Source: an uncultured Roseateles sp. (lineage in GTDB: Bacteria > Pseudomonadota > Gammaproteobacteria > Burkholderiales > Burkholderiaceae_C). Taken from it: DNA of 64,000 nt. The translations under genes were made by a program, and so were the position numbers. The stretch is from positions 62,001-126,000 of the forward strand of contig NZ_CAMFJS010000011.1 in the NCBI RefSeq assembly GCF_945956965.1. Reading direction: 5' to 3'. The notes under the pieces are model-generated. The model saw only the letters and a program-made list of their open reading frames with translations. It made no database searches and was not told the origin of the DNA. Shown here piece by piece: positions 1 through 64,000 of this stretch; the stretch's first letter is position 1; each line of letters opens with the position of its first letter.

Positions 1-1
1 C

Positions 2-193
2 CAGGCCAATTTCCTCATCAACTGCGGCCTGGCCGAGCTGATGGACGCCGCCACCTTGCCTCAGCGCGCCATGGCCCACCGCCTGATTGCCGAGCATGAG
101 ATGGGCGAGCTGTTCAAGGTGATCGGCTTCGCCTCCGGCGAGGAGTTCGAGGCCCTGGGCTTCGCGCGCGGTGACCGTAGCCATACGCTGTAA
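2..193 (+). CDS. C-terminal end of a MidA/COG1565-type SAM-dependent methyltransferase (partial)
   Basis: This is the 3' end of a gene entering from the left edge. The open frame starts at base 2 and ends at TAA 191-193, giving 63 residues. The visible tail (FLINCGLAEL near its start, then EMGELFKVIGF) resembles the C-terminus of the DUF185/COG1565 family, class I SAM-dependent methyltransferases related to mitochondrial NDUFAF7/MidA, where a MG-LFKVL-like segment closes the protein. The SAM-binding core lies outside the window, so the assignment rests on this short tail. It converges on cca with about 55 bases between the stops. Confidence 0.55.
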   Translation, partial: QANFLINCGLAELMDAATLPQRAMAHRLIAEHEMGELFKVIGFASGEEFEALGFARGDRSHTL

Positions 194-249
194 GGGCTGC
201 AGGCCCTGCGCCTTAGCCGCGCTGGGCTAACCGAAATGAAGGCAATCGC

Positions 250-1470
250 TTAATCGAGCGCAAGCAAGGCCGCCAATCGCGCCTGCTGCACCGCCCGCCC
301 GATGGCCGGGCCGCTCTTGCCCTCGGCCAGGGCCTGGGCGCTGACCGCGCTCAAGTCCAGGGCCAGCAGCTGGCGCAGATCGGCCAGCAGGCGCTCGCGC
401 TGCGGATAGGGCCGGTCCTCGAAGCCAAGGCGCCCGCGCGCATCGCATTCGCATGCCCACAGCATCTGCTCGAAGCGCTCCGGGCGGCGCCAGGCGTCGC
501 AGCGCTCCAGCAGGCGCAGCCGCGCCTCGGCGCCAAAGCTTTGGCTTTGGTGGACATGGGTGTGCTCGCGCGCCACCAAGTCGGCCAGCTCCTTGCAGTC
601 ATTCGGCACGCGCCAGCGTTCGCTCAGCTGCTTGGCCAGCTTGGCGCTCAAGCCTTCATGGCCGATATGGCGCGGCAGCAGTTCGGGCGCGGTGAGGCCT
701 TTGCCGAGGTCGTGGCACAGGGCTGCGTAGCGCACCGGCAGCGGGGCCAGGTCTTGCGCGGCATGGTCCAACACCATCAGCACATGCAGGCCGGTATCGA
801 TCTCGGGGTGATGGGCGGGCGGCTGCGGCACGCCGAACAGGCGGTCCAGCGCCGGGCAGAGCCTGGCCAGCGCGCCGCAGTCGCGCAGCACCTCGAGCAT
901 GCGTGAAGGCTTGGCCTCCATCAAGCCGCGTGAGATTTCTTGCCAGACGCGTTCGGCCACCAGGGCGTCCACCTCGCCGGCGGCCACCATCTCGCGCATC
1001 AGTGCGGTGGTTTCCTCGGCGATGCTGAAGTCCGCAAAGCGGGCGGCAAAGCGGGCCAGCCGCAGGATACGCACCGGGTCTTCCGCAAAAGCGGGCGAGA
1101 CATGGCGCAAGACCTTGTCAGCCAGATCGCGCTGGCCGCCGTAGGGGTCGATGATTTGGCCGTCCGCCGCCTGTGCCATCGCGTTGATGGTCAGGTCGCG
1201 GCGGCCGAGGTCTTGCTCCAGCGTGACCTCGGGCGCGGCGTGAAAGGCGAAGCCGCGATAGCCCGGCGCGGTCTTGCGCTCGGTGCGGGCCAGGGCGTAC
1301 TCCTCATGGGTCTGCGGGTGCAGAAAAACCGGAAAGTCTTGGCCCACGGCCACAAAGCCCGCCGCCAACATGGCCGCAGGGTCGGCACCAATGACCACCC
1401 AGTCACGGTCGCTCTGGGGCAGGCCCAGCAAGCTGTCGCGCACCGCGCCGCCCACCAGATAGCTTTGCAT
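250..1470 (-). CDS. cca: CCA-adding enzyme / multifunctional tRNA nucleotidyltransferase
   Basis: Builds or repairs the 3' CCA end of tRNA using CTP and ATP. The 406-residue product, close to the 412 of E. coli Cca, opens with [13 protein letters not shown], the class II nucleotidyltransferase signature. [10 protein letters not shown] follows. A C-terminal HD domain is visible ([10 protein letters not shown], then LCHDLGKG), which in this family carries phosphatase/phosphodiesterase activity. The ORF track extends 65 residues further upstream, but that stretch is low-complexity Pro/Arg-rich and unlike the family. I start at the ATG giving [15 protein letters not shown] lies 12 bases upstream, so in-frame ATGs 9 and 12 bases earlier remain possible. 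Confidence 0.93.
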
Positions 1471-1909
1471 CGAACTCATCATTCCTTCAGAAAATTGTTG
1501 CCGGCGAAGCCTGTTCGGCCGGCGATGGCTGGTCATGCTGCCCAAACTGGGCCAGCCAGCCCCGGCGCTCACCTTGGCGCGCACGCTGCCATCATAGGGA
1601 ATGCTGCCCGTCGCCTTGGGGCGCGGCACGCCGGCATTCGCCTGCCGCGGTTCCCGCGGCCCCATATCCAGCGCCGCTCGCCAGAAAGTGCACTGAGGCG
1701 AGCGAATCCACGCACTTTGTTCGCAAAGCGAAACGTATGGAACCGATCTTTACAAATTTGCGGGCGTTTTGAAGCCAGAAGCAGGCTCGTTCCCGCAGTT
1801 AGGGGGCTGCGCTGCGCTGGCAAGCCGGGTACATTCAAACCAACTCAGCTGAGTTCATGTGTCTGTCGCGCTCAAAGCGCGCTGGATTCACACCAAGATT
1901 GGAAGTCGT
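1471..1909. other. Intergenic region between cca and a PEP-CTERM gene
   Basis: No credible gene lies in these roughly 440 bases; the ORFs reported here are extensions of neighbours. It holds the divergent 5' regions of cca and the PEP-CTERM gene. Near 1685-1735 an AAAGTGC and a GCACTTT face each other about 20 bases apart, next to a small TTCGC-AAA-GCGAA hairpin, which could be a regulatory site for either gene. No sigma-54-type element like the one at 43557 was found. Confidence 0.4.
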
Positions 1910-2407
1910 ATGAAGCTCAAACCCATTGCCGTCGCCGCCGTTTTGTCCCTGTCTGCTATTGCCGCTTCGGCCGCTTCGTATGACCTGGGTACGCTGGACA
2001 GCACCGGTTTCGATTCCACGGCAGGCATTTCCGGCAAATTCAAGTTGGGCGCAGCCATTGCTGATTCCTGGAGCTTCACGCTGGACACCGCGTCTTACGT
2101 GGCATTCGGTGCGCAGCAGTCATTTGCTGTCGGCAGTGGCATCGTCAACCCTGTCGGCGTGCTGGATGGTTATGGCCCGCTGACCTTGTACATCAATCCC
2201 ACCCTGACCCAGGCCAATCTGAGCTGGACGGGCAAACTGTCCGCCGGCACCTACACCGTGAACCTGAGCGGCATTTCTGGCGCGAATAACACCAGCTATG
2301 TCACCACGGTGGCAGCCATCCCGGTGCCTGAGCCTGAGAGCTACGCGCTGCTGATGGCCGGCCTGGGTGTGCTGGGCTTTGTGGCACGCCGCCGTCAAGC
2401 CATCTGA
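1910..2407 (+). CDS. PEP-CTERM sorting-domain protein
   Basis: A 165-residue secreted protein. It starts MKLKPIAVAAVLSLSAI, a Sec signal peptide with an ASAAS cleavage region. It ends with VPEPESYALLMAGLGVLGF followed by RRRQ, the PEP-CTERM tripartite signal (PEP motif, hydrophobic helix, basic tail) recognised by exosortase. The Phe/Asp-rich middle (SWSFTLDTASYVAFGA, then Gly-rich strands) resembles FxDxF-type PEP-CTERM proteins, an uncertain family call. The ORF track begins 17 residues upstream, but ATG 1910 starts the signal peptide directly. No exosortase gene is in the window. The gene ends just before a strong terminator. Confidence 0.85.
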   Translation: MKLKPIAVAAVLSLSAIAASAASYDLGTLDSTGFDSTAGISGKFKLGAAIADSWSFTLDTASYVAFGAQQSFAVGSGIVNPVGVLDGYGPLTLYINPTLTQANLSWTGKLSAGTYTVNLSGISGANNTSYVTTVAAIPVPEPESYALLMAGLGVLGFVARRRQAI

Positions 2408-2441
2408 GTGGCCCCGCCGCCTTGGGCGGCGCGACACAAAA

Positions 2442-2470
2442 CAAAAAAGCGCCTGAGGGCGCTTTTTGTT
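2442..2470. terminator. Rho-independent terminator, probably bidirectional
   Basis: AAAAAGCGCC-TGA-GGGCGCTTTTTG forms a perfect GC stem with an A-tract before it and a T-tract after it. It sits between the convergent PEP-CTERM gene and the glutathione S-transferase gene, so it can serve both strands. Confidence 0.9.
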
Positions 2471-2504
2471 TGCCCGTCATTGGGCGTGTGCTTGTGAGCG
2501 AGGC

Positions 2505-3191
2505 TCAGTCTCTGGATTGGCGATAGGGCTCGTCAAAGTCCAGAAAGTCCTTTTCTTCCATGGCATCCGCCACCCAGGCGGCCACGGCCGGCTGGGCTTG
2601 GATGAGTTGCGAGTAGGCCGCGGCGGCCGGGCTCAGCGGCAGGCCGTAGCGGGTGACGCGCATCACCATGGGGGCGAAATAGGCATCCGCCGCGCTGAAG
2701 GCAGCGCCGAACAGGAAGGGGCCACCGCTGGCCGCCAGCGCGTCGCTCCAGAGTGCGTCCAGGCGCTGCAGGTTTTTCCGCAGGCCTTCGTCCTTGGCGA
2801 GCAGGTCTGGGCCGATATGGCTCAGGTCTACCTCAATATTCATCGGGCACAGATTGCGCAGCTTGCCAAAGCCAGCATGCATTTCGGCGCACAGGCTGCG
2901 GGCGCGGGCGCGCTGCTTGGCGTCCACCGGCCAGATCGCATGCTCGGGAAAGCGCTCGGCAATCGCTTCGGTGATGGCCAGGGTGTCCCACACGGCAAAA
3001 CCGTCATCCGCCACCAGCACCGGCACCTGGCCGGTCGGGTTGATCTCGGCCAGCGCGCGGTAGAAGCTTGAGCCCGGCGTGAAGTCGAAGCGCAGCTTCA
3101 CTTCCTCGAAGGGAATGCCAAAGGCCTTCAGCAGCACCCAGGGGCGCATGGACCAGGAGGAGTAGTTTTTGTTGCCGATGACGAGCTTCAT
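2505..3191 (-). CDS. Glutathione S-transferase family protein
   Basis: A 228-residue cytosolic GST, normal length for the family. The N-terminal thioredoxin-like domain begins with NKNYSSWSMRPWVLLK, with a Ser/Tyr-rich segment where the glutathione thiol is activated. A GQVPVLVADDG segment follows (the cis-Pro loop), and then AITEAIAER. The C-terminal half is all-helical (SAADAYFAPMVMR). This subgroup is often annotated as a GST of unknown substrate; the physiological electrophile cannot be read from sequence. The gene stands alone, with slt following in the same direction but separated by about 80 bases, and terminates at the shared hairpin at 2442-2470. Confidence 0.88.
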   Translation of the reverse strand: MKLVIGNKNYSSWSMRPWVLLKAFGIPFEEVKLRFDFTPGSSFYRALAEINPTGQVPVLVADDGFAVWDTLAITEAIAERFPEHAIWPVDAKQRARARSLCAEMHAGFGKLRNLCPMNIEVDLSHIGPDLLAKDEGLRKNLQRLDALWSDALAASGGPFLFGAAFSAADAYFAPMVMRVTRYGLPLSPAAAAYSQLIQAQPAVAAWVADAMEEKDFLDFDEPYRQSRD

Positions 3192-3274
3192 GTGCGGACT
3201 GTTGGTTGGGTGATGACAGAGTGCATCAGCTTAAGGGCAGGTGCGCGGGCCATGGGTGAGCAATCGGCATGGCT

Positions 3275-5341
3275 TTATTGCTCGCCCGGCAAGGATGGGG
3301 CGGGAATGCTCTGCTTGGGGCCAATCTGTTGGCCCAGGCGCTTGCGCAGGCTGCTGGCCTCGGGGCCTTCGTTGAGCATCTGGGCGTAGAGGGTGGTGTT
3401 GGTCAGCACCTTCTTCACATAGTCGCGGGTTTCGTTGAAGGGGATGTTCTCCACCCAGATGGCTGCGTCCACCGTATTGCCCTCGCGCCAGCGCCGTGGC
3501 CGGCCCGGCCCGGCGTTGTAGGCCGCCGCCGCCATGGCCATGGAGCCGCCAAAATCGTCCAGCACCAGCTTCAGGTAGCTGGTGCCGATCAGCACATTGA
3601 AGTCGCGGTCATTGAGCAGTTCGGGGCTGAAGGCGATGCCGACCTTCTTGGCCGTCCAGCGCGCGGTGGCCGGCATCACCTGCATCAGGCCGGAGGCGCC
3701 GACATGCGAGCGCGCGTCCATCACAAAACGCGATTCCTGGCGGATCAGGCCGTAGACATAGGCCGGGTCCACGCCGACCTGGCGCGCCTTGGCGGTGAGC
3801 TCGGGCTTGTGCGGCATGGGGAAGCGCTGGGCCATGTCGATCTCGCGCCGGGTGCGCTCGCTGCTATTGATGCAGCGGTCCCAGATCTCGCGCTCGCAGG
3901 CTTCCTGGGCAGCGGCACGCAGCTCGCGCTCGCTCATGCCGCGCAGGCTGAAGTTCCATTCGCGCACGCCTTCGTTGCGTAAATCGCTGGCGATCAGCAG
4001 CAGGGCGCGCTTCAGGCCGGGATGCGCCTGCGCTGCCGCGCGCTCACTCGCGACGAGTGCTGTGGGCGTGGCCGGCAGCAGGGGCGGTGCGCCCAGCTCT
4101 TCGGCGGCCAGGCGGCCGTAAAACGTCATCGGCGAGGCAATGCCTTGCAGCAATTCACGCGCCTCTTTGTGCAGGGGCTCGCCGGTGGCGCCATCGGCCG
4201 CCGTGGCCATCAAGGCGCGGGCGCGCCAGTATTGCCAGGTGGGGTCGCGCTGTTCGGTCTCGCTCAGCAAGGCCATGCTTTTGAGGGCCTGGAACCAGCG
4301 GCCATCTCGCAGCGCTGCGCGCGTGGCCCAGGCCAGGGTGTCGTCGCTCCAGTCGGGGCCGCCTTTTTGTTTCTCGCTGAGTTTGAGTGCGCGCTCGAAA
4401 TAGTCGGGTGCATCGCTGCTGAGCTTGAGGGCGGCTTGGCGCCCCGTTTGCGCCCAGGCCCAGGCGGCCAGCTCGGGTGGCAACTGGCGCTGCCAGCGGC
4501 TGCTGAGCTGTTCGGCCGCCACGCCCGCATCATTGGCCGCCATGCGCAGCAAGGCCAAGGTGTTCAGCTCGTCATGGATGCGCGTGCCGGTCTTGGCCTT
4601 GCGGGCCAGATAGCGCGTCGGATTGTCAAAAATCTCCGCCAGCGCCAATTCCACCGGCTTGCCCAGCAGGCTCGCCGTCTGCTTGGCCTGGCGCACCTTG
4701 TTGTTCTCCACCGCCAGGCGCAGCTTGATCCACAGCTCGGCGCTGCTCAGCAACTTGGCGTCCACCAAATTGCTGGCCAGCAACTGGCAGCCGTCGTCGC
4801 CCTCGCGCTGCGCCATCCAGGCGGCGCGCGCGGCGTCCTTGACCTTGCGGCCGGCCAGATGTTCGGTCAGCAAGGCGTAGCAGGCGACTTCGCGGTCATC
4901 GCGCATCTGGTAACGCGGGTAGTCGACCGCGAAGTTGCTCCAGTCGCGCCGCCGCCCCAACTCCAGCAGCCAGTCATTGCGCAGCCGGTCTTCCACATAG
5001 CTGCCAGGCCAGCGGGCGTAAAAAGCCTCCAACTCCGGCTGGCTGGCTTCAGCCAGGCGCAGGCCCAGCTGCCAATAGTCCATCCAAGGCGCCAGCGGGT
5101 GGCGCTGTTCGATGGCCGCGGCCGCCGCGGCGCTGGCGCGCTTTTTGTCCTTCAGGCGCAGGGCTTCGCGGGCTTCGATCAGCAGCGGGTCAGGTCTTGC
5201 CTGTTCGGCCTTGTTGGGCGTTGCCGGGCTTTGCGCGTGGCAAAGGCTGAAGCCGGCCAAACTCAGGACCAGGGGCACCAGAGTTGAGAGTCCCAGGCGC
5301 TTCCAGGTCTTGGCCAAGGGCTGCGCTTCATATACTGACAA
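3275..5341 (-). CDS. slt: Soluble lytic murein transglycosylase (Slt70-like)
   Basis: Cleaves the MurNAc-GlcNAc bond of peptidoglycan in the periplasm, forming 1,6-anhydro ends. The C-terminal GH23 domain is clear: VYGLIRQESRF (catalytic Glu in QES), GASGLMQVMPATA, and AMAAAAYNAGPGR. The long helical N-terminal part matches the doughnut-shaped superhelix of Slt70. Length is 688 residues against 645 in E. coli. The 902-residue ORF in the track runs antisense through the neighbouring cyclo-ligase and is not credible. I place the start at TTG 5341, because GAAGGA lies 7 bases upstream and it yields a clean signal peptide ending near CHAQS. An upstream ATG at 5377 has no ribosome site. Confidence 0.9.
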   Translation of the reverse strand: MSVYEAQPLAKTWKRLGLSTLVPLVLSLAGFSLCHAQSPATPNKAEQARPDPLLIEAREALRLKDKKRASAAAAAAIEQRHPLAPWMDYWQLGLRLAEASQPELEAFYARWPGSYVEDRLRNDWLLELGRRRDWSNFAVDYPRYQMRDDREVACYALLTEHLAGRKVKDAARAAWMAQREGDDGCQLLASNLVDAKLLSSAELWIKLRLAVENNKVRQAKQTASLLGKPVELALAEIFDNPTRYLARKAKTGTRIHDELNTLALLRMAANDAGVAAEQLSSRWQRQLPPELAAWAWAQTGRQAALKLSSDAPDYFERALKLSEKQKGGPDWSDDTLAWATRAALRDGRWFQALKSMALLSETEQRDPTWQYWRARALMATAADGATGEPLHKEARELLQGIASPMTFYGRLAAEELGAPPLLPATPTALVASERAAAQAHPGLKRALLLIASDLRNEGVREWNFSLRGMSERELRAAAQEACEREIWDRCINSSERTRREIDMAQRFPMPHKPELTAKARQVGVDPAYVYGLIRQESRFVMDARSHVGASGLMQVMPATARWTAKKVGIAFSPELLNDRDFNVLIGTSYLKLVLDDFGGSMAMAAAAYNAGPGRPRRWREGNTVDAAIWVENIPFNETRDYVKKVLTNTTLYAQMLNEGPEASSLRKRLGQQIGPKQSIPAPSLPGEQ

Positions 5342-5365
5342 AACTGAGTCCTTCAAAAACAAATC

Positions 5366-6034
5366 ATGGCTGAACATCTGATGGCACCGCACGACCGCAA
5401 AGCCCTGCGCACCCAATTGCTGGCGGCCCGCGCCGCCTGGCTGCTGAGCCCCGCCGGCCATGCCGGTGCTGCCGCCCTGGGCCATCACCTGCGCGAGGTG
5501 CTGACCCAATTGGAACCGCAATGCCTGGGTGTTTTCTGGCCGCTGGAAGGTGAATTTAACGCAGCCGCGTATTTGCAAGGCTTGGCGCTGCAAGATGCAC
5601 CTGCTGCGGCCGCGTCCATTGACGACGATGACCCGGCCTATGAGGACTCGAACGACGAAGACGATGCACCCCGCGGCCTGCACTTGCACCGCCTGGATTG
5701 GGCCTTGCCCTATGCCTACAAAGCCGGTGAGCGCCGCATGGAATACCGCCGCTGGGATGGCCAGCCGCCCAGCGCCCAAGACGAATGCGGCATTCCCACC
5801 AGCACGGGCGCGCCGGTCTTGCCCGATGTGGTGCTGGTGCCCTGCGTGGGCTTCACCCGCGAGGGTTATCGCCTGGGCTATGGCGGCGGCTATTTCGACC
5901 GCTGGCTGGCCGCACACCCCGGTGTCATCAGCATCGGCCTGGCCTGGTCGGTCAGCGAGGCGGCTTTCGCGGTCGAGTCGCATGATCAGGCGCTGACCCT
6001 GCTGCTGACGGAAAAAGAAGTGATCTCTCCTTGA
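5366..6034 (+). CDS. 5-formyltetrahydrofolate cyclo-ligase (paralog 1, with acidic insert)
   Basis: Converts 5-formyl-THF to 5,10-methenyl-THF with ATP, returning stored folate to one-carbon metabolism. Family motifs are GVFWPLEGEFN (substrate loop) and the hallmark RLGYGGGYFDRWL near residue 170. Unusual is an Asp/Glu-rich insertion around residues 80-105 (SIDDDDPAYEDSNDED) that splits the first half of the domain and that I do not recognise from the family. The gene is divergent from slt with only about 24 bases between starts, or overlapping it if the alternative slt start is used. ATG 5381 is an alternative start. A second family member lies at 11267. Confidence 0.88.
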   Translation: MAEHLMAPHDRKALRTQLLAARAAWLLSPAGHAGAAALGHHLREVLTQLEPQCLGVFWPLEGEFNAAAYLQGLALQDAPAAAASIDDDDPAYEDSNDEDDAPRGLHLHRLDWALPYAYKAGERRMEYRRWDGQPPSAQDECGIPTSTGAPVLPDVVLVPCVGFTREGYRLGYGGGYFDRWLAAHPGVISIGLAWSVSEAAFAVESHDQALTLLLTEKEVISP

Positions 6035-6840
6035 CCGAGCCTTTGCGCCCCGCCGCAGGAATGGCTGTTGCGCCCATCGACCACGCGGTGGCCCGGCTGC
6101 GCCACGTCGCCCTGACGCGCGAAACCCGGCCCTATCTCGACCGCAGCGTGCGCCAGGATCGCTGCCCCAACTGCCGCTTGCTGCTCAGCCATTGCATGTG
6201 CGCTCTGCGGCCGCCGCCGCAACAGGCGCGCGCCGGGGTCTGCTTGATCATGGCCGAGTTCGAGGCGCTCAAGCCCAGCAACACCGGTTGGTTGATCGCC
6301 GATTTGCTGGCCGATACATCGGCCTTCGCCTGGGCTCGCACGGTGCTCGACCCGGCCTTGCCCGCCCTCTTGAATGATCCCCAGTGGCAGCCCTATCTGG
6401 TCTTCCCCGGCGAGTTTGCGTCTGCCGAGCGGGTGCGCAGCGATCTACTGCCTGTGCCACCGCTGGCGACCGGCACCGATCTCTGTAGCGAGTGCGTTGA
6501 CGCGAGCCGGCGCCCACTCTTCGTCTTGCTGGACGGCACCTGGGCCGAGGCCTGCAAGATGTTCCGCAAAAGTCCCTACCTGGACCGCCTGCCGGTGCTG
6601 AGTCTGCAGCCCGAGCAGTTATCGCGTTATCGACTGCGCCGCCACATCCACGCCAACCATTTCTGCACTGCCGAAGTGGCCGCGCTGTGCCTGGCCTTGG
6701 CCGGCGAGGCGCAACTCGCGCAGCGCCTGGAGGCCTATCTGGATGTGTTCAGCACCCGCTATCTGCAAGCGCGGCAAAGCGTACCTGCCGATCTGACGGA
6801 TGCAGCGCATCAGCAGTGGCGGGCGCTGTGCGCTAAGTGA
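6031..6840 (+). CDS. DTW-domain protein, predicted tRNA-uridine aminocarboxypropyltransferase
   Basis: DTW proteins (TapT/TuaA type) transfer the 3-amino-3-carboxypropyl group of SAM to uridine in tRNA, forming acp3U. A Cys cluster RCPNCRLLLSHCMC sits near residue 50, and the name-giving signature appears as LLDGTWAEACKMFRKSPYL near residue 165. The first codon is TTG overlapping the stop of the cyclo-ligase gene (TTGA), suggesting translational coupling. ATG 6061 (MAVAPIDHAV) is an alternative start, and neither has a strong ribosome site. Length of 269 residues is somewhat above the typical 200-230 because of the N-terminal extension. Confidence 0.82.
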   Translation: MTEPLRPAAGMAVAPIDHAVARLRHVALTRETRPYLDRSVRQDRCPNCRLLLSHCMCALRPPPQQARAGVCLIMAEFEALKPSNTGWLIADLLADTSAFAWARTVLDPALPALLNDPQWQPYLVFPGEFASAERVRSDLLPVPPLATGTDLCSECVDASRRPLFVLLDGTWAEACKMFRKSPYLDRLPVLSLQPEQLSRYRLRRHIHANHFCTAEVAALCLALAGEAQLAQRLEAYLDVFSTRYLQARQSVPADLTDAAHQQWRALCAK

Positions 6841-6866
6841 TTGATTGAGTCCGCGCAAAACTCGAG

Positions 6867-7598
6867 TCAGCGCAAGAGGAGGGTGCTGCTGGCCCAGCGT
6901 CGCGCGCTGCCGTCCAGCCAGACCGGGGTGCTCAAGCTGGCCGAACTCAGCATGCGCGCAAGGGCGGCTTCCTCCAGCACTTGGATGGTGAAGGCGTGAT
7001 GCCATTGCGCCTGATCGGATTCGTAGCGCAGGCGCATGCTGATGAGTTGACCTTCGCCCTCGCGATCACCTTCGCCGCGAGCAGGGGCTCGGCGTTCAAC
7101 TGATTCGAGCCATAAGCGCAAGCCATCGAGTTCGCCCATCGGCCCCGGTTTGGCCGTTGCGAGCCAGTAGGGGTCCTGGCGTTCGTAAATGAACTGGCCG
7201 TCAGTCCTCAAGTGCTGCGCCGCCACGCGCAGCATGCGGGCTCGCACGGCTGCATCGGCGTGATTGATCAAGCCGCTCGCCAGCAGCACCACATCGAAGC
7301 GTTGTGCCAGGGCCAAATCCTCAATGCCACAGAGCACGGGCTGTGCCTCGCTGGGCAGCTCGGCCAGCATGTCGGCGGAGTTGTCTACCGCAGTGACATG
7401 GCAGCCGAAGTCCAGCAGCGCGCGCGTCAGGCGCCCGCTGCCGCAGCCGAGTTCCAGCACTGTCAGCCCGGGTGGGAAGCATGCTCGGAAGAGCTCGAAT
7501 TCGCCCCGGTAGCGGGAATGCCTGTAAACCTCCGCCGAGCAGCCGTCGGGCGCCTGTGCGCCCGGCCCACTGCCGGAGAAATAGCTTAATGTGCTCAT
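6867..7598 (-). CDS. Class I SAM-dependent methyltransferase, substrate unknown
   Basis: A 243-residue protein with motif I LTVLELGCGSGRLTRALL, the acidic post-I loop VTAVDNSADML, and motif IV FDVVLLASGLINH, all hallmarks of the Rossmann methyltransferase fold. Such small-molecule methyltransferases act in the cytosol; the acceptor is not predictable. The start is the ATG giving MSTLSYFSG: GAGGTG lies 7 bases upstream, whereas the 34-residue extension in the ORF track has neither ribosome site nor family similarity. It is transcribed with the LysR gene (gap about 50 bases) but downstream of it, so co-transcription is possible. Confidence 0.8.
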   Translation of the reverse strand: MSTLSYFSGSGPGAQAPDGCSAEVYRHSRYRGEFELFRACFPPGLTVLELGCGSGRLTRALLDFGCHVTAVDNSADMLAELPSEAQPVLCGIEDLALAQRFDVVLLASGLINHADAAVRARMLRVAAQHLRTDGQFIYERQDPYWLATAKPGPMGELDGLRLWLESVERRAPARGEGDREGEGQLISMRLRYESDQAQWHHAFTIQVLEEAALARMLSSASLSTPVWLDGSARRWASSTLLLR

Positions 7599-7648
7599 CG
7601 TCAAACACCTCAGAAAATGCAGCACTTGGCCGCGCTGATGCATGCCCT

Positions 7649-8653
7649 TTAAGCCTCGCCCACATCCGCCCGCGACAGCGCTGCTTGCGTTTCTATCCAT
7701 TGCGCGAACTGTTGCACCTCGGGTCGCTGGCGGCCCTGTTCGGTCTGCAGCATCCAGTAGGCAAAGGGGCTGGCCATGCGGGCGCCTGCGCCAAAGGGCT
7801 CCACCAAGTCGCCGCGCTGCAATTGTTCTGACACCAGCACCAGCCGGGCCAAGGCCACGGCCTGGCCAGCGAGTGCCGCTTGAATCTGCTGGTAGGTGAA
7901 GTTGAGATACATCCAGCGGCGCGGCTGCAATTCGGCCTGGCCTTGGCCGGCCAGCCAGCGGCGCCAGCTGAGGTACTCGGCGCTGGGCCGGTGGTCATCC
8001 TCTTCGGCCAGGGTGTACTCGGTCAGGTCGGCGGCCGTGCGCAAGGGCGGGCTGCTGCCTTGCGCGGCCTGCGTCGCCAGCATGCCGCTGACAACCGGCG
8101 TTAGCACTTCGCCGAACAGGCGCAGTGCGCCGCTGGGCACGCGATCTGGCGAGGTGTAGCGCAGCGCCAGATCGACCTCGCTGTCTTCCAGCTCCAGCAC
8201 GCTGTCATTGGCCGAGACGCGGATGTCGATGTCCGGGTGCGCCTGCTGAAACGCCGCCAAGCGCGGGATCAGCCACAGGGACGCGAAGGACGCAAAGGTG
8301 GTGACGTTGACCACCTGGCGCCCATGCGCCTGGCGGATTTGGCGCACGCTTTGGTCCAGGCGTTGCAAGACCTGTTCGGCGGTGGGTTTGAGCACGGCGC
8401 CGTCGCTGGTCAGCTCCACAAAGCGAGTGCCGCGCAGAAAGAGTGCCGTGCCGATTTCTTCCTCCAGCGCGCGGATCTGGCGGCTGATGGCGGATTGGGT
8501 CAGGTGCAGCTCTTCGGCTGCAGCGCGAAAGCTTAAGAGCCGTGCCACCGCCTCGAATGCGCGCAGCGGGCCAATGGCCAGCGGACGTTGGCGAGGCTGC
8601 GCTTTAGGGCTTGGCTTGGCGGGTGCTGCAGGCGGGGTGAAGGCTTGATTCAT
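7649..8653 (-). CDS. LysR-family transcriptional regulator (GcvA-like subgroup)
   Basis: A 334-residue DNA-binding regulator. After a Pro/Lys-rich N-terminal tail of about 25 residues comes the winged helix-turn-helix (LRAFEAVARLLSFRAAAEELHL, TQSAISRQIRALEEEIGTAL) and then the effector-binding domain. FxRxxRxxxLT-like spacing and the PL-AF-AVAR start resemble the GcvA/AmpR subgroup. It is divergently transcribed from the DUF2917 gene, with about 135 bases between coding starts. This is the usual geometry for a LysR protein controlling its neighbour and itself; the inducer is unknown. No clear T-N11-A site was pinned down. Confidence 0.9.
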   Translation of the reverse strand: MNQAFTPPAAPAKPSPKAQPRQRPLAIGPLRAFEAVARLLSFRAAAEELHLTQSAISRQIRALEEEIGTALFLRGTRFVELTSDGAVLKPTAEQVLQRLDQSVRQIRQAHGRQVVNVTTFASFASLWLIPRLAAFQQAHPDIDIRVSANDSVLELEDSEVDLALRYTSPDRVPSGALRLFGEVLTPVVSGMLATQAAQGSSPPLRTAADLTEYTLAEEDDHRPSAEYLSWRRWLAGQGQAELQPRRWMYLNFTYQQIQAALAGQAVALARLVLVSEQLQRGDLVEPFGAGARMASPFAYWMLQTEQGRQRPEVQQFAQWIETQAALSRADVGEA

Positions 8654-8787
8654 GCTTGAATGGAATTAATCATGGCCGCCGATCTCATTGGACGCTGCCG
8701 CTCGTCAACTCTAGCATTCACACCTATTCGATGCGAACAATGCCTCCTAGGGAAAGGCGGTCGCGGCGGATGATGAGGAGAGCAGTC

Positions 8788-9204
8788 ATGAGTAATCAGC
8801 AATCATTGTGGCGGCTTGAGCCGGGTCAGGCGCTGAGTTTCAAGATCGGGCCGGGCGCGCGTGAGTTGCAGGTGACGGCGGGGCGGGTCTGGTTGACCGA
8901 AGCCAATGGCCAAGTTGCGGACCCAAGCGCTGAGACACCGAGTCAGTGGCCGGGCGACGTTTGGCTGCAAGCTGGCGAGAGCCTGCGCCTGGCCTCCGGC
9001 ACGCAAGTCTTGCTGGAGGGCTGGCCGACGGCGCAGTTTCAATTGCTGGTGCCGCCTTGCCCTGAACTGGCCGGGCAGCAGCAGCGCCGCCGTGCCAAGG
9101 CGGGGCGTGAGCCGCAGGGCGCTATTCGCCGCCTGCTGGCTTCTTCTTGGCGCGGCCTGGCGCGCTTGCCCGGGGCTTGGGGCGCGGTGCGCCCGGCGGC
9201 TTGA
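8788..9204 (+). CDS. DUF2917-type small protein
   Basis: A 138-residue protein resembling DUF2917: LWRLEPGQALSFKIG, then ARELQVTAGRVWLTEANG, then GDVWLQAGESLRLASGTQVLLEG. This is a compact beta-rich cupin-like pattern seen in many Burkholderiales, of unknown function. I start at ATG 8788 because GAGGAG lies 9 bases upstream; the ORF-track extension crosses the promoter region. Its last 83 bases overlap the 3' end of the convergent TfoX-like gene, an unusually long antisense overlap. It is probably regulated by the divergent LysR protein (inference from arrangement). Confidence 0.7.
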   Translation: MSNQQSLWRLEPGQALSFKIGPGARELQVTAGRVWLTEANGQVADPSAETPSQWPGDVWLQAGESLRLASGTQVLLEGWPTAQFQLLVPPCPELAGQQQRRRAKAGREPQGAIRRLLASSWRGLARLPGAWGAVRPAA

Positions 9205-9577
9205 CCTTGGCTGCGGGCTTGGCCGCTCGCTGATTGGCCTTGGCGATTTTTTGCGCCTGTGTGCGCAAAGCTGCCGCCATGGCCAAGCGGGCCCAGGGGG
9301 CGAGCAGAGGGGGCGAATCCAGCGCCTCCTCGGGCGGGCGGAAGTAGCCCAGGGTCATGGTTTCGCCCTCGCGTTGATAGCAAAAGGGCTGGCAGCCGGC
9401 GGCCTCGAACTGGCCGCGTGTTTGCGCATCGGTTTTCAGGTAAAGCTGCTCGTCAACAATCAGCGCGACGAAGAGGTCGTCCAGATAAATGCCGTGCCCG
9501 CCAAACATGCGGCGCAAGCGCACGGGCCCCAGGGGCTGCAGCAGTTCGGCGCAATGCCGGGCGAATTCGTGGCTCAT
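9122..9577 (-). CDS. TfoX/Sxy N-terminal domain protein
   Basis: A 151-residue protein whose first 100 residues match the TfoX_N domain (RRMFGGHGIYLDDLFVALI, then LYLKTDA, then GYFRPPEEALD). TfoX/Sxy proteins influence competence regulons in gamma-proteobacteria, but stand-alone N-domain proteins in beta-proteobacteria are uncharacterised. The C-terminal third is Lys/Ala/Pro-rich (KPAAKVKPPGAPRPK), probably disordered and possibly nucleic-acid contacting. Its 3' end overlaps the DUF2917 gene on the other strand. Confidence 0.78.
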   Translation of the reverse strand: MSHEFARHCAELLQPLGPVRLRRMFGGHGIYLDDLFVALIVDEQLYLKTDAQTRGQFEAAGCQPFCYQREGETMTLGYFRPPEEALDSPPLLAPWARLAMAAALRTQAQKIAKANQRAAKPAAKVKPPGAPRPKPRASAPGRAKKKPAGGE

Positions 9578-9680
9578 GGCGGGACTCTACCCAACTCAGC
9601 GGCGGCACCCGCGAGTGTCAAGGGCCTGTGCGTCAGTTCATGCCCTCACTCAACGCCTCGCTGCGTCAGCGTTAGCCCTG

Positions 9681-10070
9681 CTAGCGCGTGGCCTGCAGCA
9701 TCGCGGCCATTTTTTCGTGGATCAGATTGACGGCCTTGAGCGGACGCAGCATCACCTTGAATTCGGTGATTTGCCCGTGCTCGTTCCACTTGATCATGTC
9801 CACGCCGTTGATGCTAATGCCGTCGAGTTCAAGCTCGAACTCCAGGATGGCATCTCGATCACCTTTCAGCTCCCGAACGTATCGGAATGAGTCATTGCCA
9901 AAGACATGGAAGGCCGCAGCGAGATACATCGTTGTGATGGCCTTGCCGACTTGTGGCTTGTGCACGACCGGTGAATAAAACACGGCGTCATCAGCCAGCA
10001 GGGCATCCAGCCCGTGAACATCGCGGTGCTTGAGAAGATTGTGCCAAGTGGCTATGGGGTCGAGTGGCAT
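9681..10070 (-). CDS. NTF2-like / SnoaL-fold protein
   Basis: A 129-residue single-domain protein with the NTF2-like pattern: an N-terminal helix (TWHNLLKHRDVHGLDALLADDAVFYSPV), then strands ending in DMIKWNEHGQITEFKVMLRPLKAV. These alpha-plus-beta cone proteins serve as small-molecule binders or isomerase-like enzymes; function cannot be assigned. The reading frame opens with ATG and stands alone between TfoX and the divergent pfkB gene, about 180 bases from the latter. Confidence 0.75.
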   Translation of the reverse strand: MPLDPIATWHNLLKHRDVHGLDALLADDAVFYSPVVHKPQVGKAITTMYLAAAFHVFGNDSFRYVRELKGDRDAILEFELELDGISINGVDMIKWNEHGQITEFKVMLRPLKAVNLIHEKMAAMLQATR

Positions 10071-10252
10071 GGATCACCTTTGTTGCGGAGGAGTCTTGCT
10101 GGTTGGTACGTAACTTAAATCCCTTGCGGATTGCCTGGAGCGAATGGCTAGCCAGGACTTCTGCGCTCAACATAGCAAATATGGGTGTGTCCCGGAACCG
10201 GTAGCAACCCACGGTATCGCGGCAAGAGGCCATCACTGCCTAAACTCTGCCC

Positions 10253-11188
10253 ATGAGCGACATCCTGACTTTGACCATGAACCCGGCCGTTGATGTGTTC
10301 ACCTCGGTGGACCGCGTCATCCCGGGGCACAAGCTGCGTTGTGAGCCGGCGCAGATGCATCCCGGCGGCGGGGGCATCAATGTGGCGCGGGTCTTGCACC
10401 GGCTGGGGGGCGATGTGCTGGCGCTGTATGCGGCTGGCGGCATCACGGGCGGCCTGCTGGCTGAGTTGCTGGCGCAGGAGCAAACACCCGCGCAGGCGCT
10501 GCCGATCGCGGGCGAAACGAGAGAGAGCTTCACGGCCCACGAGCACAGCAGCCAGCAGGACTATCGCTTTGTGCTGCCCGGCCCGAACTTGTCGGCGCTG
10601 GAATGCCAAAGCTGCCTCGATGCGCTGAGTCAGCACGGCCGCCCGCGCTTTCTGGTGGCCAGCGGCAGCCTGCCGCCCGGTGTGCCGGAGGACTTTTACG
10701 CCCAGGTGGCCGGCCGTGCTCGGCAACTGGGCAGCAAGATGGTGCTCGACACCTCGGGCGCCGCGCTGCTGGCGGCATTGCAAGAGGGCGTCTTTCTGGT
10801 CAAGCCCAGCTTGCGTGAGTTGCGTGAACTGACCGGCCTGCCTTTGACTGCCGAGCCTGAATGGCGCGATGCGGCGCGTGCGCTGATTGAGCAAGGGCAG
10901 GCGCAAATCGTGGCCTTGTCTTTGGGGGAGGAGGGCGCGCTGCTGGTCTCGGCCCAGCAGGCTTGGCGCGCTCAGGCGCTCCAGGTCGAGGTGGCCAGCA
11001 CCATTGGTGCGGGTGATAGCTTCCTGGCCGCGCTGGTGTGGTCGCTGGCTCAGCATGATGACTTGGAACTTGCCCTGCGCCACGCCATGGCGGCAGGGGC
11101 CGCGGCGCTGCTGAAGTCAGGCACCTCCTTGTGCCAGGCCAGCGATGTGCAGCGGCTTCTGGCGGATGTTCGCCTCTCAAGGGTCTGA
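10253..11188 (+). CDS. pfkB: 6-phosphofructokinase, PfkB family
   Basis: Phosphorylates fructose 6-phosphate (possibly other hexose phosphates such as tagatose-6-P or fructose-1-P) with ATP in the cytosol. A 311-residue ribokinase-fold protein starting ILTLTMNPAVDV, with HPGGGGINVARVLHRLG (PfkB signature 1), and near the end STIGAGDSFLAALV, which holds the anion hole and the catalytic Asp of GAGDS. Length and start fit E. coli PfkB (309). Precise sugar specificity within the PfkB/FruK/LacC group is inference. Confidence 0.88.
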   Translation: MSDILTLTMNPAVDVFTSVDRVIPGHKLRCEPAQMHPGGGGINVARVLHRLGGDVLALYAAGGITGGLLAELLAQEQTPAQALPIAGETRESFTAHEHSSQQDYRFVLPGPNLSALECQSCLDALSQHGRPRFLVASGSLPPGVPEDFYAQVAGRARQLGSKMVLDTSGAALLAALQEGVFLVKPSLRELRELTGLPLTAEPEWRDAARALIEQGQAQIVALSLGEEGALLVSAQQAWRAQALQVEVASTIGAGDSFLAALVWSLAQHDDLELALRHAMAAGAAALLKSGTSLCQASDVQRLLADVRLSRV

Positions 11189-11266
11189 GAATCACTGCGC
11201 GCTGGGCAAGGCGATCGATGAAGACCACCGGAAACCCGCTCACGCGGGCCGCGCCGGCACTGCACA

Positions 11267-11887
11267 ATGCGCCCAGAAGTGTCTTTGCTGCTGGAGTACC
11301 GCGTGGATTTGACCGATGACCGTGCTGCTGAACGCCAGAAATTGCGCCCCAAGCTGATTCGTGAGCGCTTGGACATGCCCGACCGCCTGGAGCGTGCCGA
11401 GGTGCTGCAGAGCGTTTTGCGCGCCTGGCTGATTCCGCGCGATGAGTTGACCATAGGCGCTTACTGGCCCATCAAGGGTGAGTTCGACCCGCTGCCGGCG
11501 CTGTACCGCTGGAGCGAATCTGACCCGCAGCGCAAGATCGGCCTGCCGGTGGTGGACAAGGTTCACGGCACGCTGAGTTTTCAGGTTTGGTACCCGGGCT
11601 GCCCGATGGAGGAGGATGCTTACGGCATCTTGAAGCCCAAGGACACCGAGGTCTTCGAGCCCGGTCTGGTGCTGGTGCCTTGCCTGGGTTACGGGCCTTT
11701 TGGCCTGCGCCTGGGCTATGGCGGGGGCTTCATGGACCGCACCTTGGCCTCGCTGAAGCCGCGTCCGGCCACGGCGGGCTTGGCTTATGCCCACGGCTTC
11801 CAGCCCTTGCTGAAAGCCTTGCCTCACGACGTGCCGCTGGATGCCATGCTCACCGAAGAGGGCGTGGTGTGGGACAAGAATGGCTGA
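11267..11887 (+). CDS. 5-formyltetrahydrofolate cyclo-ligase (paralog 2)
   Basis: A second member of the family, 206 residues, lacking the acidic insert seen in the protein at 5366. Motifs: TIGAYWPIKGEFDPLPAL, LVLVPCLGYGPFGLRLGYGGGFMDRTL, then a conserved LPHDVPLDAMLTEEGVVW tail. The Arg-rich GLRLGYGGGFxDR motif is intact, so catalytic activity is likely, although one paralog may act on a different folate or related substrate. The gene lies downstream of pfkB with a gap of about 80 bases. Confidence 0.85.
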   Translation: MRPEVSLLLEYRVDLTDDRAAERQKLRPKLIRERLDMPDRLERAEVLQSVLRAWLIPRDELTIGAYWPIKGEFDPLPALYRWSESDPQRKIGLPVVDKVHGTLSFQVWYPGCPMEEDAYGILKPKDTEVFEPGLVLVPCLGYGPFGLRLGYGGGFMDRTLASLKPRPATAGLAYAHGFQPLLKALPHDVPLDAMLTEEGVVWDKNG

Positions 11888-12033
11888 GTGCGCAGTGCGC
11901 AGTGCGCTTTGCCGCGCATTGCAGCGGCGCCGCACCCGCCTGACGCCTCAGTTCGCCTCAGGCCCGCATCGCTGTGATGTATTAATATATTTGCAAAATA
12001 CAAGTCGAGCGGAATTTCGCTCACAATTCAGTC

Positions 12034-13344
12034 ATGACTAAGACCTACTCCCACCACCTCCATCAGCTGCAAGCCCAGGCCGAACAGGCGCTGGCGCGTT
12101 GTGGCTTTGATGCGCTTGTGATCGCCTCGGGCATCGAGAAGTACGCGTTTCTGGACGACCGGCCCTATCTGTTCGCGCCCAATCCGCATTTCAAGCATTG
12201 GCTGCCCTTGGTCAATCACCCGCACAGCTGGCTGCTGATTCGCCCCGGCCACAAGCCACGGGTGGTGTACTACCAGCCGGATGATTTCTGGCATGTGCCG
12301 CCCAGTGACCCGGCCGGTGAATGGACGGACCTGGTGGAGCTGGTGGTGATCGGCCAGCCCGAAGAGGCGCGCGCCCATCTGCAAGTGCCCGGCCGCCTGG
12401 CCATCATTGGCGAGTCGGATGCCGCCTTGGACGGCGTGACGCCCAATAACCCCGCTGATCTGCTCAACATCCTGCACTATCAGCGCGCCAACAAAACCGG
12501 CTACGAGCTGGAGCAAATGCGCGCGGCCTCGCGCCGTGCCGTGCCGGCCCATCTGGCGGCCAAAGCCGCCTTTCTGGCCGGCGCCTCCGAGCTGGATATT
12601 CACCGCGCTTATCTGGCTGCCTGCGGCCACACCGACCGCGACTTGCCCTACACCAATATCGTGGCACTCAACGAGCATGGCGCGGTGCTGCATTACCAGT
12701 ACCAAGAGGCGCAGGCCCCGGCCGAATCACGCGCGCTGCTGATCGACGCTGGCGCGCAAGTCAACGGTTATGCCAGCGACATCACCCGCACCTGGAGCGC
12801 CGGTGACGCCACCTTTGACGCCTTGCTCTCCCGCATGGAAGCGGCCCAGCTGGCGCTGGTGGACGAGGTGCGCGCGGGCGTGGACTATCGCAGCATCCAC
12901 CTCAGCACCCACGCCAAGGTGGCGGGCATTTTGCAAGAGCTGGGCGTGGTCAAGCTGAGTGTCGAGGCGCAACTGGCGCAAGGTGTGACCTCCACCTTCT
13001 TCCCGCATGGCATCGGCCATCTGATCGGCCTGCAGGTGCACGATGTGGGCGGCTTCATGGCTGACGACAGCGGCACCCTGTCGCCCAAGCCCGAAGGCCA
13101 CCCCTATCTGCGCCTGACCCGCACGCTGACACCTGGCATGGTGGTGACCATCGAGCCTGGCCTCTACTTCATCCCGACCTTGCTGAACAAGCTCAAGGCC
13201 ACGTCTGCTGCCGCGGCGGTGGATTGGAGCTTGGTGGCGCACTTGAGCCGCTTCGGTGGCGTGCGCATCGAGGACGATGTGGTCTGCAGCGCCGACGGCG
13301 CGCCGGAAAATCTGACGCGGGATGCGTTCGCGGCGCAGGCCTGA
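12034..13344 (+). CDS. pepQ: Xaa-Pro dipeptidase
   Basis: Cytosolic metallopeptidase hydrolysing dipeptides with C-terminal proline. The 436-residue product (E. coli PepQ 443) has the pita-bread metal ligands in order: Asp pair in LLIDAGAQVNGYASDITRTW, His in PHGIGHLIGLQVHDVGG, Glu in VVTIEPGLYF, and Glu in GGVRIEDDVV. The N-terminal domain (FLDDRPYLFAPNPHFKHWLP) is the PepQ-specific cap. An AT-rich stretch at about 11980-12000 just upstream probably holds the promoter. Proline-containing peptides may be abundant in this organism given the Pro-rich secretome, but that link is speculative. Confidence 0.92.
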   Translation: MTKTYSHHLHQLQAQAEQALARCGFDALVIASGIEKYAFLDDRPYLFAPNPHFKHWLPLVNHPHSWLLIRPGHKPRVVYYQPDDFWHVPPSDPAGEWTDLVELVVIGQPEEARAHLQVPGRLAIIGESDAALDGVTPNNPADLLNILHYQRANKTGYELEQMRAASRRAVPAHLAAKAAFLAGASELDIHRAYLAACGHTDRDLPYTNIVALNEHGAVLHYQYQEAQAPAESRALLIDAGAQVNGYASDITRTWSAGDATFDALLSRMEAAQLALVDEVRAGVDYRSIHLSTHAKVAGILQELGVVKLSVEAQLAQGVTSTFFPHGIGHLIGLQVHDVGGFMADDSGTLSPKPEGHPYLRLTRTLTPGMVVTIEPGLYFIPTLLNKLKATSAAAAVDWSLVAHLSRFGGVRIEDDVVCSADGAPENLTRDAFAAQA

Positions 13345-13437
13345 CCGGCTGTTCTTTTTCGGCAGCTTCTGCCGACTGGCGATCTGACTCCAGGGTGCGG
13401 GCTTGGCCAAGCCCGCACCCTGGAGCGCTGGCGCTGA

Positions 13438-13917
13438 TTAGCGCGTGCTCTGGTCGATGGCGCGGTCCATCATGCGCTGACGTAAATCGTTATTGCTGTT
13501 CATATCGAGCACTTCGCGCAAGGCCGCCTTTTTGCCCGGCGCCGATGCGGCTCCGCCGGCTGAGGCGGGCGTGCCCGTTGCGCCAGCTTGGCGGCCAGGC
13601 TCGGCCACGGTGTTGACCGTGCCGCCCGTCACATCGCCCTGCGCATAGCCTGCCGGGCAGGCCACATCGGTGTAGACCACCTCGCGGCCGCGCAGGCATT
13701 TGCGCATCACACCTTGTGGCAGGGGCTTGGCCGCGCCGGGCAAGGGTTTGGCCGGCTCGGGAATCTCGCGGCGGCTGCCGTTGTCGAACTGAATCGGGCG
13801 GGCTTTGCCGGCGCCGGGGTTGATCAAGTCGCGCACAAATTCGGTGTTCCGGACATGCCAGCCGGCGGCCAGGGTGAGCAAAGCAAGAGCAATCCAGAGC
13901 AAGTAACGCAGAGGCAT
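13438..13917 (-). CDS. Membrane-anchored protein with a DUF4124-like segment
   Basis: A 159-residue protein with one N-terminal membrane segment (LRYLLWIALALLTLAAGW), a periplasmic Pro-rich stretch, and a short KCLRGREVVYTDVACPAGY motif resembling the DUF4124 pattern (Lys-Cys, then Tyr-Thr-Asp, then Cys-Pro). The C-terminal tail (LDMNSNNDLRQRMMDRA) is helical. I start at ATG 13917; the ORF track uses a TTG 9 codons earlier. Function is unknown. Confidence 0.6.
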   Translation of the reverse strand: MPLRYLLWIALALLTLAAGWHVRNTEFVRDLINPGAGKARPIQFDNGSRREIPEPAKPLPGAAKPLPQGVMRKCLRGREVVYTDVACPAGYAQGDVTGGTVNTVAEPGRQAGATGTPASAGGAASAPGKKAALREVLDMNSNNDLRQRMMDRAIDQSTR

Positions 13918-14040
13918 GGCGGGCAGCGACAAGGGGCTAAACAAGGCCTGTGATTCTGCGTCACAAGTCTGGTTTTAGCCCCTCAAATCCTGCCCCTCCT
14001 TTGGGGGAGGGACGGTCGCTGGCCTTGCGCGGCCCGCGCC

Positions 14041-16428
14041 TTACTTGGCCGTGATCGTGATGGGCATATTGGCGCTGGCCTGGCGGCCGGCCGAGTCCAA
14101 CACCCGGATGCTCAGCACATAGTTGCCGGTGACGGGTGTGGGCCAGTAGGCCGTCACCGTCATGCCGCTGATCGAGAAGCCCATGCCCAGCGGCGCACCG
14201 GCAATGCTGATCGAGAGCCCGCTGACGCCCGGGTCAACAATTCCGATCGAGCCTGTCAGCGGCTTGCCTGCGACGCCGCTGAGGGCGGGGGCGGTGATCT
14301 GCGGGCCGCTGACCGGCGGCGTGGTGGCGGCCGCAATCTTGAGGCTGATCACGCCCGTGCCGCTCAGGCCGGTCTTGCTGTCCTTGGCCGTCACGTTCAC
14401 GCTATAGCTGCCCAGTACGGGCTTGGCCCAGCTCAGCACGCCGCTGGCGCTGATGCTCATGCCGGCCGGGGCGCCGCTGAGGCTGTAGCTCAGCGGGTTG
14501 CTGGCCGTGGTGCTCACGGTGTAGTTGAGCGCCACACCGGGCAGGCCGCTGATGCTGGCGCTGGCCACCTTGGGGGCGGCGGGTGCAGTGATGGTGACCG
14601 TGTAGACCGCTTGGCCGCTGAGCCCGGTCTTGCTGTCTTTGGCGCTGGCGGTGACGGCATAGCTGCCGGCCACTGGTGCGGGCCAGCTGACGGTGCCGTT
14701 CGCTGCGATGCTCATGCCGGCAGGCGCGCCGCTCAGATTGAAGCTCAGCGGGTTGGCGGCTTGCGCTGAGACGGTGAAGCTCAAGGGCGTGCCCACTTGG
14801 CCACTGATGCTGGCTGGGGTGAGTACCGGTGCGGTGCTGGCAATGGCGGCGCCCGAAGCCAGGCTCAGCAAGCTGGTGGCATTGGGCGAGCCCAGTCCCG
14901 TCGGGGTGTCATAGCCGGTCTTGGCGGCGCAGCTGGCGCAAGTGCCGTTGGCGCCCTTGCTGATGTCGCCAAAAGCGCTGGCGTAGTTGCCGGGCACGCT
15001 GGCCACTTGCTGATAGAGCAGGCCATGGGCGGCACCCAGCGGGGCCTTGCCGCTTTGCGCTCGCATCGCATTGGCCACAGCCACCAGGCCGGCCCACTGA
15101 GGCGTGGCCAAGCTGGTGCCGCCGGCGCTGATCCAGTTGATGCTGCTGCCCGACTGCACGGCCACGTACTGGCCGGTATTGGGGTCGGCGTTGAAGGCCA
15201 CATCGGCCACATTGCGGCGCACGGCCAGGCCCATGCCGGGCACAGTGCTGGCTTGGTAGCTGGGCGTGGCGGTGTATGCGCTGACGCCGCCGCCGCTGCC
15301 GGACCAGGCGGTTTCGGTACGCGCGCCGCTGCCGCTGTAAGTCAGGCTGCTGCCGCCCACCGCCAAGACATTGGGTGAGACGGCTGGCCAGGACACGCCG
15401 ACGCCCGAGTCGCCGGTGGCCGCGAGGTAAGTCATCTTGGCTGCGCTGAAAGCGGCATCCACCGAGGCGGTGTAATTGCCTTCGTTGGCGCCAAAGCTCA
15501 TCGACACCACGCCAGGGCCCATGGCATTGGCCAGCTTGACGGCGCCCAGCAGGCTGTTCAGCGATGCGTCCGCCGCTTCGATCAAAACAATGCGGGCCAG
15601 CGGCGCGGTGGCATGCGCCCACTGAACGTCCAGAGTGATTTCGGTGGCCCAACCGGCGTTGTAGGCGGGGACTGCGCTGGTCATGCCGCCGGCGGCGGTG
15701 CTGTAGACCTGTGAGAACTCGCAAGCATTGCTGCTGGCTGCGGCCAATGGCAAAGCGCTGGTGCTGGGCAGTGCCTTGGTGGTGCAGCCGGGCAGACCGA
15801 ACTTGAGGTTGAAGGCGGCCAGCTCGGCCACGACGTAGGGGTCGTGCATGGCATCGACGATGTAAATCGTCTGGCCGGCGCCAAGTTGCGCCGCTTGGGC
15901 GGCGCTCAGGACGCTGCCCGCAGCAGGCAGGGGCGGCAAGCCATAGGCCGCGCGGATCTGGGCCGGTGAGTAAGTGGACACGACCGAGGCCGTGGCCATG
16001 GGCGTCACGGTCTCGCCGCCCGCCGCCAGTGCGCGGGAGCGCTGGGCCGAGGCCAGTGTTTGTAAGGTCAGGCCACGGCTGGAGAGTTGGCTGAATTCGG
16101 CGGGAATGGCTTGTTGCCGGGCATGGCTGCGCGCGGAGCTTGATGGGTCTTGTGCGTCGCGGTCATCGGGCGCGTCCAGCAGCAGCGGCGCGGCATGGAA
16201 GCTGGGGCTGGCTTGCAAGGCGGCTGCGGCTTCGGGCAGGGCCTCGGTTGGCAGATCTAGCGTGGTGATGCCGGTGGCCAGTGGTGCGGCGCTGGCGCTG
16301 CTGGCTGGCGCCGCGAGTTCTTGCTTGCTGTTGTCGCCACCGCCGCAGGCGCTGAGCAGCAGGCCAAGGCTAGACGTGAGGAGCAAGGCGCTGCTGAGAC
16401 GGGCGCGGGATCCAGGGTACTGCTGCAT
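14041..16428 (-). CDS. Secreted S53 (sedolisin-family) serine-carboxyl peptidase lipoprotein with Ig-like repeats
   Basis: A 795-residue exported protease. The signal peptide ends in a lipobox (LLLSACGGG), predicting lipidation. An N-terminal propeptide-like region runs to about residue 150. The peptidase domain follows, with the Glu-x3-Asp pair in TEITLDVQWAHATAP and the nucleophile in GGTSLATPQWAGL; the oxyanion-type Asp probably lies in the FGDI stretch. The C-terminal part carries about three putative Ig domains with repeated SLSGAPAGMSI segments. The ATG chosen, giving MQQYPGSRAR, follows GGAG; the longer ORF runs through the riboswitch. It is controlled by a c-di-GMP riboswitch. Sedolisins are typically acid-active. 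Confidence 0.85.
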   Translation of the reverse strand: MQQYPGSRARLSSALLLTSSLGLLLSACGGGDNSKQELAAPASSASAAPLATGITTLDLPTEALPEAAAALQASPSFHAAPLLLDAPDDRDAQDPSSSARSHARQQAIPAEFSQLSSRGLTLQTLASAQRSRALAAGGETVTPMATASVVSTYSPAQIRAAYGLPPLPAAGSVLSAAQAAQLGAGQTIYIVDAMHDPYVVAELAAFNLKFGLPGCTTKALPSTSALPLAAASSNACEFSQVYSTAAGGMTSAVPAYNAGWATEITLDVQWAHATAPLARIVLIEAADASLNSLLGAVKLANAMGPGVVSMSFGANEGNYTASVDAAFSAAKMTYLAATGDSGVGVSWPAVSPNVLAVGGSSLTYSGSGARTETAWSGSGGGVSAYTATPSYQASTVPGMGLAVRRNVADVAFNADPNTGQYVAVQSGSSINWISAGGTSLATPQWAGLVAVANAMRAQSGKAPLGAAHGLLYQQVASVPGNYASAFGDISKGANGTCASCAAKTGYDTPTGLGSPNATSLLSLASGAAIASTAPVLTPASISGQVGTPLSFTVSAQAANPLSFNLSGAPAGMSIAANGTVSWPAPVAGSYAVTASAKDSKTGLSGQAVYTVTITAPAAPKVASASISGLPGVALNYTVSTTASNPLSYSLSGAPAGMSISASGVLSWAKPVLGSYSVNVTAKDSKTGLSGTGVISLKIAAATTPPVSGPQITAPALSGVAGKPLTGSIGIVDPGVSGLSISIAGAPLGMGFSISGMTVTAYWPTPVTGNYVLSIRVLDSAGRQASANMPITITAK

Positions 16429-16442
16429 GGCCGAGGCACTCC

Positions 16443-16491
16443 AAAAAAACTGGGCGAGGGCCACGCCGATGCAGTTGAGCTCGCGCTCGCC
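16443..16491 (-). terminator. Putative expression-platform terminator of the c-di-GMP riboswitch
   Basis: On the minus strand, GGCGAG (overlapping the 3' edge of the aptamer) can pair with CTCGCC about 27 bases later, followed after CAG by seven T residues (T-tract at 16443-16449). The ribosome site GGAG follows directly. The overlap of the left arm with the aptamer 3' flank is what a transcription-termination switch needs, but the pairing was judged by eye. Confidence 0.5.
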
Positions 16492-16572
16492 TGGCAACCC
16501 CGCTGCCATGGCGCTTGCGCGCTGTAGGCCGGTGGCTTTGCGTCCCCGCTTTTCAACGGGTTTGCCCTCTGA
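16489..16572 (-). ncRNA. Cyclic di-GMP class I riboswitch (GEMM-I)
   Basis: Read on the minus strand, the leader of the S53 protease contains AGGGCAAACC, a GAAA-type loop within CGUUGAAAAGCG, then GGGACGCAAAGCCACCGGCC, and a second hairpin ending GGCAGCGGGGUUGCC. These are the conserved blocks of the GEMM-I aptamer in the right order and spacing (known family: Rfam GEMM_RNA_motif, e.g. V. cholerae Vc2). The tetraloop that docks into its receptor and the strands flanking the ligand pocket are all present. It lies 61 bases upstream of the protease ATG, so it should couple protease synthesis to c-di-GMP. Confidence 0.93.
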
Positions 16573-16720
16573 ATCAAATGACTGCTGAGGCCGTGTCGTC
16601 GTCTCAGCAGTTCGATGGACTCTAGCCGCTGCTGGGTTTTGTGCGCATGCCGCCCGGCGGGAAGTGCCTTCAGGCGTGACTTAGTCAACAGCGGCGCCGT
16701 GGCGAAATGCGCCACACAAT

Positions 16721-16753
16721 AAAAAAAACCGCAGCCTAAGCTGCGGTTTTTAT
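16721..16753. terminator. Rho-independent terminator downstream of ompW
   Basis: AAAAAACCGCAG-CCTAAG-CTGCGGTTTTTA is a perfect six-base GC stem between A- and T-tracts. It lies 60 bases past the ompW stop on the minus strand and just before the upstream region of the protease gene. Confidence 0.9.
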
Positions 16754-16812
16754 TTGGTGCGTAAGGCTGGCGCGCCTTGCGGCGCGTGCTTCACGCGCAA
16801 GCCACTTGGGGC

Positions 16813-17430
16813 TTAGAAGCGGTAGCCGACGCCAACGCCGATCAGCAGGGGGTCAACCTTGAAGTCGCCAGCCTTGACGCCGTTGGCATAGACCTTGGTG
16901 CCGATTTGGACCTTCTTGACGTCCACGTTCAGGTACCAGTTCTTGGCGATCTGCACGTCAGCGCCAGCTTGAATCGACAGGCCGTAGCTGTTGTTGTCGA
17001 TCGAAGGATTCAGCTTGCCGGTGCCTTCCAGGCTGGGGTCGAACTTCACTTCAGAGAAGTTGGTGTAGTTCACGCCCAGGCCCACATAGGGACGGAAGGT
17101 GCCGGTGGGGATGAAGTGGTACTGCAGCGACAGGGTCGGGGGCAGGTGCTTCAGGGAACCGATCTTGGCGCCGCCAGCGCGCAGGTCGTGACCTTGCGGG
17201 TAGGTCAGGATCAGTTCAGCAGCGATATTGGGGGTGATGAAGTAGGTGATATCAACTTCAGGGATGACCTTGTTGTTGACGCTCAGGTCCAGGCCGGTCG
17301 TGTCTTTGTTGGCCGAGTCGAGGTTGACAGCACGGGCGCGCACCATCCAGTTGCCTTCTTGCTGGGCTTGGGCAGCGAAGGAGGTGCAGGCCAGGGCGAT
17401 GACGGCGAGGGAAGTAGCGAGCTTTTTCAT
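16813..17430 (-). CDS. ompW: OmpW-family outer membrane protein
   Basis: An eight-stranded outer membrane barrel thought to pass small hydrophobic molecules. The 205-residue precursor has a signal peptide MKKLATSLAVIALACTSFAAQAQ, the early GNWMVRARAVNL segment, the EVDITYFITPNIAAELILTYP region, LPPTLSLQYHFIPTGTFRPYVGLGVNYT (the family signature), and the terminal aromatic GVGVGYRF used for outer membrane assembly. It is a stand-alone transcription unit ending at the hairpin at 16721. A 14-base perfect palindrome lies 123 bases upstream of the ATG. Confidence 0.94.
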   Translation of the reverse strand: MKKLATSLAVIALACTSFAAQAQQEGNWMVRARAVNLDSANKDTTGLDLSVNNKVIPEVDITYFITPNIAAELILTYPQGHDLRAGGAKIGSLKHLPPTLSLQYHFIPTGTFRPYVGLGVNYTNFSEVKFDPSLEGTGKLNPSIDNNSYGLSIQAGADVQIAKNWYLNVDVKKVQIGTKVYANGVKAGDFKVDPLLIGVGVGYRF

Positions 17431-17552
17431 GATTGCAGCGTTTCCTAGTGATGGGTTTGAGTCCCGATGACGCTATTGAAACGGCCGGCAAGGGGTTAAC
17501 CCTTGATATTTCGCAAACTCAAAAACGCCCATGCCCGCCTGACCGGGTCTGT

Positions 17553-17566
17553 TTGAGCTAGCTCAA
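17553..17566. promoter_or_regulatory. FNR/CRP-like perfect palindrome upstream of ompW
   Basis: TTGAGCTAGCTCAA is a perfect 14-base inverted repeat with the half-site TTGA and the 5-4-5 geometry of FNR-type boxes (consensus TTGAT-N4-ATCAA). E. coli ompW is known to be FNR-controlled. Here it could serve ompW (123 bases away) or lie behind the response regulator gene. Confidence 0.5.
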
Positions 17567-17648
17567 GAAAGCCGCTAGCTTGCTGCAGCGTTTGCGCAAC
17601 TGTGGACCACAGCCGGGGTGAACAGGCGTATGGAAGGCGCTGCTGCGC

Positions 17649-18263
17649 TCAGTCTTGCAGCCAGGCGTGCTGCTGCAACCAGCGGCCCAACTCGTTGTCA
17701 TTGGCAAAGGCCAGCTTGGCGAAGAGGTGCGCGCGGTGGGTTTCCACCGAGCGTGGGCTGCAAGGGGGATTGAGCAGGCGCGCAATCTCCTTGTTCGGCG
17801 TGCCCAGGGCCACATGGCGGGCCACTTCACGCTCACGCGGGGTCAGCAGGCTCCAGCGGGCCAAAGCCTCGGCGCGCGCATGTGCGGCGTCTAGCGCCTG
17901 TGGCAGCTTGGCCAGCAGCTCGGCGGTATTGGGCTTGACCACCCAATCGAAAGCGCCTTTTTTGACGGCCTCGATGGCCATGGAAATTTCCCCATGCCCG
18001 GACAGAAACAAGACGACCAGCGGGCTGCGCAAGGCCAGCAGGCGATCGAACACCTCCAGGCCGCTGATGCCCTGGCCCATGCGTAGGTCCAGGATCACGC
18101 AGCCCGGTTGCAGCGGATTCAGCGCTTCCAGAAAGGCCTCACCCGAGGCAAAAGCCTGCACCGGCTGGCCGCTGGCGAACAGCAGCATCATCAAGGAGCG
18201 GCGCACGGCTTCGTCGTCGTCCACCACGTAGAGGCAATGTCGGTGGCTGGCGAGATTCTTCAT
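17649..18263 (-). CDS. FixJ/NarL-type response regulator
   Basis: A 204-residue two-component regulator: receiver domain with the acidic pair in LYVVDDDEAVRRS, phosphoacceptor Asp in CVILDLRMGQGISG, Ser/Thr in VLFLSGHGE and Lys in FDWVVKPNT, followed by a LuxR-type helix-turn-helix (LTPREREVARHVALGTPNKEIARLL). It overlaps the upstream kinase gene by 4 bases, so the two are co-translated. By position it should control the divergent KgtP-like transporter gene, as FixJ-type DctR regulators do for dicarboxylate carriers (inference). Confidence 0.9.
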   Translation of the reverse strand: MKNLASHRHCLYVVDDDEAVRRSLMMLLFASGQPVQAFASGEAFLEALNPLQPGCVILDLRMGQGISGLEVFDRLLALRSPLVVLFLSGHGEISMAIEAVKKGAFDWVVKPNTAELLAKLPQALDAAHARAEALARWSLLTPREREVARHVALGTPNKEIARLLNPPCSPRSVETHRAHLFAKLAFANDNELGRWLQQHAWLQD

Positions 18264-20419
18264 GAGGCGATGGGCAGGCTGAGGCTGAAACGGGCGCCGG
18301 GGGCGTCCTGGCGATTGGCGGCACTGAGCGCGCCACCATGGGCTTCGGCAATGCTGCGGCAGATCTTCAAGCCCAGGCCCAAGCCATCGGGCTTGGTGCT
18401 GAAAAAGGGGTCGAAGAGCTGGCCCAGCACCTCGGGCGCGATGCCGGGGCCGCGGTCCAGGACTTGCAGGCTCATGGTCTGCCCCTCGACGCCGGCGTTG
18501 ACCTCGATCTGGCGGCGTTCCGGCGGCAGATCCTGGCTGGCCTGCAGGGCGTTCATCAGCAGATTGATCATGAGCTGCTCCAGCAGCAAGGGGTCACCGC
18601 GAACCGCAGGCAAGTCGCTTGGCAGATGCACATGCAAGCTGGCCTTGCGCAGGCGCAGCTCGGGCTCCAGCAGGGACTGCACGCGCTCCAGCAGGGCGGG
18701 GATCTCCACCGGCTCATGCACGCCGCCGCGCTGGCGCACCAGGCCGCGCAGGCGCTTGACGATCTCGGCCGCGCGCTGCGCCTGGGCCACGATCTCGCCC
18801 AGGCTTTCGATCAACAAGCCCTGGCTATTCGGCGAAGCCTGCTCGGCGAAAGCCCGCGCCGCCAGGGCGAAGTTGGACAAGGCCATCAGCGGCTGGTTCA
18901 ACTCATGCGCCAGGGTGGAGGCCATTTCGCCCAGGCCCGCGAGGCGAGCGCTGCGCTGCAACTGGGCGTCTTGCAAGCGCTGGCGCTCCTCGGCTTGCTT
19001 TTGCGCGGTGATGTCCACCACCGAGCTCATCCAGCCGCTGTGCTGGCCAGCCGCGTCGATCAAAGGCGCGGTGTAGACCATGGTGTAGACCTCATGGCCG
19101 TCCCGGTGGCGCACGCGGGACTCAAAGCCGTGCAGCGCGGCCTGGCCGCTCAGCGCCGCCTCGCTGTCACGCCAGTGCTTGTCCAGATCATCGGGGTGCC
19201 AGTAGGGGTAGGGCGGCTTAGCACCCAGCAGCTCCTCGGCGCTGTAGCCCACCATCTCGCACAGGGCGAGGTTGACGTAGATGATGCGGCCGTCTGGCGC
19301 CCGCGCGCGCATGCCCACCAGCAGCGAGTCTTCCATGGCCTTGCGGAAGGCGTGCGCCTCTTGCAGCTCGCGGGTGCGCTCCTGCACCCGCTGCTCCAGC
19401 TCCAGCCGGGCCTGTCTTTGCTCGGCAAAGCGGCGCTCGCGCAAACGCCAGTACAGGCACGCCAGCAAGGCCAGGCCACCGGCCAAGGCGGCCAGGGCCT
19501 GCGCCTGGCTGCGGGCCTGGCGCAGTTCGGCCAGATCGCTCATCACGGTGAGCGTCCAGCCCAGCTCGGGCAGGGCTTGGTCCAGGGCCAGGAACTGGCG
19601 AGCCTTGCCGGCGATACTGGTTTGAATGCGGTACTCGGCCCGGTCGGCTTCGCGCGTCTCGGCCCAGGGCATGGGCGCATAGCTGTGTTGCGCGCCGTAC
19701 TGGCCATGCTGGTCAAGCCAGGCCAGATCGGCCGGGCTGAGTGGGCGGCGGCTGCGGTAATACCAGTCCTTGATCGAGCCCAGAAAAGCGATGCCGCGGG
19801 CGTCGTAAAGCAGGACCGGGTCTTGCGCCTTGGCCCAGGTGCGCTCCAGCGCATCGAGGCTGACCTTGACCACCATCACGCCTTGCACCTGCCCCGTCTC
19901 GGGTGCATGCACGGGGGTGGCGATGAAGAGGCCAGGTACGCCGGTGGTCAGGCCCACGCCGTAGAACACGCTGCGGCGTCCGCGCATGGCCTCTTCAAAA
20001 TAGGGACGGCTGGCGTAGTTCTGGTCCACAAAGCTGTCGGCCGTCTCCCAATTGCTGGCGGCCAGGGCCTTGCCCTTCGCATCCAGCAGATAGAGCGCCG
20101 CGGCGCCGCTGTGTGCTTGCACCTGCGCCACATAGCGGTTGGCCTGCAGGCGCGCACTGCTGCTTTCCGCTTGCCGCAGCAGGGCCAGGATCAGCGGATG
20201 CTGGGCGGCGGTGAAGGGCAGATAGTCGAACTTCTCGGCCGCGCCGCGCAGGCCCAGGGCGTGGACCTCCACCGCCCGTTGCAAGCCCTGCACCTTGATC
20301 TGCAGCTCACGTCGCTCGGCCCAAATCCCGGCCGCCCAGGCGGCAGCTGCCAGGGCCAGCGCCGCCAGCATCAGCAAGAAGCTGCGGCGCAGAACGGGAG
20401 GCAGGTGGAGGCGGGGCAT
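18260..20419 (-). CDS. Sensor histidine kinase with periplasmic Cache-like domain and PAS domain (DctB-like)
   Basis: About 719 residues. One N-terminal membrane segment, a large periplasmic sensor (residues about 40-300, with YLLDAKGKALAAS and FIATPVHA typical of double-Cache domains), and a second membrane segment. A coiled coil (LELEQRVQERTRELQEAH) precedes a PAS domain (IIYVNLALCEMVGYSAEEL), a HisKA helix with the phospho-His in LAHELNQPLMAL, and a HATPase with N, G1 and G2 boxes (DRGPGIAPE, GLGLGLKICRSIAEAHGG). The architecture resembles DctB/DctS C4-dicarboxylate sensors. The divergent neighbour is a 2-oxoacid/dicarboxylate-type permease, so a carboxylate is the likely signal. Start taken at MPRLHLPPVLRR. 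Confidence 0.88.
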   Translation of the reverse strand: MPRLHLPPVLRRSFLLMLAALALAAAAWAAGIWAERRELQIKVQGLQRAVEVHALGLRGAAEKFDYLPFTAAQHPLILALLRQAESSSARLQANRYVAQVQAHSGAAALYLLDAKGKALAASNWETADSFVDQNYASRPYFEEAMRGRRSVFYGVGLTTGVPGLFIATPVHAPETGQVQGVMVVKVSLDALERTWAKAQDPVLLYDARGIAFLGSIKDWYYRSRRPLSPADLAWLDQHGQYGAQHSYAPMPWAETREADRAEYRIQTSIAGKARQFLALDQALPELGWTLTVMSDLAELRQARSQAQALAALAGGLALLACLYWRLRERRFAEQRQARLELEQRVQERTRELQEAHAFRKAMEDSLLVGMRARAPDGRIIYVNLALCEMVGYSAEELLGAKPPYPYWHPDDLDKHWRDSEAALSGQAALHGFESRVRHRDGHEVYTMVYTAPLIDAAGQHSGWMSSVVDITAQKQAEERQRLQDAQLQRSARLAGLGEMASTLAHELNQPLMALSNFALAARAFAEQASPNSQGLLIESLGEIVAQAQRAAEIVKRLRGLVRQRGGVHEPVEIPALLERVQSLLEPELRLRKASLHVHLPSDLPAVRGDPLLLEQLMINLLMNALQASQDLPPERRQIEVNAGVEGQTMSLQVLDRGPGIAPEVLGQLFDPFFSTKPDGLGLGLKICRSIAEAHGGALSAANRQDAPGARFSLSLPIAS

Positions 20420-20473
20420 GGCGATCGGTGGCGGCGGCTGCCGCATTGTCGATGGCGCCCTGCCGCGCCGGCG

Positions 20474-20491
20474 CTGCGTAGAACTACGCAG
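20474..20491. promoter_or_regulatory. Palindromic site upstream of the KgtP-like gene
   Basis: CTGCGTAG-AA-CTACGCAG has eight-base perfect arms, in the 130-base region between the kinase and transporter genes. The CTACG half-site resembles elements bound by FixJ-type regulators. It is centred about 94 bases before the transporter ATG, so it is the best candidate operator for the adjacent response regulator. Confidence 0.45.
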
Positions 20492-20517
20492 GCAGGCGCA
20501 GAGAGTCGAACGGATGT

Positions 20518-20531
20518 GCGAACGCGTTCGC
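20518..20531. promoter_or_regulatory. Second palindrome upstream of the KgtP-like gene
   Basis: GCGAACG-CGTTCGC is a perfect 14-base palindrome between the first palindrome and the ribosome site of the transporter. It may be a second operator or part of a hairpin in the leader. Confidence 0.35.
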
Positions 20532-20576
20532 CTTGCGAGACTGCCACCACCTTAAAACAACAGGAGACCGCGCATC

Positions 20577-21926
20577 ATGGACAAGACCCTAACCCAGAAT
20601 CGCAGCGGCGCCAGCGCGCCCGCTGCAGCGCCTGAGCGCATCGACGCTGGCCGCCTTAAAGCCATTCTGGTGGGCTCGGCCGGTAATCTGGTGGAGTGGT
20701 ACGACTTCTACTGCTACGCGGCCTTCTCGCTTTACTTCGCCAACTCCTTCTTCCCCGCCCAAGACGCCACGGCGCAGATGATGTCCACCGCGGGCATTTT
20801 TGCCCTGGGCTTTTTCGTGCGCCCGCTGGGCGGCTTGCTGTTCGGCAGCATCGGCGACCGCTTGGGCCGCCGCCGAGCTTTGATGACCTCGGTGCTGCTG
20901 ATGTGCCTGGGCTCCCTCATCATCGCCTGCGCCCCCACCTACGCCATGGTCGGCGCCTGGGCGCCGGCCTTGCTGCTGCTGGCCCGTTTGCTGCAAGGCC
21001 TGAGCTTGGGCGGTGAGTACGGCTCCAGCGCCACCTATCTGTCCGAGATGGCCAGCTCCAAGCACCGCGGCTTCTACGCCAGCTTTCAGTACGTGACCCT
21101 GATTGGCGGGCAACTGACGGCCTTGCTGGTGCTCTTGCTCTTGCAACACGTTTTCCTCAGCCCCGAGGAGCTGAAGGCATGGGGCTGGCGCATTCCCTTC
21201 TTCATCGGCGCCTTGCTGGCCCTGGTGGCCCTGGCCATGCGCCGTGAGATGCCCGAGACCGAGTCCTTCGAGAAGGCCAAGCGGCAAAGCGGCAAAGAGG
21301 CCCTGGGTGGTCTGCGCCAACTGGCGCGCTACCCCAAGGAGGTGATGGTGGTGGTGGGCCTGACCATGGGCGGCACCTTGGCCTTCTACGTCTACACCAC
21401 CTATATGCAGAAGTTCCTGCGCCTCTCGGTGGGTCTGACAGATGCGCAGACCACGGCTGTCTCGGCCGCCTCCCTGGTGTTCGCCATGTGCTTGCAGCCG
21501 CTGTACGGCGCGCTGTCAGACCGCATCGGCCGCCGGCCTTTGCTCTTGGGCTTCGCCGTGCTGGGTACCTTGTTCACCGTGCCTTTGCTGACGGCCATCC
21601 GCCATGCCCAAGGGCCCTGGGAGGCCTTTGCCCTCATCGCTTGCGCCTGGCTGATCCTGTCCGGCTACACGTCGATCAATGCGGTGGTGAAAGCCGAAAT
21701 GTTCCCCGCCGCCATCCGCACCACCGGCGTGGGCGTGCCCTATGCCGTGGCGGTGTCGGTGTTCGGCGGCACAGCCGAATACATCGCCCTGTGGTTCAAG
21801 CAGGCCGGCAATGAGAGCGGCTTTTACTGGTACGCCACCGCCGTGATTGCCTGCACTTTGCTGGTGTACCTGGGCATGCGGGACACGCAGAAGCATTCGC
21901 AGATTGATGCGGAAGAGCGCGCCTAG
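20577..21926 (+). CDS. MHS-family metabolite:H+ symporter, alpha-ketoglutarate permease-like
   Basis: A 449-residue major facilitator protein that imports an organic acid with protons. Signature segments closely follow E. coli KgtP: NLVEWYDFYCYAAFSLYFA, GIFALGFFVRPLGGLLFGSIGDRLGRR (the A-motif loop 2-3), and LLLARLLQGLSLGGEYGSSATYLSE. About 12 membrane segments are visible. A ribosome site AGGAGA sits 9 bases before the ATG. Divergent from the sensor kinase/response regulator pair, which probably induces it when substrate is present. The substrate is 2-oxoglutarate or a C4-dicarboxylate by similarity; the exact one is open. The gene ends at a strong terminator. Confidence 0.9.
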   Translation: MDKTLTQNRSGASAPAAAPERIDAGRLKAILVGSAGNLVEWYDFYCYAAFSLYFANSFFPAQDATAQMMSTAGIFALGFFVRPLGGLLFGSIGDRLGRRRALMTSVLLMCLGSLIIACAPTYAMVGAWAPALLLLARLLQGLSLGGEYGSSATYLSEMASSKHRGFYASFQYVTLIGGQLTALLVLLLLQHVFLSPEELKAWGWRIPFFIGALLALVALAMRREMPETESFEKAKRQSGKEALGGLRQLARYPKEVMVVVGLTMGGTLAFYVYTTYMQKFLRLSVGLTDAQTTAVSAASLVFAMCLQPLYGALSDRIGRRPLLLGFAVLGTLFTVPLLTAIRHAQGPWEAFALIACAWLILSGYTSINAVVKAEMFPAAIRTTGVGVPYAVAVSVFGGTAEYIALWFKQAGNESGFYWYATAVIACTLLVYLGMRDTQKHSQIDAEERA

Positions 21927-21944
21927 GCGCTCATCCCTCTGGTG

Positions 21945-21985
21945 AAAAAGGCCGGACCCTTGAGGGGACCGGCCTTTTGTTTTTT
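21945..21985 (+). terminator. Rho-independent terminator after the KgtP-like gene
   Basis: AAAAAGGCCGGACCC-TTGAG-GGGACCGGCCTTTTGTTTTTT: an eight-plus-base GC stem with a T-rich tail 20 bases past the stop codon. Confidence 0.92.
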
Positions 21986-22200
21986 GGTTGGCGCAGGAGC
22001 CCTGGGACTTGTTGTTGCTCAGCGACGACGGCATTTGAGGCAACTCAAAAGAGCTTCAAAGACTTGGGCAGATCTCGGATTCGCGATGGCAAGGTCCACG
22101 CCTTGCGGCAGACACTCAAATGGACGCGGCTGAGTTGCCCGCGTCAGGCAACCGTGCAGGGGTTCAAAGTCGATTTCTGTAACTATTTGGGGGACTGAGT

Positions 22201-22929
22201 ATGTTCAAGAAGATGCTTGTTGGCTGTGTGTTTGGCGGAGCCGCTGTTGGGGCTTGGGCAGGCACAAGCTGGGATCTCGCTGCAGATTGGAGTGACACCG
22301 TCAATCCGAACGGCGCATGGTCCTTGAACCAGGGTGCTTCACCACTGCCGAACGTTGCTAGTTTTACCGCTGCTGGCACCAGTGCGATCCCGGCCCAGCC
22401 TGCTTGGGCACCGTCCAATGCGGCAGGAAATTACTTGCCAATGTGGATGAAGGCCCGGGCGACAGTCGCTGACTCCTGGCAAGTTGGCGATGTTCTTGTT
22501 CATTCGACCGATAGCTCCAACGGCGTCGGCAATGGCATTGCCAATGTCACTTGGACGAGCCCTTTCTCCGGGACCGCCAAGGTTTCTGGCGCATTGTGGG
22601 AAATCAGAGATATCGGCCGCGCCAATGTCTGGACGCTGTTCCACAACGGCGCTGCGCTAGCAACAGGCACTCTTGTAGACGGTGACGGCCATGGGCGACT
22701 CAACCCGGAGACATTTTTGTTTTCCGGCTTAGCCGTGAGTGCAGGAGATGTCTTGATGCTCGCGGTGGCGAGCGCATTTCCGCGCGCGGGTGAGCTCGCT
22801 GGCGTAAATTTCACCATTGCTCAGGTTTCTGCCGTCCCAGAGCCCGCGACCTACCTGCTGATGCTCGGAGGTATTGCAGCGCTGGCAATAGGCCTTCGCA
22901 GGCAAGGCCGCGTTCGCGCGCCCATCTAA
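22201..22929 (+). CDS. PEP-CTERM sorting-domain protein
   Basis: A 242-residue secreted protein: signal peptide MFKKMLVGCVFGGAAVGAWAG, a Trp/Asn/Gly-rich beta body (SGALWEIRDIGRANVWTLFHNG, a lectin-like jelly-roll feel), then VPEPATYLLMLGGIAALAIGLRR, the PEP-CTERM signal with basic tail. It starts with ATG directly after a GGGGGA ribosome site. It stands alone, with about 270 bases of mostly unassigned sequence behind the preceding terminator. No exosortase is nearby. Unrelated in its body to the other two PEP-CTERM proteins in the window. Confidence 0.85.
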   Translation: MFKKMLVGCVFGGAAVGAWAGTSWDLAADWSDTVNPNGAWSLNQGASPLPNVASFTAAGTSAIPAQPAWAPSNAAGNYLPMWMKARATVADSWQVGDVLVHSTDSSNGVGNGIANVTWTSPFSGTAKVSGALWEIRDIGRANVWTLFHNGAALATGTLVDGDGHGRLNPETFLFSGLAVSAGDVLMLAVASAFPRAGELAGVNFTIAQVSAVPEPATYLLMLGGIAALAIGLRRQGRVRAPI

Positions 22930-23083
22930 GCACGGCTGTGCAAGTGGCGTGAGTCTGGGGCGGGGAGGGAGAAAGTGGCCTGCGCCAACCTTGGTTTGCG
23001 AGGCACGAGGACAGAGGAGCGTGTTTGGGCAAGGGTCCTCGCTTAGAGCGTCCACCCTTGCCGCATACCGCTCGCCGCTGACC

Positions 23084-23194
23084 TTATTTTTTATTCTTCT
23101 TCTCTTTGTCGTAATGCCATTTGATGGCGAAGAACATGCCCGTGCCGAGCACGAGAATCTTGAAGGTGAAGAAGACGATAGGGACCCATTCCAT
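23084..23194 (-). CDS. Conserved-looking 36-residue single-span membrane protein
   Basis: MEWVPIVFFTFKILVLGTGMFFAIKWHYDKEKKNKK: one membrane helix followed by a strongly basic tail, in the manner of small regulatory membrane peptides. The ORF track shows a 62-residue version, but the upstream 26 residues are polar and unlike the rest. The gene is last in the ahcY-tlyA-metF direction, separated from metF by about 275 bases. I believe similar short proteins occur near methyl-cycle genes in other Burkholderiales, but that is memory, not a search. No strong ribosome site is visible. Confidence 0.6.
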   Translation of the reverse strand: MEWVPIVFFTFKILVLGTGMFFAIKWHYDKEKKNKK

Positions 23195-23241
23195 GGCTTG
23201 GCGGCTTTCTAGGTGATGACTGTTTGAGGCTTGATTCTGTT

Positions 23242-23272
23242 GTGAGCAGCGCGCTGTTGCAGCGCTGCTCAC
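23242..23272. repeat. Perfect 11-base inverted repeat between metF and the small membrane gene
   Basis: GTGAGCAGCGC and GCGCTGCTCAC flank a 9-base loop, making a very stable hairpin in the leader of the 36-residue gene and behind metF. There is no T-tract, so it may protect mRNA 3' ends or be a processing site rather than a terminator. Confidence 0.5.
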
Positions 23273-23469
23273 CGCACGGTAGGTGGGCTTGCGCCGTGGG
23301 CGGTGCTCGGCGACCGATTGCCAGCCAGCGATGATTGCTCATCAATGGCCGCCAGCAGCGACGAGCTGACTGAAGGCGTGAATGACGGGCCGAGCGATGG
23401 GTTGAATGATTGATGGAGGCCCTGCCGGCCCTCACCGCAGCGGCCGGTCTGGGCTCAGCTCAACTCAAT

Positions 23470-24312
23470 TCAGCCCAACTTCAGCCGCTTGCACAACTCC
23501 AGCGTCAGGCCGGATTGGTTCAGGGTGTAGAAGTGAATGCCGGGCGCGCCGCCTTCGATCAGGCGCTCGCAGACGCGGCTCATCACATCCAGGCCGAAGG
23601 CGCGGATGGAGGCGGCGTCGTCCATAAAGCCTTCCATCTTCAGCGCGATCCAGCGCGGGATTTCGATGCCGTCACGCGTCGCAAATTGGGCGATGCGGGC
23701 GTAGTTGTGGAAGGGCATGATGCCCGGCACGATGGGGGCGTCCACGCCCAGCTTGCGGGCCTCGTCCACGAAGTTGAAGTAGGCATCGGGGTTGAAGAAG
23801 AACTGAGTAATCGCAGCGTTAGCACCCGCCTTCATCTTTTCGGCGAAGTGCTGCAAGTCCTTGGCCGCGTAGCGTTGCTGCGGGTGGTACTCGGGGTAGG
23901 CGGCGACTTCGATTTGCCAGTCCGGCCCTTGCGTTTCGCGGATGAAACGCACCAGCTCGGCGGCGTAGCGGAACTCACCTGCCGTGGCCGTGCCGCTGGG
24001 CAGGTCGCCGCGCAGGGCGACGACGCGGCGGATGTTTTGCGCCCGGTAGGTGGCCAGAATTTCGGCGATATTTTCGCGGGTAGAGCCCACGCAGCTGAGA
24101 TGCGGTGCGGCTTCATAGCCGCTGGCGGCGATGTCCATCACCGTGGCCAGGGTCTTCTCGCGGGTGGAGCCGCCGGCGCCGTAGGTCACGCTGAAGTAAT
24201 GCGGATTCAGAACGCTGAGGTCCTTCACCACGGTCTTGAGCTTTTCGGTGCCCACTGGGGTGTTGGGCGGGAAGAATTCGAAGCTGACGGGGGTCTTGTT
24301 GGGCGTGCTCAT
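23470..24312 (-). CDS. metF: 5,10-methylenetetrahydrofolate reductase
   Basis: Reduces methylene-THF to methyl-THF, the methyl donor for methionine synthesis. The 280-residue flavoprotein barrel begins VSFEFFPPNTPVG (catalytic Glu in EFFPP), then PHYFSVTYGAGGSTREKT, IRRVVALRGDLP (LRGD binding FAD) and AAITQFFFNPDAYF. Length is slightly below E. coli MetF (296). It overlaps tlyA by 4 bases and lies in the ahcY transcription unit, which links it to the SAH riboswitch at 26822. Confidence 0.95.
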   Translation of the reverse strand: MSTPNKTPVSFEFFPPNTPVGTEKLKTVVKDLSVLNPHYFSVTYGAGGSTREKTLATVMDIAASGYEAAPHLSCVGSTRENIAEILATYRAQNIRRVVALRGDLPSGTATAGEFRYAAELVRFIRETQGPDWQIEVAAYPEYHPQQRYAAKDLQHFAEKMKAGANAAITQFFFNPDAYFNFVDEARKLGVDAPIVPGIMPFHNYARIAQFATRDGIEIPRWIALKMEGFMDDAASIRAFGLDVMSRVCERLIEGGAPGIHFYTLNQSGLTLELCKRLKLG

Positions 24313-25085
24313 GCTTGTTCCTTGCCCTCGGGCGAGCGCTGCGCCCAGAGGAAAAATTCTTTATTGCCGTCACCGCCGGTGATGGCGCTGTCGAAATAGT
24401 CTTTGACCCTCAGCCCCAGGCCGGCGCAAACCTCGCGGCTGCGCGTCTCCAGCAAGGGGTACTGCGCGGCATCCTTGACTAGGCCGCCGCGCGAGACGGC
24501 TTTGGGGCCGAGTTCGAACTGCGGTTTGATCAGCAGCAAGACCTGACCCTCAGGCTTGAGCCAAGGCAGCAGCTCGGGTAGCGCGCCCAGCATGGAGATA
24601 AAGCTGAGGTCGCCGACGATGAGATCAAAGCCCTCTACCGGCTTGTGTTCGTTCAAGGCGGAGGCCGCCAGTTCGCGCACATGCAGGCCTTCCAGGGCGA
24701 CGATGCGGGGCTCGTTCTTCAATTGCTCATGCAGCTGGCCATGGCCCACATCCACGCCGACCACCCGGGCTGCGCCGCTTTTCAGCAAGCAGTCCGAAAA
24801 GCCGCCGGTGCTCTGGCCCATGTCCAGCACGGTCAAGCCGCTGACCGAGAGCCCGCTGTGCTTGAGCGCGCCTTCGAGCTTGAGACCGCCGCGCGAGACA
24901 TAGCGCAATTCGGCATCGTCATTGATGCGCAGTTCAACGCCTTCGAGCAAATCCAAGCCCGCCTTGGCCACCGGCGCCCAGCCTTTGGCTGAGTGCCACT
25001 CCACCGAGCCCGCCGCAATCAGCCTTTGGGCGATTGAGCGGGTGGTGCAGAGGCCTTGTGAGACCAGGAGTTGATCAGCGCGCAT
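24309..25085 (-). CDS. tlyA: TlyA-family rRNA 2'-O-methyltransferase (S4 domain plus FtsJ-like domain)
   Basis: The family methylates 2'-OH of cytidines in 16S and/or 23S rRNA using SAM. A 258-residue protein: N-terminal S4 RNA-binding domain (MRADQLLVSQGLCTTRSIAQRLI), then the FtsJ-like methyltransferase with RYVSRGGLKLEGAL, LDMGQSTGGFSDCLLKSGA (SAM motif I), VGDLSFISM and LLLIKPQFELG. The usual position of the motif I Gly is filled (GQSTGGF). It sits between ahcY and metF, with a 166-base spacer to ahcY holding a long palindrome. Placing a SAM-consuming enzyme in a SAH-responsive unit is sensible, though probably incidental. Confidence 0.92.
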   Translation of the reverse strand: MRADQLLVSQGLCTTRSIAQRLIAAGSVEWHSAKGWAPVAKAGLDLLEGVELRINDDAELRYVSRGGLKLEGALKHSGLSVSGLTVLDMGQSTGGFSDCLLKSGAARVVGVDVGHGQLHEQLKNEPRIVALEGLHVRELAASALNEHKPVEGFDLIVGDLSFISMLGALPELLPWLKPEGQVLLLIKPQFELGPKAVSRGGLVKDAAQYPLLETRSREVCAGLGLRVKDYFDSAITGGDGNKEFFLWAQRSPEGKEQA

Positions 25086-25148
25086 GGAAAAAATAAGAGT
25101 CAGGGGAGCAATGCCCCGTGTTCATGGGCCTTGCGGGCGTAGCGAGCG

Positions 25149-25238
25149 GTGCGCTGGCTAGGCGGGCGGCGCGCAGGAACCGGAGCGACCTGGATGGTCG
25201 TGAGGATTCCGAGCACCGCCCAACGACGCCAGCGCGCC
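25149..25238. repeat. About 90-base imperfect palindrome between ahcY and tlyA
   Basis: Nested inverted repeats share one axis: GTGCGCTGGC with GCCAGCGCGC outside, then GGCGG/CCGCC, GGAA/TTCC, and CGACC-TGGAT-GGTCG in the centre. Folded as RNA this is one long interrupted hairpin. It resembles an intergenic repeat of REP/BIME type; no second copy was noticed in this window. Confidence 0.55.
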
Positions 25239-25251
25239 GCGCAGTAGCCTC

Positions 25252-26685
<1,434 letters not shown>

Positions 26686-26821
26686 GGCGAGCGAGCTCCT
26701 TCAGGGTTTGAAGCCGCTGTCGCTTGATGCAGGGGAGGTGTGAGCCGCTGGCACTTGGCTTGCTCGTCAACTTACACAAGCAGCTCCGCCTTGGACGCAC
26801 GATCACCCACAAAAAAACAGC

Positions 26822-26942
26822 AGCGGGTGAGCGCGGTTGCAATGAATCGGCACAAGAGCTGTTTCGGCTGGAAACGGCGGTGCAAGATTCGATCCCGAGC
26901 CTGGCCGCATGTTTGGCATGCGGTTGCAACGCTCCTCGGAAT
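26822..26942 (-). ncRNA. SAH riboswitch upstream of ahcY
   Basis: On the minus strand the leader reads CCGAGGAGCGTTGCAACC, a hairpin, CCAGGCTCGGG, a variable arm, then TTGCAACCGCGCTCACCC. These are the three conserved blocks of the S-adenosylhomocysteine riboswitch (known family, Rfam SAH_riboswitch; typical upstream of ahcY in beta-proteobacteria). CCGAG pairs with CTCGG, and GAGCG with CGCTC, as the pseudoknotted structure needs. A T7 run (plus-strand A7 at 26812-26818) and the complement pair CACCC/GGGTG follow and may form the switch. It is expected to turn ahcY on when SAH is high. Confidence 0.93.
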
Positions 26943-27015
26943 GCCGTGATTCTAGTCGCATTGCCGCGCTTGGTCGCAGGAACAGCGCGTGAATTGAAGA
27001 CAATCTCGACCCATC

Positions 27016-27816
27016 ATGCTTGCACTTTCTTCCTGCCCTCCCGCCCGTTTGCGCCCGCTCGTCGGCGTGCTCACTGATATCGACGACACCTTGACGGCCG
27101 ATGGCGCCATTGCCCCCGCTGCGCTGCAAGCCCTGTTTGATCTGCATGCCGCGGGTGTGCCCGTCATTGCCATCACGGGCCGCCCGGCGGGCTGGAGCGA
27201 GCCCTTCGCGCTGGCCTGGCCGGTGAAAGCCATCGTGGCCGAAAACGGCGCGGTGATGCTCCGCCGCGCGGCCGATGGCCGCTTGCAGCGCGACTTCACC
27301 CAGGACTCTGCGACGCGGGCTGAAAATTTTGAGCGCCTGCAGCGCTGCGCGGCTGAGGTGTTGCTGCGCGTGCCGGGCTGCCAACTGGCCAGCGACAGCG
27401 CCGGCCGCCTGACCGATATCGCAGTCGATCACAGCGAGCATGCGCATCTGGCGCCGTCGCAGATTGAGGCCGTCTGCGCCGTGATGCGTGAGCATGGCTT
27501 GCAGGCCACGGTCAGCTCTATCCATATCAATGGCTGGATAGGCGCGCACAATAAATGGACGGCGGCCCAGTGGGCCGTGCCCGAACTGACCGGCAGGCCC
27601 TTTTTGGCCGAGGACTGGTTGTATGTGGGTGACTCCAGCAACGACCAGATCATGTTCGCCCATATGCCCCACAGCGTGGGCGTGGCCAATATCGCCCGCT
27701 TTGTGCCGCAGCTGCAAAGCCTGCCGGACTTTGTCACCGAAGCCGAGCGCGGTGAGGGCTTTGCCGAGCTGGCCCGGGCGGTGTTGCAGGCGAAGCGCGA
27801 TTGCCCTACAGATTGA
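27016..27816 (+). CDS. HAD-superfamily phosphatase, Cof/HAD-IIB type
   Basis: A 266-residue cytosolic hydrolase with the four HAD motifs: DIDDTLT (nucleophile and acid Asp), VIAITGRPAG (Thr), a Lys in the cap-following segment, and LYVGDSSNDQIMF (metal-binding Asp pair). The C2-type cap between motifs II and III is HAD-IIB-like, as in sugar phosphatases (Cof, mannosyl-3-phosphoglycerate phosphatase). The substrate is unknown. It is divergent from ahcY, and its promoter must lie within the region that also encodes the riboswitch. Confidence 0.82.
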   Translation: MLALSSCPPARLRPLVGVLTDIDDTLTADGAIAPAALQALFDLHAAGVPVIAITGRPAGWSEPFALAWPVKAIVAENGAVMLRRAADGRLQRDFTQDSATRAENFERLQRCAAEVLLRVPGCQLASDSAGRLTDIAVDHSEHAHLAPSQIEAVCAVMREHGLQATVSSIHINGWIGAHNKWTAAQWAVPELTGRPFLAEDWLYVGDSSNDQIMFAHMPHSVGVANIARFVPQLQSLPDFVTEAERGEGFAELARAVLQAKRDCPTD

Positions 27817-27879
27817 AGCGCGGCTGCCGATAGCTCTGGCACGTGTACGAGGCTCCGTCGGGCCCGGGGGATGTGGCGC

Positions 27880-28848
27880 ATGACTGAAACCACCCAACTT
27901 GAGGCCAAGGTCTTGTTGCTGGAGCATGACTCGGCCCAGTACCAAGCCTTGAGCGACTTCTGTCTGTCGGTGGGCCTGCTGGCCTTGCCGCGTTCGGCCG
28001 TGGATGCCCTGGCCACCTTGGCGCAACACAAAGATCTGGGCGGCGTGCTGCTGGCCGAGGATCTGCCTTGTGAAGAGGGTAGCGACGCCATGCAACTGGC
28101 CCGCGCCATTCACAAGCTGCGACCCGAGTTACCGATTTTTCTGCGCCGTTGCAGCGAGCGCCCCTTGACGCCCGAGGAGCAAAACCGCATCCGCCACAGC
28201 TGGGCCACCGGCGATCTGGCGCAGCTGCAAGCCGCGGTTGAGCACAATATTTTCAGCCTGCGCTACCCCACGCGCTTGGTCCAGGGCGTGGTCAATCTAA
28301 CCTGCCAGGCTTTGGGCGCCATGTTCCCCTTTGCCCGTGTGGAGGCCGAGTCGCCCTATGTGGTGCATGACCGCATCATTCACGGCGAGGTGTCCACCTT
28401 GATCGCGATTGAGAGCACCTGGTGCCGCGGCTACATGATGCTGCAGACGGAAGAGCGTGCGCTGCGGCAGGGCTTGATCCAGGGTTTCAGCTATGAGGGC
28501 ATTGGTGGTGATCTGAACTTCCGCGAGCTCAACAATATGCTGGGCGAGACCACCAATTTGATCTGGGGCGCCTTCAAGAACCGCTACATCCCGCCCAAGG
28601 CCTTCACCAATCAGCAGACCCAGGTGCCCATCGTCATCAACCATGAGCACAAATACATCTCCTTCGGTTCGCAAGACCCGCAGCTGTGCATTCGCTACCA
28701 GCTCTCGGACCCGGCGCGGCCGGGCTTGCCGCCCTTGATGATCGTGCAGCGCTTCATCTTCAATCTGCACTGGTCGCCCGACGAATTCGCTGAATTCGAC
28801 AGCAATCCACCGGAAGTCGGTCCCACCGGCGAGTTGGAACTATTCTGA
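27880..28848 (+). CDS. Degenerate receiver fused to a CheX-like phosphatase domain
   Basis: A 322-residue cytosolic protein. Residues 10-115 resemble a receiver domain (KVLLLEHDSAQYQAL), but the usual phosphoacceptor position reads VLLAEDLP, with Ala where Asp is expected, and the Thr and Lys are not evident. It is probably a pseudo-receiver. Residues 125-320 resemble CheX/CheC-type CheY-P phosphatases, with the ExxN catalytic signature in FRELNNMLGE. It is followed, 70 bases on, by a single-domain CheY-like gene, its likely substrate. ATG 27880 is preferred over 27871 because of the GGGGGA site 9 bases before it. Confidence 0.72.
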   Translation: MTETTQLEAKVLLLEHDSAQYQALSDFCLSVGLLALPRSAVDALATLAQHKDLGGVLLAEDLPCEEGSDAMQLARAIHKLRPELPIFLRRCSERPLTPEEQNRIRHSWATGDLAQLQAAVEHNIFSLRYPTRLVQGVVNLTCQALGAMFPFARVEAESPYVVHDRIIHGEVSTLIAIESTWCRGYMMLQTEERALRQGLIQGFSYEGIGGDLNFRELNNMLGETTNLIWGAFKNRYIPPKAFTNQQTQVPIVINHEHKYISFGSQDPQLCIRYQLSDPARPGLPPLMIVQRFIFNLHWSPDEFAEFDSNPPEVGPTGELELF

Positions 28849-28918
28849 TCCGCAAGAACGTGATTACGATCTAGGCAATGAGTTCACCGCAGTGACGGTG
28901 ACGCGAGGAGTTTTTGAA

Positions 28919-29293
28919 ATGGCAAATGTTCTTGTGGTTGACGATTCCAGCACCATGCGGGAGATCGTTGCCAGCTTTCTGAGCAAGAACGGCTTTGAAG
29001 TGGCCGTGGCCACGGATGGCCGCGACGGGCTTTTCAAACTGCAGAGCGACCCCGCCATCCGGCTGGTGATCAGCGACGTCAATATGCCCAATATGGATGG
29101 CCTGGCGATGGCCGAGCGTATCCGCCAGGACGTCACCGGGCGGGTGGTGCACATCGTCATGCTGACCACCGAAGACAACCCCGCCATGCGTGCGCGCGGC
29201 AAGGCCATCGGCGTGACCGGCTGGATCGTCAAGCCCTTCCGCGGCGATGCCGTGCTGGGGCCCTTCCGCAAGCTATGCGAGGTCCAGGCTTAG
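28919..29293 (+). CDS. CheY-like single-domain response regulator
   Basis: A 124-residue stand-alone receiver: acidic pair LVVDDSSTM, phospho-Asp in VISDVNMPNMDGL, Thr in VMLTTEDNP and Lys in WIVKPFRG. All switch residues of CheY are kept, but no output domain exists, so it must act by protein contact. Start ATG 28919 has GAGGAG 9 bases upstream (the ORF track starts 9 codons early). It pairs with the upstream CheX-like gene. Its last 21 bases overlap the convergent glycosylase gene. Confidence 0.9.
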   Translation: MANVLVVDDSSTMREIVASFLSKNGFEVAVATDGRDGLFKLQSDPAIRLVISDVNMPNMDGLAMAERIRQDVTGRVVHIVMLTTEDNPAMRARGKAIGVTGWIVKPFRGDAVLGPFRKLCEVQA

Positions 29294-30379
29294 GAATAAG
29301 CGCAGGCGTTCGGTCTCGCGCTGCAGGGCCGTCTCAAAAGCCGGATCGCTCGGTGCGCTGCCGCTCAGGTAGCCGCACTGCAGTTGCAGCTCTCCCGCCA
29401 CCACGTTGGCATTGGCCCAGCCCAGTACCTCGCCGCGCCACAGCATGGGCAGGGCGTAATAGCCCAGCTTGCGCTTGGGCGCGGGTGTGTAGGCCTCAAA
29501 GCGGTAGGCCCAGCCCCAGAAGAGTTCAAAGCGCAGGCGATCCCAGACGATGGGGTCAAAGGGCGCCAGGAAGCGCAACTCCTCATCAAGCTGCCAGCGC
29601 CGGCTGCGCGGGTCTTCATCTTCCGGCCAAAACCAGGTGTGACCCGCCACCTGGGTGTGAGCGAAGAGCTTCTTGGCCTGGGCCTGCACGCGCTTGACCT
29701 CGGCCTGCAGCTGCGGCGCCCCGTAACGGCTCATGCTGCACAGCTGCCCCAGGCTGCGCGCCGGCAGTGGGGCGTACTTCTGCAGCACCAGCCGCACCAG
29801 GGCCTCGGCCTTTTGCTGCGGGCTGCTGCTCTCGTCCGCTTCGTGCTGCACCGTTTCGTAAATACGCTGGCCCTGCTCGCGGCGCTTGACGCGCAGCAGG
29901 CCGCGGTAATGCATGCTGTCCAGCAAATGGGTGATGGCATTGCTGCTGCCGCCCCAGGCATTGCGGGTCTGGCCGAGTTGGAACTCGGCCTGCACCTCGC
30001 GCGGGTGCGTGGCGCCTCGGCCGTGCACAAAAGCCTGCACTGCTTGCGCCTGTGCCTGGGTCTTGGCATCCCAGCTGCGCCGCGCCACGCGGGGATGCAG
30101 CAGGGCCAGATGCTCACGCGGCACAAAGCCGTAGTTGACGAAGCAGTCCTCTTCCACGCCTAAGCGGGCGTAGCGCTGCTCCAGCTCGCCGGCGCGATAG
30201 TCTTTGACCCGCAGCCTCAGGGTCAGGTCTTGCGCTCGTGCTGGCGCGCGTATCGGGTCGGCCTGCACAAAGCCCAGGCGCTTGATGGCGGCGGGCAAGG
30301 TGGTCGGTTTGAACAGGCTGCGCGCGATGGCGTAGCGGCGCAAATCTTCAAGGCTGGGCTCGGTGGGCTTGCGGCTCAT
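29273..30379 (-). CDS. YcaQ/AlkX-type winged-helix DNA glycosylase
   Basis: The HTH_42 family unhooks interstrand DNA crosslinks and removes bulky alkylated bases. A 368-residue protein: LGFVQADPIRAPARAQ (the catalytic Q-x-D position of the YcaQ/AlkX subgroup), three tandem winged-helix elements, and a beta-barrel closing domain (EELRFLAPFDPIVWDRLRFELFW, then KLGYYALPMLW). It overlaps the diguanylate cyclase gene by 4 bases (ATGA-type) and so is translated with it. Activity is inferred from family. Confidence 0.8.
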   Translation of the reverse strand: MSRKPTEPSLEDLRRYAIARSLFKPTTLPAAIKRLGFVQADPIRAPARAQDLTLRLRVKDYRAGELEQRYARLGVEEDCFVNYGFVPREHLALLHPRVARRSWDAKTQAQAQAVQAFVHGRGATHPREVQAEFQLGQTRNAWGGSSNAITHLLDSMHYRGLLRVKRREQGQRIYETVQHEADESSSPQQKAEALVRLVLQKYAPLPARSLGQLCSMSRYGAPQLQAEVKRVQAQAKKLFAHTQVAGHTWFWPEDEDPRSRRWQLDEELRFLAPFDPIVWDRLRFELFWGWAYRFEAYTPAPKRKLGYYALPMLWRGEVLGWANANVVAGELQLQCGYLSGSAPSDPAFETALQRETERLRLFLSLDLA

Positions 30380-31443
30380 GGCTCGCGGGCTGGGGGCTGT
30401 GGCGGGCCCGATTCTGCCGCTGAGCTAGGCGCGGCGCGGCCGGCGGAGCGCTGCTCGCGCGTGTCCATCTGCATCTCGAAGCTGAAAAAACAGTTGCGCC
30501 CGCGTGACTTGGCGGCATACAAGGCTTCGTCGGCGCGCCGCACCAGGCCTTCGACCGAGGTGCTGGCGTCAGGGATGCAGGTGGTGATGCCGCCCGACAT
30601 GGTCAGGTGAGCGGCGACGGCGGATCGCGGGTGGGGCAGGGCCGTCACTTCCAGCGTACGCATCAGCGCGCGCGCAAACGTCATGGCGCCGGAGCGCGGC
30701 GTGCAGGGCAGGATGAGGGCAAATTCTTCGCCGCCGTAGCGTGCCGGGTAGTCCCGCGGCCGCCGGCACATGCCTTGCAGCAGGGCGCCGGTGCGCTGCA
30801 GGCAGGCGTCGCCCTCGACATGGCCCAGGCTGTCGTTATAGCCCTTGAAGAAGTCGATGTCGCACAGCACCAAGGTCAATGGCTGCTGCTCGCGCTGGGC
30901 GGCAACGATTTCGTGCTGCAAGCGGCTGTCAAAGCCGCGCCGGTTGGGCAGGCCGGTGAGGGCGTCTTCCACGCTGATGCGGGTCAGTTGCTCATTGGCG
31001 TGGCGCAACTCTTCGGACAGTTCGATCAAGCGGCTTTGCATGCGCCGCAGCCGCTGCATGGCCCTCAGCTTGGCCTGTAGCACGGTGCTGGACACCGGTT
31101 TGATGAGGTAGTCATCGCCGCCCGATTCAATCGCTTGCCAAATGCTGTGGTCTTGCGTGACCGAGGACAGAAAGATGATGGGCGTCCAGCCGCCGGCTTC
31201 GGTCGCGCGCATCTGGCTGGCGACCCAATAGCCGTCATGGCCGGGCATTTCCACATCCAGCAGCACGAGGTCGGGTTGGTGTTGTTGGAAGCGAGCCAGG
31301 GCACTCTCACCTGAGTCCGCCTGCACAACGAGGTGGCCGGCTTCCCGCAATTGCTGGCTCAGCACAAAACGCGTGGCCGCCTGGTCATCGACGACCAAGA
31401 TGTTCAGCGGCGGCAGGGCAGTGGGCATCAAGGGCAGCTGCAT
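30376..31443 (-). CDS. Receiver-GGDEF diguanylate cyclase (PleD/WspR-like)
   Basis: Makes c-di-GMP from two GTP. A 355-residue protein with an N-terminal receiver (ILVVDDQAATRFVL; phospho-Asp in LVLLDVEMPGHDGYW; Lys in DYLIKPVSS), a coiled-coil linker, then GGDEF with DALTGLPNRRGFDS, the active site RYGGEEFALIL, and the product-inhibition I-site RPRD exactly five residues before it. Both catalysis and feedback inhibition should be intact. Ends in a Pro/Ala/Ser tail. In a chromosome region that also holds a c-di-GMP riboswitch this is a plausible source of its ligand, though cells usually have many such cyclases. Confidence 0.93.
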   Translation of the reverse strand: MQLPLMPTALPPLNILVVDDQAATRFVLSQQLREAGHLVVQADSGESALARFQQHQPDLVLLDVEMPGHDGYWVASQMRATEAGGWTPIIFLSSVTQDHSIWQAIESGGDDYLIKPVSSTVLQAKLRAMQRLRRMQSRLIELSEELRHANEQLTRISVEDALTGLPNRRGFDSRLQHEIVAAQREQQPLTLVLCDIDFFKGYNDSLGHVEGDACLQRTGALLQGMCRRPRDYPARYGGEEFALILPCTPRSGAMTFARALMRTLEVTALPHPRSAVAAHLTMSGGITTCIPDASTSVEGLVRRADEALYAAKSRGRNCFFSFEMQMDTREQRSAGRAAPSSAAESGPPQPPAREP

Positions 31444-31582
31444 GACGATCCTGCGGTGAGCGAGCGTAAGCGAGGGCGGGGCGCACGGGAGCGGTGCTCA
31501 ACGATTATGTGCCGCATGGCGCGGGTGGATCTACGTAGTGACCCTGTCTATGCGGCAGGGTGGGGGCTGCCATTCGGCCATG

Positions 31583-31611
31583 AAAAAAGGCGACCCTGTG
31601 GAGGGTCGCCT
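31583..31611 (-). terminator. Rho-independent terminator downstream of metK
   Basis: Minus strand GGCGACCCT-CCAC-AGGGTCGCC-TTTTTT: a nine-base perfect stem and six T residues, about 85 bases past the metK stop. Confidence 0.92.
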
Positions 31612-31693
31612 CGTCAGTCTTTTGGTTTACGCCCACATCCGCTACGCGGATATGAGCGGCGCCCGCGAACGTTCAAGCCGCTTCGCGGTGGTC

Positions 31694-32878
31694 TTACAGG
31701 CCAGCGGCTGCGCGCAGCGCTGCCGCCTTATCCGTTCTCTCCCAAGTGAACTCAGGCTCTTCGCGGCCGAAGTGGCCGTAGGCGGCGGTCTTGCTGTAGA
31801 TCGGGCGCAGCAGGTCCAGCATCTGGATGATGCCCTTGGGGCGCAGGTCGAAGTGCTCGTTCACCAGGGCGGCGATCTTGTCGTCGCTGATGACGCCGGT
31901 GCCTTCGGTGTAGACCGTGACATTCATCGGGCGGGCCACGCCGATGGCGTAGGCCACCTGGATCTGGCACTGGCGTGCCAGGCCGGCGGCGACGATGTTC
32001 TTGGCCACATAGCGGGCGGCGTAGGCGGCAGAGCGGTCCACCTTTGTTGGGTCCTTGCCGCTGAAGGCGCCGCCGCCGTGCGGGCAGGCGCCGCCGTAGG
32101 TGTCGACGATGATCTTGCGGCCGGTCAGGCCGCAATCACCCTGCGGGCCGCCGATGACGAAGCGGCCGGTGGGGTTGATCAGGTATTTGGTGTCCTCGGT
32201 CAGCCATTCCTTGGGCAGCACCGGCTTGATGATCTCTTCGCGGATGGCTTCGTAGAACTCGGGCTTCATCTTGTCGCCCAGGCTCATCTCAGGCGCATGC
32301 TGGGTGGACAGGACCACCGTGTCGATGCTGTGCGGCTTGCCGTTGACGTAGCGCAGCGTGACCTGGCTCTTGGCGTCCGGGCGCAGGAAGGGCAGGCGGC
32401 CGTCTTTGCGCAGCTGGGCCTGGCGCTCCACCAGACGGTGGGCGTAGTAGATCGGCGCGGGCATCAGCTCGGGCGTTTCATCGCAGGCATAGCCGAACAT
32501 CAGGCCTTGGTCGCCGGCGCCGGTGTTGAGGTGGTCGTCAGACGCATGGTCAACGCCTTGGGCGATGTCATTGCTCTGCTTGTCATAGGCCACCAGCACG
32601 GCGCAGCCCTTGTAGTCGATGCCGTATTCGGTGTTGTCGTAACCGATGCGCTTGATGGTGTCGCGCGCCACCTGGATGTAGTCCACATGGGCGTTGGTGG
32701 TGATTTCACCGGCCAGCACCACCAAGCCGGTGTTGCACAGGGTTTCAGCCGCGACGCGGGAAAGCGGGTCTTGGGTGAAGATTGCGTCGAGAATCGCGTC
32801 CGAGATCTGATCCGCGACCTTGTCGGGGTGACCTTCGGAAACCGATTCAGACGTAAAAAGAAAATCGTTGTTCGCCAC
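31694..32878 (-). CDS. metK: S-adenosylmethionine synthetase
   Basis: Joins methionine and ATP to SAM. A 394-residue three-domain protein: [21 protein letters not shown] (ATP/methionine loop), [13 protein letters not shown] (signature 1), [16 protein letters not shown] and [16 protein letters not shown] (signature 2). The start is GTG with AGGAG 7 bases upstream; the GTG may moderate translation. It is divergent from the lipid A acyltransferase genes across about 190 bases. No known SAM riboswitch pattern was recognised in that leader. Confidence 0.97.
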
Positions 32879-33071
32879 TTTTACACTCCTAATATTTCAA
32901 CAGTTCATCGGCGTTGCCGTGCTGTCGGGAGACGCGGCGAACGCTTTAGCAGCATTTGTTGAGCAGCATCGCTGCCCGGCGGAAATCTGATCTTGGAATA
33001 AGCCCAGGAAAAAACATCCGCATCGCCCCGCAAGTAGTCCAATAACTCGGCGATGGGACAATTATAGAAAT

Positions 33072-33971
33072 ATGTTTCTGCTGTTTCGACTACTCGCCAA
33101 ATTACCCCTGCGCTGGCTGCATGCCTTTGGTGCGATTGCCGGCTGGCTGACCTATTGGGCTTCGCCCACTTACCGGCGCCGCTTCCAGGCCAATGTGCGT
33201 GTGGCCGGCCTGACTTGGGCGGCGGCGCGCGGCGGCATTGCCCATGCCGGGCGCATGATTGTGGAGACCCCTTGGTTGTGGATGCGCCCACCGAGCCAGC
33301 CCCTGGGCGATGTGGTCCAGTGGCAAGGCGCGGAACTGGTCGAGGCCGCCATGAGCCAGGGTAAGGGCCTGATGGTGCTCACGCCGCATCTGGGCTGTTT
33401 TGAGATCTGCGCGCAGGCCATGGCTGAGCGCTTTGGCGCCCAGTCGCCGCTGACCGTGCTGTTTCGCCCGGCCCGCCAGGCCTGGCTGCGCGAAGTTGTG
33501 GATGCCTCGCGCGAGCGTCCTTGCTTGAACACCGCGCCCGCCAACTTGGCGGGTGTGCGGCAAATGCTGCGCGCGCTGCGTCAGGGCCACATCATCGGTT
33601 TGTTGCCCGACCAGGTGCCGCCACAAGGCCTGGGCGTTTGGGCGCCCTTCTTCGGCGAGCCAGCCTACACCATGACCATGGCGGGCAAGCTGCTGCAACA
33701 AACCGGCGCGGCGTCCTTGCTGATGTGGGGCGAGCGCTTGCCCCATGGGCGCGGTTTTGTGGTCCATGTGCGGCCCGGGCCGGTGATTGCGGCGGAGGCC
33801 TCTCCGGAGGCGGCTGCCGCCACCATCAACCAAGCCATGGAAGAATTGATTCGTCTGGCGCCCGAGCAGTATCTCTGGGGCTATCACCGCTACAAGCAGC
33901 CGCGCGGTCTGGACATCGGCGTGGCGCCGGTGGCCGGCAGCACGGGCTCAAATAAGAACAAGGAAAGCTAA
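33072..33971 (+). CDS. lpxL: Lipid A biosynthesis lauroyl/acyl transferase (LpxL/HtrB family)
   Basis: Adds a secondary acyl chain to Kdo-lipid A at the cytoplasmic face of the inner membrane. A 299-residue protein: N-terminal membrane anchor (FLLFRLLAKLPLRWLHAFGAIAGWLTYW), catalytic H-x4-E in LTPHLGCFEICAQ, and LLPDQVPPQGLGVWAPFFGEPA plus the closing EQYLWGYHRYKQP signature. A second member follows after only 4 bases, so the two make a pair installing two acyl chains. Divergent from metK. Confidence 0.93.
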   Translation: MFLLFRLLAKLPLRWLHAFGAIAGWLTYWASPTYRRRFQANVRVAGLTWAAARGGIAHAGRMIVETPWLWMRPPSQPLGDVVQWQGAELVEAAMSQGKGLMVLTPHLGCFEICAQAMAERFGAQSPLTVLFRPARQAWLREVVDASRERPCLNTAPANLAGVRQMLRALRQGHIIGLLPDQVPPQGLGVWAPFFGEPAYTMTMAGKLLQQTGAASLLMWGERLPHGRGFVVHVRPGPVIAAEASPEAAAATINQAMEELIRLAPEQYLWGYHRYKQPRGLDIGVAPVAGSTGSNKNKES

Positions 33972-33975
33972 GCGC

Positions 33976-34857
33976 ATGTTGTCGAAATTGGGTGCCTATC
34001 TGCTGATCGGCCTGCTGTGGCTCTTGCACTTTTTGCCCTTGGGCATCCTGGCCGCCTTCGGCCGCGGCCTGGGGGCTTTGCTGTGGGTGTTGGCGGGGCG
34101 GCGGCGCCGCATTGCGCTGCGCAATTTGGAGCTGTGCTTTCCTGAGAAGACCGCAGCCGAGCGCGAACGCCTGGCGCGTGAGCACTTCGGCTGGATGGGG
34201 CGCAGCCTGCTGGAGCGTGGCCTGATCTGGTTTGCCTCGCCCGCCCGGCTGCGCCGCATCTTGCGTGTGAAGGGCGACATCACCTTGTCCGAGCGCGGCT
34301 CGGTGATGTGGTACTTGCCGCACTTTGTGGGCCTGGAATGGGTGGGCCCGGCCATCATGTTGAACCAGAAGGCGCCGGGGGTGGACATCTACCAAAGCCA
34401 GAGCAATCCGGTGTTCGACAAATACCTGCTGATCGGCCGCCAGCGCTTTGGCAAAACCGCGTTTGTGGACCGCAGCGAGGGCTTTCGCCCGGTGATGCGC
34501 TTGATCAAACAGGGCTATTCCTTTTTGAACGCGCCGGACCAAGACTTCGGCATCAAGGACTCTGCTTTTGTGCCTTTCTTCGGGGTCTCGGCCTGCACCT
34601 TGCTGGCGCCGTCCAAGGTGGCACGCAGCATGAAAATGCCGGTGCAGCCGCTGGTGGTGACCATGTTGCCAGGCGGCCAAGGCTATGAGGTTGAGGCCTG
34701 CGAGCCGCCTGCCGGCTACCCCAGCGAGGACCCTTTGGCCGACGCCCACGCCATGAACGCTTGGCTGGAGGAGCGCATCCGCCGCAACCCGGCCCAGTAT
34801 CTGTGGGTGCACCGGCGCTTCAAAACCCGGCCGCAGGGCGAGCCCTCGGTGTACTGA
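33976..34857 (+). CDS. Second lipid A acyltransferase (LpxL/LpxM family)
   Basis: A 293-residue homolog of its upstream neighbour: hydrophobic N-terminus (LGAYLLIGLLWLLHFLPLG), catalytic His/Glu in LPHFVGLEWVGPA, NAPDQDFGIKDSAFVPFFG and PAQYLWVHRRFKTRP. The two proteins differ enough to have different positional or chain-length specificity. Likely translated from the same mRNA, with dapF about 60 bases downstream. Which of the two acts first cannot be told. Confidence 0.92.
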   Translation: MLSKLGAYLLIGLLWLLHFLPLGILAAFGRGLGALLWVLAGRRRRIALRNLELCFPEKTAAERERLAREHFGWMGRSLLERGLIWFASPARLRRILRVKGDITLSERGSVMWYLPHFVGLEWVGPAIMLNQKAPGVDIYQSQSNPVFDKYLLIGRQRFGKTAFVDRSEGFRPVMRLIKQGYSFLNAPDQDFGIKDSAFVPFFGVSACTLLAPSKVARSMKMPVQPLVVTMLPGGQGYEVEACEPPAGYPSEDPLADAHAMNAWLEERIRRNPAQYLWVHRRFKTRPQGEPSVY

Positions 34858-34919
34858 GGTGGGCATCGCTGTGCGTCCTTGCGCCGTGAGCGCCAAACAC
34901 CCAAGGCCATAATCTGCCA

Positions 34920-35780
34920 ATGAAGCTTTCATTCACCAAAATGCAGGGCGCCGGCAATGACTTTGTGGTCATTGACGCCACCCGCGAACCCCTGCAACTC
35001 AGCGCCGCGCAAATCCGCGTGCTGGGTGACCGCCGCTTTGGCGTGGGCTGTGATCAGATCCTGGTGATCGAGCGCAGCAGCAACCCCGGTGTGGACTTCC
35101 GCTACCGCATCTTCAACGGCAGCTCCGGCGCCGAGGTGGAGCATTGCGGCAATGGCTCGCGCTGCTTTGTGCGCTATGTGGTGGACAAGGGCCTGACTGA
35201 CAAGACAACCGTGCGGGTTGAAACCGTCAACGCCGTGCTGGAGTTGCAGCTGCGTGAAGACGGCCGCGTCACCGTGGACATGGGCGCACCGGTGTTTGAC
35301 TTGAGCCGCGTTCCTTTCGACGCGCAAGGCCTGAGCCCGCGTGAGTGCAATGGCTTTGCGCTGTGGCCCTTGGTCGACGCCGATTGCGAAGTGGCCGTGC
35401 TGTCCATGGGCAATCCGCATGCGGTGCAACTGGTGGACGATGTGGAAAGCGCCCCGGTGCTGACGCGCGGCCCGCTGGTGGAGGCGCATGCGCGCTTTGC
35501 ACGCAAGGTCAATGCCGGCTTTATGCAGATCCTCTCTCGCAGCGAGGTGAAGTTGCGGGTGTTCGAGCGCGATGCCGGCGAGACCCTGGCCTGCGGCACC
35601 GGCGCTTGCGCGGCGGTGGTTGCGGGCATCCGCTTAGGCCTGTTGGACGAGGCCGTGGAAGTGCATGCGCGCGGCGGAGATTTGAGAATTGAATGGGCCG
35701 GCCAGAGCGTTGGCCTGCACGCGCCGGTGTGCATGACCGGGCCGGCGCAAACCGTGTTTGAAGGAGAGATTTCGCTGTGA
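34920..35780 (+). CDS. dapF: Diaminopimelate epimerase
   Basis: Interconverts LL- and meso-diaminopimelate for lysine and peptidoglycan. A 286-residue protein with both catalytic cysteines: [14 protein letters not shown] (first Cys) and [14 protein letters not shown] (second Cys). Start [19 protein letters not shown] is the usual one. Its stop overlaps the GTG start of the DUF484 gene (GTGA), and xerC follows: the dapF-DUF484-xerC order is widely conserved in beta- and gamma-proteobacteria. Confidence 0.97.
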
Positions 35781-36541
35781 ACAGCAACACCACGCCAGGC
35801 ATCACCGAACAGGAAATCGCGGATTTCCTGCTCAACACCCCGAGCTTTTTTCAGCGCCATGCCGAACTGCTGGCCACGGTGCAGCTGAGCCACCCGCTGG
35901 GTCAGCGCACGGTCTCCCTGCAAGAGCGCCAAGCCGAAATGCTGCGCGACAAGATCAAGGGCCTGGAACAAAAAATCATCGAAATGATCCGCAACGGCCA
36001 AGAGAATTTGGCCTTGTCCGACCGCCTGCACCGCTGGACCCGCGGCCTGATGTTGACGGCCGATGCCGCCAGCCTGCCCGAGGTGCTGGTGCAGGAGTTG
36101 CGTCACCAGTTCATGATTCCGCAAGCCGGCCTGCGCCTGTGGGGTGTGGATGCGGCGTACGCCGATGCCAGCTACGCCCAGCCCGTCAGCAGCGATGTGA
36201 AGAGCTTTGCCAACAGCCTCTCGCAGCCCTACTGCGGCGTCAATTCAGGCTTCGAGGCGGCGCGCTGGTTGCAGCAGGCCGATGAGGCCGGCCAAGCTGC
36301 CGGCGCGGTCACCTCGCTGGCGCTGATTCCTTTGACGCTGGCCGAGAGCGGTGACGCTGCCAAGCCCGGCAAGAGCTTCGGCCTGCTGGTGCTGGGCTCG
36401 CCGGACCCGACCCGCTACACCGCGGAGATGGGCACTGAGTTCCTGCAGCGTGTGGGCGAGATTGCCAGCGCCGCCTTGGCCCGCTTGCTGGCGCCCGCCG
36501 CCGCTGTTGTGGCGGCGCCCGAGAGTGGCCGCCCGGACTGA
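35777..36541 (+). CDS. DUF484 (GAF-like) protein
   Basis: A 254-residue cytosolic protein of the DUF484 family, conserved between dapF and xerC but of unknown function. N-terminal [32 protein letters not shown] is diagnostic; a coiled coil ([23 protein letters not shown]) leads into a GAF-like domain ([13 protein letters not shown], then [29 protein letters not shown]). The start is GTG within the dapF stop. Translationally coupled to both neighbours. Confidence 0.92.
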
Positions 36542-37550
36542 AACCGACTCGGCCAAGTCCGAGCGTGTCGCTGAGCATGTAGCCGCGCATGTCGGCGAGC
36601 TTGCGCCCGAGCCGGAGGCGCTGCCCGCCTTGTTTCAGGACTATCTGCGCCACGCCCGGGTCGAGCGCGGCCTGGCGCCGCGCAGCCTGGTGATCTACAC
36701 CCAAGCCCTGCGCCGCCTGCATGCCTTCAGCCTAGAGGGCAAGGGCCTGGATTTGCTGCGCTTGCGGCCCAATCAAGCGCGTGGCTTGCTGATGCGCATG
36801 CATGGCGAACAAGACCTGGGGCCGCGCAGCATGGCTTTGCAGCTGTCGGTGTGGCGGGGTTTGTATCGCTATCTGGGCGGCTTGCGTTTGGTTGAGCTCA
36901 ACCCCTTTGACGGCCTGCGTGCGCCCAAGGCCGCCAAACCTCTGCCCAAGGCCTTGGGTGTCGACGATGCGGTGAATTTGGCCGAGCATGCCGACCCCGA
37001 CGCGGAGCCTGCGGGCGAGGCGCTGGACCGCTGCATTGTTGAGCTGCTTTACGGCTGCGGCCTGCGTGTGTCCGAATTGGAGGGGCTGGACGTGGCCGCC
37101 AGCGGCACGGCACGCGGCTGGGTGGATGTGCAGGCGGCCGAGGTGCATGTGCTGGGCAAGGGCAGCAAGCGCCGCAGCGTGCCGGTGGGTCAGGCGGCCT
37201 TGCAGGCTTTGCAGGCCTGGCTGGCACTGCGTGGACAATCGGCCCGGCCGGGTGAACCTGCTTTGCTGGTGGGCGCACGCGGCGGGCGCTTGGGGTCAGC
37301 GCAGATTCGTGTGCGGCTGAAGGCGCGCGCCCTGGCGGCGGGCAGCCCCAGCCATGTGCATCCGCATATGCTGCGGCATTCTTTTGCTTCGCATCTGCTG
37401 CAGTCCAGTGGTGATTTGCGTGCGGTGCAGGAGTTGCTGGGCCACGCGAACATCACCACCACCCAGGTCTATACCCAGCTGGACTACCAGCACCTGGCCA
37501 AGATTTACGACGCCGCGCATCCCCGCGCGAAGTTGACGAGAAAAAAGTAG
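36525..37550 (+). CDS. xerC: Site-specific tyrosine recombinase XerC
   Basis: Resolves chromosome dimers at dif together with XerD. The catalytic set is complete: Arg in GCGLRVSELEGL, Lys in LGKGSKRRSVPV, HxxR in HPHMLRHSFASHLL, His in LGHANITTTQ and the nucleophile Tyr in TTTQVYTQLDY. The ORF track starts far inside DUF484; the likely start is GTG 36525 ([11 protein letters not shown]), overlapping the DUF484 stop by 17 bases. That gives 341 residues, longer than E. coli XerC (298) by an acidic N-terminal extension. A later TTG (MFQDYL) is possible. Confidence 0.92.
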   Translation: MAARTETDSAKSERVAEHVAAHVGELAPEPEALPALFQDYLRHARVERGLAPRSLVIYTQALRRLHAFSLEGKGLDLLRLRPNQARGLLMRMHGEQDLGPRSMALQLSVWRGLYRYLGGLRLVELNPFDGLRAPKAAKPLPKALGVDDAVNLAEHADPDAEPAGEALDRCIVELLYGCGLRVSELEGLDVAASGTARGWVDVQAAEVHVLGKGSKRRSVPVGQAALQALQAWLALRGQSARPGEPALLVGARGGRLGSAQIRVRLKARALAAGSPSHVHPHMLRHSFASHLLQSSGDLRAVQELLGHANITTTQVYTQLDYQHLAKIYDAAHPRAKLTRKK

Positions 37551-37560
37551 ACGAGTTGAT

Positions 37561-39141
37561 ATGCCTGTTCGAGTCATGAAATTGAGCGCTTTGAGCCTGG
37601 CCCTGCTGGTGCCGCTGTGCGCCTGGGCGGCGACGGGGCCACTGTCGCCAGATGCCCCCGAGCCAGGCGGCAGCGCGACCAAGTCGGCGGACGCCACGCC
37701 GGCCCGCCTGACGGCAATCCGCCCCGCGGCGGTGGAGCTGAGCTGGACACCGCTCGACCTGCCCGATGGTGGCAAGACCGCCATGCTGGGTGGCAGCTAC
37801 CTGATGGCGGTGGACGATAGCTGGGGCTTTGGCCCCAGCGTCTACGGCACAGCCAAGGGCAATTACGGCGGCATCTTCACCCTTGGGCTGACGGCCCAGC
37901 GGCGCTGGAATATCGGCAGCAGCACCCACTTCGCGGCCGGCCTCTATGTGGGCGCCGGTGGTGGCCTCAGTTCAGAAAAGCTGCGTTTTGGCGGCGGCCT
38001 GATGTTGCGCCCGGAGTTGTCCTTGCGCACCGAGATGGGCGACTGGTACGCGGGCCTGGGCGTGGCGATGATCCGCTTCCCCAGCGGCACGGTCAGCGAT
38101 ACCGCCTACACGGTGATGCTGGGCAAGGCCAGTAGTTTTGCCAGCTTCTCGCCCAGCGATTCGGGCCGACGCGGCCGTGCCGGCACACGCACCGGCCTTG
38201 GTTTTGATGAAGTGATGCTTTACGGCGGCGTGGACAAGCCCAGCAGCCGCACCCAAAACCGCAGCGGCGCGCCCAGCACCGGGCGCATGGGCAAGGCTGG
38301 CGCCGACCTGCGCCACTACATTGCCGACGGCAGCTGGTGGGGTGTGGAGGCCGCTGGCGCGGCCCAGGGCGGCGCCGACGGCTATATGGAAGTGCTTGCC
38401 AATGCCGGCCAGGACTGGGCCATTGGCTCGCCCAAGCTGCGCCTGGGTGGGCAGCTGGGCTTGGGCCTGGGCGGCGGCGGCAATGTGGACACCGGCAATG
38501 GCTGGCTCTTGCGCGCTGGCCCCAGCCTGCGCTGGGTCACGCCCTGGGGCCCCAGCCTGCGCCTGGAGGCGGGTTGGACGCAGGCGGTGACGGGGCATTT
38601 CTCGGGCAGCTTTGTGCGCCTGGGGCTGGGCTTCCCGCTGGACATCACGCCATCGAGTTCCACCGCCTGGGGCAGCGGCGAGGTGGACCAAGGTGTGGTG
38701 CGCACCAGCCAGATCTTCGCCAGTGTCGTGCACTTGCCCGATGTGCTGTTTAAAGACGGAACGCGTGAGGCGATCAGCCAATACAACATGATTCTGACCC
38801 GCGAGTTGTCGCCCCATGTGTACGGCGTGGCTCAGGCGGGCAGCGCGGCGGTGGGCCGGGCCGGGGCCTATTCCATCGGCCTGTTTGGTCTGGGTGTGCA
38901 AAGCGAGCCTTGGGGTGCGTGGCGCCTGGGCGCCGAAGCCCTGGTGGGTGCGGCCGGCGGCGGCGGTGTGACCGTGGGTGGCGGCGCGGTGGGGCAGGGC
39001 GAGTTGTGGGCGCAGTGGGAAGGTGAGCGCCTGCGGCTGCGTGCCGGCCTGGGGCAATGGCGCAGCTTGCGGCATGCCGAGCAGTCCTCGCCCTTGTTCA
39101 GCGTGTCGGTGGGCTATGCCTACGGCACGCTGGCCCGTTGA
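37561..39141 (+). CDS. Exported Gly-rich beta-barrel-like protein of unknown function
   Basis: A 526-residue precursor with a signal peptide (MKLSALSLALLVPLCAWAA after a 5-residue lead). The mature part has many alternating 9-12 residue Gly/aromatic strands (HFAAGLYVGAGGGLSSEKLRFGGGLMLRPELSLRTEMGD) and ends GYAYGTLAR, consistent with an outer membrane barrel, although the last residue is not the usual Phe. Two halves look related in strand pattern, with a Ser/Arg-rich loop between. It lies directly after xerC and before rlmI. I do not recognise a family. Start could be ATG 37561 or 37576. Confidence 0.6.
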   Translation: MPVRVMKLSALSLALLVPLCAWAATGPLSPDAPEPGGSATKSADATPARLTAIRPAAVELSWTPLDLPDGGKTAMLGGSYLMAVDDSWGFGPSVYGTAKGNYGGIFTLGLTAQRRWNIGSSTHFAAGLYVGAGGGLSSEKLRFGGGLMLRPELSLRTEMGDWYAGLGVAMIRFPSGTVSDTAYTVMLGKASSFASFSPSDSGRRGRAGTRTGLGFDEVMLYGGVDKPSSRTQNRSGAPSTGRMGKAGADLRHYIADGSWWGVEAAGAAQGGADGYMEVLANAGQDWAIGSPKLRLGGQLGLGLGGGGNVDTGNGWLLRAGPSLRWVTPWGPSLRLEAGWTQAVTGHFSGSFVRLGLGFPLDITPSSSTAWGSGEVDQGVVRTSQIFASVVHLPDVLFKDGTREAISQYNMILTRELSPHVYGVAQAGSAAVGRAGAYSIGLFGLGVQSEPWGAWRLGAEALVGAAGGGGVTVGGGAVGQGELWAQWEGERLRLRAGLGQWRSLRHAEQSSPLFSVSVGYAYGTLAR

Positions 39142-39209
39142 TCATTTGAAAAGCGCTTGAGCGCATTGCGGCTCAGCGGCGTTGATGCGAAGTCCAAGAA
39201 AGAATTGCC

Positions 39210-40394
39210 ATGAAAAAAATCGTCATACGCGCCGGTAAAGAGCGTTCACTGCAGCGCCGCCACCCTTGGGTGTTTGAAGGCTCGATCGCGCGCGGCGGTG
39301 CCGATGCGGGCGAGACGGTGCGGGTGGAGTCGGCCGAAGGCCTGTTCCTGTGCTGGGGTGCCTTCAGCCCCTTGTCGAATATCCGCGTGCGGGCCTGGAG
39401 TTTTGACGAAGCCCAGCGCATCGACGCCACCTTCTTCCAGCAGCGCATTGCCAAGGCCTTGGCCATGCGCACGCGCTTGCCGATTGCCTCTGACGCTGTG
39501 CGCCTGATTCACGGCGAGGCCGATGGCTTGCCGGGCCTGATCGTGGATCGCTACGGCGACACGCTGGTGGGGCAGTTCCTGTCCGCTGGGGTGGAGCGCT
39601 GGAAGGTCGTCATCATCGACGCTTTGATGGCCGCCACCGGCTTGAGTCGCTTGTACGAGCGCTCCGACGTGCAGGTGCGGGAGTTGGAAGGCCTGCCCCA
39701 GCAAACCGGCTGGCTGCGCGGCGAGGGCGAGACCGAAATCATCATCCAAGAGCACCAGTGGCGCCTGAGCCTGGATGTGGCCGAGGGCCACAAAACCGGC
39801 TACTACCTCGACCAGCGCGACAACCGCAAGAAGTTCGCCGACAGCGTGCGCCAGTACGGTTGCAAGTCGGTGCTGAACTGCTTCAGCTATACCGGCGGCT
39901 TTTCGGTGGCGGCCCTGGCGGGCGGCGCCACCGAGGTGATCAGCGTGGACTCCTCCGCGCCGGCCCTGGCGCGAGCCGATGCGCATGTGCGCCTGAACGG
40001 CTTTGAGCCCGGCCACCACCGCAGCCTGGATGCTGACGTCAACGCCACCTTGCGCAACTTCCTCAAGGAAGGCCGGACCTTTGACGCCATCGTGCTCGAC
40101 CCGCCCAAGTTTGCGCCCACCGTGGCGCATGCCGAGCGGGCCGCGCGCGCCTACAAAGACATCAACCGCCTGGGCCTGCGCCTGCTGGCGCCCGGTGGCT
40201 TGCTGTTCACCTTTTCCTGTTCCGGCGGCATCAGCCCCGATCTGTTCCACAAGATCGTTGCCGGCGCGGGCCTGGATGCGCAGGTCGATGGCTACATCCT
40301 CGACCGTGTCGGCGCCACACCCGACCACCCGCAAACCATCAACTTCCCCGAGGGCGAGTACCTCAAGGGCTTGCTGGTGCTGAAGGCCGCCTGA
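39210..40394 (+). CDS. rlmI: 23S rRNA (cytosine-5-)-methyltransferase RlmI-like
   Basis: A 394-residue enzyme (E. coli RlmI 396) that methylates C1962 of 23S rRNA. N-terminal PUA domain (KKIVIRAGKERSLQRRHPWVFEGSI), EEHRE-like middle domain with GLPGLIVDRYGD, then the SAM domain: YYLDQRDNRK, VLNCFSYTGGFSVAALAGGA (motif I), and the catalytic LDPPKFAP. Followed by FTFSCSGGIS, which likely carries the second Cys of the m5C mechanism. Confidence 0.93.
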   Translation: MKKIVIRAGKERSLQRRHPWVFEGSIARGGADAGETVRVESAEGLFLCWGAFSPLSNIRVRAWSFDEAQRIDATFFQQRIAKALAMRTRLPIASDAVRLIHGEADGLPGLIVDRYGDTLVGQFLSAGVERWKVVIIDALMAATGLSRLYERSDVQVRELEGLPQQTGWLRGEGETEIIIQEHQWRLSLDVAEGHKTGYYLDQRDNRKKFADSVRQYGCKSVLNCFSYTGGFSVAALAGGATEVISVDSSAPALARADAHVRLNGFEPGHHRSLDADVNATLRNFLKEGRTFDAIVLDPPKFAPTVAHAERAARAYKDINRLGLRLLAPGGLLFTFSCSGGISPDLFHKIVAGAGLDAQVDGYILDRVGATPDHPQTINFPEGEYLKGLLVLKAA

Positions 40395-40463
40395 ACCTGA
40401 GTTGGCCCGGTGGCTGCGGGGTCGCAGCAGGGCTGTTTTGGCCGGCACTGGTCGGCTGGCCCG

Positions 40464-40490
40464 ATCAGCCCAATCAGCCCAATCAGCCCT
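40464..40490. repeat. Triple 9-base tandem repeat at the lrp stop codon
   Basis: ATCAGCCCA occurs three times in a row (last copy ATCAGCCCT), spanning the 3' end and stop region of the Lrp-family gene. Short in-place duplication, probably replication slippage. Confidence 0.6.
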
Positions 40491-40962
40491 GTGGCAGCGC
40501 CACGCTGGGCTCGAACTTGGCGCGGAACACGCTGAAAAACGCCTTCACATTGCGCACATTGGCGTCTTGGGTGAAAAGGCGCTGCACCAGGGCGTGATAG
40601 GCCGGCATGTCCGCCACTTGCAAGATCAGCACAAAGTCCGGCCCCGGCGAGACGCGGTAGCACTGCTGCACCGCCGCGTCTTGCTGCACCTTGGCCTCGA
40701 AGGCGGCCAGGTGCTCGGCGCCTTGGCGGTCCAGGGTGATTTCAACGATGGCGCTCAGGCTGGGCCCCAGCTTTTCGGGTGCCAGCAAGGCGATGCGCCG
40801 GGTGATGATGCCGGCATCCACCAAGCGTTTGACGCGCCGCAGGCAAGTGGCGGGCGAGACATGGGCGGCCGCCGCCAGATCCTGGTTGGATTGCGCCGCA
40901 TCGCGCTGCAGCAGATCGAGGATGCGCAGGTCCGCGGCGTCGATGGTCACTAATTCATTCAT
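40483..40962 (-). CDS. Lrp/AsnC-family transcriptional regulator
   Basis: A 159-residue regulator: AsnC-type helix-turn-helix (LDLLQRDAAQSNQDLAAAAHVSPATCLRRVKRLVDAGII) and a RAM/ligand-binding domain (YRVSPGPDFVLILQVADMPAYHALVQRLF). It probably senses an amino acid and forms octamers. It is divergent from glmS; the 140-base spacer holds an 8+8-base inverted repeat suited to an Lrp-type site. Confidence 0.92.
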   Translation of the reverse strand: MNELVTIDAADLRILDLLQRDAAQSNQDLAAAAHVSPATCLRRVKRLVDAGIITRRIALLAPEKLGPSLSAIVEITLDRQGAEHLAAFEAKVQQDAAVQQCYRVSPGPDFVLILQVADMPAYHALVQRLFTQDANVRNVKAFFSVFRAKFEPSVALPQG

Positions 40963-41015
40963 ATTTAATGTATTTGTGAAATTATTGTTCTTGAAAATTG
41001 ACTGCTGAATGATTG

Positions 41016-41040
41016 TTTCAAAAATGCCGATATTTTGAAA
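41016..41040. promoter_or_regulatory. Inverted repeat between lrp and glmS
   Basis: TTTCAAAA-ATGCCGATA-TTTTGAAA has perfect 8-base arms in an AT-rich island. It lies 64 bases before the glmS ATG and 54 bases before the lrp start. It is a candidate operator for the Lrp-family protein or for both divergent promoters. Confidence 0.45.
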
Positions 41041-41103
41041 GCAAAGATTTCGCCTGACTGCCTACGATGCAAGCCATTCAAGTCAATGCGAGAGCAGCAA
41101 ATC

Positions 41104-42975
41104 ATGTGTGGAATCGTCGGATCGGTCAGCCAGCGCAATATCGTCCCCATCTTGATCGAAGGCCTCAAGCGCCTGGAATACCGCGGCTATGACTCCTGCG
41201 GCGTGGCCGTGCATCAAGACGGTGGCTTGAAGCGCGCCCGCAGCACCTCCCGCGTGGCCGAGTTGATGGGCTTGGCGGCCGAGGATGGCATCGTCTCCGG
41301 CACCGGCATCGCCCACACCCGCTGGGCCACCCATGGCGCGCCGGCCGTGCACAACGCCCACCCGCATTTCTCGCAAGGCCCGGGCGCCAGCGCCGACAGT
41401 GTCGGTCGCATCGCCCTGGTCCACAACGGCATCATCGAGAACCACGATGAGCTGCGCGCCGAGTTGAAGCTCAAGGGCTACCAGTTCAGCAGCCAGACCG
41501 ACACCGAGGTGATCGCCCATCTGGTGGACCACCTCTACAACGGCGACCTGCTCGAAGCCGTTCAGCAAGCCCTGCCGCGCCTGAAGGGCGCTTATGCCGT
41601 GGCCGTGTTCTGCCGCGATGAACCGCACCGCGTGATCGCAGCCCGCGAGGGCTCGCCCCTGGTGCTGGGCCTGGGCATGGACGCTGCGCACGCCGAGAAC
41701 TTTGTCGCCTCCGACGCCATGGCCCTGGCTGGCGTGACCGATCAGATCGTCTACCTGGAAGAGGGCGATGTGGTGGACCTGCAGCTGGGCCGTTACTGGA
41801 TCAGCACGCTGAACGCTGAGACTGGCCGTTATGAGCCCGCCGAGCGCACCGTGCGCACCGTGCATGCCCACAGCGGCGCGGCCGAGCTGGGCCCTTATCG
41901 CCACTACATGCAGAAGGAAATCTTCGAGCAGCCCGAGGCCATCGCCAACACCCTGGAAGGCGTGGTGGGCATCAGCCCTGAGCTGTTTGGCGACGGCGCC
42001 TACAGCATCTTCAAAGAAATCGACTCGGTGTTGATCTTGGCCTGCGGCACCAGCTTTTACTCCGGCTCCACCGCCAAGTACTGGTTGGAATCTATCGCCA
42101 AGATCCCCACCAGCGTGGAGATCGCCAGCGAGTACCGCTACCGCGACAGCGTGCCCAACCCGCGCACCCTGGTCGTCACCATCAGCCAAAGCGGCGAAAC
42201 GGCCGACACCCTGGCCGCCCTCAAGCATGCCCGCAGCTTGGGCATGAAGCACACGCTGACGGTTTGCAATGTGGCCACCAGCGCCATGGTGCGCGAGTGC
42301 GAACTGGCCTACATCACCCGCGCCGGCGCGGAGATCGGCGTGGCCTCCACCAAGGCCTTCACCACCCAGTTGGTGGGCCTGTTCATGTTGACGCTGGCGC
42401 TGGCCCAAACCCGTGGCTTCTTGACGGAAGAACAAGAAGCCGAGCACCTGAAGGCACTGCGCCACCTGCCCCTGGCGGTGCAAGCCGTGCTGGCGCTGGA
42501 GCCGCAAGTCATCGCCTGGAGCGAAGAATTCGCCCGCAAGGAAAACGCCTTGTTCCTGGGTCGTGGCCTGCACTACCCCATTGCCCTGGAGGGCGCACTC
42601 AAGCTCAAGGAAATCAGCTACATCCACGCCGAGGCCTACCCTGCCGGTGAGTTGAAGCACGGCCCCCTGGCCCTGGTGACGGCCGAGATGCCTGTGGTGA
42701 CGGTGGCCCCCAACGACACCCTGCTGGAAAAACTCAAAAGCAATATGCAAGAAGTGCGCGCACGCGGCGGCCAGCTGTATGTGTTCGCTGACGGCGACAC
42801 GCAGATTGAAAGCGAACCCGGCCTGCACGTGATCCGCATGCCCGAGCACTACGGTGCGCTCAGCCCCATCCTGCACACCGTGCCGCTGCAGCTGCTGGCG
42901 TATCACACCGCTTGCGCACGCGGCACCGATGTGGACAAGCCACGCAACCTGGCGAAGAGTGTCACGGTGGAATAA
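41104..42975 (+). CDS. glmS: Glutamine--fructose-6-phosphate aminotransferase (isomerizing)
   Basis: Makes glucosamine 6-phosphate, the entry to UDP-GlcNAc, peptidoglycan and LPS. A 623-residue protein: N-terminal glutaminase with nucleophile Cys2 ([12 protein letters not shown]), [16 protein letters not shown]; then two SIS domains ([51 protein letters not shown]) and the C-terminal [12 protein letters not shown] tail. The start is fixed by Cys2; the ORF-track extension of 23 residues is rejected. In this chitin degrader GlcNAc intake would bypass the enzyme, so regulation by an amino-sugar signal is plausible. Confidence 0.97.
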
Positions 42976-42987
42976 TCGTTAGGTTAA

Positions 42988-43013
42988 TTTTTGGCGCTTG
43001 TTGTTCGGCGCCA
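42988..43013. repeat. Small hairpin after glmS
   Basis: TTGGCGC and GCGCCAA face each other across a 10-base loop just past the glmS stop, without a full T-tract. Possible transcript-end stabiliser ahead of the stronger terminator. Confidence 0.4.
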
Positions 43014-43065
43014 ATAAAGTTGAAAACTGGTCATTGAAGTCGAAAGCAACTTGAGTGGCATTTAC

Positions 43066-43097
43066 AAGGGCGCGCCGTGATGGCGTGCCCTTTTTCT
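43066..43097 (+). terminator. Rho-independent terminator of glmS
   Basis: AAGGGCGCGCC-GTGAT-GGCGTGCCCTTTTTC: a long GC stem with one mismatch and five T residues, about 90 bases after the glmS stop. Confidence 0.88.
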
Positions 43098-43556
43098 TCG
43101 GCGAATAGAGCTATTGCATCAACAACGAGGTAACTCGTTGCAAAGTCGAAAACCCAAAAGAGAGTCCTCGCTCGGACGGCAAAGAGTTATGTCAGTCGCC
43201 AGAGGGTGAAGAAGGGTCAGGGCCGTCTTATGTGTTTGGGCGACTTCGTGGTGGCGCAATGCATAGCGGTTTATCTGCTGCTTTGCAGCGGGAGCAGCCA
43301 TTCGTGCTTGTTGCTTGTGGGGCAGCTTCGTGCCCATACCGGGCAGTCCCGTAGCGTCGAGCGGCATGGGATACGGCTTAGGTTTTTAGACTTGGCGCGC
43401 TGGAGGTGAGCGAGGGCCGCGATGAAGGCGTTGGGCACTCCACATCGCTCGGCAACCGGTGTCGGAATTCTTTACAGATCGCACCAGATGATTGCCTCGG
43501 GAAACCTCGAGCAATCACTCCTTTCCATAGATAAATTGTGCCGGAGCAGCACCGAC
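43098..43556. other. Gene-poor region before a PEP-CTERM gene
   Basis: About 460 bases between the glmS terminator and the sigma-54 promoter with no convincing gene. The ORFs in the track here (e.g. 67 and 82 residues) lack ribosome sites, recognisable domains and consistent codon use. Base composition is lower in GC than the surrounding genes. Binding sites for a sigma-54 activator would be expected here, usually 80-150 bases upstream of the promoter; none was identified with confidence. Confidence 0.45.
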
Positions 43557-43573
43557 TGGCACAAGTTTTGCTT
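43557..43573 (+). promoter_or_regulatory. Sigma-54 (RpoN) promoter for a PEP-CTERM gene
   Basis: TGGCACAAGTTTTGCTT matches the -24/-12 consensus (TGGCAC-N5-TTGCW) with the required GG-N10-GC spacing. Predicted transcription start is near 43583, leaving a leader of about 35 bases to the ATG at 43618. PEP-CTERM systems are known to be linked to the PrsK/PrsR sigma-54 regulators, which fits. Confidence 0.85.
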
Positions 43574-43617
43574 AAATCATAGTTGTCGTTATCAAACTTC
43601 TGAAAGCAGTTCCAATC

Positions 43618-44205
43618 ATGAAAAAAGTGTTTTTGGTTGCATCGCTGGTCGCCGCAGCTTCGTTCGCCCAAGCCGGTGTCATCACGAGCTTTGCAAATCC
43701 GGCGCTGGCCGGTGCAAAAGTAGACGGATTCTCAGCCTATGCAACTGGCTCGCCGACCACTGTCGGCAATGGCGCTTTTGTGCTGACTCCGAACGGTGGC
43801 GGCACGCTTTTAGTGACTGACAGCCTTGCCGGCGCATACGGCGCCGTGGGTCGCAGCGTCGTGAGTTACGCTGGTCAAGGCGTGACTTTCAATTTCACGC
43901 AAGCCCTTGATGCCTTTGCAGTGCACATCGGCGGCGCCGACTTCGACTGGAAGATTGAAGCCTTCGGCAATGGTGGCGGCTCTTTGGGCACCGCTACCGT
44001 CGCGTACAACGTGAACGGATTCGTCGCGGGCTGGGCCGCTGCCGGCATCCGGTCGATCAAGCTGAGCCCCACGAGCGCTGACGCAGTGCTGTTCGACAAC
44101 CTCAATTACGTGCAGGCCAGTGCCGCTGTCGTGCCGGAACCCGCTTCGCTTGCCCTGGTTGGCGTGGCCTTGCTGGGATTGGGCCTGAGCCGCCGCCGCG
44201 CTTGA
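43618..44205 (+). CDS. PEP-CTERM sorting-domain protein under sigma-54 control
   Basis: A 195-residue secreted protein: signal peptide MKKVFLVASLVAAASFAQAG, a Gly/Ala-rich beta body (QALDAFAVHIGGADFDWKIEAFG, then AGIRSIKLSPTSADAVLFDNLNYV), then VVPEPASLALVGVALLGLGLSRRRA, a classic PEP-CTERM ending. The body pattern is that of PEP-CTERM proteins with a lectin-like fold. Exosortase processing is expected at the outer face of the inner membrane; the enzyme is encoded elsewhere. Directly preceded by a near-perfect RpoN promoter and followed by a terminator, so a single-gene unit. Confidence 0.9.
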   Translation: MKKVFLVASLVAAASFAQAGVITSFANPALAGAKVDGFSAYATGSPTTVGNGAFVLTPNGGGTLLVTDSLAGAYGAVGRSVVSYAGQGVTFNFTQALDAFAVHIGGADFDWKIEAFGNGGGSLGTATVAYNVNGFVAGWAAAGIRSIKLSPTSADAVLFDNLNYVQASAAVVPEPASLALVGVALLGLGLSRRRA

Positions 44206-44226
44206 GCGCTCCACGCGTTCAGCCTT

Positions 44227-44256
44227 AAAAAGCCCTGCTACGGCGGGGTTTTTCTT
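44227..44256 (+). terminator. Rho-independent terminator after the PEP-CTERM gene
   Basis: AAAAAGCCCTGC-TAC-GGCGGGGTTTTTC forms a short GC stem followed by five T residues 20 bases past the stop. Confidence 0.82.
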
Positions 44257-45026
44257 TGCCGAAATTCAGCGCTCAGCGCCGGTAGAGGCGCCGCGCCTCG
44301 CAGCAGATGCGCCCTACTTTCGCGTCGCTCAGCCAATGTTAGAAGTGGGAACTGGCTGCTTGGGGCCAACGGGGGCTTCAATTTCTTCGCTAAGAACTTG
44401 GCATTCGCTGGTACGCCGGGACATGTTTTTGATCCTGTCTGCCAGGGCCGTTTGTGGCCGCGAGACGCTGGCCTTCGCCGTAGATTTGGAACTTCAGCTT
44501 TGGGCACCTTGCAGCCATCCGCAATAGTCAGGATGTGCCTAGCGCCGCGTTTCGATGCCGCCCACCGACTGGCAGTGCACAAACCAAAGGAAAGCAGACG
44601 CCGCGACCACAAGTTTGGCGTCTACAAAGCCGGACTTGGTGCGACAAAAGCTTCGACTTCGTCTCAACGAATGGGCCTGACCGCAAGTGCCTTGAACTCC
44701 ACAGGCCTTTTGGCATTCCTCGCAAGAGCGCCCGATACTGGCGCTTCCAAAACCGGTGCCACTCTGACTGTGAGGCCTCATTCCTGTTACGTGTGCTTGC
44801 AACTTCAAGCCATTGGATGCGGGCGGAATAGCGCCTGAAACTTACAATTTGACGCCTTTTCGGCTGGGCCCTCAGCGCCTCCCGATATATGGCGAAAGCG
44901 GGTAGAGAACGAGTTCTTGCGTTCTCCCTCCCCGTGAAAACCCATCATCGACGGCTGTCGTCAACCCCAAGCCTTGCACACGCACCCGGGTGACCGGCTG
45001 CGCTCAATCGTCCGCGAAACCTCACT
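44257..45026. other. Long gene-free region upstream of the secretion operon
   Basis: Some 770 bases without a supportable gene. ORFs of up to 146 residues exist on both strands but none has a ribosome site, family motif or one clearly coding frame; overlapping ORFs of similar size on both strands suggest chance. Possible signals: TTGACG near 44848 as a -35 element, and the hairpin GAGAAC-N10-GTTCTC at 44905-44926 about 100 bases before gspG. It may be a decayed gene, a long leader or a regulatory region for the secretion operon. Confidence 0.4.
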
Positions 45027-45467
45027 ATGTTTTCTAGGCTATTCAGTCCTGCCTCACGGCACCGAGCCGCGGGCTTTACCCTGCTGGAATTGTTGGTTGT
45101 CCTGCTGATCATCGCCTTGCTGGCGGGCTATGTGGGGCCGCGACTGTTTGGTGAGGTCGGCAAGGCGCGTGTCCAGACCACCCGCAGCCAGATGAAGACA
45201 TTGGCCGGCGCACTGGACCACTTCCGGCTGGACACTGGGCGCTACCCCAGTACCGAGGAGGGGCTGCAGTCCCTGGTGAAGCAACCAGGGTCACTCGCCA
45301 ACTGGGCAGGCCCGTATTTGCAGAATGACGTGCCGCCGGATCCCTGGGGCCGCGCCTACATCTATGTCGTACCCGGTGACAAAGGGCGTGAGTTCCGTCT
45401 GATGTCTTTCGGCATGGACGGCGCACCCGGCGGTGCCGGTGAAAGTGCCGACATCAGCTATTGGTAA
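45027..45467 (+). CDS. gspG: Major pseudopilin GspG
   Basis: Main subunit of the T2SS pseudopilus. A 146-residue prepilin with the leader ending AAG just before FTLLELLVVLLIIALLAGYVGP, including the conserved Glu at mature position 5. The GspG hallmarks follow: TRSQMKTLAGALDHFRLDTGRYPSTEEGLQSLV, DPWGRAYIY and a Ca-loop-like GMDGAPGG. First gene of an operon running to about 55 kb with near-continuous overlaps. No prepilin peptidase gene is in the window. Confidence 0.95.
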   Translation: MFSRLFSPASRHRAAGFTLLELLVVLLIIALLAGYVGPRLFGEVGKARVQTTRSQMKTLAGALDHFRLDTGRYPSTEEGLQSLVKQPGSLANWAGPYLQNDVPPDPWGRAYIYVVPGDKGREFRLMSFGMDGAPGGAGESADISYW

Positions 45468-46645
45468 TGCAGTTCCAAGTCAAAGCCTTGCATCAAGGCC
45501 GCATCCAGCGCTTGGTGCTGGAGGCCGGTAGTCGCGAGGAGCTCCAGTTGCTGCTGCAGCAACGCCAAGCCACGCCGCTGCGCATTCAGCCGGTGCGCAG
45601 GAGCCTTTCCCGCATGGGGGAGCAAAGCTTTGACAGCAGCTTGTTCACGCAGGAACTGGTGGCCTTGTTGCAGGCCGGCTTGTCCCTGGTCGAGGCCATC
45701 GAGGCCTTGCGCGCCAAGACCGAAGCCGGTTTGACCCGACAGATACTCGAATCCATCGAACAGTCGCTGCGCCAGGGCCAGACCTTGTCGCAAGCGCTGG
45801 GCCGTCACCCCGAGCACTTTGCGGCGCTCTACTTGGCGACGGTGCGAGCCTCTGAGCGCACCGGGCATCTGGCGGAAGCCTTGGGCCGCTACAACGCCTA
45901 TGAAGGCAAAGTTGGCGCCCTGCGTCAGCGCGTGGTGTCCGCACTGGTGTACCCCGCCGTGGTGGTCGCCATCGGCTCGGTCGTGCTGATGTTTTTGATG
46001 ATGTATGTCATCCCTCGCTTTGTCACCGTGTTTGAGCAGATGCGCAATCCGCCGACCTCCACCCGGCTCTTGTTGGCCTGGGGGCATTTGGTCACCGCAC
46101 ATGGCGAGCTGGTGTTTGGCAGCTTGGTGTTGGCGATGGCGCTGGTGGCGGCGATGTTTCTGTATGCCCCTTGGCGCGAGGCGGGTCTGCAGGCCTTGTT
46201 TCGGTTCCCGCGATTGCGCGCCATCCGCCAGGTGTTTGCCTTCAGCCGCTTCTATCGCACCCTGGGCTTGCTGCTGCAGGGCGGCACGCCTTTGATGCAA
46301 GCCTTGGCATTGACAGGCGCCCTGCTGCCGACCGAGTTGCAGGCCGGATTTCGCCGTGCCTGCAGTGAAGTGGGTGGCGGCTTGGGGCTGGCTGATGCAT
46401 TGCGGCGCAACGGCATCACGACCCCCATCTCCGACCGATTGCTGCGGGTCGGTGAGCAGAGCGGCGAGTTGCCGGCCATGGCCGAGCGCGCCGCGCAGTT
46501 CCTTGACGAGGAACTCGACCGCGCCATTGAGCTGTTCTCTCGCCTGTTCGAGCCGCTGCTGATGCTGTTTGTTGGCGGTGTGATCGGCATCGTCGTGTTC
46601 TTGCTCTATATGCCGATCTTCGAGATCGCGGGGTCGCTCGGATGA
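45467..46645 (+). CDS. gspF: Inner membrane platform protein GspF
   Basis: A 392-residue polytopic membrane protein that couples the ATPase to pseudopilus growth. Two related cytoplasmic halves (SLFTQELVALLQAGLSLVEAIEAL and FSRFYRTLGLLLQGGTPLMQALAL) and three membrane segments (VVVAIGSVVLMFLMMYVIP, LVFGSLVLAMALVAAMFLY, LLMLFVGGVIGIVVFLLYMPIF) give the T2SS_F fold. The ATG overlaps the gspG stop (TAATG), indicating coupling; the TTG two codons earlier is less likely. Confidence 0.95.
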   Translation: MQFQVKALHQGRIQRLVLEAGSREELQLLLQQRQATPLRIQPVRRSLSRMGEQSFDSSLFTQELVALLQAGLSLVEAIEALRAKTEAGLTRQILESIEQSLRQGQTLSQALGRHPEHFAALYLATVRASERTGHLAEALGRYNAYEGKVGALRQRVVSALVYPAVVVAIGSVVLMFLMMYVIPRFVTVFEQMRNPPTSTRLLLAWGHLVTAHGELVFGSLVLAMALVAAMFLYAPWREAGLQALFRFPRLRAIRQVFAFSRFYRTLGLLLQGGTPLMQALALTGALLPTELQAGFRRACSEVGGGLGLADALRRNGITTPISDRLLRVGEQSGELPAMAERAAQFLDEELDRAIELFSRLFEPLLMLFVGGVIGIVVFLLYMPIFEIAGSLG

Positions 46646-48321
46646 AATCCCTGACCCTGGCCCAGTTGCAGGAGCAAAGAGCACTCGTCGATGAGCGCTC
46701 TTTGTTGCAGCGCTTGTGTGACTTCACCGGGCTGGATCGCCACGCCAGTCTGGTGGCCATGTGCCGTTTGATTGGTCTGCCCGTGCTGGATGCCGCAGCC
46801 ATCGAACGCAAGCTGCCACGCCTGGATCTGGTCAGCATCACCGAAGCGCGGCGATTCGGCTGCATGGCGGTCAGCGATGCAGACATCCACCAGGAAGCGG
46901 CGCTGCCCATGGTGCTGCTGACCGATCCGCTTGATCCCGTGGCAAGACGCTGGCTCCATGTGCGGCTCGCGGGCCGATACATCGCCGCCTGCGCGCTGCC
47001 CGAGGACATCGAAGCGCTGCTCGAGCGCCATGAGCGCCAGCACAAGGCGATGGACCAAATCGCACTGGGTGCCGATGGCGAGCTGCCGGGCAGTGAGGAC
47101 GTGGCGCTTGAAATATCGCTGCTGACGCTGGCCGCCGAGACCAACCCCGTCATCAAGTTCGTCAATTCGACGCTCTACGACGCACTAGCCGCTCGTGCCA
47201 GCGACATCCATTTCGAGAGTTCGCCCCAGGGCATGCAGGTCAAGTACCGCATCGATGGCGTGCTGCAACGCGCCGGCCAGGCCTCCGGCCATCAGATGGC
47301 CGAGCAAATTGTCTCTCGCATCAAGGTGCTGGCTGAGCTCGACATTTCCGAACGGCGCGTGCCACAGGATGGCCGTTTCGGAGTCTTGGTCAACCAGCGC
47401 GAGGTGGACTTTCGGGTCTCCATCATGCCCAGCATCCACGGTGAGGATGCGGTGCTGCGTATTCTTGACCGGCAGTCGCTGTTGCAAGTCTGGAAGGAGC
47501 TCTCCCTGGAGGTTCTGGGGCTGGATGCCGACGCCGTGGCCAGCATCCGCCGCCTCGCCCGCGAGCCCTATGGCCTGCTCCTGGTCACCGGTCCGACCGG
47601 CAGCGGCAAGTCAACCACGCTCTACGGCGCGCTGAGCGAGATCAACACGGGCGATGAAAAGATCATCACGATTGAAGACCCGGTCGAGTACCAGTTGCCC
47701 GGTGTGCTGCAAATTCCCGTCAACGATCGCAAGGGCTTGACCTTCGCCCGGGGCCTGCGCTCCATCTTGCGCCATGACCCCGACAAAATTTTGGTCGGCG
47801 AAATCCGGGATGCCGAGACCGCCCTGATCGCGGTGCAAGCCGCACAGACGGGCCACTTGGTGCTCGCCTCCATCCACGCCAACAGTGTGCTGGCGGTGCT
47901 CGACCGATTCGGCCAGATGGGCTTGCCCGGTGGCACGGTGGTTGAAGCCACCATCGGCGTGGTCGCACAGCGACTGATTCGCCGCAACTGCCCCCATTGC
48001 TGCTTTCCCACCATGCCGGACCGGGCGACGCGCGAGGCGTCTCAACTGAAGGCGGCAGGTATTGCGCAATGGCGTTTCCGGGCGGGGCGTGGCTGCGACG
48101 CCTGCCGTGGCAGCGGCTATCTGGGCCGGATCGCCATCGCCGAGGTGCTGCGACTCAGCCCGGCTTGGCGACAGGCTTACAACGAACGCCGGCCGCCAGC
48201 CGCGCTGCTGGCGCTCGCTCGCGAGGAAGGCTTTCGCAGCCTTCGCGAGGCGGCGCTGGGCGCGGTGGCGCGTGGAGAAACCACTTTGCAGGAGGCCAAC
48301 CGTGTCACCTTTGTGGATTGA
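46642..48321 (+). CDS. gspE: Secretion ATPase GspE
   Basis: Hexameric cytoplasmic ATPase. A 559-residue protein: N1/N2 domains, ASDIHFESSPQGMQVKYRIDG, Walker A GPTGSGKSTTLYGAL, the Asp box ITIEDPVEYQLPGVLQ, Walker B ILRHDPDKILVGEIRDAETA, the His box TGHLVLASIHAN, and a four-Cys zinc loop NCPHCC...CDACRGSG. All catalytic boxes are intact. It overlaps gspF by 4 bases. Confidence 0.95.
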   Translation: MKSLTLAQLQEQRALVDERSLLQRLCDFTGLDRHASLVAMCRLIGLPVLDAAAIERKLPRLDLVSITEARRFGCMAVSDADIHQEAALPMVLLTDPLDPVARRWLHVRLAGRYIAACALPEDIEALLERHERQHKAMDQIALGADGELPGSEDVALEISLLTLAAETNPVIKFVNSTLYDALAARASDIHFESSPQGMQVKYRIDGVLQRAGQASGHQMAEQIVSRIKVLAELDISERRVPQDGRFGVLVNQREVDFRVSIMPSIHGEDAVLRILDRQSLLQVWKELSLEVLGLDADAVASIRRLAREPYGLLLVTGPTGSGKSTTLYGALSEINTGDEKIITIEDPVEYQLPGVLQIPVNDRKGLTFARGLRSILRHDPDKILVGEIRDAETALIAVQAAQTGHLVLASIHANSVLAVLDRFGQMGLPGGTVVEATIGVVAQRLIRRNCPHCCFPTMPDRATREASQLKAAGIAQWRFRAGRGCDACRGSGYLGRIAIAEVLRLSPAWRQAYNERRPPAALLALAREEGFRSLREAALGAVARGETTLQEANRVTFVD

Positions 48322-49102
48322 CCACCAGGTTTGGATTCTTGAGGACGAGTTGCGCCATCTATTGGTGCGCCGCGGCCCTGGCACAGCCGGGCAGCAGAGC
48401 GCGCGCATTCATCCGCTCGCCGGTCGTGATCCTGCCACCGCCCTGCAATCGTTGCAGCTGCGGCGGCCCCAAGATGGGGCTTGGTTGCAGCGGCTAAGCG
48501 TGCATGTCGGCGAGCCCTGGGTTCGGCATGCCTGTCTGCCCTGGCAGGATGGTCTGGTCAGCGATGCAGACTGGCAGGCCTGGGGGCTTGAGGGGCTGCG
48601 CCAACGCTGCGGCCTGGCGGCGGAGGATGCCAGCATCGAGCGTGTGCGTGTGAGCCTGCAGGGCTACGGTCGCCCCGTCTGGGTCGCGGCGCTGGACCAA
48701 GCGCTGCACGAGTCGATCCAGGCTCTGGCGCGCCAGCAGCGACTGTGGCTGGGCACGGTCGAGCCTTTGCTGGCCTTGGCTTGCCGGCGCGCTTCGCCCC
48801 ATCTGAAGGACCGCCAGTCCGGCGTGCTGATGTTGCAGCGCACCCAAGGCAGCGTGGCCTGGTTTGACGGCGGTGTGTGCGTCGAGTCCGTGCCCTTGTC
48901 ATGGGTGGAGGGCCGAACCGTCAGCCAACTTGCAGCAGAAGGCGCCTTGATGTGCGGCAGCCTGCCACAAGCCGCTGTCCATGTTTACGCCGCCGTGGCG
49001 GAGCTTCCCGCTGGCCCGCTCTTGCCGGGTATGAGGCTGCCGACGGTGCCGGATGCGCGCTTTGGCCGAGCCGACTGGCTGCTCATGAGCTCGGAGACCT
49101 GA
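48302..49102 (+). CDS. T2SS inner-membrane platform accessory protein, PilM/GspL-N-like (weak)
   Basis: A 266-residue protein that I do not recognise directly. Position between gspE and a PilN-like gene is that of GspL-N or PilM, the actin-like cytoplasmic ring. VWVAALDQALHESIQALARQQRLWLGTVEPLLALACR matches the style of the helix-strand of GspL/PilM where the second subdomain begins. The ORF track starts inside gspE; the true start is GTG 48302, with AGGAGG 6 bases before it, overlapping gspE by 20 bases. No membrane segment, unlike full GspL. Confidence 0.65.
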   Translation: MSPLWIDHQVWILEDELRHLLVRRGPGTAGQQSARIHPLAGRDPATALQSLQLRRPQDGAWLQRLSVHVGEPWVRHACLPWQDGLVSDADWQAWGLEGLRQRCGLAAEDASIERVRVSLQGYGRPVWVAALDQALHESIQALARQQRLWLGTVEPLLALACRRASPHLKDRQSGVLMLQRTQGSVAWFDGGVCVESVPLSWVEGRTVSQLAAEGALMCGSLPQAAVHVYAAVAELPAGPLLPGMRLPTVPDARFGRADWLLMSSET

Positions 49103-49626
49103 TGCGTCGCGAAGTCATGAAGATCGATTTCCAGCGAGCCGGCGCGCGCTGGCGGCTGCTGGGCGTGATGCTGCTCTTGGCCGGCTTGTGCCTGCTGGCC
49201 TGGACTGGACTGCAGGCCTGGGTCGGCGAACGTCAAGCCGCCGACCTGGCGGCCTCAAGCCAAAGAGTCGCCGACTTGCAACGACGCCTGGTCGAGATGC
49301 GCCAGCAGCGCCGATCTCACGATGCAGATAGCGCGGCGCCCGCTTTGTCGCCGGCCGAGGATGTGCGTTTGCCGATGGCGGCCATCGAACGGGCGTGGAC
49401 CAAGCAAGTCGCGCTGCGTGATCTGAGCATTCAACAGACCGCCTCGACCGCCCAACTTGAATTCGAAGCCGCCAGTCTGGAAGATGGCCTGGCCTTTGTG
49501 CTGGCACTCAGGCAAGTGGGCCTGTTCCGGCAGGTTGACCTGCGCCGGCACACACGCATGGCCGAGGGTGGGAGCGAGCGGCTGGTGATGAGCGTCGCGC
49601 TCGACTGGTCAGGGAGTGGCTCATGA
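49102..49626 (+). CDS. PilN/GspL-C-like membrane protein of the secretion operon
   Basis: A 174-residue protein with one N-terminal membrane segment (RLLGVMLLLAGLCLLAWTGLQAW), a coiled coil (DLAASSQRVADLQRRLVEMRQQR) and a small alpha/beta domain ending RLVMSVALDWSG. This is the PilN or GspL C-terminal plan. ATG 49102 shares its A with the previous stop; GGAG 7 bases upstream. The ORF track starts much earlier in the wrong context. Confidence 0.65.
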   Translation: MRREVMKIDFQRAGARWRLLGVMLLLAGLCLLAWTGLQAWVGERQAADLAASSQRVADLQRRLVEMRQQRRSHDADSAAPALSPAEDVRLPMAAIERAWTKQVALRDLSIQQTASTAQLEFEAASLEDGLAFVLALRQVGLFRQVDLRRHTRMAEGGSERLVMSVALDWSGSGS

Positions 49627-50177
49627 TCACCCGTCAAGCGGTGTGGTGGCATCTGCGCAGTCTGCCTGCGCGCCTGGGCCGGCTCGGCATGGTGGGCCTG
49701 GTGCTGTGCTTGGCCGCTCTGGTGACCCAGCAACACCTGCTGTCGCCACTCCAACAGTTACGCGCCGAAGAAGCACGGGCACTGGATCTTCAAGAAGGAC
49801 AGCTGAGTGCCGAGTTGCTCGTTCTGGCGCGCAAACGAGAGCAAGAACGTGCCAAGCTGCCGCCCGGCACCGCTCAGGGCCAAGACGACCAGACAAGCGC
49901 CATCGGCCGTGTGGTGGCGCTGGGCCAAGAGTGTGAGCTGATGCTGGATGCCGGCGAATATCGCCAGAGCACCGAGCCCGGCAAAGCCATCCCCCGTTTG
50001 ACGCTGAACTTCGCGACGCGGGGCAGCTACGCGGCTGTTCGTTGCCTGAGCACCGCCTTGACCAGTGAGCCCGGCCTGAGGATCGATGTGTTGAAGCTGT
50101 CCCGACCGGATGTCAGCCAAAGCGAGCTGGGCGTGCAAATCCAACTCAGTCTGCCCACGCAGACCAAGTCGCCATGA
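49623..50177 (+). CDS. PilO/GspM-like membrane protein of the secretion operon
   Basis: A 184-residue bitopic protein: short cytoplasmic N-terminus, membrane segment LGMVGLVLCLAALVTQ, coiled coil, then a ferredoxin-like periplasmic domain (PRLTLNFATRGSYAAVRCLSTALTSEPGLRIDVLKLSRP) as in PilO/GspM. Overlaps both neighbours by 4 bases. Confidence 0.68.
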   Translation: MITRQAVWWHLRSLPARLGRLGMVGLVLCLAALVTQQHLLSPLQQLRAEEARALDLQEGQLSAELLVLARKREQERAKLPPGTAQGQDDQTSAIGRVVALGQECELMLDAGEYRQSTEPGKAIPRLTLNFATRGSYAAVRCLSTALTSEPGLRIDVLKLSRPDVSQSELGVQIQLSLPTQTKSP

Positions 50178-50770
50178 ACCGCGGAGTCCTTTGGGCGCTG
50201 GGTCTGACCTTGCTCGCCACCCTCTATGCAGGCTGGAAAGGTGAACCCGCCGAACTGCCTCCGGCCAGCCCCGCCGTGACGGAGAGCCCGAGCGGGGCGC
50301 CCGCGCGCCCGCTCGCCGCCCCCGAGGCAGGCGAAGCCGCGAGTGCCCCGGGGCAGCCGACCCAGTGGAGCGCACGCGCACAGGCCAAGGCAGCAGAACT
50401 GCTGCAACAGCCCATCGTCGACATGTTTGCGCCAGCGGCCGGGAGCCGACCTGTGCCGCCCCCTCCCACGGCCAGTGCCCCCGCCAGCAAAGCAAGGTCA
50501 GCATCGCAGGCTCAGGCGCCAGACACGCTGCCGCCGCTGCCTTTGCAAGAGGCCGGCCTGTGGCGTGATGCCCAACAGCGCATCCTTGCGCTCAACACCC
50601 CCGAGGGCTTGATCTACATCTGTGAAGGCTGCCATCAGCCCGGTGCCCTGCGCAAAGGCGACCGTCTGCTGGGCCAGTACCGAATCGACGCCTTCACCGA
50701 CACCGCCTTGACCCTCACCTACCTGCCGCTCATGCGCAGCCAAATCCTGCCGCTGGGAGCCCGCCCGTGA
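50174..50770 (+). CDS. GspC/PilP-like periplasmic linker protein
   Basis: A 198-residue protein with an N-terminal membrane anchor (LWALGLTLLATLYAGW), a long Pro/Ala-rich periplasmic stretch, then a compact domain with a Cys pair (GLIYICEGCHQPGALRKGDRLLGQYRID) and a GLWRDAQQRILAL segment. This resembles the HR domain of GspC/PilP that binds the secretin; the Cys-x2-Cys pair is unusual for it. Overlaps neighbours by 4 bases. Confidence 0.62.
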   Translation: MNRGVLWALGLTLLATLYAGWKGEPAELPPASPAVTESPSGAPARPLAAPEAGEAASAPGQPTQWSARAQAKAAELLQQPIVDMFAPAAGSRPVPPPPTASAPASKARSASQAQAPDTLPPLPLQEAGLWRDAQQRILALNTPEGLIYICEGCHQPGALRKGDRLLGQYRIDAFTDTALTLTYLPLMRSQILPLGARP

Positions 50771-52773
50771 ATCTACCTACTTCGTTTTTCAGCCCTCATC
50801 CCCAAGCTCGCTGGCCTTGGCTGGCCGTCTTGCTGCTGATCTCGGCTTGCGCTGGGCGCCCCGAGTTGCGCGAGGTGGACGAACTCTTGGCCCAGGGCCA
50901 GCGCGAACGCGCGCTGACCCGGCTCGAACAGGCGCGACGCGCCAACCCCAACGATGCCGACATCGTCGGTCGCGCTGAGCGCGAGACCGAGGCCTGGGTG
51001 GTGCAAGTGCTCGCGGAGGCCGAGCAGGCCATACAGAGCGGCGATCTGGAGCGTGCCAACAACCGCTTCGAGGCGGCGCTGCGCTGGGTGCCCAACCAGC
51101 CTCGGGCAGTGGCCGGTGTGCAGCGCGTGCGCTTGGCCCGCAAACACGAACAGATTGCTGAACAAGCCGCACGACTGTCTGCAGACAATCCTGCACTGGC
51201 CCGAGCGCTGCTGCAGGAGGCCCTGGGAGAAGATCCACGCAATCGCAAGGTGCGTCGTGTGCTCGAGAGCCTTGACGCGGGGCAGACCCGCGACTCGGCG
51301 GCGCCACCCCAGTTGGCCGCCGCTTTTCGCAAACCGGTGACCGTGAGCTTTCGCGACCAGCCGCTGCTGCAGGCGCTGGATGTGGTGGCGCACGCCAGCG
51401 GCCTGAACTTCGTGTTTGACAAAGATGTGCAAGCGGGTCTCAAAACCACCATCTTCGCGCGCGACCTGCCGGCGCAAGACGTGGTCGACATGATGCTGCG
51501 CAGCAACCAGTTGGTGCGTCACACACTCAGCGAGACCACTGTCTTGGTCTACCCACGCACCCCCGAAAAGGAGCGCGAGTACCGCGAACTGACGATGCGG
51601 GTGTTCTACCTGTCCAACGCCGAGCCGCGTGCGCTGGCGGCCAGCCTGAAGGCCATGACCCGGGTCAAGGACATCCAGCCCGACGAACGCCTCAACGCCA
51701 TCATCGTGCGAGATACGCCAGAGGTGCTGCAGGTGATTGAGCGCTTGGTGGCCGCTCAAGACATTGCCCAGTCCGAAGTGGTGCTTGAGTTGCAAGTGCT
51801 GGAAGTCAACAGCAGCGATATGCTGGATTTCGGTGTCGGTTTGCCGGCGTCCATTGGCGTGAGCCCCATCGGGGCCACCCGCTCTAGCAACAGCGTGCTG
51901 GGCACTCCTCAGGCGGGGGCGCTCACGCTCGACGAGTTGTCGCGACTGAATCGTGGCAGCGTGCTGGTCAATCTTGGCTCCCCAAGTCTGAACTTCAACA
52001 TCAACCAGACCCGCGGCAACAGCAAGTTGCTGGCCAACCCGCGAATTCGTGTGAAAAACCGGGAGAAGGCGGCTGTCACCATCGGTGACCGCGTGCCGGT
52101 GGTCACCACCACCACCAATCTGGGCGTCACTGGCGAAAGCGTGGCTTATCAGGACGTGGGCTTGACGGTGAAGGTTGAGCCCAACCTGACCCAGGACGAC
52201 GAGATCGGCGTGAAGATCAGTCTGGAGGTCAGCAATATCGTGCGCACCATCACCACCAAGAGCGGCCTGATCGCCTATCAGATCGGCCAGCGCAAGGCCG
52301 AGACTGTCATGACCTCGCGCGATGGTGAGACCCAGGTGCTGGCCGGGCTGATCTCCAACAGCAACTCGGTTGACGCCGCGGGCCTGCCCGGCGCGGTGGG
52401 CCTGCCCCTGCTTGACCGCTTGATGGGCACGCGCAAGGACAGCAGCAGCCGCTCCGAAGTCGTGTTGTTGGTGACGCCACGCATCGTGCGTTCGCTGCCA
52501 ACGCCGGCGCCACATTTGCGCAACTTCAATGCCGGCACGGAAAACGAGATGTCGACCCAGCCCTTGCGCCTGCGCCCCAACGGGCAGGTCGATGCCCCCC
52601 CGCCATCCTCCGCAGCGCCAGCGGCCGTGCCAAGCCCGCTCACACCGGCAAGCCCCGAGCTCCCAGCCTCGGCGCCCGTAGCGCCCGCAGCCCCCGCTGT
52701 CGTCTCGTCGCCCCCCGCCCCTGAAATGCGCATGCGTCGCGCAGGCGCGGAACCAAGCTCGCTTGGGCGCTGA
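50767..52773 (+). CDS. gspD: Lipoprotein secretin with N-terminal TPR-like repeats (GspD-type)
   Basis: Outer membrane pore of the system, 668 residues. The signal peptide ends LLISACAG (lipobox). Residues 40-180 are TPR-like helices (LLAQGQRERALTRLEQARRANPNDADIV). Then N-domains (KPVTVSFRDQPLLQALDVVAHASGLNFVFDKDV, VFYLSNAEPRALAASLKAM) and the secretin core with QTRGNSKLLANPRIRVKNREKAAVTIGD, VEPNLTQDDEIGVKI, and SEVVLLVTPRIVRSLP. A Pro/Ala-rich tail closes it. Lipidation and built-in TPRs suggest self-targeting without a separate pilotin, as in PilQ/MshL- or Tad-like secretins; canonical GspD proteins lack the TPRs. Confidence 0.85.
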   Translation: MNLPTSFFSPHPQARWPWLAVLLLISACAGRPELREVDELLAQGQRERALTRLEQARRANPNDADIVGRAERETEAWVVQVLAEAEQAIQSGDLERANNRFEAALRWVPNQPRAVAGVQRVRLARKHEQIAEQAARLSADNPALARALLQEALGEDPRNRKVRRVLESLDAGQTRDSAAPPQLAAAFRKPVTVSFRDQPLLQALDVVAHASGLNFVFDKDVQAGLKTTIFARDLPAQDVVDMMLRSNQLVRHTLSETTVLVYPRTPEKEREYRELTMRVFYLSNAEPRALAASLKAMTRVKDIQPDERLNAIIVRDTPEVLQVIERLVAAQDIAQSEVVLELQVLEVNSSDMLDFGVGLPASIGVSPIGATRSSNSVLGTPQAGALTLDELSRLNRGSVLVNLGSPSLNFNINQTRGNSKLLANPRIRVKNREKAAVTIGDRVPVVTTTTNLGVTGESVAYQDVGLTVKVEPNLTQDDEIGVKISLEVSNIVRTITTKSGLIAYQIGQRKAETVMTSRDGETQVLAGLISNSNSVDAAGLPGAVGLPLLDRLMGTRKDSSSRSEVVLLVTPRIVRSLPTPAPHLRNFNAGTENEMSTQPLRLRPNGQVDAPPPSSAAPAAVPSPLTPASPELPASAPVAPAAPAVVSSPPAPEMRMRRAGAEPSSLGR

Positions 52774-52793
52774 CCGCCGGAGCCCTCATTGCC

Positions 52794-53267
52794 ATGACGA
52801 CGCAGCGCGGTTTCACTTTGGTCGAGTTGATGGTCACATTGACCATCCTCGCCGTGCTGTCCATGGTGGCGCTGCCTTTGGCCCAGATGAGTGCCCAACG
52901 CCAGCGCGAGGCGGAGTTACGGCGGGCATTGTGGGAAATCCGCGATGCCATCGACTCCTACAAAAAAGCCTGGGACACCGGCCGCATCCCCCGCAATATC
53001 GGTGACAGCGGCTACCCGCCTTCACTGGATCTGCTGGCTCAGGGCATCGTGGACGAGCAGAGCCCGCGTCGCGAACGCTTCTACTTATTGCGCCGGGTGC
53101 CGCGCGACCCCTTTTGCGATTGCCCCGAACGCAGCGCTGCGCAGACCTGGGGTTGGCGCAGCTATGCCAGCCCACCGGATGACCCCAAGCCGGGGCGCGA
53201 CGTCTATGACGTGTACTCCCAGGCGGACGGCCGTGGCCTCAACGGCATCCTCTATCGGCAATGGTGA
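52794..53267 (+). CDS. Pseudopilin (GspG/H-like), type II secretion
   Basis: A 157-residue prepilin: MTTQRG then FTLVELMVTLTILAVLSMVALP, with Glu at mature position 5. The body has QREAELRRALWEIRDAIDSYKKAWDTGRIP and DPFCDCPERSAAQTWGWRSY, including a Cys-x-Cys. It ends YRQW, similar to the next gene (PYRSW), so the two are paralogs. It starts 20 bases after gspD. Confidence 0.85.
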   Translation: MTTQRGFTLVELMVTLTILAVLSMVALPLAQMSAQRQREAELRRALWEIRDAIDSYKKAWDTGRIPRNIGDSGYPPSLDLLAQGIVDEQSPRRERFYLLRRVPRDPFCDCPERSAAQTWGWRSYASPPDDPKPGRDVYDVYSQADGRGLNGILYRQW

Positions 53268-53272
53268 GCAAG

Positions 53273-53668
53273 ATGTTCAAGCTTAGAAAGCCCCGGCCAG
53301 GCCGGGCTCAGCGTGCCTTCACCTTGATTGAGTTGCTGGTGGTGCTGGCCATCATGGCCACCCTGCTCACCTTGGTGGTGCCGCGCTACTTCCAAAAAGT
53401 CGACGTGGCTCGGGAGAATGTGCTGCGTCAAAACCTTTATGCGGTGCGAGATGCGATCGACAAGTTCCGCGCCGATACCGGCCGATACCCGGCCACGATG
53501 GATGAGTTGGTCAACCGGCGCTATCTGCAGAGCCTGCCACGCGACCCCATCACAGAACGCACCGACAGCTGGCTGCTGAGCCGGCCCACAGAGGGTCAGG
53601 GGGTGATCGATCTACACAGCGGCGCAGAGGGAAAGGCACGTGATGGCACGCCTTACCGCAGCTGGTAG
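53273..53668 (+). CDS. Pseudopilin (GspG-like), type II secretion
   Basis: A 131-residue prepilin: basic leader MFKLRKPRPGRAQRA then FTLIELLVVLAIMATLLTLVVP, with Ala rather than Gly at the cleavage position. The body follows GspG: RQNLYAVRDAIDKFRADTGRYPATMDELV, DPITERTDSWLL. ATG 53261 in frame is an alternative start overlapping the previous stop; 53273 has GGTGAG before it. Its 3' end overlaps the next gene. Confidence 0.83.
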   Translation: MFKLRKPRPGRAQRAFTLIELLVVLAIMATLLTLVVPRYFQKVDVARENVLRQNLYAVRDAIDKFRADTGRYPATMDELVNRRYLQSLPRDPITERTDSWLLSRPTEGQGVIDLHSGAEGKARDGTPYRSW

Positions 53669-54158
53669 TGCCGTGCAGCGCGACCAGGGTGGCTACACCA
53701 TGGTGGCCCTGTTGGGTGCTTTGGTGTTGATGGGCATCTGGCTGACCCAGGTGGTGCAGGTTCATGCCACCGAGGTGCGGCGGGCCGATGAGCGCGAACT
53801 GCTTCGCGTGGGGCTGGCCTATCGCAATGCCCTGCGCCGCTATGCCGAGGCTCAGCCCGCTGGCGCGCCCCGAGCGCCGGCCCGGCTGTCTGACCTGCTG
53901 CAAGACCCGGGCGCCCCCATGCCGCGCCGCTTCCTGCGCAAGCTTTATGCCGACCCGGTGGCCCGCAGCCCCAATTGGGGGCTGATTTACAACCCACAGG
54001 GGCGCATCATCGGTGTATTCAGCCAGGCGCCTGGTGAGCCGCTCAAACAAGACGGCTTTGACAATGACTTCGCCGGCTTCTCCGGCCAGCGCAGCTACCA
54101 GGGCTGGCGCTTTGTTTACAACCCGGACACCGGCCTGGGCCGCGGCGGCGCCCGATAG
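53643..54158 (+). CDS. Pseudopilin-like protein lacking Glu5 (possible tip or minor subunit)
   Basis: A 171-residue protein with the prepilin plan (QRDQGG then YTMVALLGALVLMGIWLTQVV) but no Glu near mature position 5; it has Ala there. In T2SS the tip pseudopilin GspK is the one that lacks Glu5. The rest (DERELLRVGLAYRNALRRYAEAQP, then NWGLIYNPQGRIIGVFSQ, ending NPDTGLG) is like uncharacterised T2SS-associated proteins and shorter than GspK (about 320). It overlaps the previous gene by 26 bases; ATG 53643 follows AAAGG. Confidence 0.72.
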   Translation: MARLTAAGSAVQRDQGGYTMVALLGALVLMGIWLTQVVQVHATEVRRADERELLRVGLAYRNALRRYAEAQPAGAPRAPARLSDLLQDPGAPMPRRFLRKLYADPVARSPNWGLIYNPQGRIIGVFSQAPGEPLKQDGFDNDFAGFSGQRSYQGWRFVYNPDTGLGRGGAR

Positions 54159-54192
54159 CCGGCCCGGTGCCGGCACAACAAGGAACATTCCC

Positions 54193-55041
54193 ATGGAGTT
54201 CAATCAGGACTGGCGTGATTGGGTGCTGGACAACCTCGCACGCGGCTGCACGCAGGCCTCCATGCTCGAGGTCATGCAAGCCCAGGGCTTTGGCGCGGCC
54301 GAGGCCCGCGCGATTGTTTTGCTGTACGCCGAGCGGCGCAGCGAACTGGCCTTGGCTCCCACTGCAGTTGCCGCTGCCGCCAATTACCAGCCGACACCGC
54401 TGCCCACCCACAGTTGGCTGGACGGCGGGGATCGACAGATCCGCGTCGCCTGCCGCAGCGAACGGCCGCAGGTGCTGGTGCTCGACGGCGTGCTCAGCAA
54501 TGAGGAGTGTGATGAGGTGGTACGCCGTGCCGGCGACAAGCTGCGCCGATCCACCATTGTTGACCCTCAGACCGGGCGCGAAGAGGTGATCGCCGCGCGC
54601 AGCAGCGAGGGCACGTATTTCAATCTTTGCGAAGATGAGTTCATCACCCGGCTGGACCAACGCATCGCCCGTCTGATGGGGCACCCGCTGGCCCATGGCG
54701 AAGGTCTGCAAATCCTGCGTTATGGCGTCGGTGGTGAATACCGCCCCCACCACGACTACTTCCCGCCAGAGGACCCGGGCAGCGCCCCTCATTTGGCGCA
54801 GGGCGGCCAGCGCGTGGCCACCCTGGTCGTCTATCTCAACGACGTGCCTGCCGGCGGCGCTACCGCCTTTCCCGATGCCGGCTTGCATGTGCTGCCGCGC
54901 AAAGGCAGCGCGGTGATGTTCCGGTACGTGGATGCCTTGGGGCGCCTCGACCCCTTGACCCTGCATGCCGGCGAGCCGGTGACCGAGGGCGAAAAGTGGA
55001 TCATGACCAAGTGGGTGCGCCAAGCGCCTTATGCCGCCTGA
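54193..55041 (+). CDS. Prolyl 4-hydroxylase-type 2-oxoglutarate/Fe(II) dioxygenase
   Basis: A 282-residue enzyme predicted to hydroxylate prolyl residues using 2-oxoglutarate, O2 and Fe(II). The P4Hc domain (residues about 95-280) shows the iron ligands H-x-D in EYRPHHDYFPPED and the distal His in LTLHAGEPVTEGEKW, with the 2-oxoglutarate Lys in EKWIMTKWV, plus LVVYLNDVPAGGATAFPDAG. The N-terminal 80 residues are a small helical segment. ATG has AAGGA 9 bases upstream, 34 bases after the last pseudopilin gene, so it belongs to the secretion operon. The product has no signal peptide, thus is cytosolic. Converges on a gene encoding a protein with long Pro-rich linkers. Confidence 0.88.
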   Translation: MEFNQDWRDWVLDNLARGCTQASMLEVMQAQGFGAAEARAIVLLYAERRSELALAPTAVAAAANYQPTPLPTHSWLDGGDRQIRVACRSERPQVLVLDGVLSNEECDEVVRRAGDKLRRSTIVDPQTGREEVIAARSSEGTYFNLCEDEFITRLDQRIARLMGHPLAHGEGLQILRYGVGGEYRPHHDYFPPEDPGSAPHLAQGGQRVATLVVYLNDVPAGGATAFPDAGLHVLPRKGSAVMFRYVDALGRLDPLTLHAGEPVTEGEKWIMTKWVRQAPYAA

Positions 55042-55079
55042 GCAAGCCGGCTGAGCAAGCCGGCTGAAAGAGCCGGGCA

Positions 55080-55163
55080 GGCGGTAGCCAAGTACCGCCG
55101 CCATCCTCCGAGAGGGTGCCGAGGCCGCTTGGGAGCGGCCCGGGCGGGCCCATCGGCCCGCCC
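55080..55163. terminator. Three consecutive GC hairpins between convergent operons
   Basis: GGCGGTA-N6-TACCGCC, GGCCGCT-TGGG-AGCGGCC and GGGCGGGCC-CATC-GGCCCGCCC are all perfect stems of 7, 7 and 9 base pairs in 84 bases. They lie between the hydroxylase stop and the stop of the converging secreted-protein gene. No T-tract, so they may act as roadblocks or mRNA end stabilisers. Upstream, GAGCAAGCCGGCT is directly repeated twice. Confidence 0.55.
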
Positions 55164-55170
55164 GCCAGGC

Positions 55171-58100
55171 TTACAACCCGTTGGTGGTGGTGGCGGTGAA
55201 GCGCGTGCCCAGGCGGGTTTCCAGCGTGGCGATCGCGGTCTCGAGCAGACCGAAGATCTGCGCCCGCTGTGCCGCCTGCGACAGGTCCAGCGTGGCATTG
55301 GCCGCCAGCGCGGCCTGGCTCAGCGCCGCCGCATAAGCCGCGTCCGCTTGTGCTGCCGGGATGTAGACGTACTTGCCGCTGCCATCCACATAGGCCAGGG
55401 TCTGGAAGACCTTGGAGAACACCTTGCCCAGATCGGTGAGACCGAAGGCCACATGGTTGGCCGGCGTCACCAGGGTGGTGGCGCTGTCGGTCGGGACCGG
55501 GTTGCCGTAGAGCTGATCCAGGTAGTAGCGCACCTGATAGGGGTACTGCTCATAGGTGTCGCGCGAGCCCCAGACGCGGCTGTACTGGTTGACCTGGCTG
55601 ACCGTCGCCGCGGTGGCGGTGGCGGCCAGCTTGCTGTATTCGCTCATCAGCTTGCCGTAGGAGCCCTGGTTGTAGGCCACGTTGAGTAGCACATCCAGGA
55701 AGTTGCCCGGCAGGGTCTTGAAGCGCTCCAGTGCGGTGTCGAAGTCCGGCTGCCACGGCGTGGTCCAACCGCTCGGACCCTTGCCGGTCTCGATCAGCGC
55801 GACCAGGTCGTTGTAGTGGAAGTAGGCGGTCAGCACCGGGCCGTAGTACTTGTTGTTGAACGAGGCCGGTGTGGCCATGTTCACCTGCAGGCCGGCATTG
55901 GCCATCGAGTAGCCGATGTTCTTCTGCAGCGCCACGTAGTTGATCAGCGAGTGCCCGGCCGGCACATAGCCGCCTGACACCATGTCGGCAGCGTAATTGT
56001 TGATCTGGTAGGGCCCGCCCTGGCCCACACCCATCACCGCTTGCTGGCTGGCCGCGGGGGCCAGCAGATCACTGCTGGGCAAGTACTCCTGGGTGGCGAT
56101 GTTCTCCTGCAGCAGCTGGGCAAAGATCGAACCGTAGAGGTAGTCCCTCTGGTACTGCATGCCCGGCAGGCGCTGGCGGATCAGGTGGCCGTACATCACT
56201 CCGGCGACCATATTGGACATGATCAGGTCGGTGTAGCGCTCGCTGCTGAGCACCAGCTGGTCCTGGGCCGCGCCGGCGCCCAGCCACAGGTGGAAGTTGA
56301 TGGTGCCGCTGCTCTGCAGGGCGCCGGGGGTCGGCGCTGGCGTGGGAGCAGGCGTCGGCGCAGGGGCGGGCGCCGGGGTCGGTGCAGGTGTGGGTGCCGG
56401 AGCCGGTGCGGGCGCAGGGGTCGGCGTCGGAGTCGGCGTAGGGGCCGGTGCTGGTGCTGGTGTGGGCGCTGGGACAGGCGCAGGCGTCGGCGCAGGGCTG
56501 CTGCTGATCAGCTTCCACGGGCCATAGGCGCCAGACATTGCCGGGTTGTCGCCCTGGGTCCACCACTTGCTCTCGTAGACCTTGCCATCGAAGCTGACCT
56601 GCAGGCCGGCTGTGGCATAGACCGCGGTGGCGCTCCAGGCAGTGGCGCCAGGTGCTGGGGCGGGTGTCGGAGCCGGGGTCGGCGCGGGCACGGGAGCCGG
56701 TGCCGGTGCCGGGCTTGGCGTGGGCGTGGGCGTGGGCGTCGGCGTCGGCGTCGGTGCGCTGCAGCTGCCCCCGCTCGTCCACAGCGTCGGCGAGCTGTTG
56801 GGGAACCAGTTCGAGCCGGCATAGCTGATGAAGTTCTGCAGCGCGGTATAGACCGCACCCTGATAGCTCACCGCGTCACCCACCTTGTAGCTGTTGTCGC
56901 TCTGCTGCCAGGCGGGGCAGCTGCCGCTGGGTGCGGGCACCGGGGCGGGTGTGGGGGTCGGCGCGGGCGCCGGCGTGGGCGCAGGGGCAGGGGCTGGCGA
57001 GGGTGAAGGTGTGGGCGTCGGTGTTGGTGTTGGGATCGGCGTACTGCTGCCCATGCCATTGGCCAGGCCCAGGGCCTGGATGCGCGAGAACAGGTGGCCC
57101 TGGTCGTCCAGCGCGCTGGACAGGCCGGCCACCGAGGTGGTCGAGCCGCCGCCCCACAGGATCGAGAAGACGTTGGCGGCCTGGGCCTGGCTCAGGTGGC
57201 CGCTGTTCCAGCAGCCGGGCTGGGTCGGCGGGCAGCGCAGATAGTCGCCCACGGTGGCGGCGCTGCTCTGGTAGGTCGGGTTGGTGGCGGCGGCCGGCAT
57301 GGCCACGCTGGTGATGTAGGGCGCCACATTGGACAGGTCGTCCCTCAGCGCCGGGTTGCCCAGGAAGTAGTCGGCCTCGGTCGAGCCGTGGTTGCCGCGG
57401 TTGTCGACATCGCCACTGGCCAGTTGCAGGTGGCCGCCGGGGATCTGCCACAGCATCACCGGCAGGTTGTCGAAGGCGGCCGAGACGCCCTTGACGTACT
57501 GCAGCATCACGTCCAGGTCGGCGCTGCTGTAGAGATAGCCGTTGGCCACGCCGGCGCCGCCCAGGCTGGCGTCGAAGACGTCACGCTCCCATTTGTCGAA
57601 GGCGACGAAGTGCGGGTTGTAGGCCGCGTTGGCATTGCCCATCACATTGAGCTGGCGCAGGAGGGCCACCGTCTTGTCGATGTGCGGCTGCAGCACGCTG
57701 GCGTCCTTGTTGGCCGCCTTGTGGACCCAGCCGTGGCCGGTCTCGTCGCCAGCCCAGACATTGACCTGCCAACCGAAGGGCACGCTGGGCGCGAACTGCC
57801 GGCTCATCCAGTTGATGGCGCGGATGTAGTCCTTGATCGTGGTGCCGCTGTCCAGGAACTCGGCCGGGATCAGCTTGCGATCCAACTGCAGGTAGTCGAA
57901 GGCCTGGCCCAGGGCGGCGGCCACCGGCACCGCGGTGTCCAGCGAGACCGGGCAGTAGTACTGCTGGCACTGCTTGTGCAGCTCGCCCAGGAAGTCTGGG
58001 CTCAGCAGCAGGGTGGCCGGCACCGGGTGGCGGGCGTCCTTGTAGCCTTCGAGCTGACGGGCGATGCTGATGAAGTTGATGATGTGCTTTTGCAGCAGGA

Positions 58101-58500
58101 AGTCCGGCCCGTCGTTGCGCAGGTCGGCCAGCAGCGGATCGGTGCCGCCGCTGCCGTTGATGTTGTAGAACACCACGGTCAGCATCTGGGTGCTGCCGGT
58201 GTTGGCCTCCATGGCCCGCATCTGCTGCACGATCTGGTCGATCTTGCTGTCGCGGGTGATGATGCGGCCCGGGTCGCCGTCACCGCCGATGCCGGCATAG
58301 GTGAACACCGAATCCACCGGCCGCTGCTGCAACAGGGGCAGTTCGGTGCCGCCGTTGATCACGCCGCCCTGGGCCACCTTGCCGGTGGGCCAGCCGGGCA
58401 CGGCAGGGCTAGCCGCCATGGCGTTGGCGGCGAGGGCCGCGGTCAATGCAGCGGCAAGCGCAGAGGCGGTGAAACGGGAGGGTAGACGGGGGAGGTGCAT
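55171..58500 (-). CDS. Very large secreted chitin-binding protein with two unassigned, probably catalytic domains
   Basis: A 1109-residue exported protein. Signal peptide to about residue 29 ([30 protein letters not shown]). Domain A (about 35-485) has a TIM-barrel-like strand pattern ([63 protein letters not shown]) and is neither GH18 nor GH19. Two CBM5/12-like modules (about 528-580, 619-668, with the ESKWWTQGD signature in the second) sit between Pro-Thr/Pro-Ala linkers. Domain C (about 730-1109) has a lysozyme-like look ([12 protein letters not shown], then [14 protein letters not shown]). Start set at ATG 58500; ATG 58524 is possible. Probably a T2SS substrate. Confidence 0.78.
56318..57040 (-). 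repeat. Region of (Pro-Thr/Ala)n linker-coding hexamer repeats in the 1109-residue protein gene
   Basis: Three blocks of short tandem repeats (6-base units such as GGCGTG/GGCGTC on the plus strand, near 56330-56490, 56665-56760 and 56945-57040) encode the Pro-rich linkers. Units are multiples of six bases, so slippage would change linker length without breaking the frame. The antisense strand gives artificial Gly/Val/Ala ORFs here. Confidence 0.8.
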
Positions 58501-58636
58501 GGCGGTGAGGCACGTGAGGTGCATGGCGGGCTGGCGCCCACGGAGACTGCGCAGGATGCGCGCCGTGGGCTGGCTGGTGGCCCTCGCGCCGCAGGTGGGC
58601 GAAGGCACAGTAAACAAAGGTGCCCGGCGTACCGGG

Positions 58637-58668
58637 CAAAAAAAGGCGGCGCCCTGAAGCGCCGCCTT
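58637..58668 (-). terminator. Rho-independent terminator of the dual-GH18 chitinase gene
   Basis: Minus strand GGCGGCGC-TTCAGG-GCGCCGCC followed by seven T residues, directly past the chitinase stop at 58678. It separates the chitinase transcript from the downstream secreted-protein gene on the same strand, which must then have its own promoter in about 58505-58635. Confidence 0.92.
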
Positions 58669-58677
58669 GGGTCACGC

Positions 58678-61600
58678 TTAGTTGCGGACCTTGCTCATCG
58701 CACCCGTCAGGGTGCCGGCGCTGTCATCGCCATCGATGGACCAGGACATCAGACCACCCAGACCATTGGCCTTCACGTAGTCGACCTTGGTGCCGATGAC
58801 GGTGGCGTCGTCATAGCTCCACCATTGCATATCAGGCGTGTACAGGTACAGCTGCTTGGTCACCGGATGGATCTTGCGAACACCGGCCAAGTTCTTCAGC
58901 ACCTTGTAGTCGTTGAAGCCGGCTTCCCAGGTGCCGGGCGCAGCGCCGCCTGCGGCAGACTGGTACAGGCCGTCACCGCCAGCACCGGCCGGTACATTCT
59001 TCCAACCGCGGCCATAGAAAGGCACGCCCATCACCAGCTTGTTGGCCGGTGCGCCTGCAGCGATCAGGGTCTTGACGCCCGCGTCCACGGTGTAGGTCGC
59101 CAGGTTGCCGCCGGCCTTGATGTTGGGGCTGGCCGGGTCGGCATACAGGTTGGACTGGAAGTCGGTGACGCCGTTCTCCCAGGTGCCGTGGAAGTCATAG
59201 GCCATCAGATTGAGCCAGTCCAGGTACTGGATGTACTTGGCGGGTTCGGTCTGCTCGATCTTGTCCTTGCCGATCACGATCGCGGCGCTCAGCGGATAGG
59301 CCTTGCCGGTGGTGGCCTTCAGGGCATCCAGCTGGCGACGGAACTCAGCCAGCAGCAAGGTGAAGTTCTGCTTGTCGGCTGGTGACACGGTGTTGTAAGG
59401 CTGCGCGCCACCGCCCGGGAATTCCCAGTCGATGTCGATGCCGTCGAACACGCCCGCAGCAGCGCCCGCGCCGCCGCGGCCGTCGATCACCGGCAGGTTG
59501 CCCTTGACGTAGACGTCGATGCAGCTCGACACCAGCTGCTTGCGCAGCGCGTCGGTCTGGCTGGCCGCCGAGAACCACTTGGACCAGGTCCAGCCGCCCA
59601 GCGAGATCATCACCTTCAGGTTGGGGAACTTGGCCTTCAGGGCTTTGAGCTCACGGAAGTTACCGGCCAGCTGGTCGTCCCATTTGATGGTGTCGGCGGG
59701 GTCAACGCGGCGGCTGGAGGTACGACCGAAGTCGGCCCAGGCGTCGCCGCCGGTGCCGGCGTCAACAGCGGTCGGGTTGGTCGCACCCGGCTCGGCCTTG
59801 TTGACGATGCCGCACTCGTAACCGCCATTCTTCTGGTACAGATTGCCAAAGGCGTAGTTGACGAAGGTCAGCTTGGCGGCCGAGCCATTGCTCACCATAT
59901 CCGCGACCTGGAAGTCACGGCCATAAACGCCCCACTGGGTGAAATAGGTGCCGACCTGCTTGCCGCTGGCGCCTGCTGGAGCAGGCGCCGGGACAGGCGC
60001 AGGCGCGGGAGCTGGCACCGGCGCTGGTGTGGGCGCTGGTACAGGCGCGGGCGCCGGGGTAGGTGCAGGCACTGGGGCCGGAGCCGGTGCAGGCGCAGGG
60101 GCCGGGGCCGGGGTCGGGGTCGGGGTCGGCGCAGGCGTTGGTGCGGGCGTCGGAGTTGGAGTTGGAGTAGGCGTTGGCGTAGGCGTAGGCGTAGGCGTTA
60201 CGGCACCACCGCTCACCAATTGCCATGCGCCATAGCTGCCAGAGGCCGAGGGCACTTCACCTTGGGTCCACCACTTGTTGGCGTAGACCTTGCCGCCGTA
60301 GCTGACCTGGATGCCAGGCGCTGCGTACACGGCTGTGGCGCTCCAGGCTTGCACACCGGTAACCGGCGCGGGCGCGGGCGCTGGGGCAGGCACGGGGGCG
60401 GGCACCGGAGCGGGTGCAGGCACAGGAGCCGGGGCCGGCACGGGTGCAGGGGCCGGAGCTGGTGCTGGCGTAGGCGTAGGCGTAGGCGTAGGCGTGGGCG
60501 TGGGCGTGGGCGTGGGCGTGGGCGTGGGCACATTGCCGGCACAGGCGCCGCCTTGCTTCCACAACGACGGCGTGCTGTTCGGGTACCAGTTCGCTCCTGC
60601 GTAGCTGACAAAGTTCTGGACGGCGGTATAGACCTCGCCCTGGAAGCTCACGACATCGCCGACTCGGTAGGCATTGCCGACCTGTTGCCAGATCGCGCAA
60701 CTGCCGCTCGGCGCCGGAACTGGGGCCGGCACGGGCGCTGGGGCAGGCACGGGGGGCGGCACCGGCACGGGCACCGGAGTGGGCGTCGGGGTCGGTACGG
60801 GCGTCGGAGCCGGTGTAGGCGCCGGTGTCGGGGGGCTTACCGAGCCGCCGGTCTGGGCCGAAGCGAGGGCGGCATGGAACTCAAGATTCTTGGTGTTGAC
60901 CTGGCTGTAAATACCGAGGTCACCCTTGCCGACTTGGTCGCGCTGCAGCGCCCAATACGACAGCAGGCCGACGCCATTTTGGCGGGCGAAATTGGCCAGG
61001 GTTTGCGCATGCGCGGGTGTGAACACCTCGGCGGCCACATCATTGACGCCAATCATCGGCGTGATGCCGATCAGGTCCCACAGCTGGGCTTCGGTGAAGC
61101 CAGGGAACAGCGGGCGCAACTGCTCACGGGTACGGATGCCGGCATCGATGGCCAACTGACCCAGGTCGGTACGGCCATTGGTGTAGTACTGGCCATAGTC
61201 CATGGCCATGATGTTGACACGGCTCACTTTGACGCCCGCAGCAACGGCCGACTGCACGACCGCCAGCGAGTCCGCCGACAGGCCGCCCGGCTCGGTACCC
61301 CAGCTGTAGGTGACCGGAGGGGCCACAGCCAGCGTGAACGAAACCTTGAGGTCGGCATACTTGGCTTGCAAGATCTTGAGAGCCGCCGAGCGGGTGTTGT
61401 TGGCCGTTTTGTTGCCGACAGCGCCGCCTTCCACGTCAAAGTCCAGGGTCTTGATCCCCGAGCTGAGGATCAGCTGGTCAATCTGAGCCACCATCTGATC
61501 GACCGTGCAAGCTGCCTCCAGATAGGTCCCGTTCGCGCCGCCAAATGAAATGATCAAGTTGCCGCCGGCTTGGCGGTAGGCAGCGATGTCATTTTTCATC

Positions 61601-61863
61601 GCTCCGGTGATGGCGTTGCTGCTGCCGTCCGTGGTGGCGACGCAGCCGTTGCCAGCAATCACAAAAGCCAGGGTGGCACTGTTCACGCCTTGGGCCTTGG
61701 CGGCCGTCAAGGTGTTGACTTGGTATGCCGCATTGCCAAAGCCCCAGGTGTAGAAGTAGGGCGCGACCTCGACGGCCTTGGCACTGGTGGCAGCAAGTAC
61801 GGACGCGGTCAAAGCGGACAGGACGAGAGGGGTCCGTCGACGGTGGCGAGACTGTTGATTCAT
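58678..61863 (-). CDS. Secreted chitinase with two GH18 domains and two CBM5/12-like modules
   Basis: A 1061-residue exported chitinase. Signal peptide to about residue 30 ([18 protein letters not shown]). First GH18 domain about 32-335, with the catalytic box [11 protein letters not shown] (D-x-D-x-E) and [12 protein letters not shown]5/12-like module about 388-441, a (PT)n/(PA)n linker, a second module about 515-560 ([18 protein letters not shown]), another long linker, then a ChiA-like GH18 domain about 655-1061 with [24 protein letters not shown] and [11 protein letters not shown]. The two catalytic domains are of different GH18 subgroups, suggesting complementary (e.g. endo and exo) action on chitin. 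Start ATG 61863; the first ORF codon TTG is less likely. Confidence 0.93.
60467..60530 (-). repeat. Tandem 6-base repeat (10 copies) in a chitinase linker
   Basis: On the plus strand GGCGTA occurs four times then GGCGTG six times, coding on the minus strand for (Pro-Thr)10 in the linker before the second CBM. A nearly perfect microsatellite; a weaker one follows at about 60120-60200. Confidence 0.85.
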
Positions 61864-62487
61864 GTATGAACGCAATGGAAGAGAGGGTTCTCAGGGCGCC
61901 TTGGCCCCAAAGAGCTGCGTAAGTCAACCGGCCCGCCTCATTCGGACAGCCCGGCCGCGGCAATATATGAGAATTGGTACTATGGTGGTACTTGTTTTGT
62001 TACAAGGTGTGAAACATTCGCACCCCTAAGAACCGGCTTCATTACGCGCTCAGGTGAATGCGCTTGAAAGTCTAAGTTATTGTTTTAATAGTAGATTTTC
62101 AGCTTTGCGCGATTCAATGCATGGGAGGCATCGGCGATCTTGAGCTGATGATTTGCTCACAAATATGCAGACCACTTAGAACATGACGACAGCCATGCAA
62201 GTGCTCAGGCCCTGGCCAAGGTCAGCCCACGTCCAAGCTTTTGCCTTGCAGTGAGGCCTGCCAAGACGCTTGCACTGCATGAGTTCGGGGGCGCGAAGCC
62301 GCCGTTCACCAAGGTCTGCCTGAAGCCGATCACTGAATTCGGGCGAACTTCAGCGATGGGTCGATAGCGCGAGTTCGAAGCATCGCCCAACGCCGTCATT
62401 GGCGCTGTTGTCCGCTCCCTGCTTGCCCCCGGCCAGCTCGGCACCTAACATGCTCCGTCAACGGGAGGCGAATTGGAAGGGGTGGCC
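61864..62487. other. Regulatory region between the chitinase and the GAF/PAS sensor genes
   Basis: About 620 bases with lower GC and no supportable gene; ORFs of 65-124 residues here are chance or extensions. The chitinase promoter probably lies at 61950-62000: a minus-strand TATATT-like -10 (complement of 61961-61968) and no good -35, but two direct GGTACT repeats where the -35 should be. The part 62180-62480 is unremarkable and leads to the sensor gene. Confidence 0.45.
61976..61992. promoter_or_regulatory. Two GGTACT direct repeats, 11-base spacing, at the chitinase promoter
   Basis: GGTACT-ATGGT-GGTACT starts at 61976 and 61987, one helical turn apart, about 115-130 bases before the chitinase ATG and just upstream of a -10-like TATATT. 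That geometry suits an activator dimer or tandem activator in the -35 region. Confidence 0.4.
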
Positions 62488-63378
62488 ATGTCGCCAATGA
62501 ACTTCTATGCCGGGCAAAGCAAGCTGCTCGAGATGATGGCGCGGGACGTTCCGATGATGGAGACCCTGGAGCATCTGGCCTTGTTGATCGAGGCTCAATC
62601 GGAGGGCCTTTACTGCTCGGTGCTGCTTCTGGATGAGGATGGGGTGCATGTGCGCCCCGGCGTTGGGCCACGCCTGCCGGCTGGCTATTTGCAGGCTTTG
62701 AACGGCACCCCCATCGGGCCCGATTTCGGCTCTTGCGGCAGCGCGATGAGTCGCAATGAGATGGTGATCGCCAGCGACATCCTGAGCGATCCGCGTTGGA
62801 CCGGTTACCACGGCTTGATCTCGGGCGAAGGCTTTCGCGCTTGCTGGTTGATGCCCATTGTGTCAACCACCAAGCGCGTACTGGGCAGCTTTGCGATGTA
62901 CTACAAGGAATCGCGCACGCCCGATAAGGATGAACTAGAGCTGATGGCCGGGGCCACGCAGCTAGCAGCCATCGCGATTGAGCGCCAACGCAAAGACGAC
63001 GAATTGCAGCGCTATCAGCTCCGGCTGGAGGCGCTGGTCGAGCAGCGTACCGTCGAGCTGGAGCTTACCTTGATGGAGCAACGCGCCATCTTCGACACCG
63101 CCACCGTGGCCATTCTGGTGGTGGATGGCGAGCGGCGCATCGCGCGCTGCAACCGGCGCGTGGAGGACATGCTGGGTTACGAGCCCGGGGAGTTGATCGG
63201 CTTGTCGACCCGGGTCTACTTTGAGTCGGACGCCGCCTGGGCCGCGTACGGACAAGCCACGCGCGAAGCGCTCATGGCCGGCGAAGGCTTTAACGGCGAC
63301 ATTGTTGCGGTACGCAAGGGGGGGGCAAGCGGATCTGGTGCAGCAGTCATGGCAAGGCGATTGACCCGCAGGACCTGA
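62488..63378 (+). CDS. GAF-PAS sensor protein, N-terminal part before a frameshift
   Basis: The first 297 residues of a cytosolic sensor. A GAF domain (about 20-165) has LLIEAQSEGLYCSVLLLDEDG, IGPDFGSCGSAMSRNEMVIASDI and CWLMPIVS, the pattern of GAF domains in Burkholderiales sensor cyclases. A coiled coil (RLEALVEQRTVELEL) and a PAS domain follow (IARCNRRVEDMLGYEPGELIG). Near 63318 a G8 tract throws the frame; the tail GGASGSGAAVMARRLTRRT is out-of-frame peptide. Start ATG 62488 follows AAGGGG; TTG 62473 is possible. Confidence 0.75.
   Translation: MSPMNFYAGQSKLLEMMARDVPMMETLEHLALLIEAQSEGLYCSVLLLDEDGVHVRPGVGPRLPAGYLQALNGTPIGPDFGSCGSAMSRNEMVIASDILSDPRWTGYHGLISGEGFRACWLMPIVSTTKRVLGSFAMYYKESRTPDKDELELMAGATQLAAIAIERQRKDDELQRYQLRLEALVEQRTVELELTLMEQRAIFDTATVAILVVDGERRIARCNRRVEDMLGYEPGELIGLSTRVYFESDAAWAAYGQATREALMAGEGFNGDIVAVRKGGASGSGAAVMARRLTRRT
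63318..63325 (+). other. G8 homopolymer at the frame break
   Basis: Eight consecutive G residues at the exact point where the GAF-PAS reading frame changes. With six or nine G residues the frame joins cleanly to the downstream PAS sequence (RKGGKRIWCSSHGKAIDP). Eight gives early termination. Confidence 0.85.
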
Positions 63379-64000
63379 CTAAGGGAACGATCTGGGTCGC
63401 CATCGACATCACCGAGCGCCACGAGGCCGAAGCTGCCCGCCAGCAGCTACTGCTCGAATACCAGGCCATCTTGGACAACGCATCATTGGGCATCACCTTC
63501 ACCCGTGACCGCACTTTTTTGCACTGCAACGAACGCTTCGGTGAAATGTTCGGTTGGGCCGCTCATGACTTGGTGGGGCAGCCCACCGTCGTGGTCTACC
63601 CCGACCAAGCTGCTTTCGAGGCCTTGAGCCGCGAGGCCGTGCCGCTCTTGGGGCAGGGCGGACGACTCGATGTCGAGCTGCAGATGAAGCGACGCACGGG
63701 CGAGCTGTTCTGGTGCCGCATGCTGGCCAAGGCGATCGACCCGGAGGACAGCCGAAAAGGCAGCATCTTCATCACCGAAGACATTACCGCCCGCAAAGAG
63801 GGCGAGCGGGCGCTTGAGCAGGCGCTCACTGAGTTGCAACTCATTTTTGACAACACCAATGCGGGCATTCATCTGGTGCGCGACCGCCAAACCTTGCGCT
63901 GCAATCGTTGCACCGAGCAGATGCTGGGTTATGGCCCTGGGGAGCTGACTGGGCTGCCGACCCGCATGATCTTTCCGACGAATGAGGACTTTGAGGCCTT
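63327..64000 (+). pseudogene. Continuation of the PAS sensor gene after the frameshift (partial)
   Basis: Open frame (phase set by AAG at 63327) to the window end, about 224 residues with no in-frame start nearby: KRIWCSSHGKAIDPQDLTKGTIWVAIDITERHE (end of PAS 1), then PAS 2 (AILDNASLGITFTRDRTFLHCNERFGEMFGW to TGELFWCRMLAKAIDPEDSRKGSIFITEDITARKE) and PAS 3 (LIFDNTNAGIHLVRDRQTLRCNRCTEQMLGY). The repeated PAS units are clearly homologous to one another. The gene goes on beyond the window, probably to an output domain such as GGDEF/EAL or histidine kinase (inference). Marked pseudogene because the frame is broken, but it may be a sequencing error or phase-variable. Confidence 0.7.

Follow-up and report, generated by a model that had tools for sequence, protein, structure and literature searches.

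A probable c-di-GMP-OFF translational riboswitch in the leader of a secreted S53 protease gene

Does a c-di-GMP-binding leader RNA govern the synthesis of a secreted protease at this locus, and by which mechanism would it do so? The window (the whole 64,000-nucleotide stretch of DNA that was analysed) carries a GEMM-I aptamer followed, on the same strand and 61 nt from aptamer end to ATG, by the gene for an S53 lipoprotein protease. Comparison across dozens of species suggests that c-di-GMP would stop translation of the protease by means of a conserved hairpin that closes over the start codon. Feature positions are collected in Table 1.

The aptamer was identified with cmscan: a minus-strand match to Rfam family RF01051 (c-di-GMP-I), for which the gathering score is 35 bits, scored 85.6 bits, and its E-value, calculated for the whole window, was 1.7e-15. 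It was aligned over the full length of the model (positions 1-87). A GAAA tetraloop is present in the first stem-loop, and the ligand contacts, numbered as in Vc2 with an offset of 9, are canonical (G20 at 16566, A47 at 16539 and C92 at 16494). The GEMM-I aptamer that the initial annotation had placed in this leader is thereby confirmed; the annotation had proposed an Infernal search with the GEMM-I model as a check, and that search was significant. The highest score was obtained with canonical c-di-GMP-I rather than with the variant of the same clan, c-di-GMP-I-GGC (RF03167), which precedes S53 orthologues at loci L055 and L064, and the window aptamer is ordinary for its class. The host genome (5.0 Mb) holds three GEMM-I copies, among which this one scores best. 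The other two precede genes for a chemotaxis receptor (L002) and an ankyrin-like protein (L003). The ankyrin-like protein is secreted, and the L003 aptamer (contig C2:300664-300762) carries A at position 20, a feature of cGAMP-selective GEMM-Ib. The same genome gives about 60 GGDEF matches, so its c-di-GMP signalling is rich. Elsewhere on the minus strand of the window, an ordinary SAH riboswitch (26822-26943, 62.7 bits) lies upstream of an S-adenosylhomocysteinase gene (25252-26685).

The identity of the protease was established by homology searches and by its catalytic residues. TPP1 was matched in a single-sequence search (E 4e-9), and a PDB search with a profile of 16 protease orthologues recovered kumamolisin-As (E 5e-31) and sedolisin (E 4e-20). 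Glu263, Asp267, Asp340, Ser439 and Asp488 are invariant in the 16 orthologues, and all but Asp488 align with the catalytic residues of kumamolisin-As. Membership of S53 was judged by the catalytic Glu, Asp and Ser (GTSxxxP) and the oxyanion Asp, all of which were found. The protein also carries the lipobox LLSAC, and the profile match, the invariant catalytic residues and the lipobox together bear out its earlier description as an S53 lipoprotein protease. With sedolisin and kumamolisin (PDB 1sio, 1ga1) and with TPP1 (3edy) it shares the catalytic Glu/Asp/Asp/Ser and the Ca-site Asp, but it differs from them in a short divergent N-terminal region, the lipobox and the C-terminal Ig-like repeats. 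Pfam and NCBIfam gave no significant protease match for the 795-aa protein, which the PDB profile search recognises as S53. At the N-terminus no Pfam match to a pro-kumamolisin activation domain was obtained, and approximately 115 conserved residues lie N-terminal to the catalytic domain. With a mean pLDDT of 67 the AlphaFold model is weak, and the top 50 Foldseek matches listed, Ig and cadherin-type chains, all fall in the C-terminal Ig-like part; the model was therefore not used for the protease domain.

Table 1. Features of the protease gene and its leader, in window coordinates
Feature	Position	Strand	Basis or remark
S53 (sedolisin/kumamolisin-like) lipoprotein protease, 795 aa, C-terminal Ig-like domains	14041-16428	-	TPP1 and kumamolisin-As matches
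GGCCAUGC, strand of the outer sequestor stem at the start codon	16425-16432	-	8 bp with 16459-16466; compensatory changes in relatives
Sequestor inner stem-loop	16437-16456	-	16450-16456 with 16437-16439 and 16441-16444 (RNAfold)
Shine-Dalgarno (SD) sequence GGAG, inside the sequestor inner stem	16439-16442	-	RNAfold
T7, supplies the loop of the inner stem-loop	16443-16449	-	RNAfold
Conserved block GCGUGGCCCUCGCC, common to both competing helices	16453-16466	-	Own consensus
c-di-GMP-I (GEMM-I) aptamer	16490-16576	-	cmscan RF01051 and alignment to the model
GAGGGC, aptamer 5' strand, proposed anti-sequestor	16564-16569	-	Pairs with 16456-16461; 55 leaders

The pairing of aptamer and protease is widely kept. 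A GEMM-I aptamer lies just upstream of the protease orthologue in 6/6 Paucibacter genomes, that is, in all six genomes of the genus with an orthologue of at least 69% identity. The family sample comprised 351 genomes, with any GEMM-I in 101 and the protease in 32; Rfam c-di-GMP-I or c-di-GMP-I-GGC was found in the leader at 22 of the 30 protease loci scanned, and a purpose-built model added one further leader aptamer (L049) to these. Among GTDB species, the aptamer was upstream at 70 of the 80 closest protease orthologue loci, which include Janthinobacterium, Undibacterium, Rugamonas, Curvibacter, Acidovorax, Rhodoferax, Uliginosibacterium, Amantichitinum and others. At two of the ten remaining loci the contig is truncated and upstream sequence is missing or too short; at the other eight the conserved leader block described below is absent as well. 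Six orthologues without aptamer and block, from Duganella, Rugamonas and Oxalobacteraceae (L143, L151, L171, L174, L177, L182), have a short leader, in most cases with a GATAAT-like -10 element. A connection of c-di-GMP with extracellular proteolysis had been put forward from the sequence alone; it gains support from a pairing kept across so many genera, and it may well be real.

Leaders were read from the aptamer end to the start codon, and the block was located through its own consensus, independently of any complementarity. A block near GCGUGGCCCUCGCC (at least 9 of 14 matches) occurs in 64 of the 79 leaders analysed, 55 of them distinct, at 29-46 nt (mostly 31-39) from the start codon. It has two mutually exclusive partners, namely the aptamer 5' strand GAGGGC (helix A) or the start region GGCCAUGC together with the SD (helix B). 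Curvibacter relatives with AAAGGC aptamers have no block. Blocks of the GCGUGGCCCUCGCC type also stand before non-homologous genes, at L008 and in the S8 protease leaders L066 and L067. In the Paucibacter relative that carries L008 (G001:C23), two near-identical GEMM-I riboswitches (L008 and L015) lie 836 bp apart, each with the block and each before one of two paralogous small secreted proteins.

Helix A joins the GCCCUC of the block to GAGGGC at model positions 8-13 of the aptamer, a strand that includes G20, G21 and C22. In the 55 distinct leaders, all taken in the same register, 316 of 330 pairs are standard, as compared to 106-207 in registers slid by 1-4 and to a mean of 305 and a maximum of 312 when rows were shuffled. 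Double changes that keep the pairing were found as GAAGGC/GCCUUC in three Rugamonas species, CAGGGC/GCCCUG in L050 and CUGGGC/GCCCGG in L159. Leaders L064 and L065, which lack the full block, have the double change AAGGGC/GCCCUU, and just four to five helix A pairs are retained in L194, L193 and L052.

Helix B consists in the window of the 8 bp GCGUGGCC/GGCCAUGC, and the hairpin that it closes has a minimum free energy (MFE) of -21.5 kcal/mol (z -3.4). Across the leaders GUGGCC pairs with GGCCAU, so that the start codon itself lies in the helix. Standard pairs number 270 of 330, and slid registers reach no more than 181. Double changes occur at -1 (L207), -2 (L212, L176) and -3 (L205, L196), and the covariation is modest because the outer columns vary little. 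The mean MFE of the sequestor hairpin across leaders is -15.3 (z -2.3). In the model the start codon is unpaired 0.23 of the time when the hairpin can form and 0.56 of the time when the block is kept out of it (P 4e-7); SD exposure did not differ significantly between the two cases (P 0.28). Two mutually exclusive helices, one over the SD and AUG and the other with the aptamer strand, both covarying, point to a translational riboswitch, and the existence of the two competing helices is supported by the comparison of leader sequences.

Folding energies bear on how such a switch might operate. When nascent RNA was folded up to a point shortly beyond the block, before the SD and AUG are transcribed, helix A lay 0.6 kcal/mol above the free ensemble on average (window value 0.7 kcal/mol). 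Over the full leader, helix A is on average less stable than helix B by 1.2 kcal/mol (range -11 to +13), and in the window at equilibrium helix B lies below helix A by 7.7 kcal/mol. This difference rules out a preference of the ligand-free window RNA for helix A by simple thermodynamics; unless switching took place during transcription, OFF would be the default state. Because helix A is near the free ensemble in nascent RNA and helix B is ahead in the full window RNA, a co-transcriptional scheme is the most likely one, and we infer from it the ligand response and its direction. At low c-di-GMP, the aptamer 5' strand would capture the block during transcription, and helix A, once formed, would prevent helix B, leaving the start codon open and the protease made. 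At high c-di-GMP, the folded aptamer would lock its 5' strand and release the block, and the free block would allow helix B to close over the AUG and SD and turn translation off. A c-di-GMP-OFF translational riboswitch on the secreted S53 protease is thus what we consider probable for this locus, and with the protease off at high c-di-GMP, the lipoprotein would be at work while cells are motile or dispersing.

Control by termination of transcription has to be weighed against this reading, given that the initial annotation had regarded a stem and T7 in the leader as a possible terminator. The letters do exist, as GGCGAG...CTCGCC with a stem loop of 27 nt followed by T7, and c-di-GMP could be imagined to let this hairpin, or a GGCG..CGCC hairpin, form before T7 and end transcription ahead of the gene. 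T5-T7 runs, which in Paucibacter and a handful of other leaders come after the block, are consistent with such a transcriptional OFF switch, as is a perfect intrinsic terminator, GCCAGTCGATCGACTGGCTTTTTT, directly after the AAAGGC aptamer of a Curvibacter relative (L044/L150), from which it follows that termination platforms occur among the leaders of protease orthologues. In the window, however, the terminator scan made no call at 16443-16491 and on the minus strand reported just one terminator, that of the ompW-like gene upstream; the GGCGAG/CTCGCC stem is unconserved, the T-tract is absent in most orthologues that keep the block, and T7 forms the loop of a more stable hairpin covering the SD and AUG. 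An intrinsic terminator as the main mechanism was rejected on these grounds, the terminator proposal found no support, and transcriptional OFF control at this locus is unlikely. A weaker terminator was seen in a further protease leader with an AAAGGC aptamer (L042/L145). The protease regulon seems to have changed its type of platform in L044/L150 and L042/L145, and some orthologues may rely on termination, although the comparative evidence speaks against it at the window locus.

Two further explanations accept the aptamer and differ in what it does. An ON switch would have the ligand-free helix A hinder ribosome loading or expose the leader to Rho or RNases, with c-di-GMP raising protease synthesis; in its favour, the class I RNA Vc1 of V. 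cholerae acts as an ON switch and has neither a terminator nor an anti-SD (PMC4744006), and helix A ends only about 7-20 nt before the SD. Yet the block freed by the ligand forms helix B over the AUG and SD, which is itself repressive; two opposed helices, one of which sequesters the start codon, agree better with an OFF switch, and ON control is improbable. The dominance of helix B in the window at equilibrium even without ligand would also suit a relic or low-effect aptamer, with the start-codon hairpin merely setting a low basal translation. This is very hard to reconcile with the conservation of the aptamer core and ligand contacts across many genera and with the loss of the block along with the aptamer at eight orthologue loci, and we regard it as highly improbable. 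The translational OFF switch accordingly remains the reading that we prefer.

Repression of a secreted protease by a class I c-di-GMP riboswitch is already known from C. difficile, in which Cdi-1-12 lies upstream of the ZmpI metalloprotease gene and c-di-GMP lowers expression (PMC6200980). That system and the present leader share a class I aptamer before a secreted protease and, as predicted here, repression in the same sense; they differ in that ZmpI is a metalloprotease from another phylum and the target here is an S53 protease. With Vc1 and Vc2 of V. cholerae, whose platform mechanisms have been stated as unknown (PMC4744006), the window RNA shares the aptamer class and the contacts G20, A47 and C92. 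The target genes are different, and the S53 leader has two competing helices supported by comparison. In the literature searched, with partial coverage, no paper linked betaproteobacterial S53 or S8 proteases to a c-di-GMP riboswitch. As far as the searchable literature shows, the S53 target, the breadth of its conservation and the platform are new.

GEMM-I RNAs lead 65 other genes in the family, 28 of which encode S8 subtilases and at least seven Cache-type chemotaxis receptors. Ten of 27 S8 leaders (L009, L012, L013, L014, L090, L099, L106, L110, L112, L131) have C at ligand-contact position 20, normally G, and these aptamers could represent a variant that recognises its ligand differently. 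The C20 leaders read carry a second conserved leader after the aptamer, UGGCCUCG..CGAGGCA..AUG, the 5' part of which covaries with the aptamer 3' end (for example GUUGGC/GCCAAC in L106). It is conceivable, and proposed here tentatively, that class I riboswitches of Burkholderiales and neighbours make up a dedicated regulon of exoproteases, comprising S53 and S8 enzymes, with conserved leader platforms that close the start codon, and with C20 aptamers in the S8 branch that are possibly altered in ligand recognition.

The locus would tie a widely conserved secreted S53 protease to the second messenger of the motile/sessile decision, with repression at high c-di-GMP as the predicted direction, and it offers a platform, supported by comparison, for the class I c-di-GMP riboswitches of Gram-negatives. 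The large share of family GEMM-I RNAs that stand before exoproteases suggests a general control of extracellular proteolysis by c-di-GMP through RNA.
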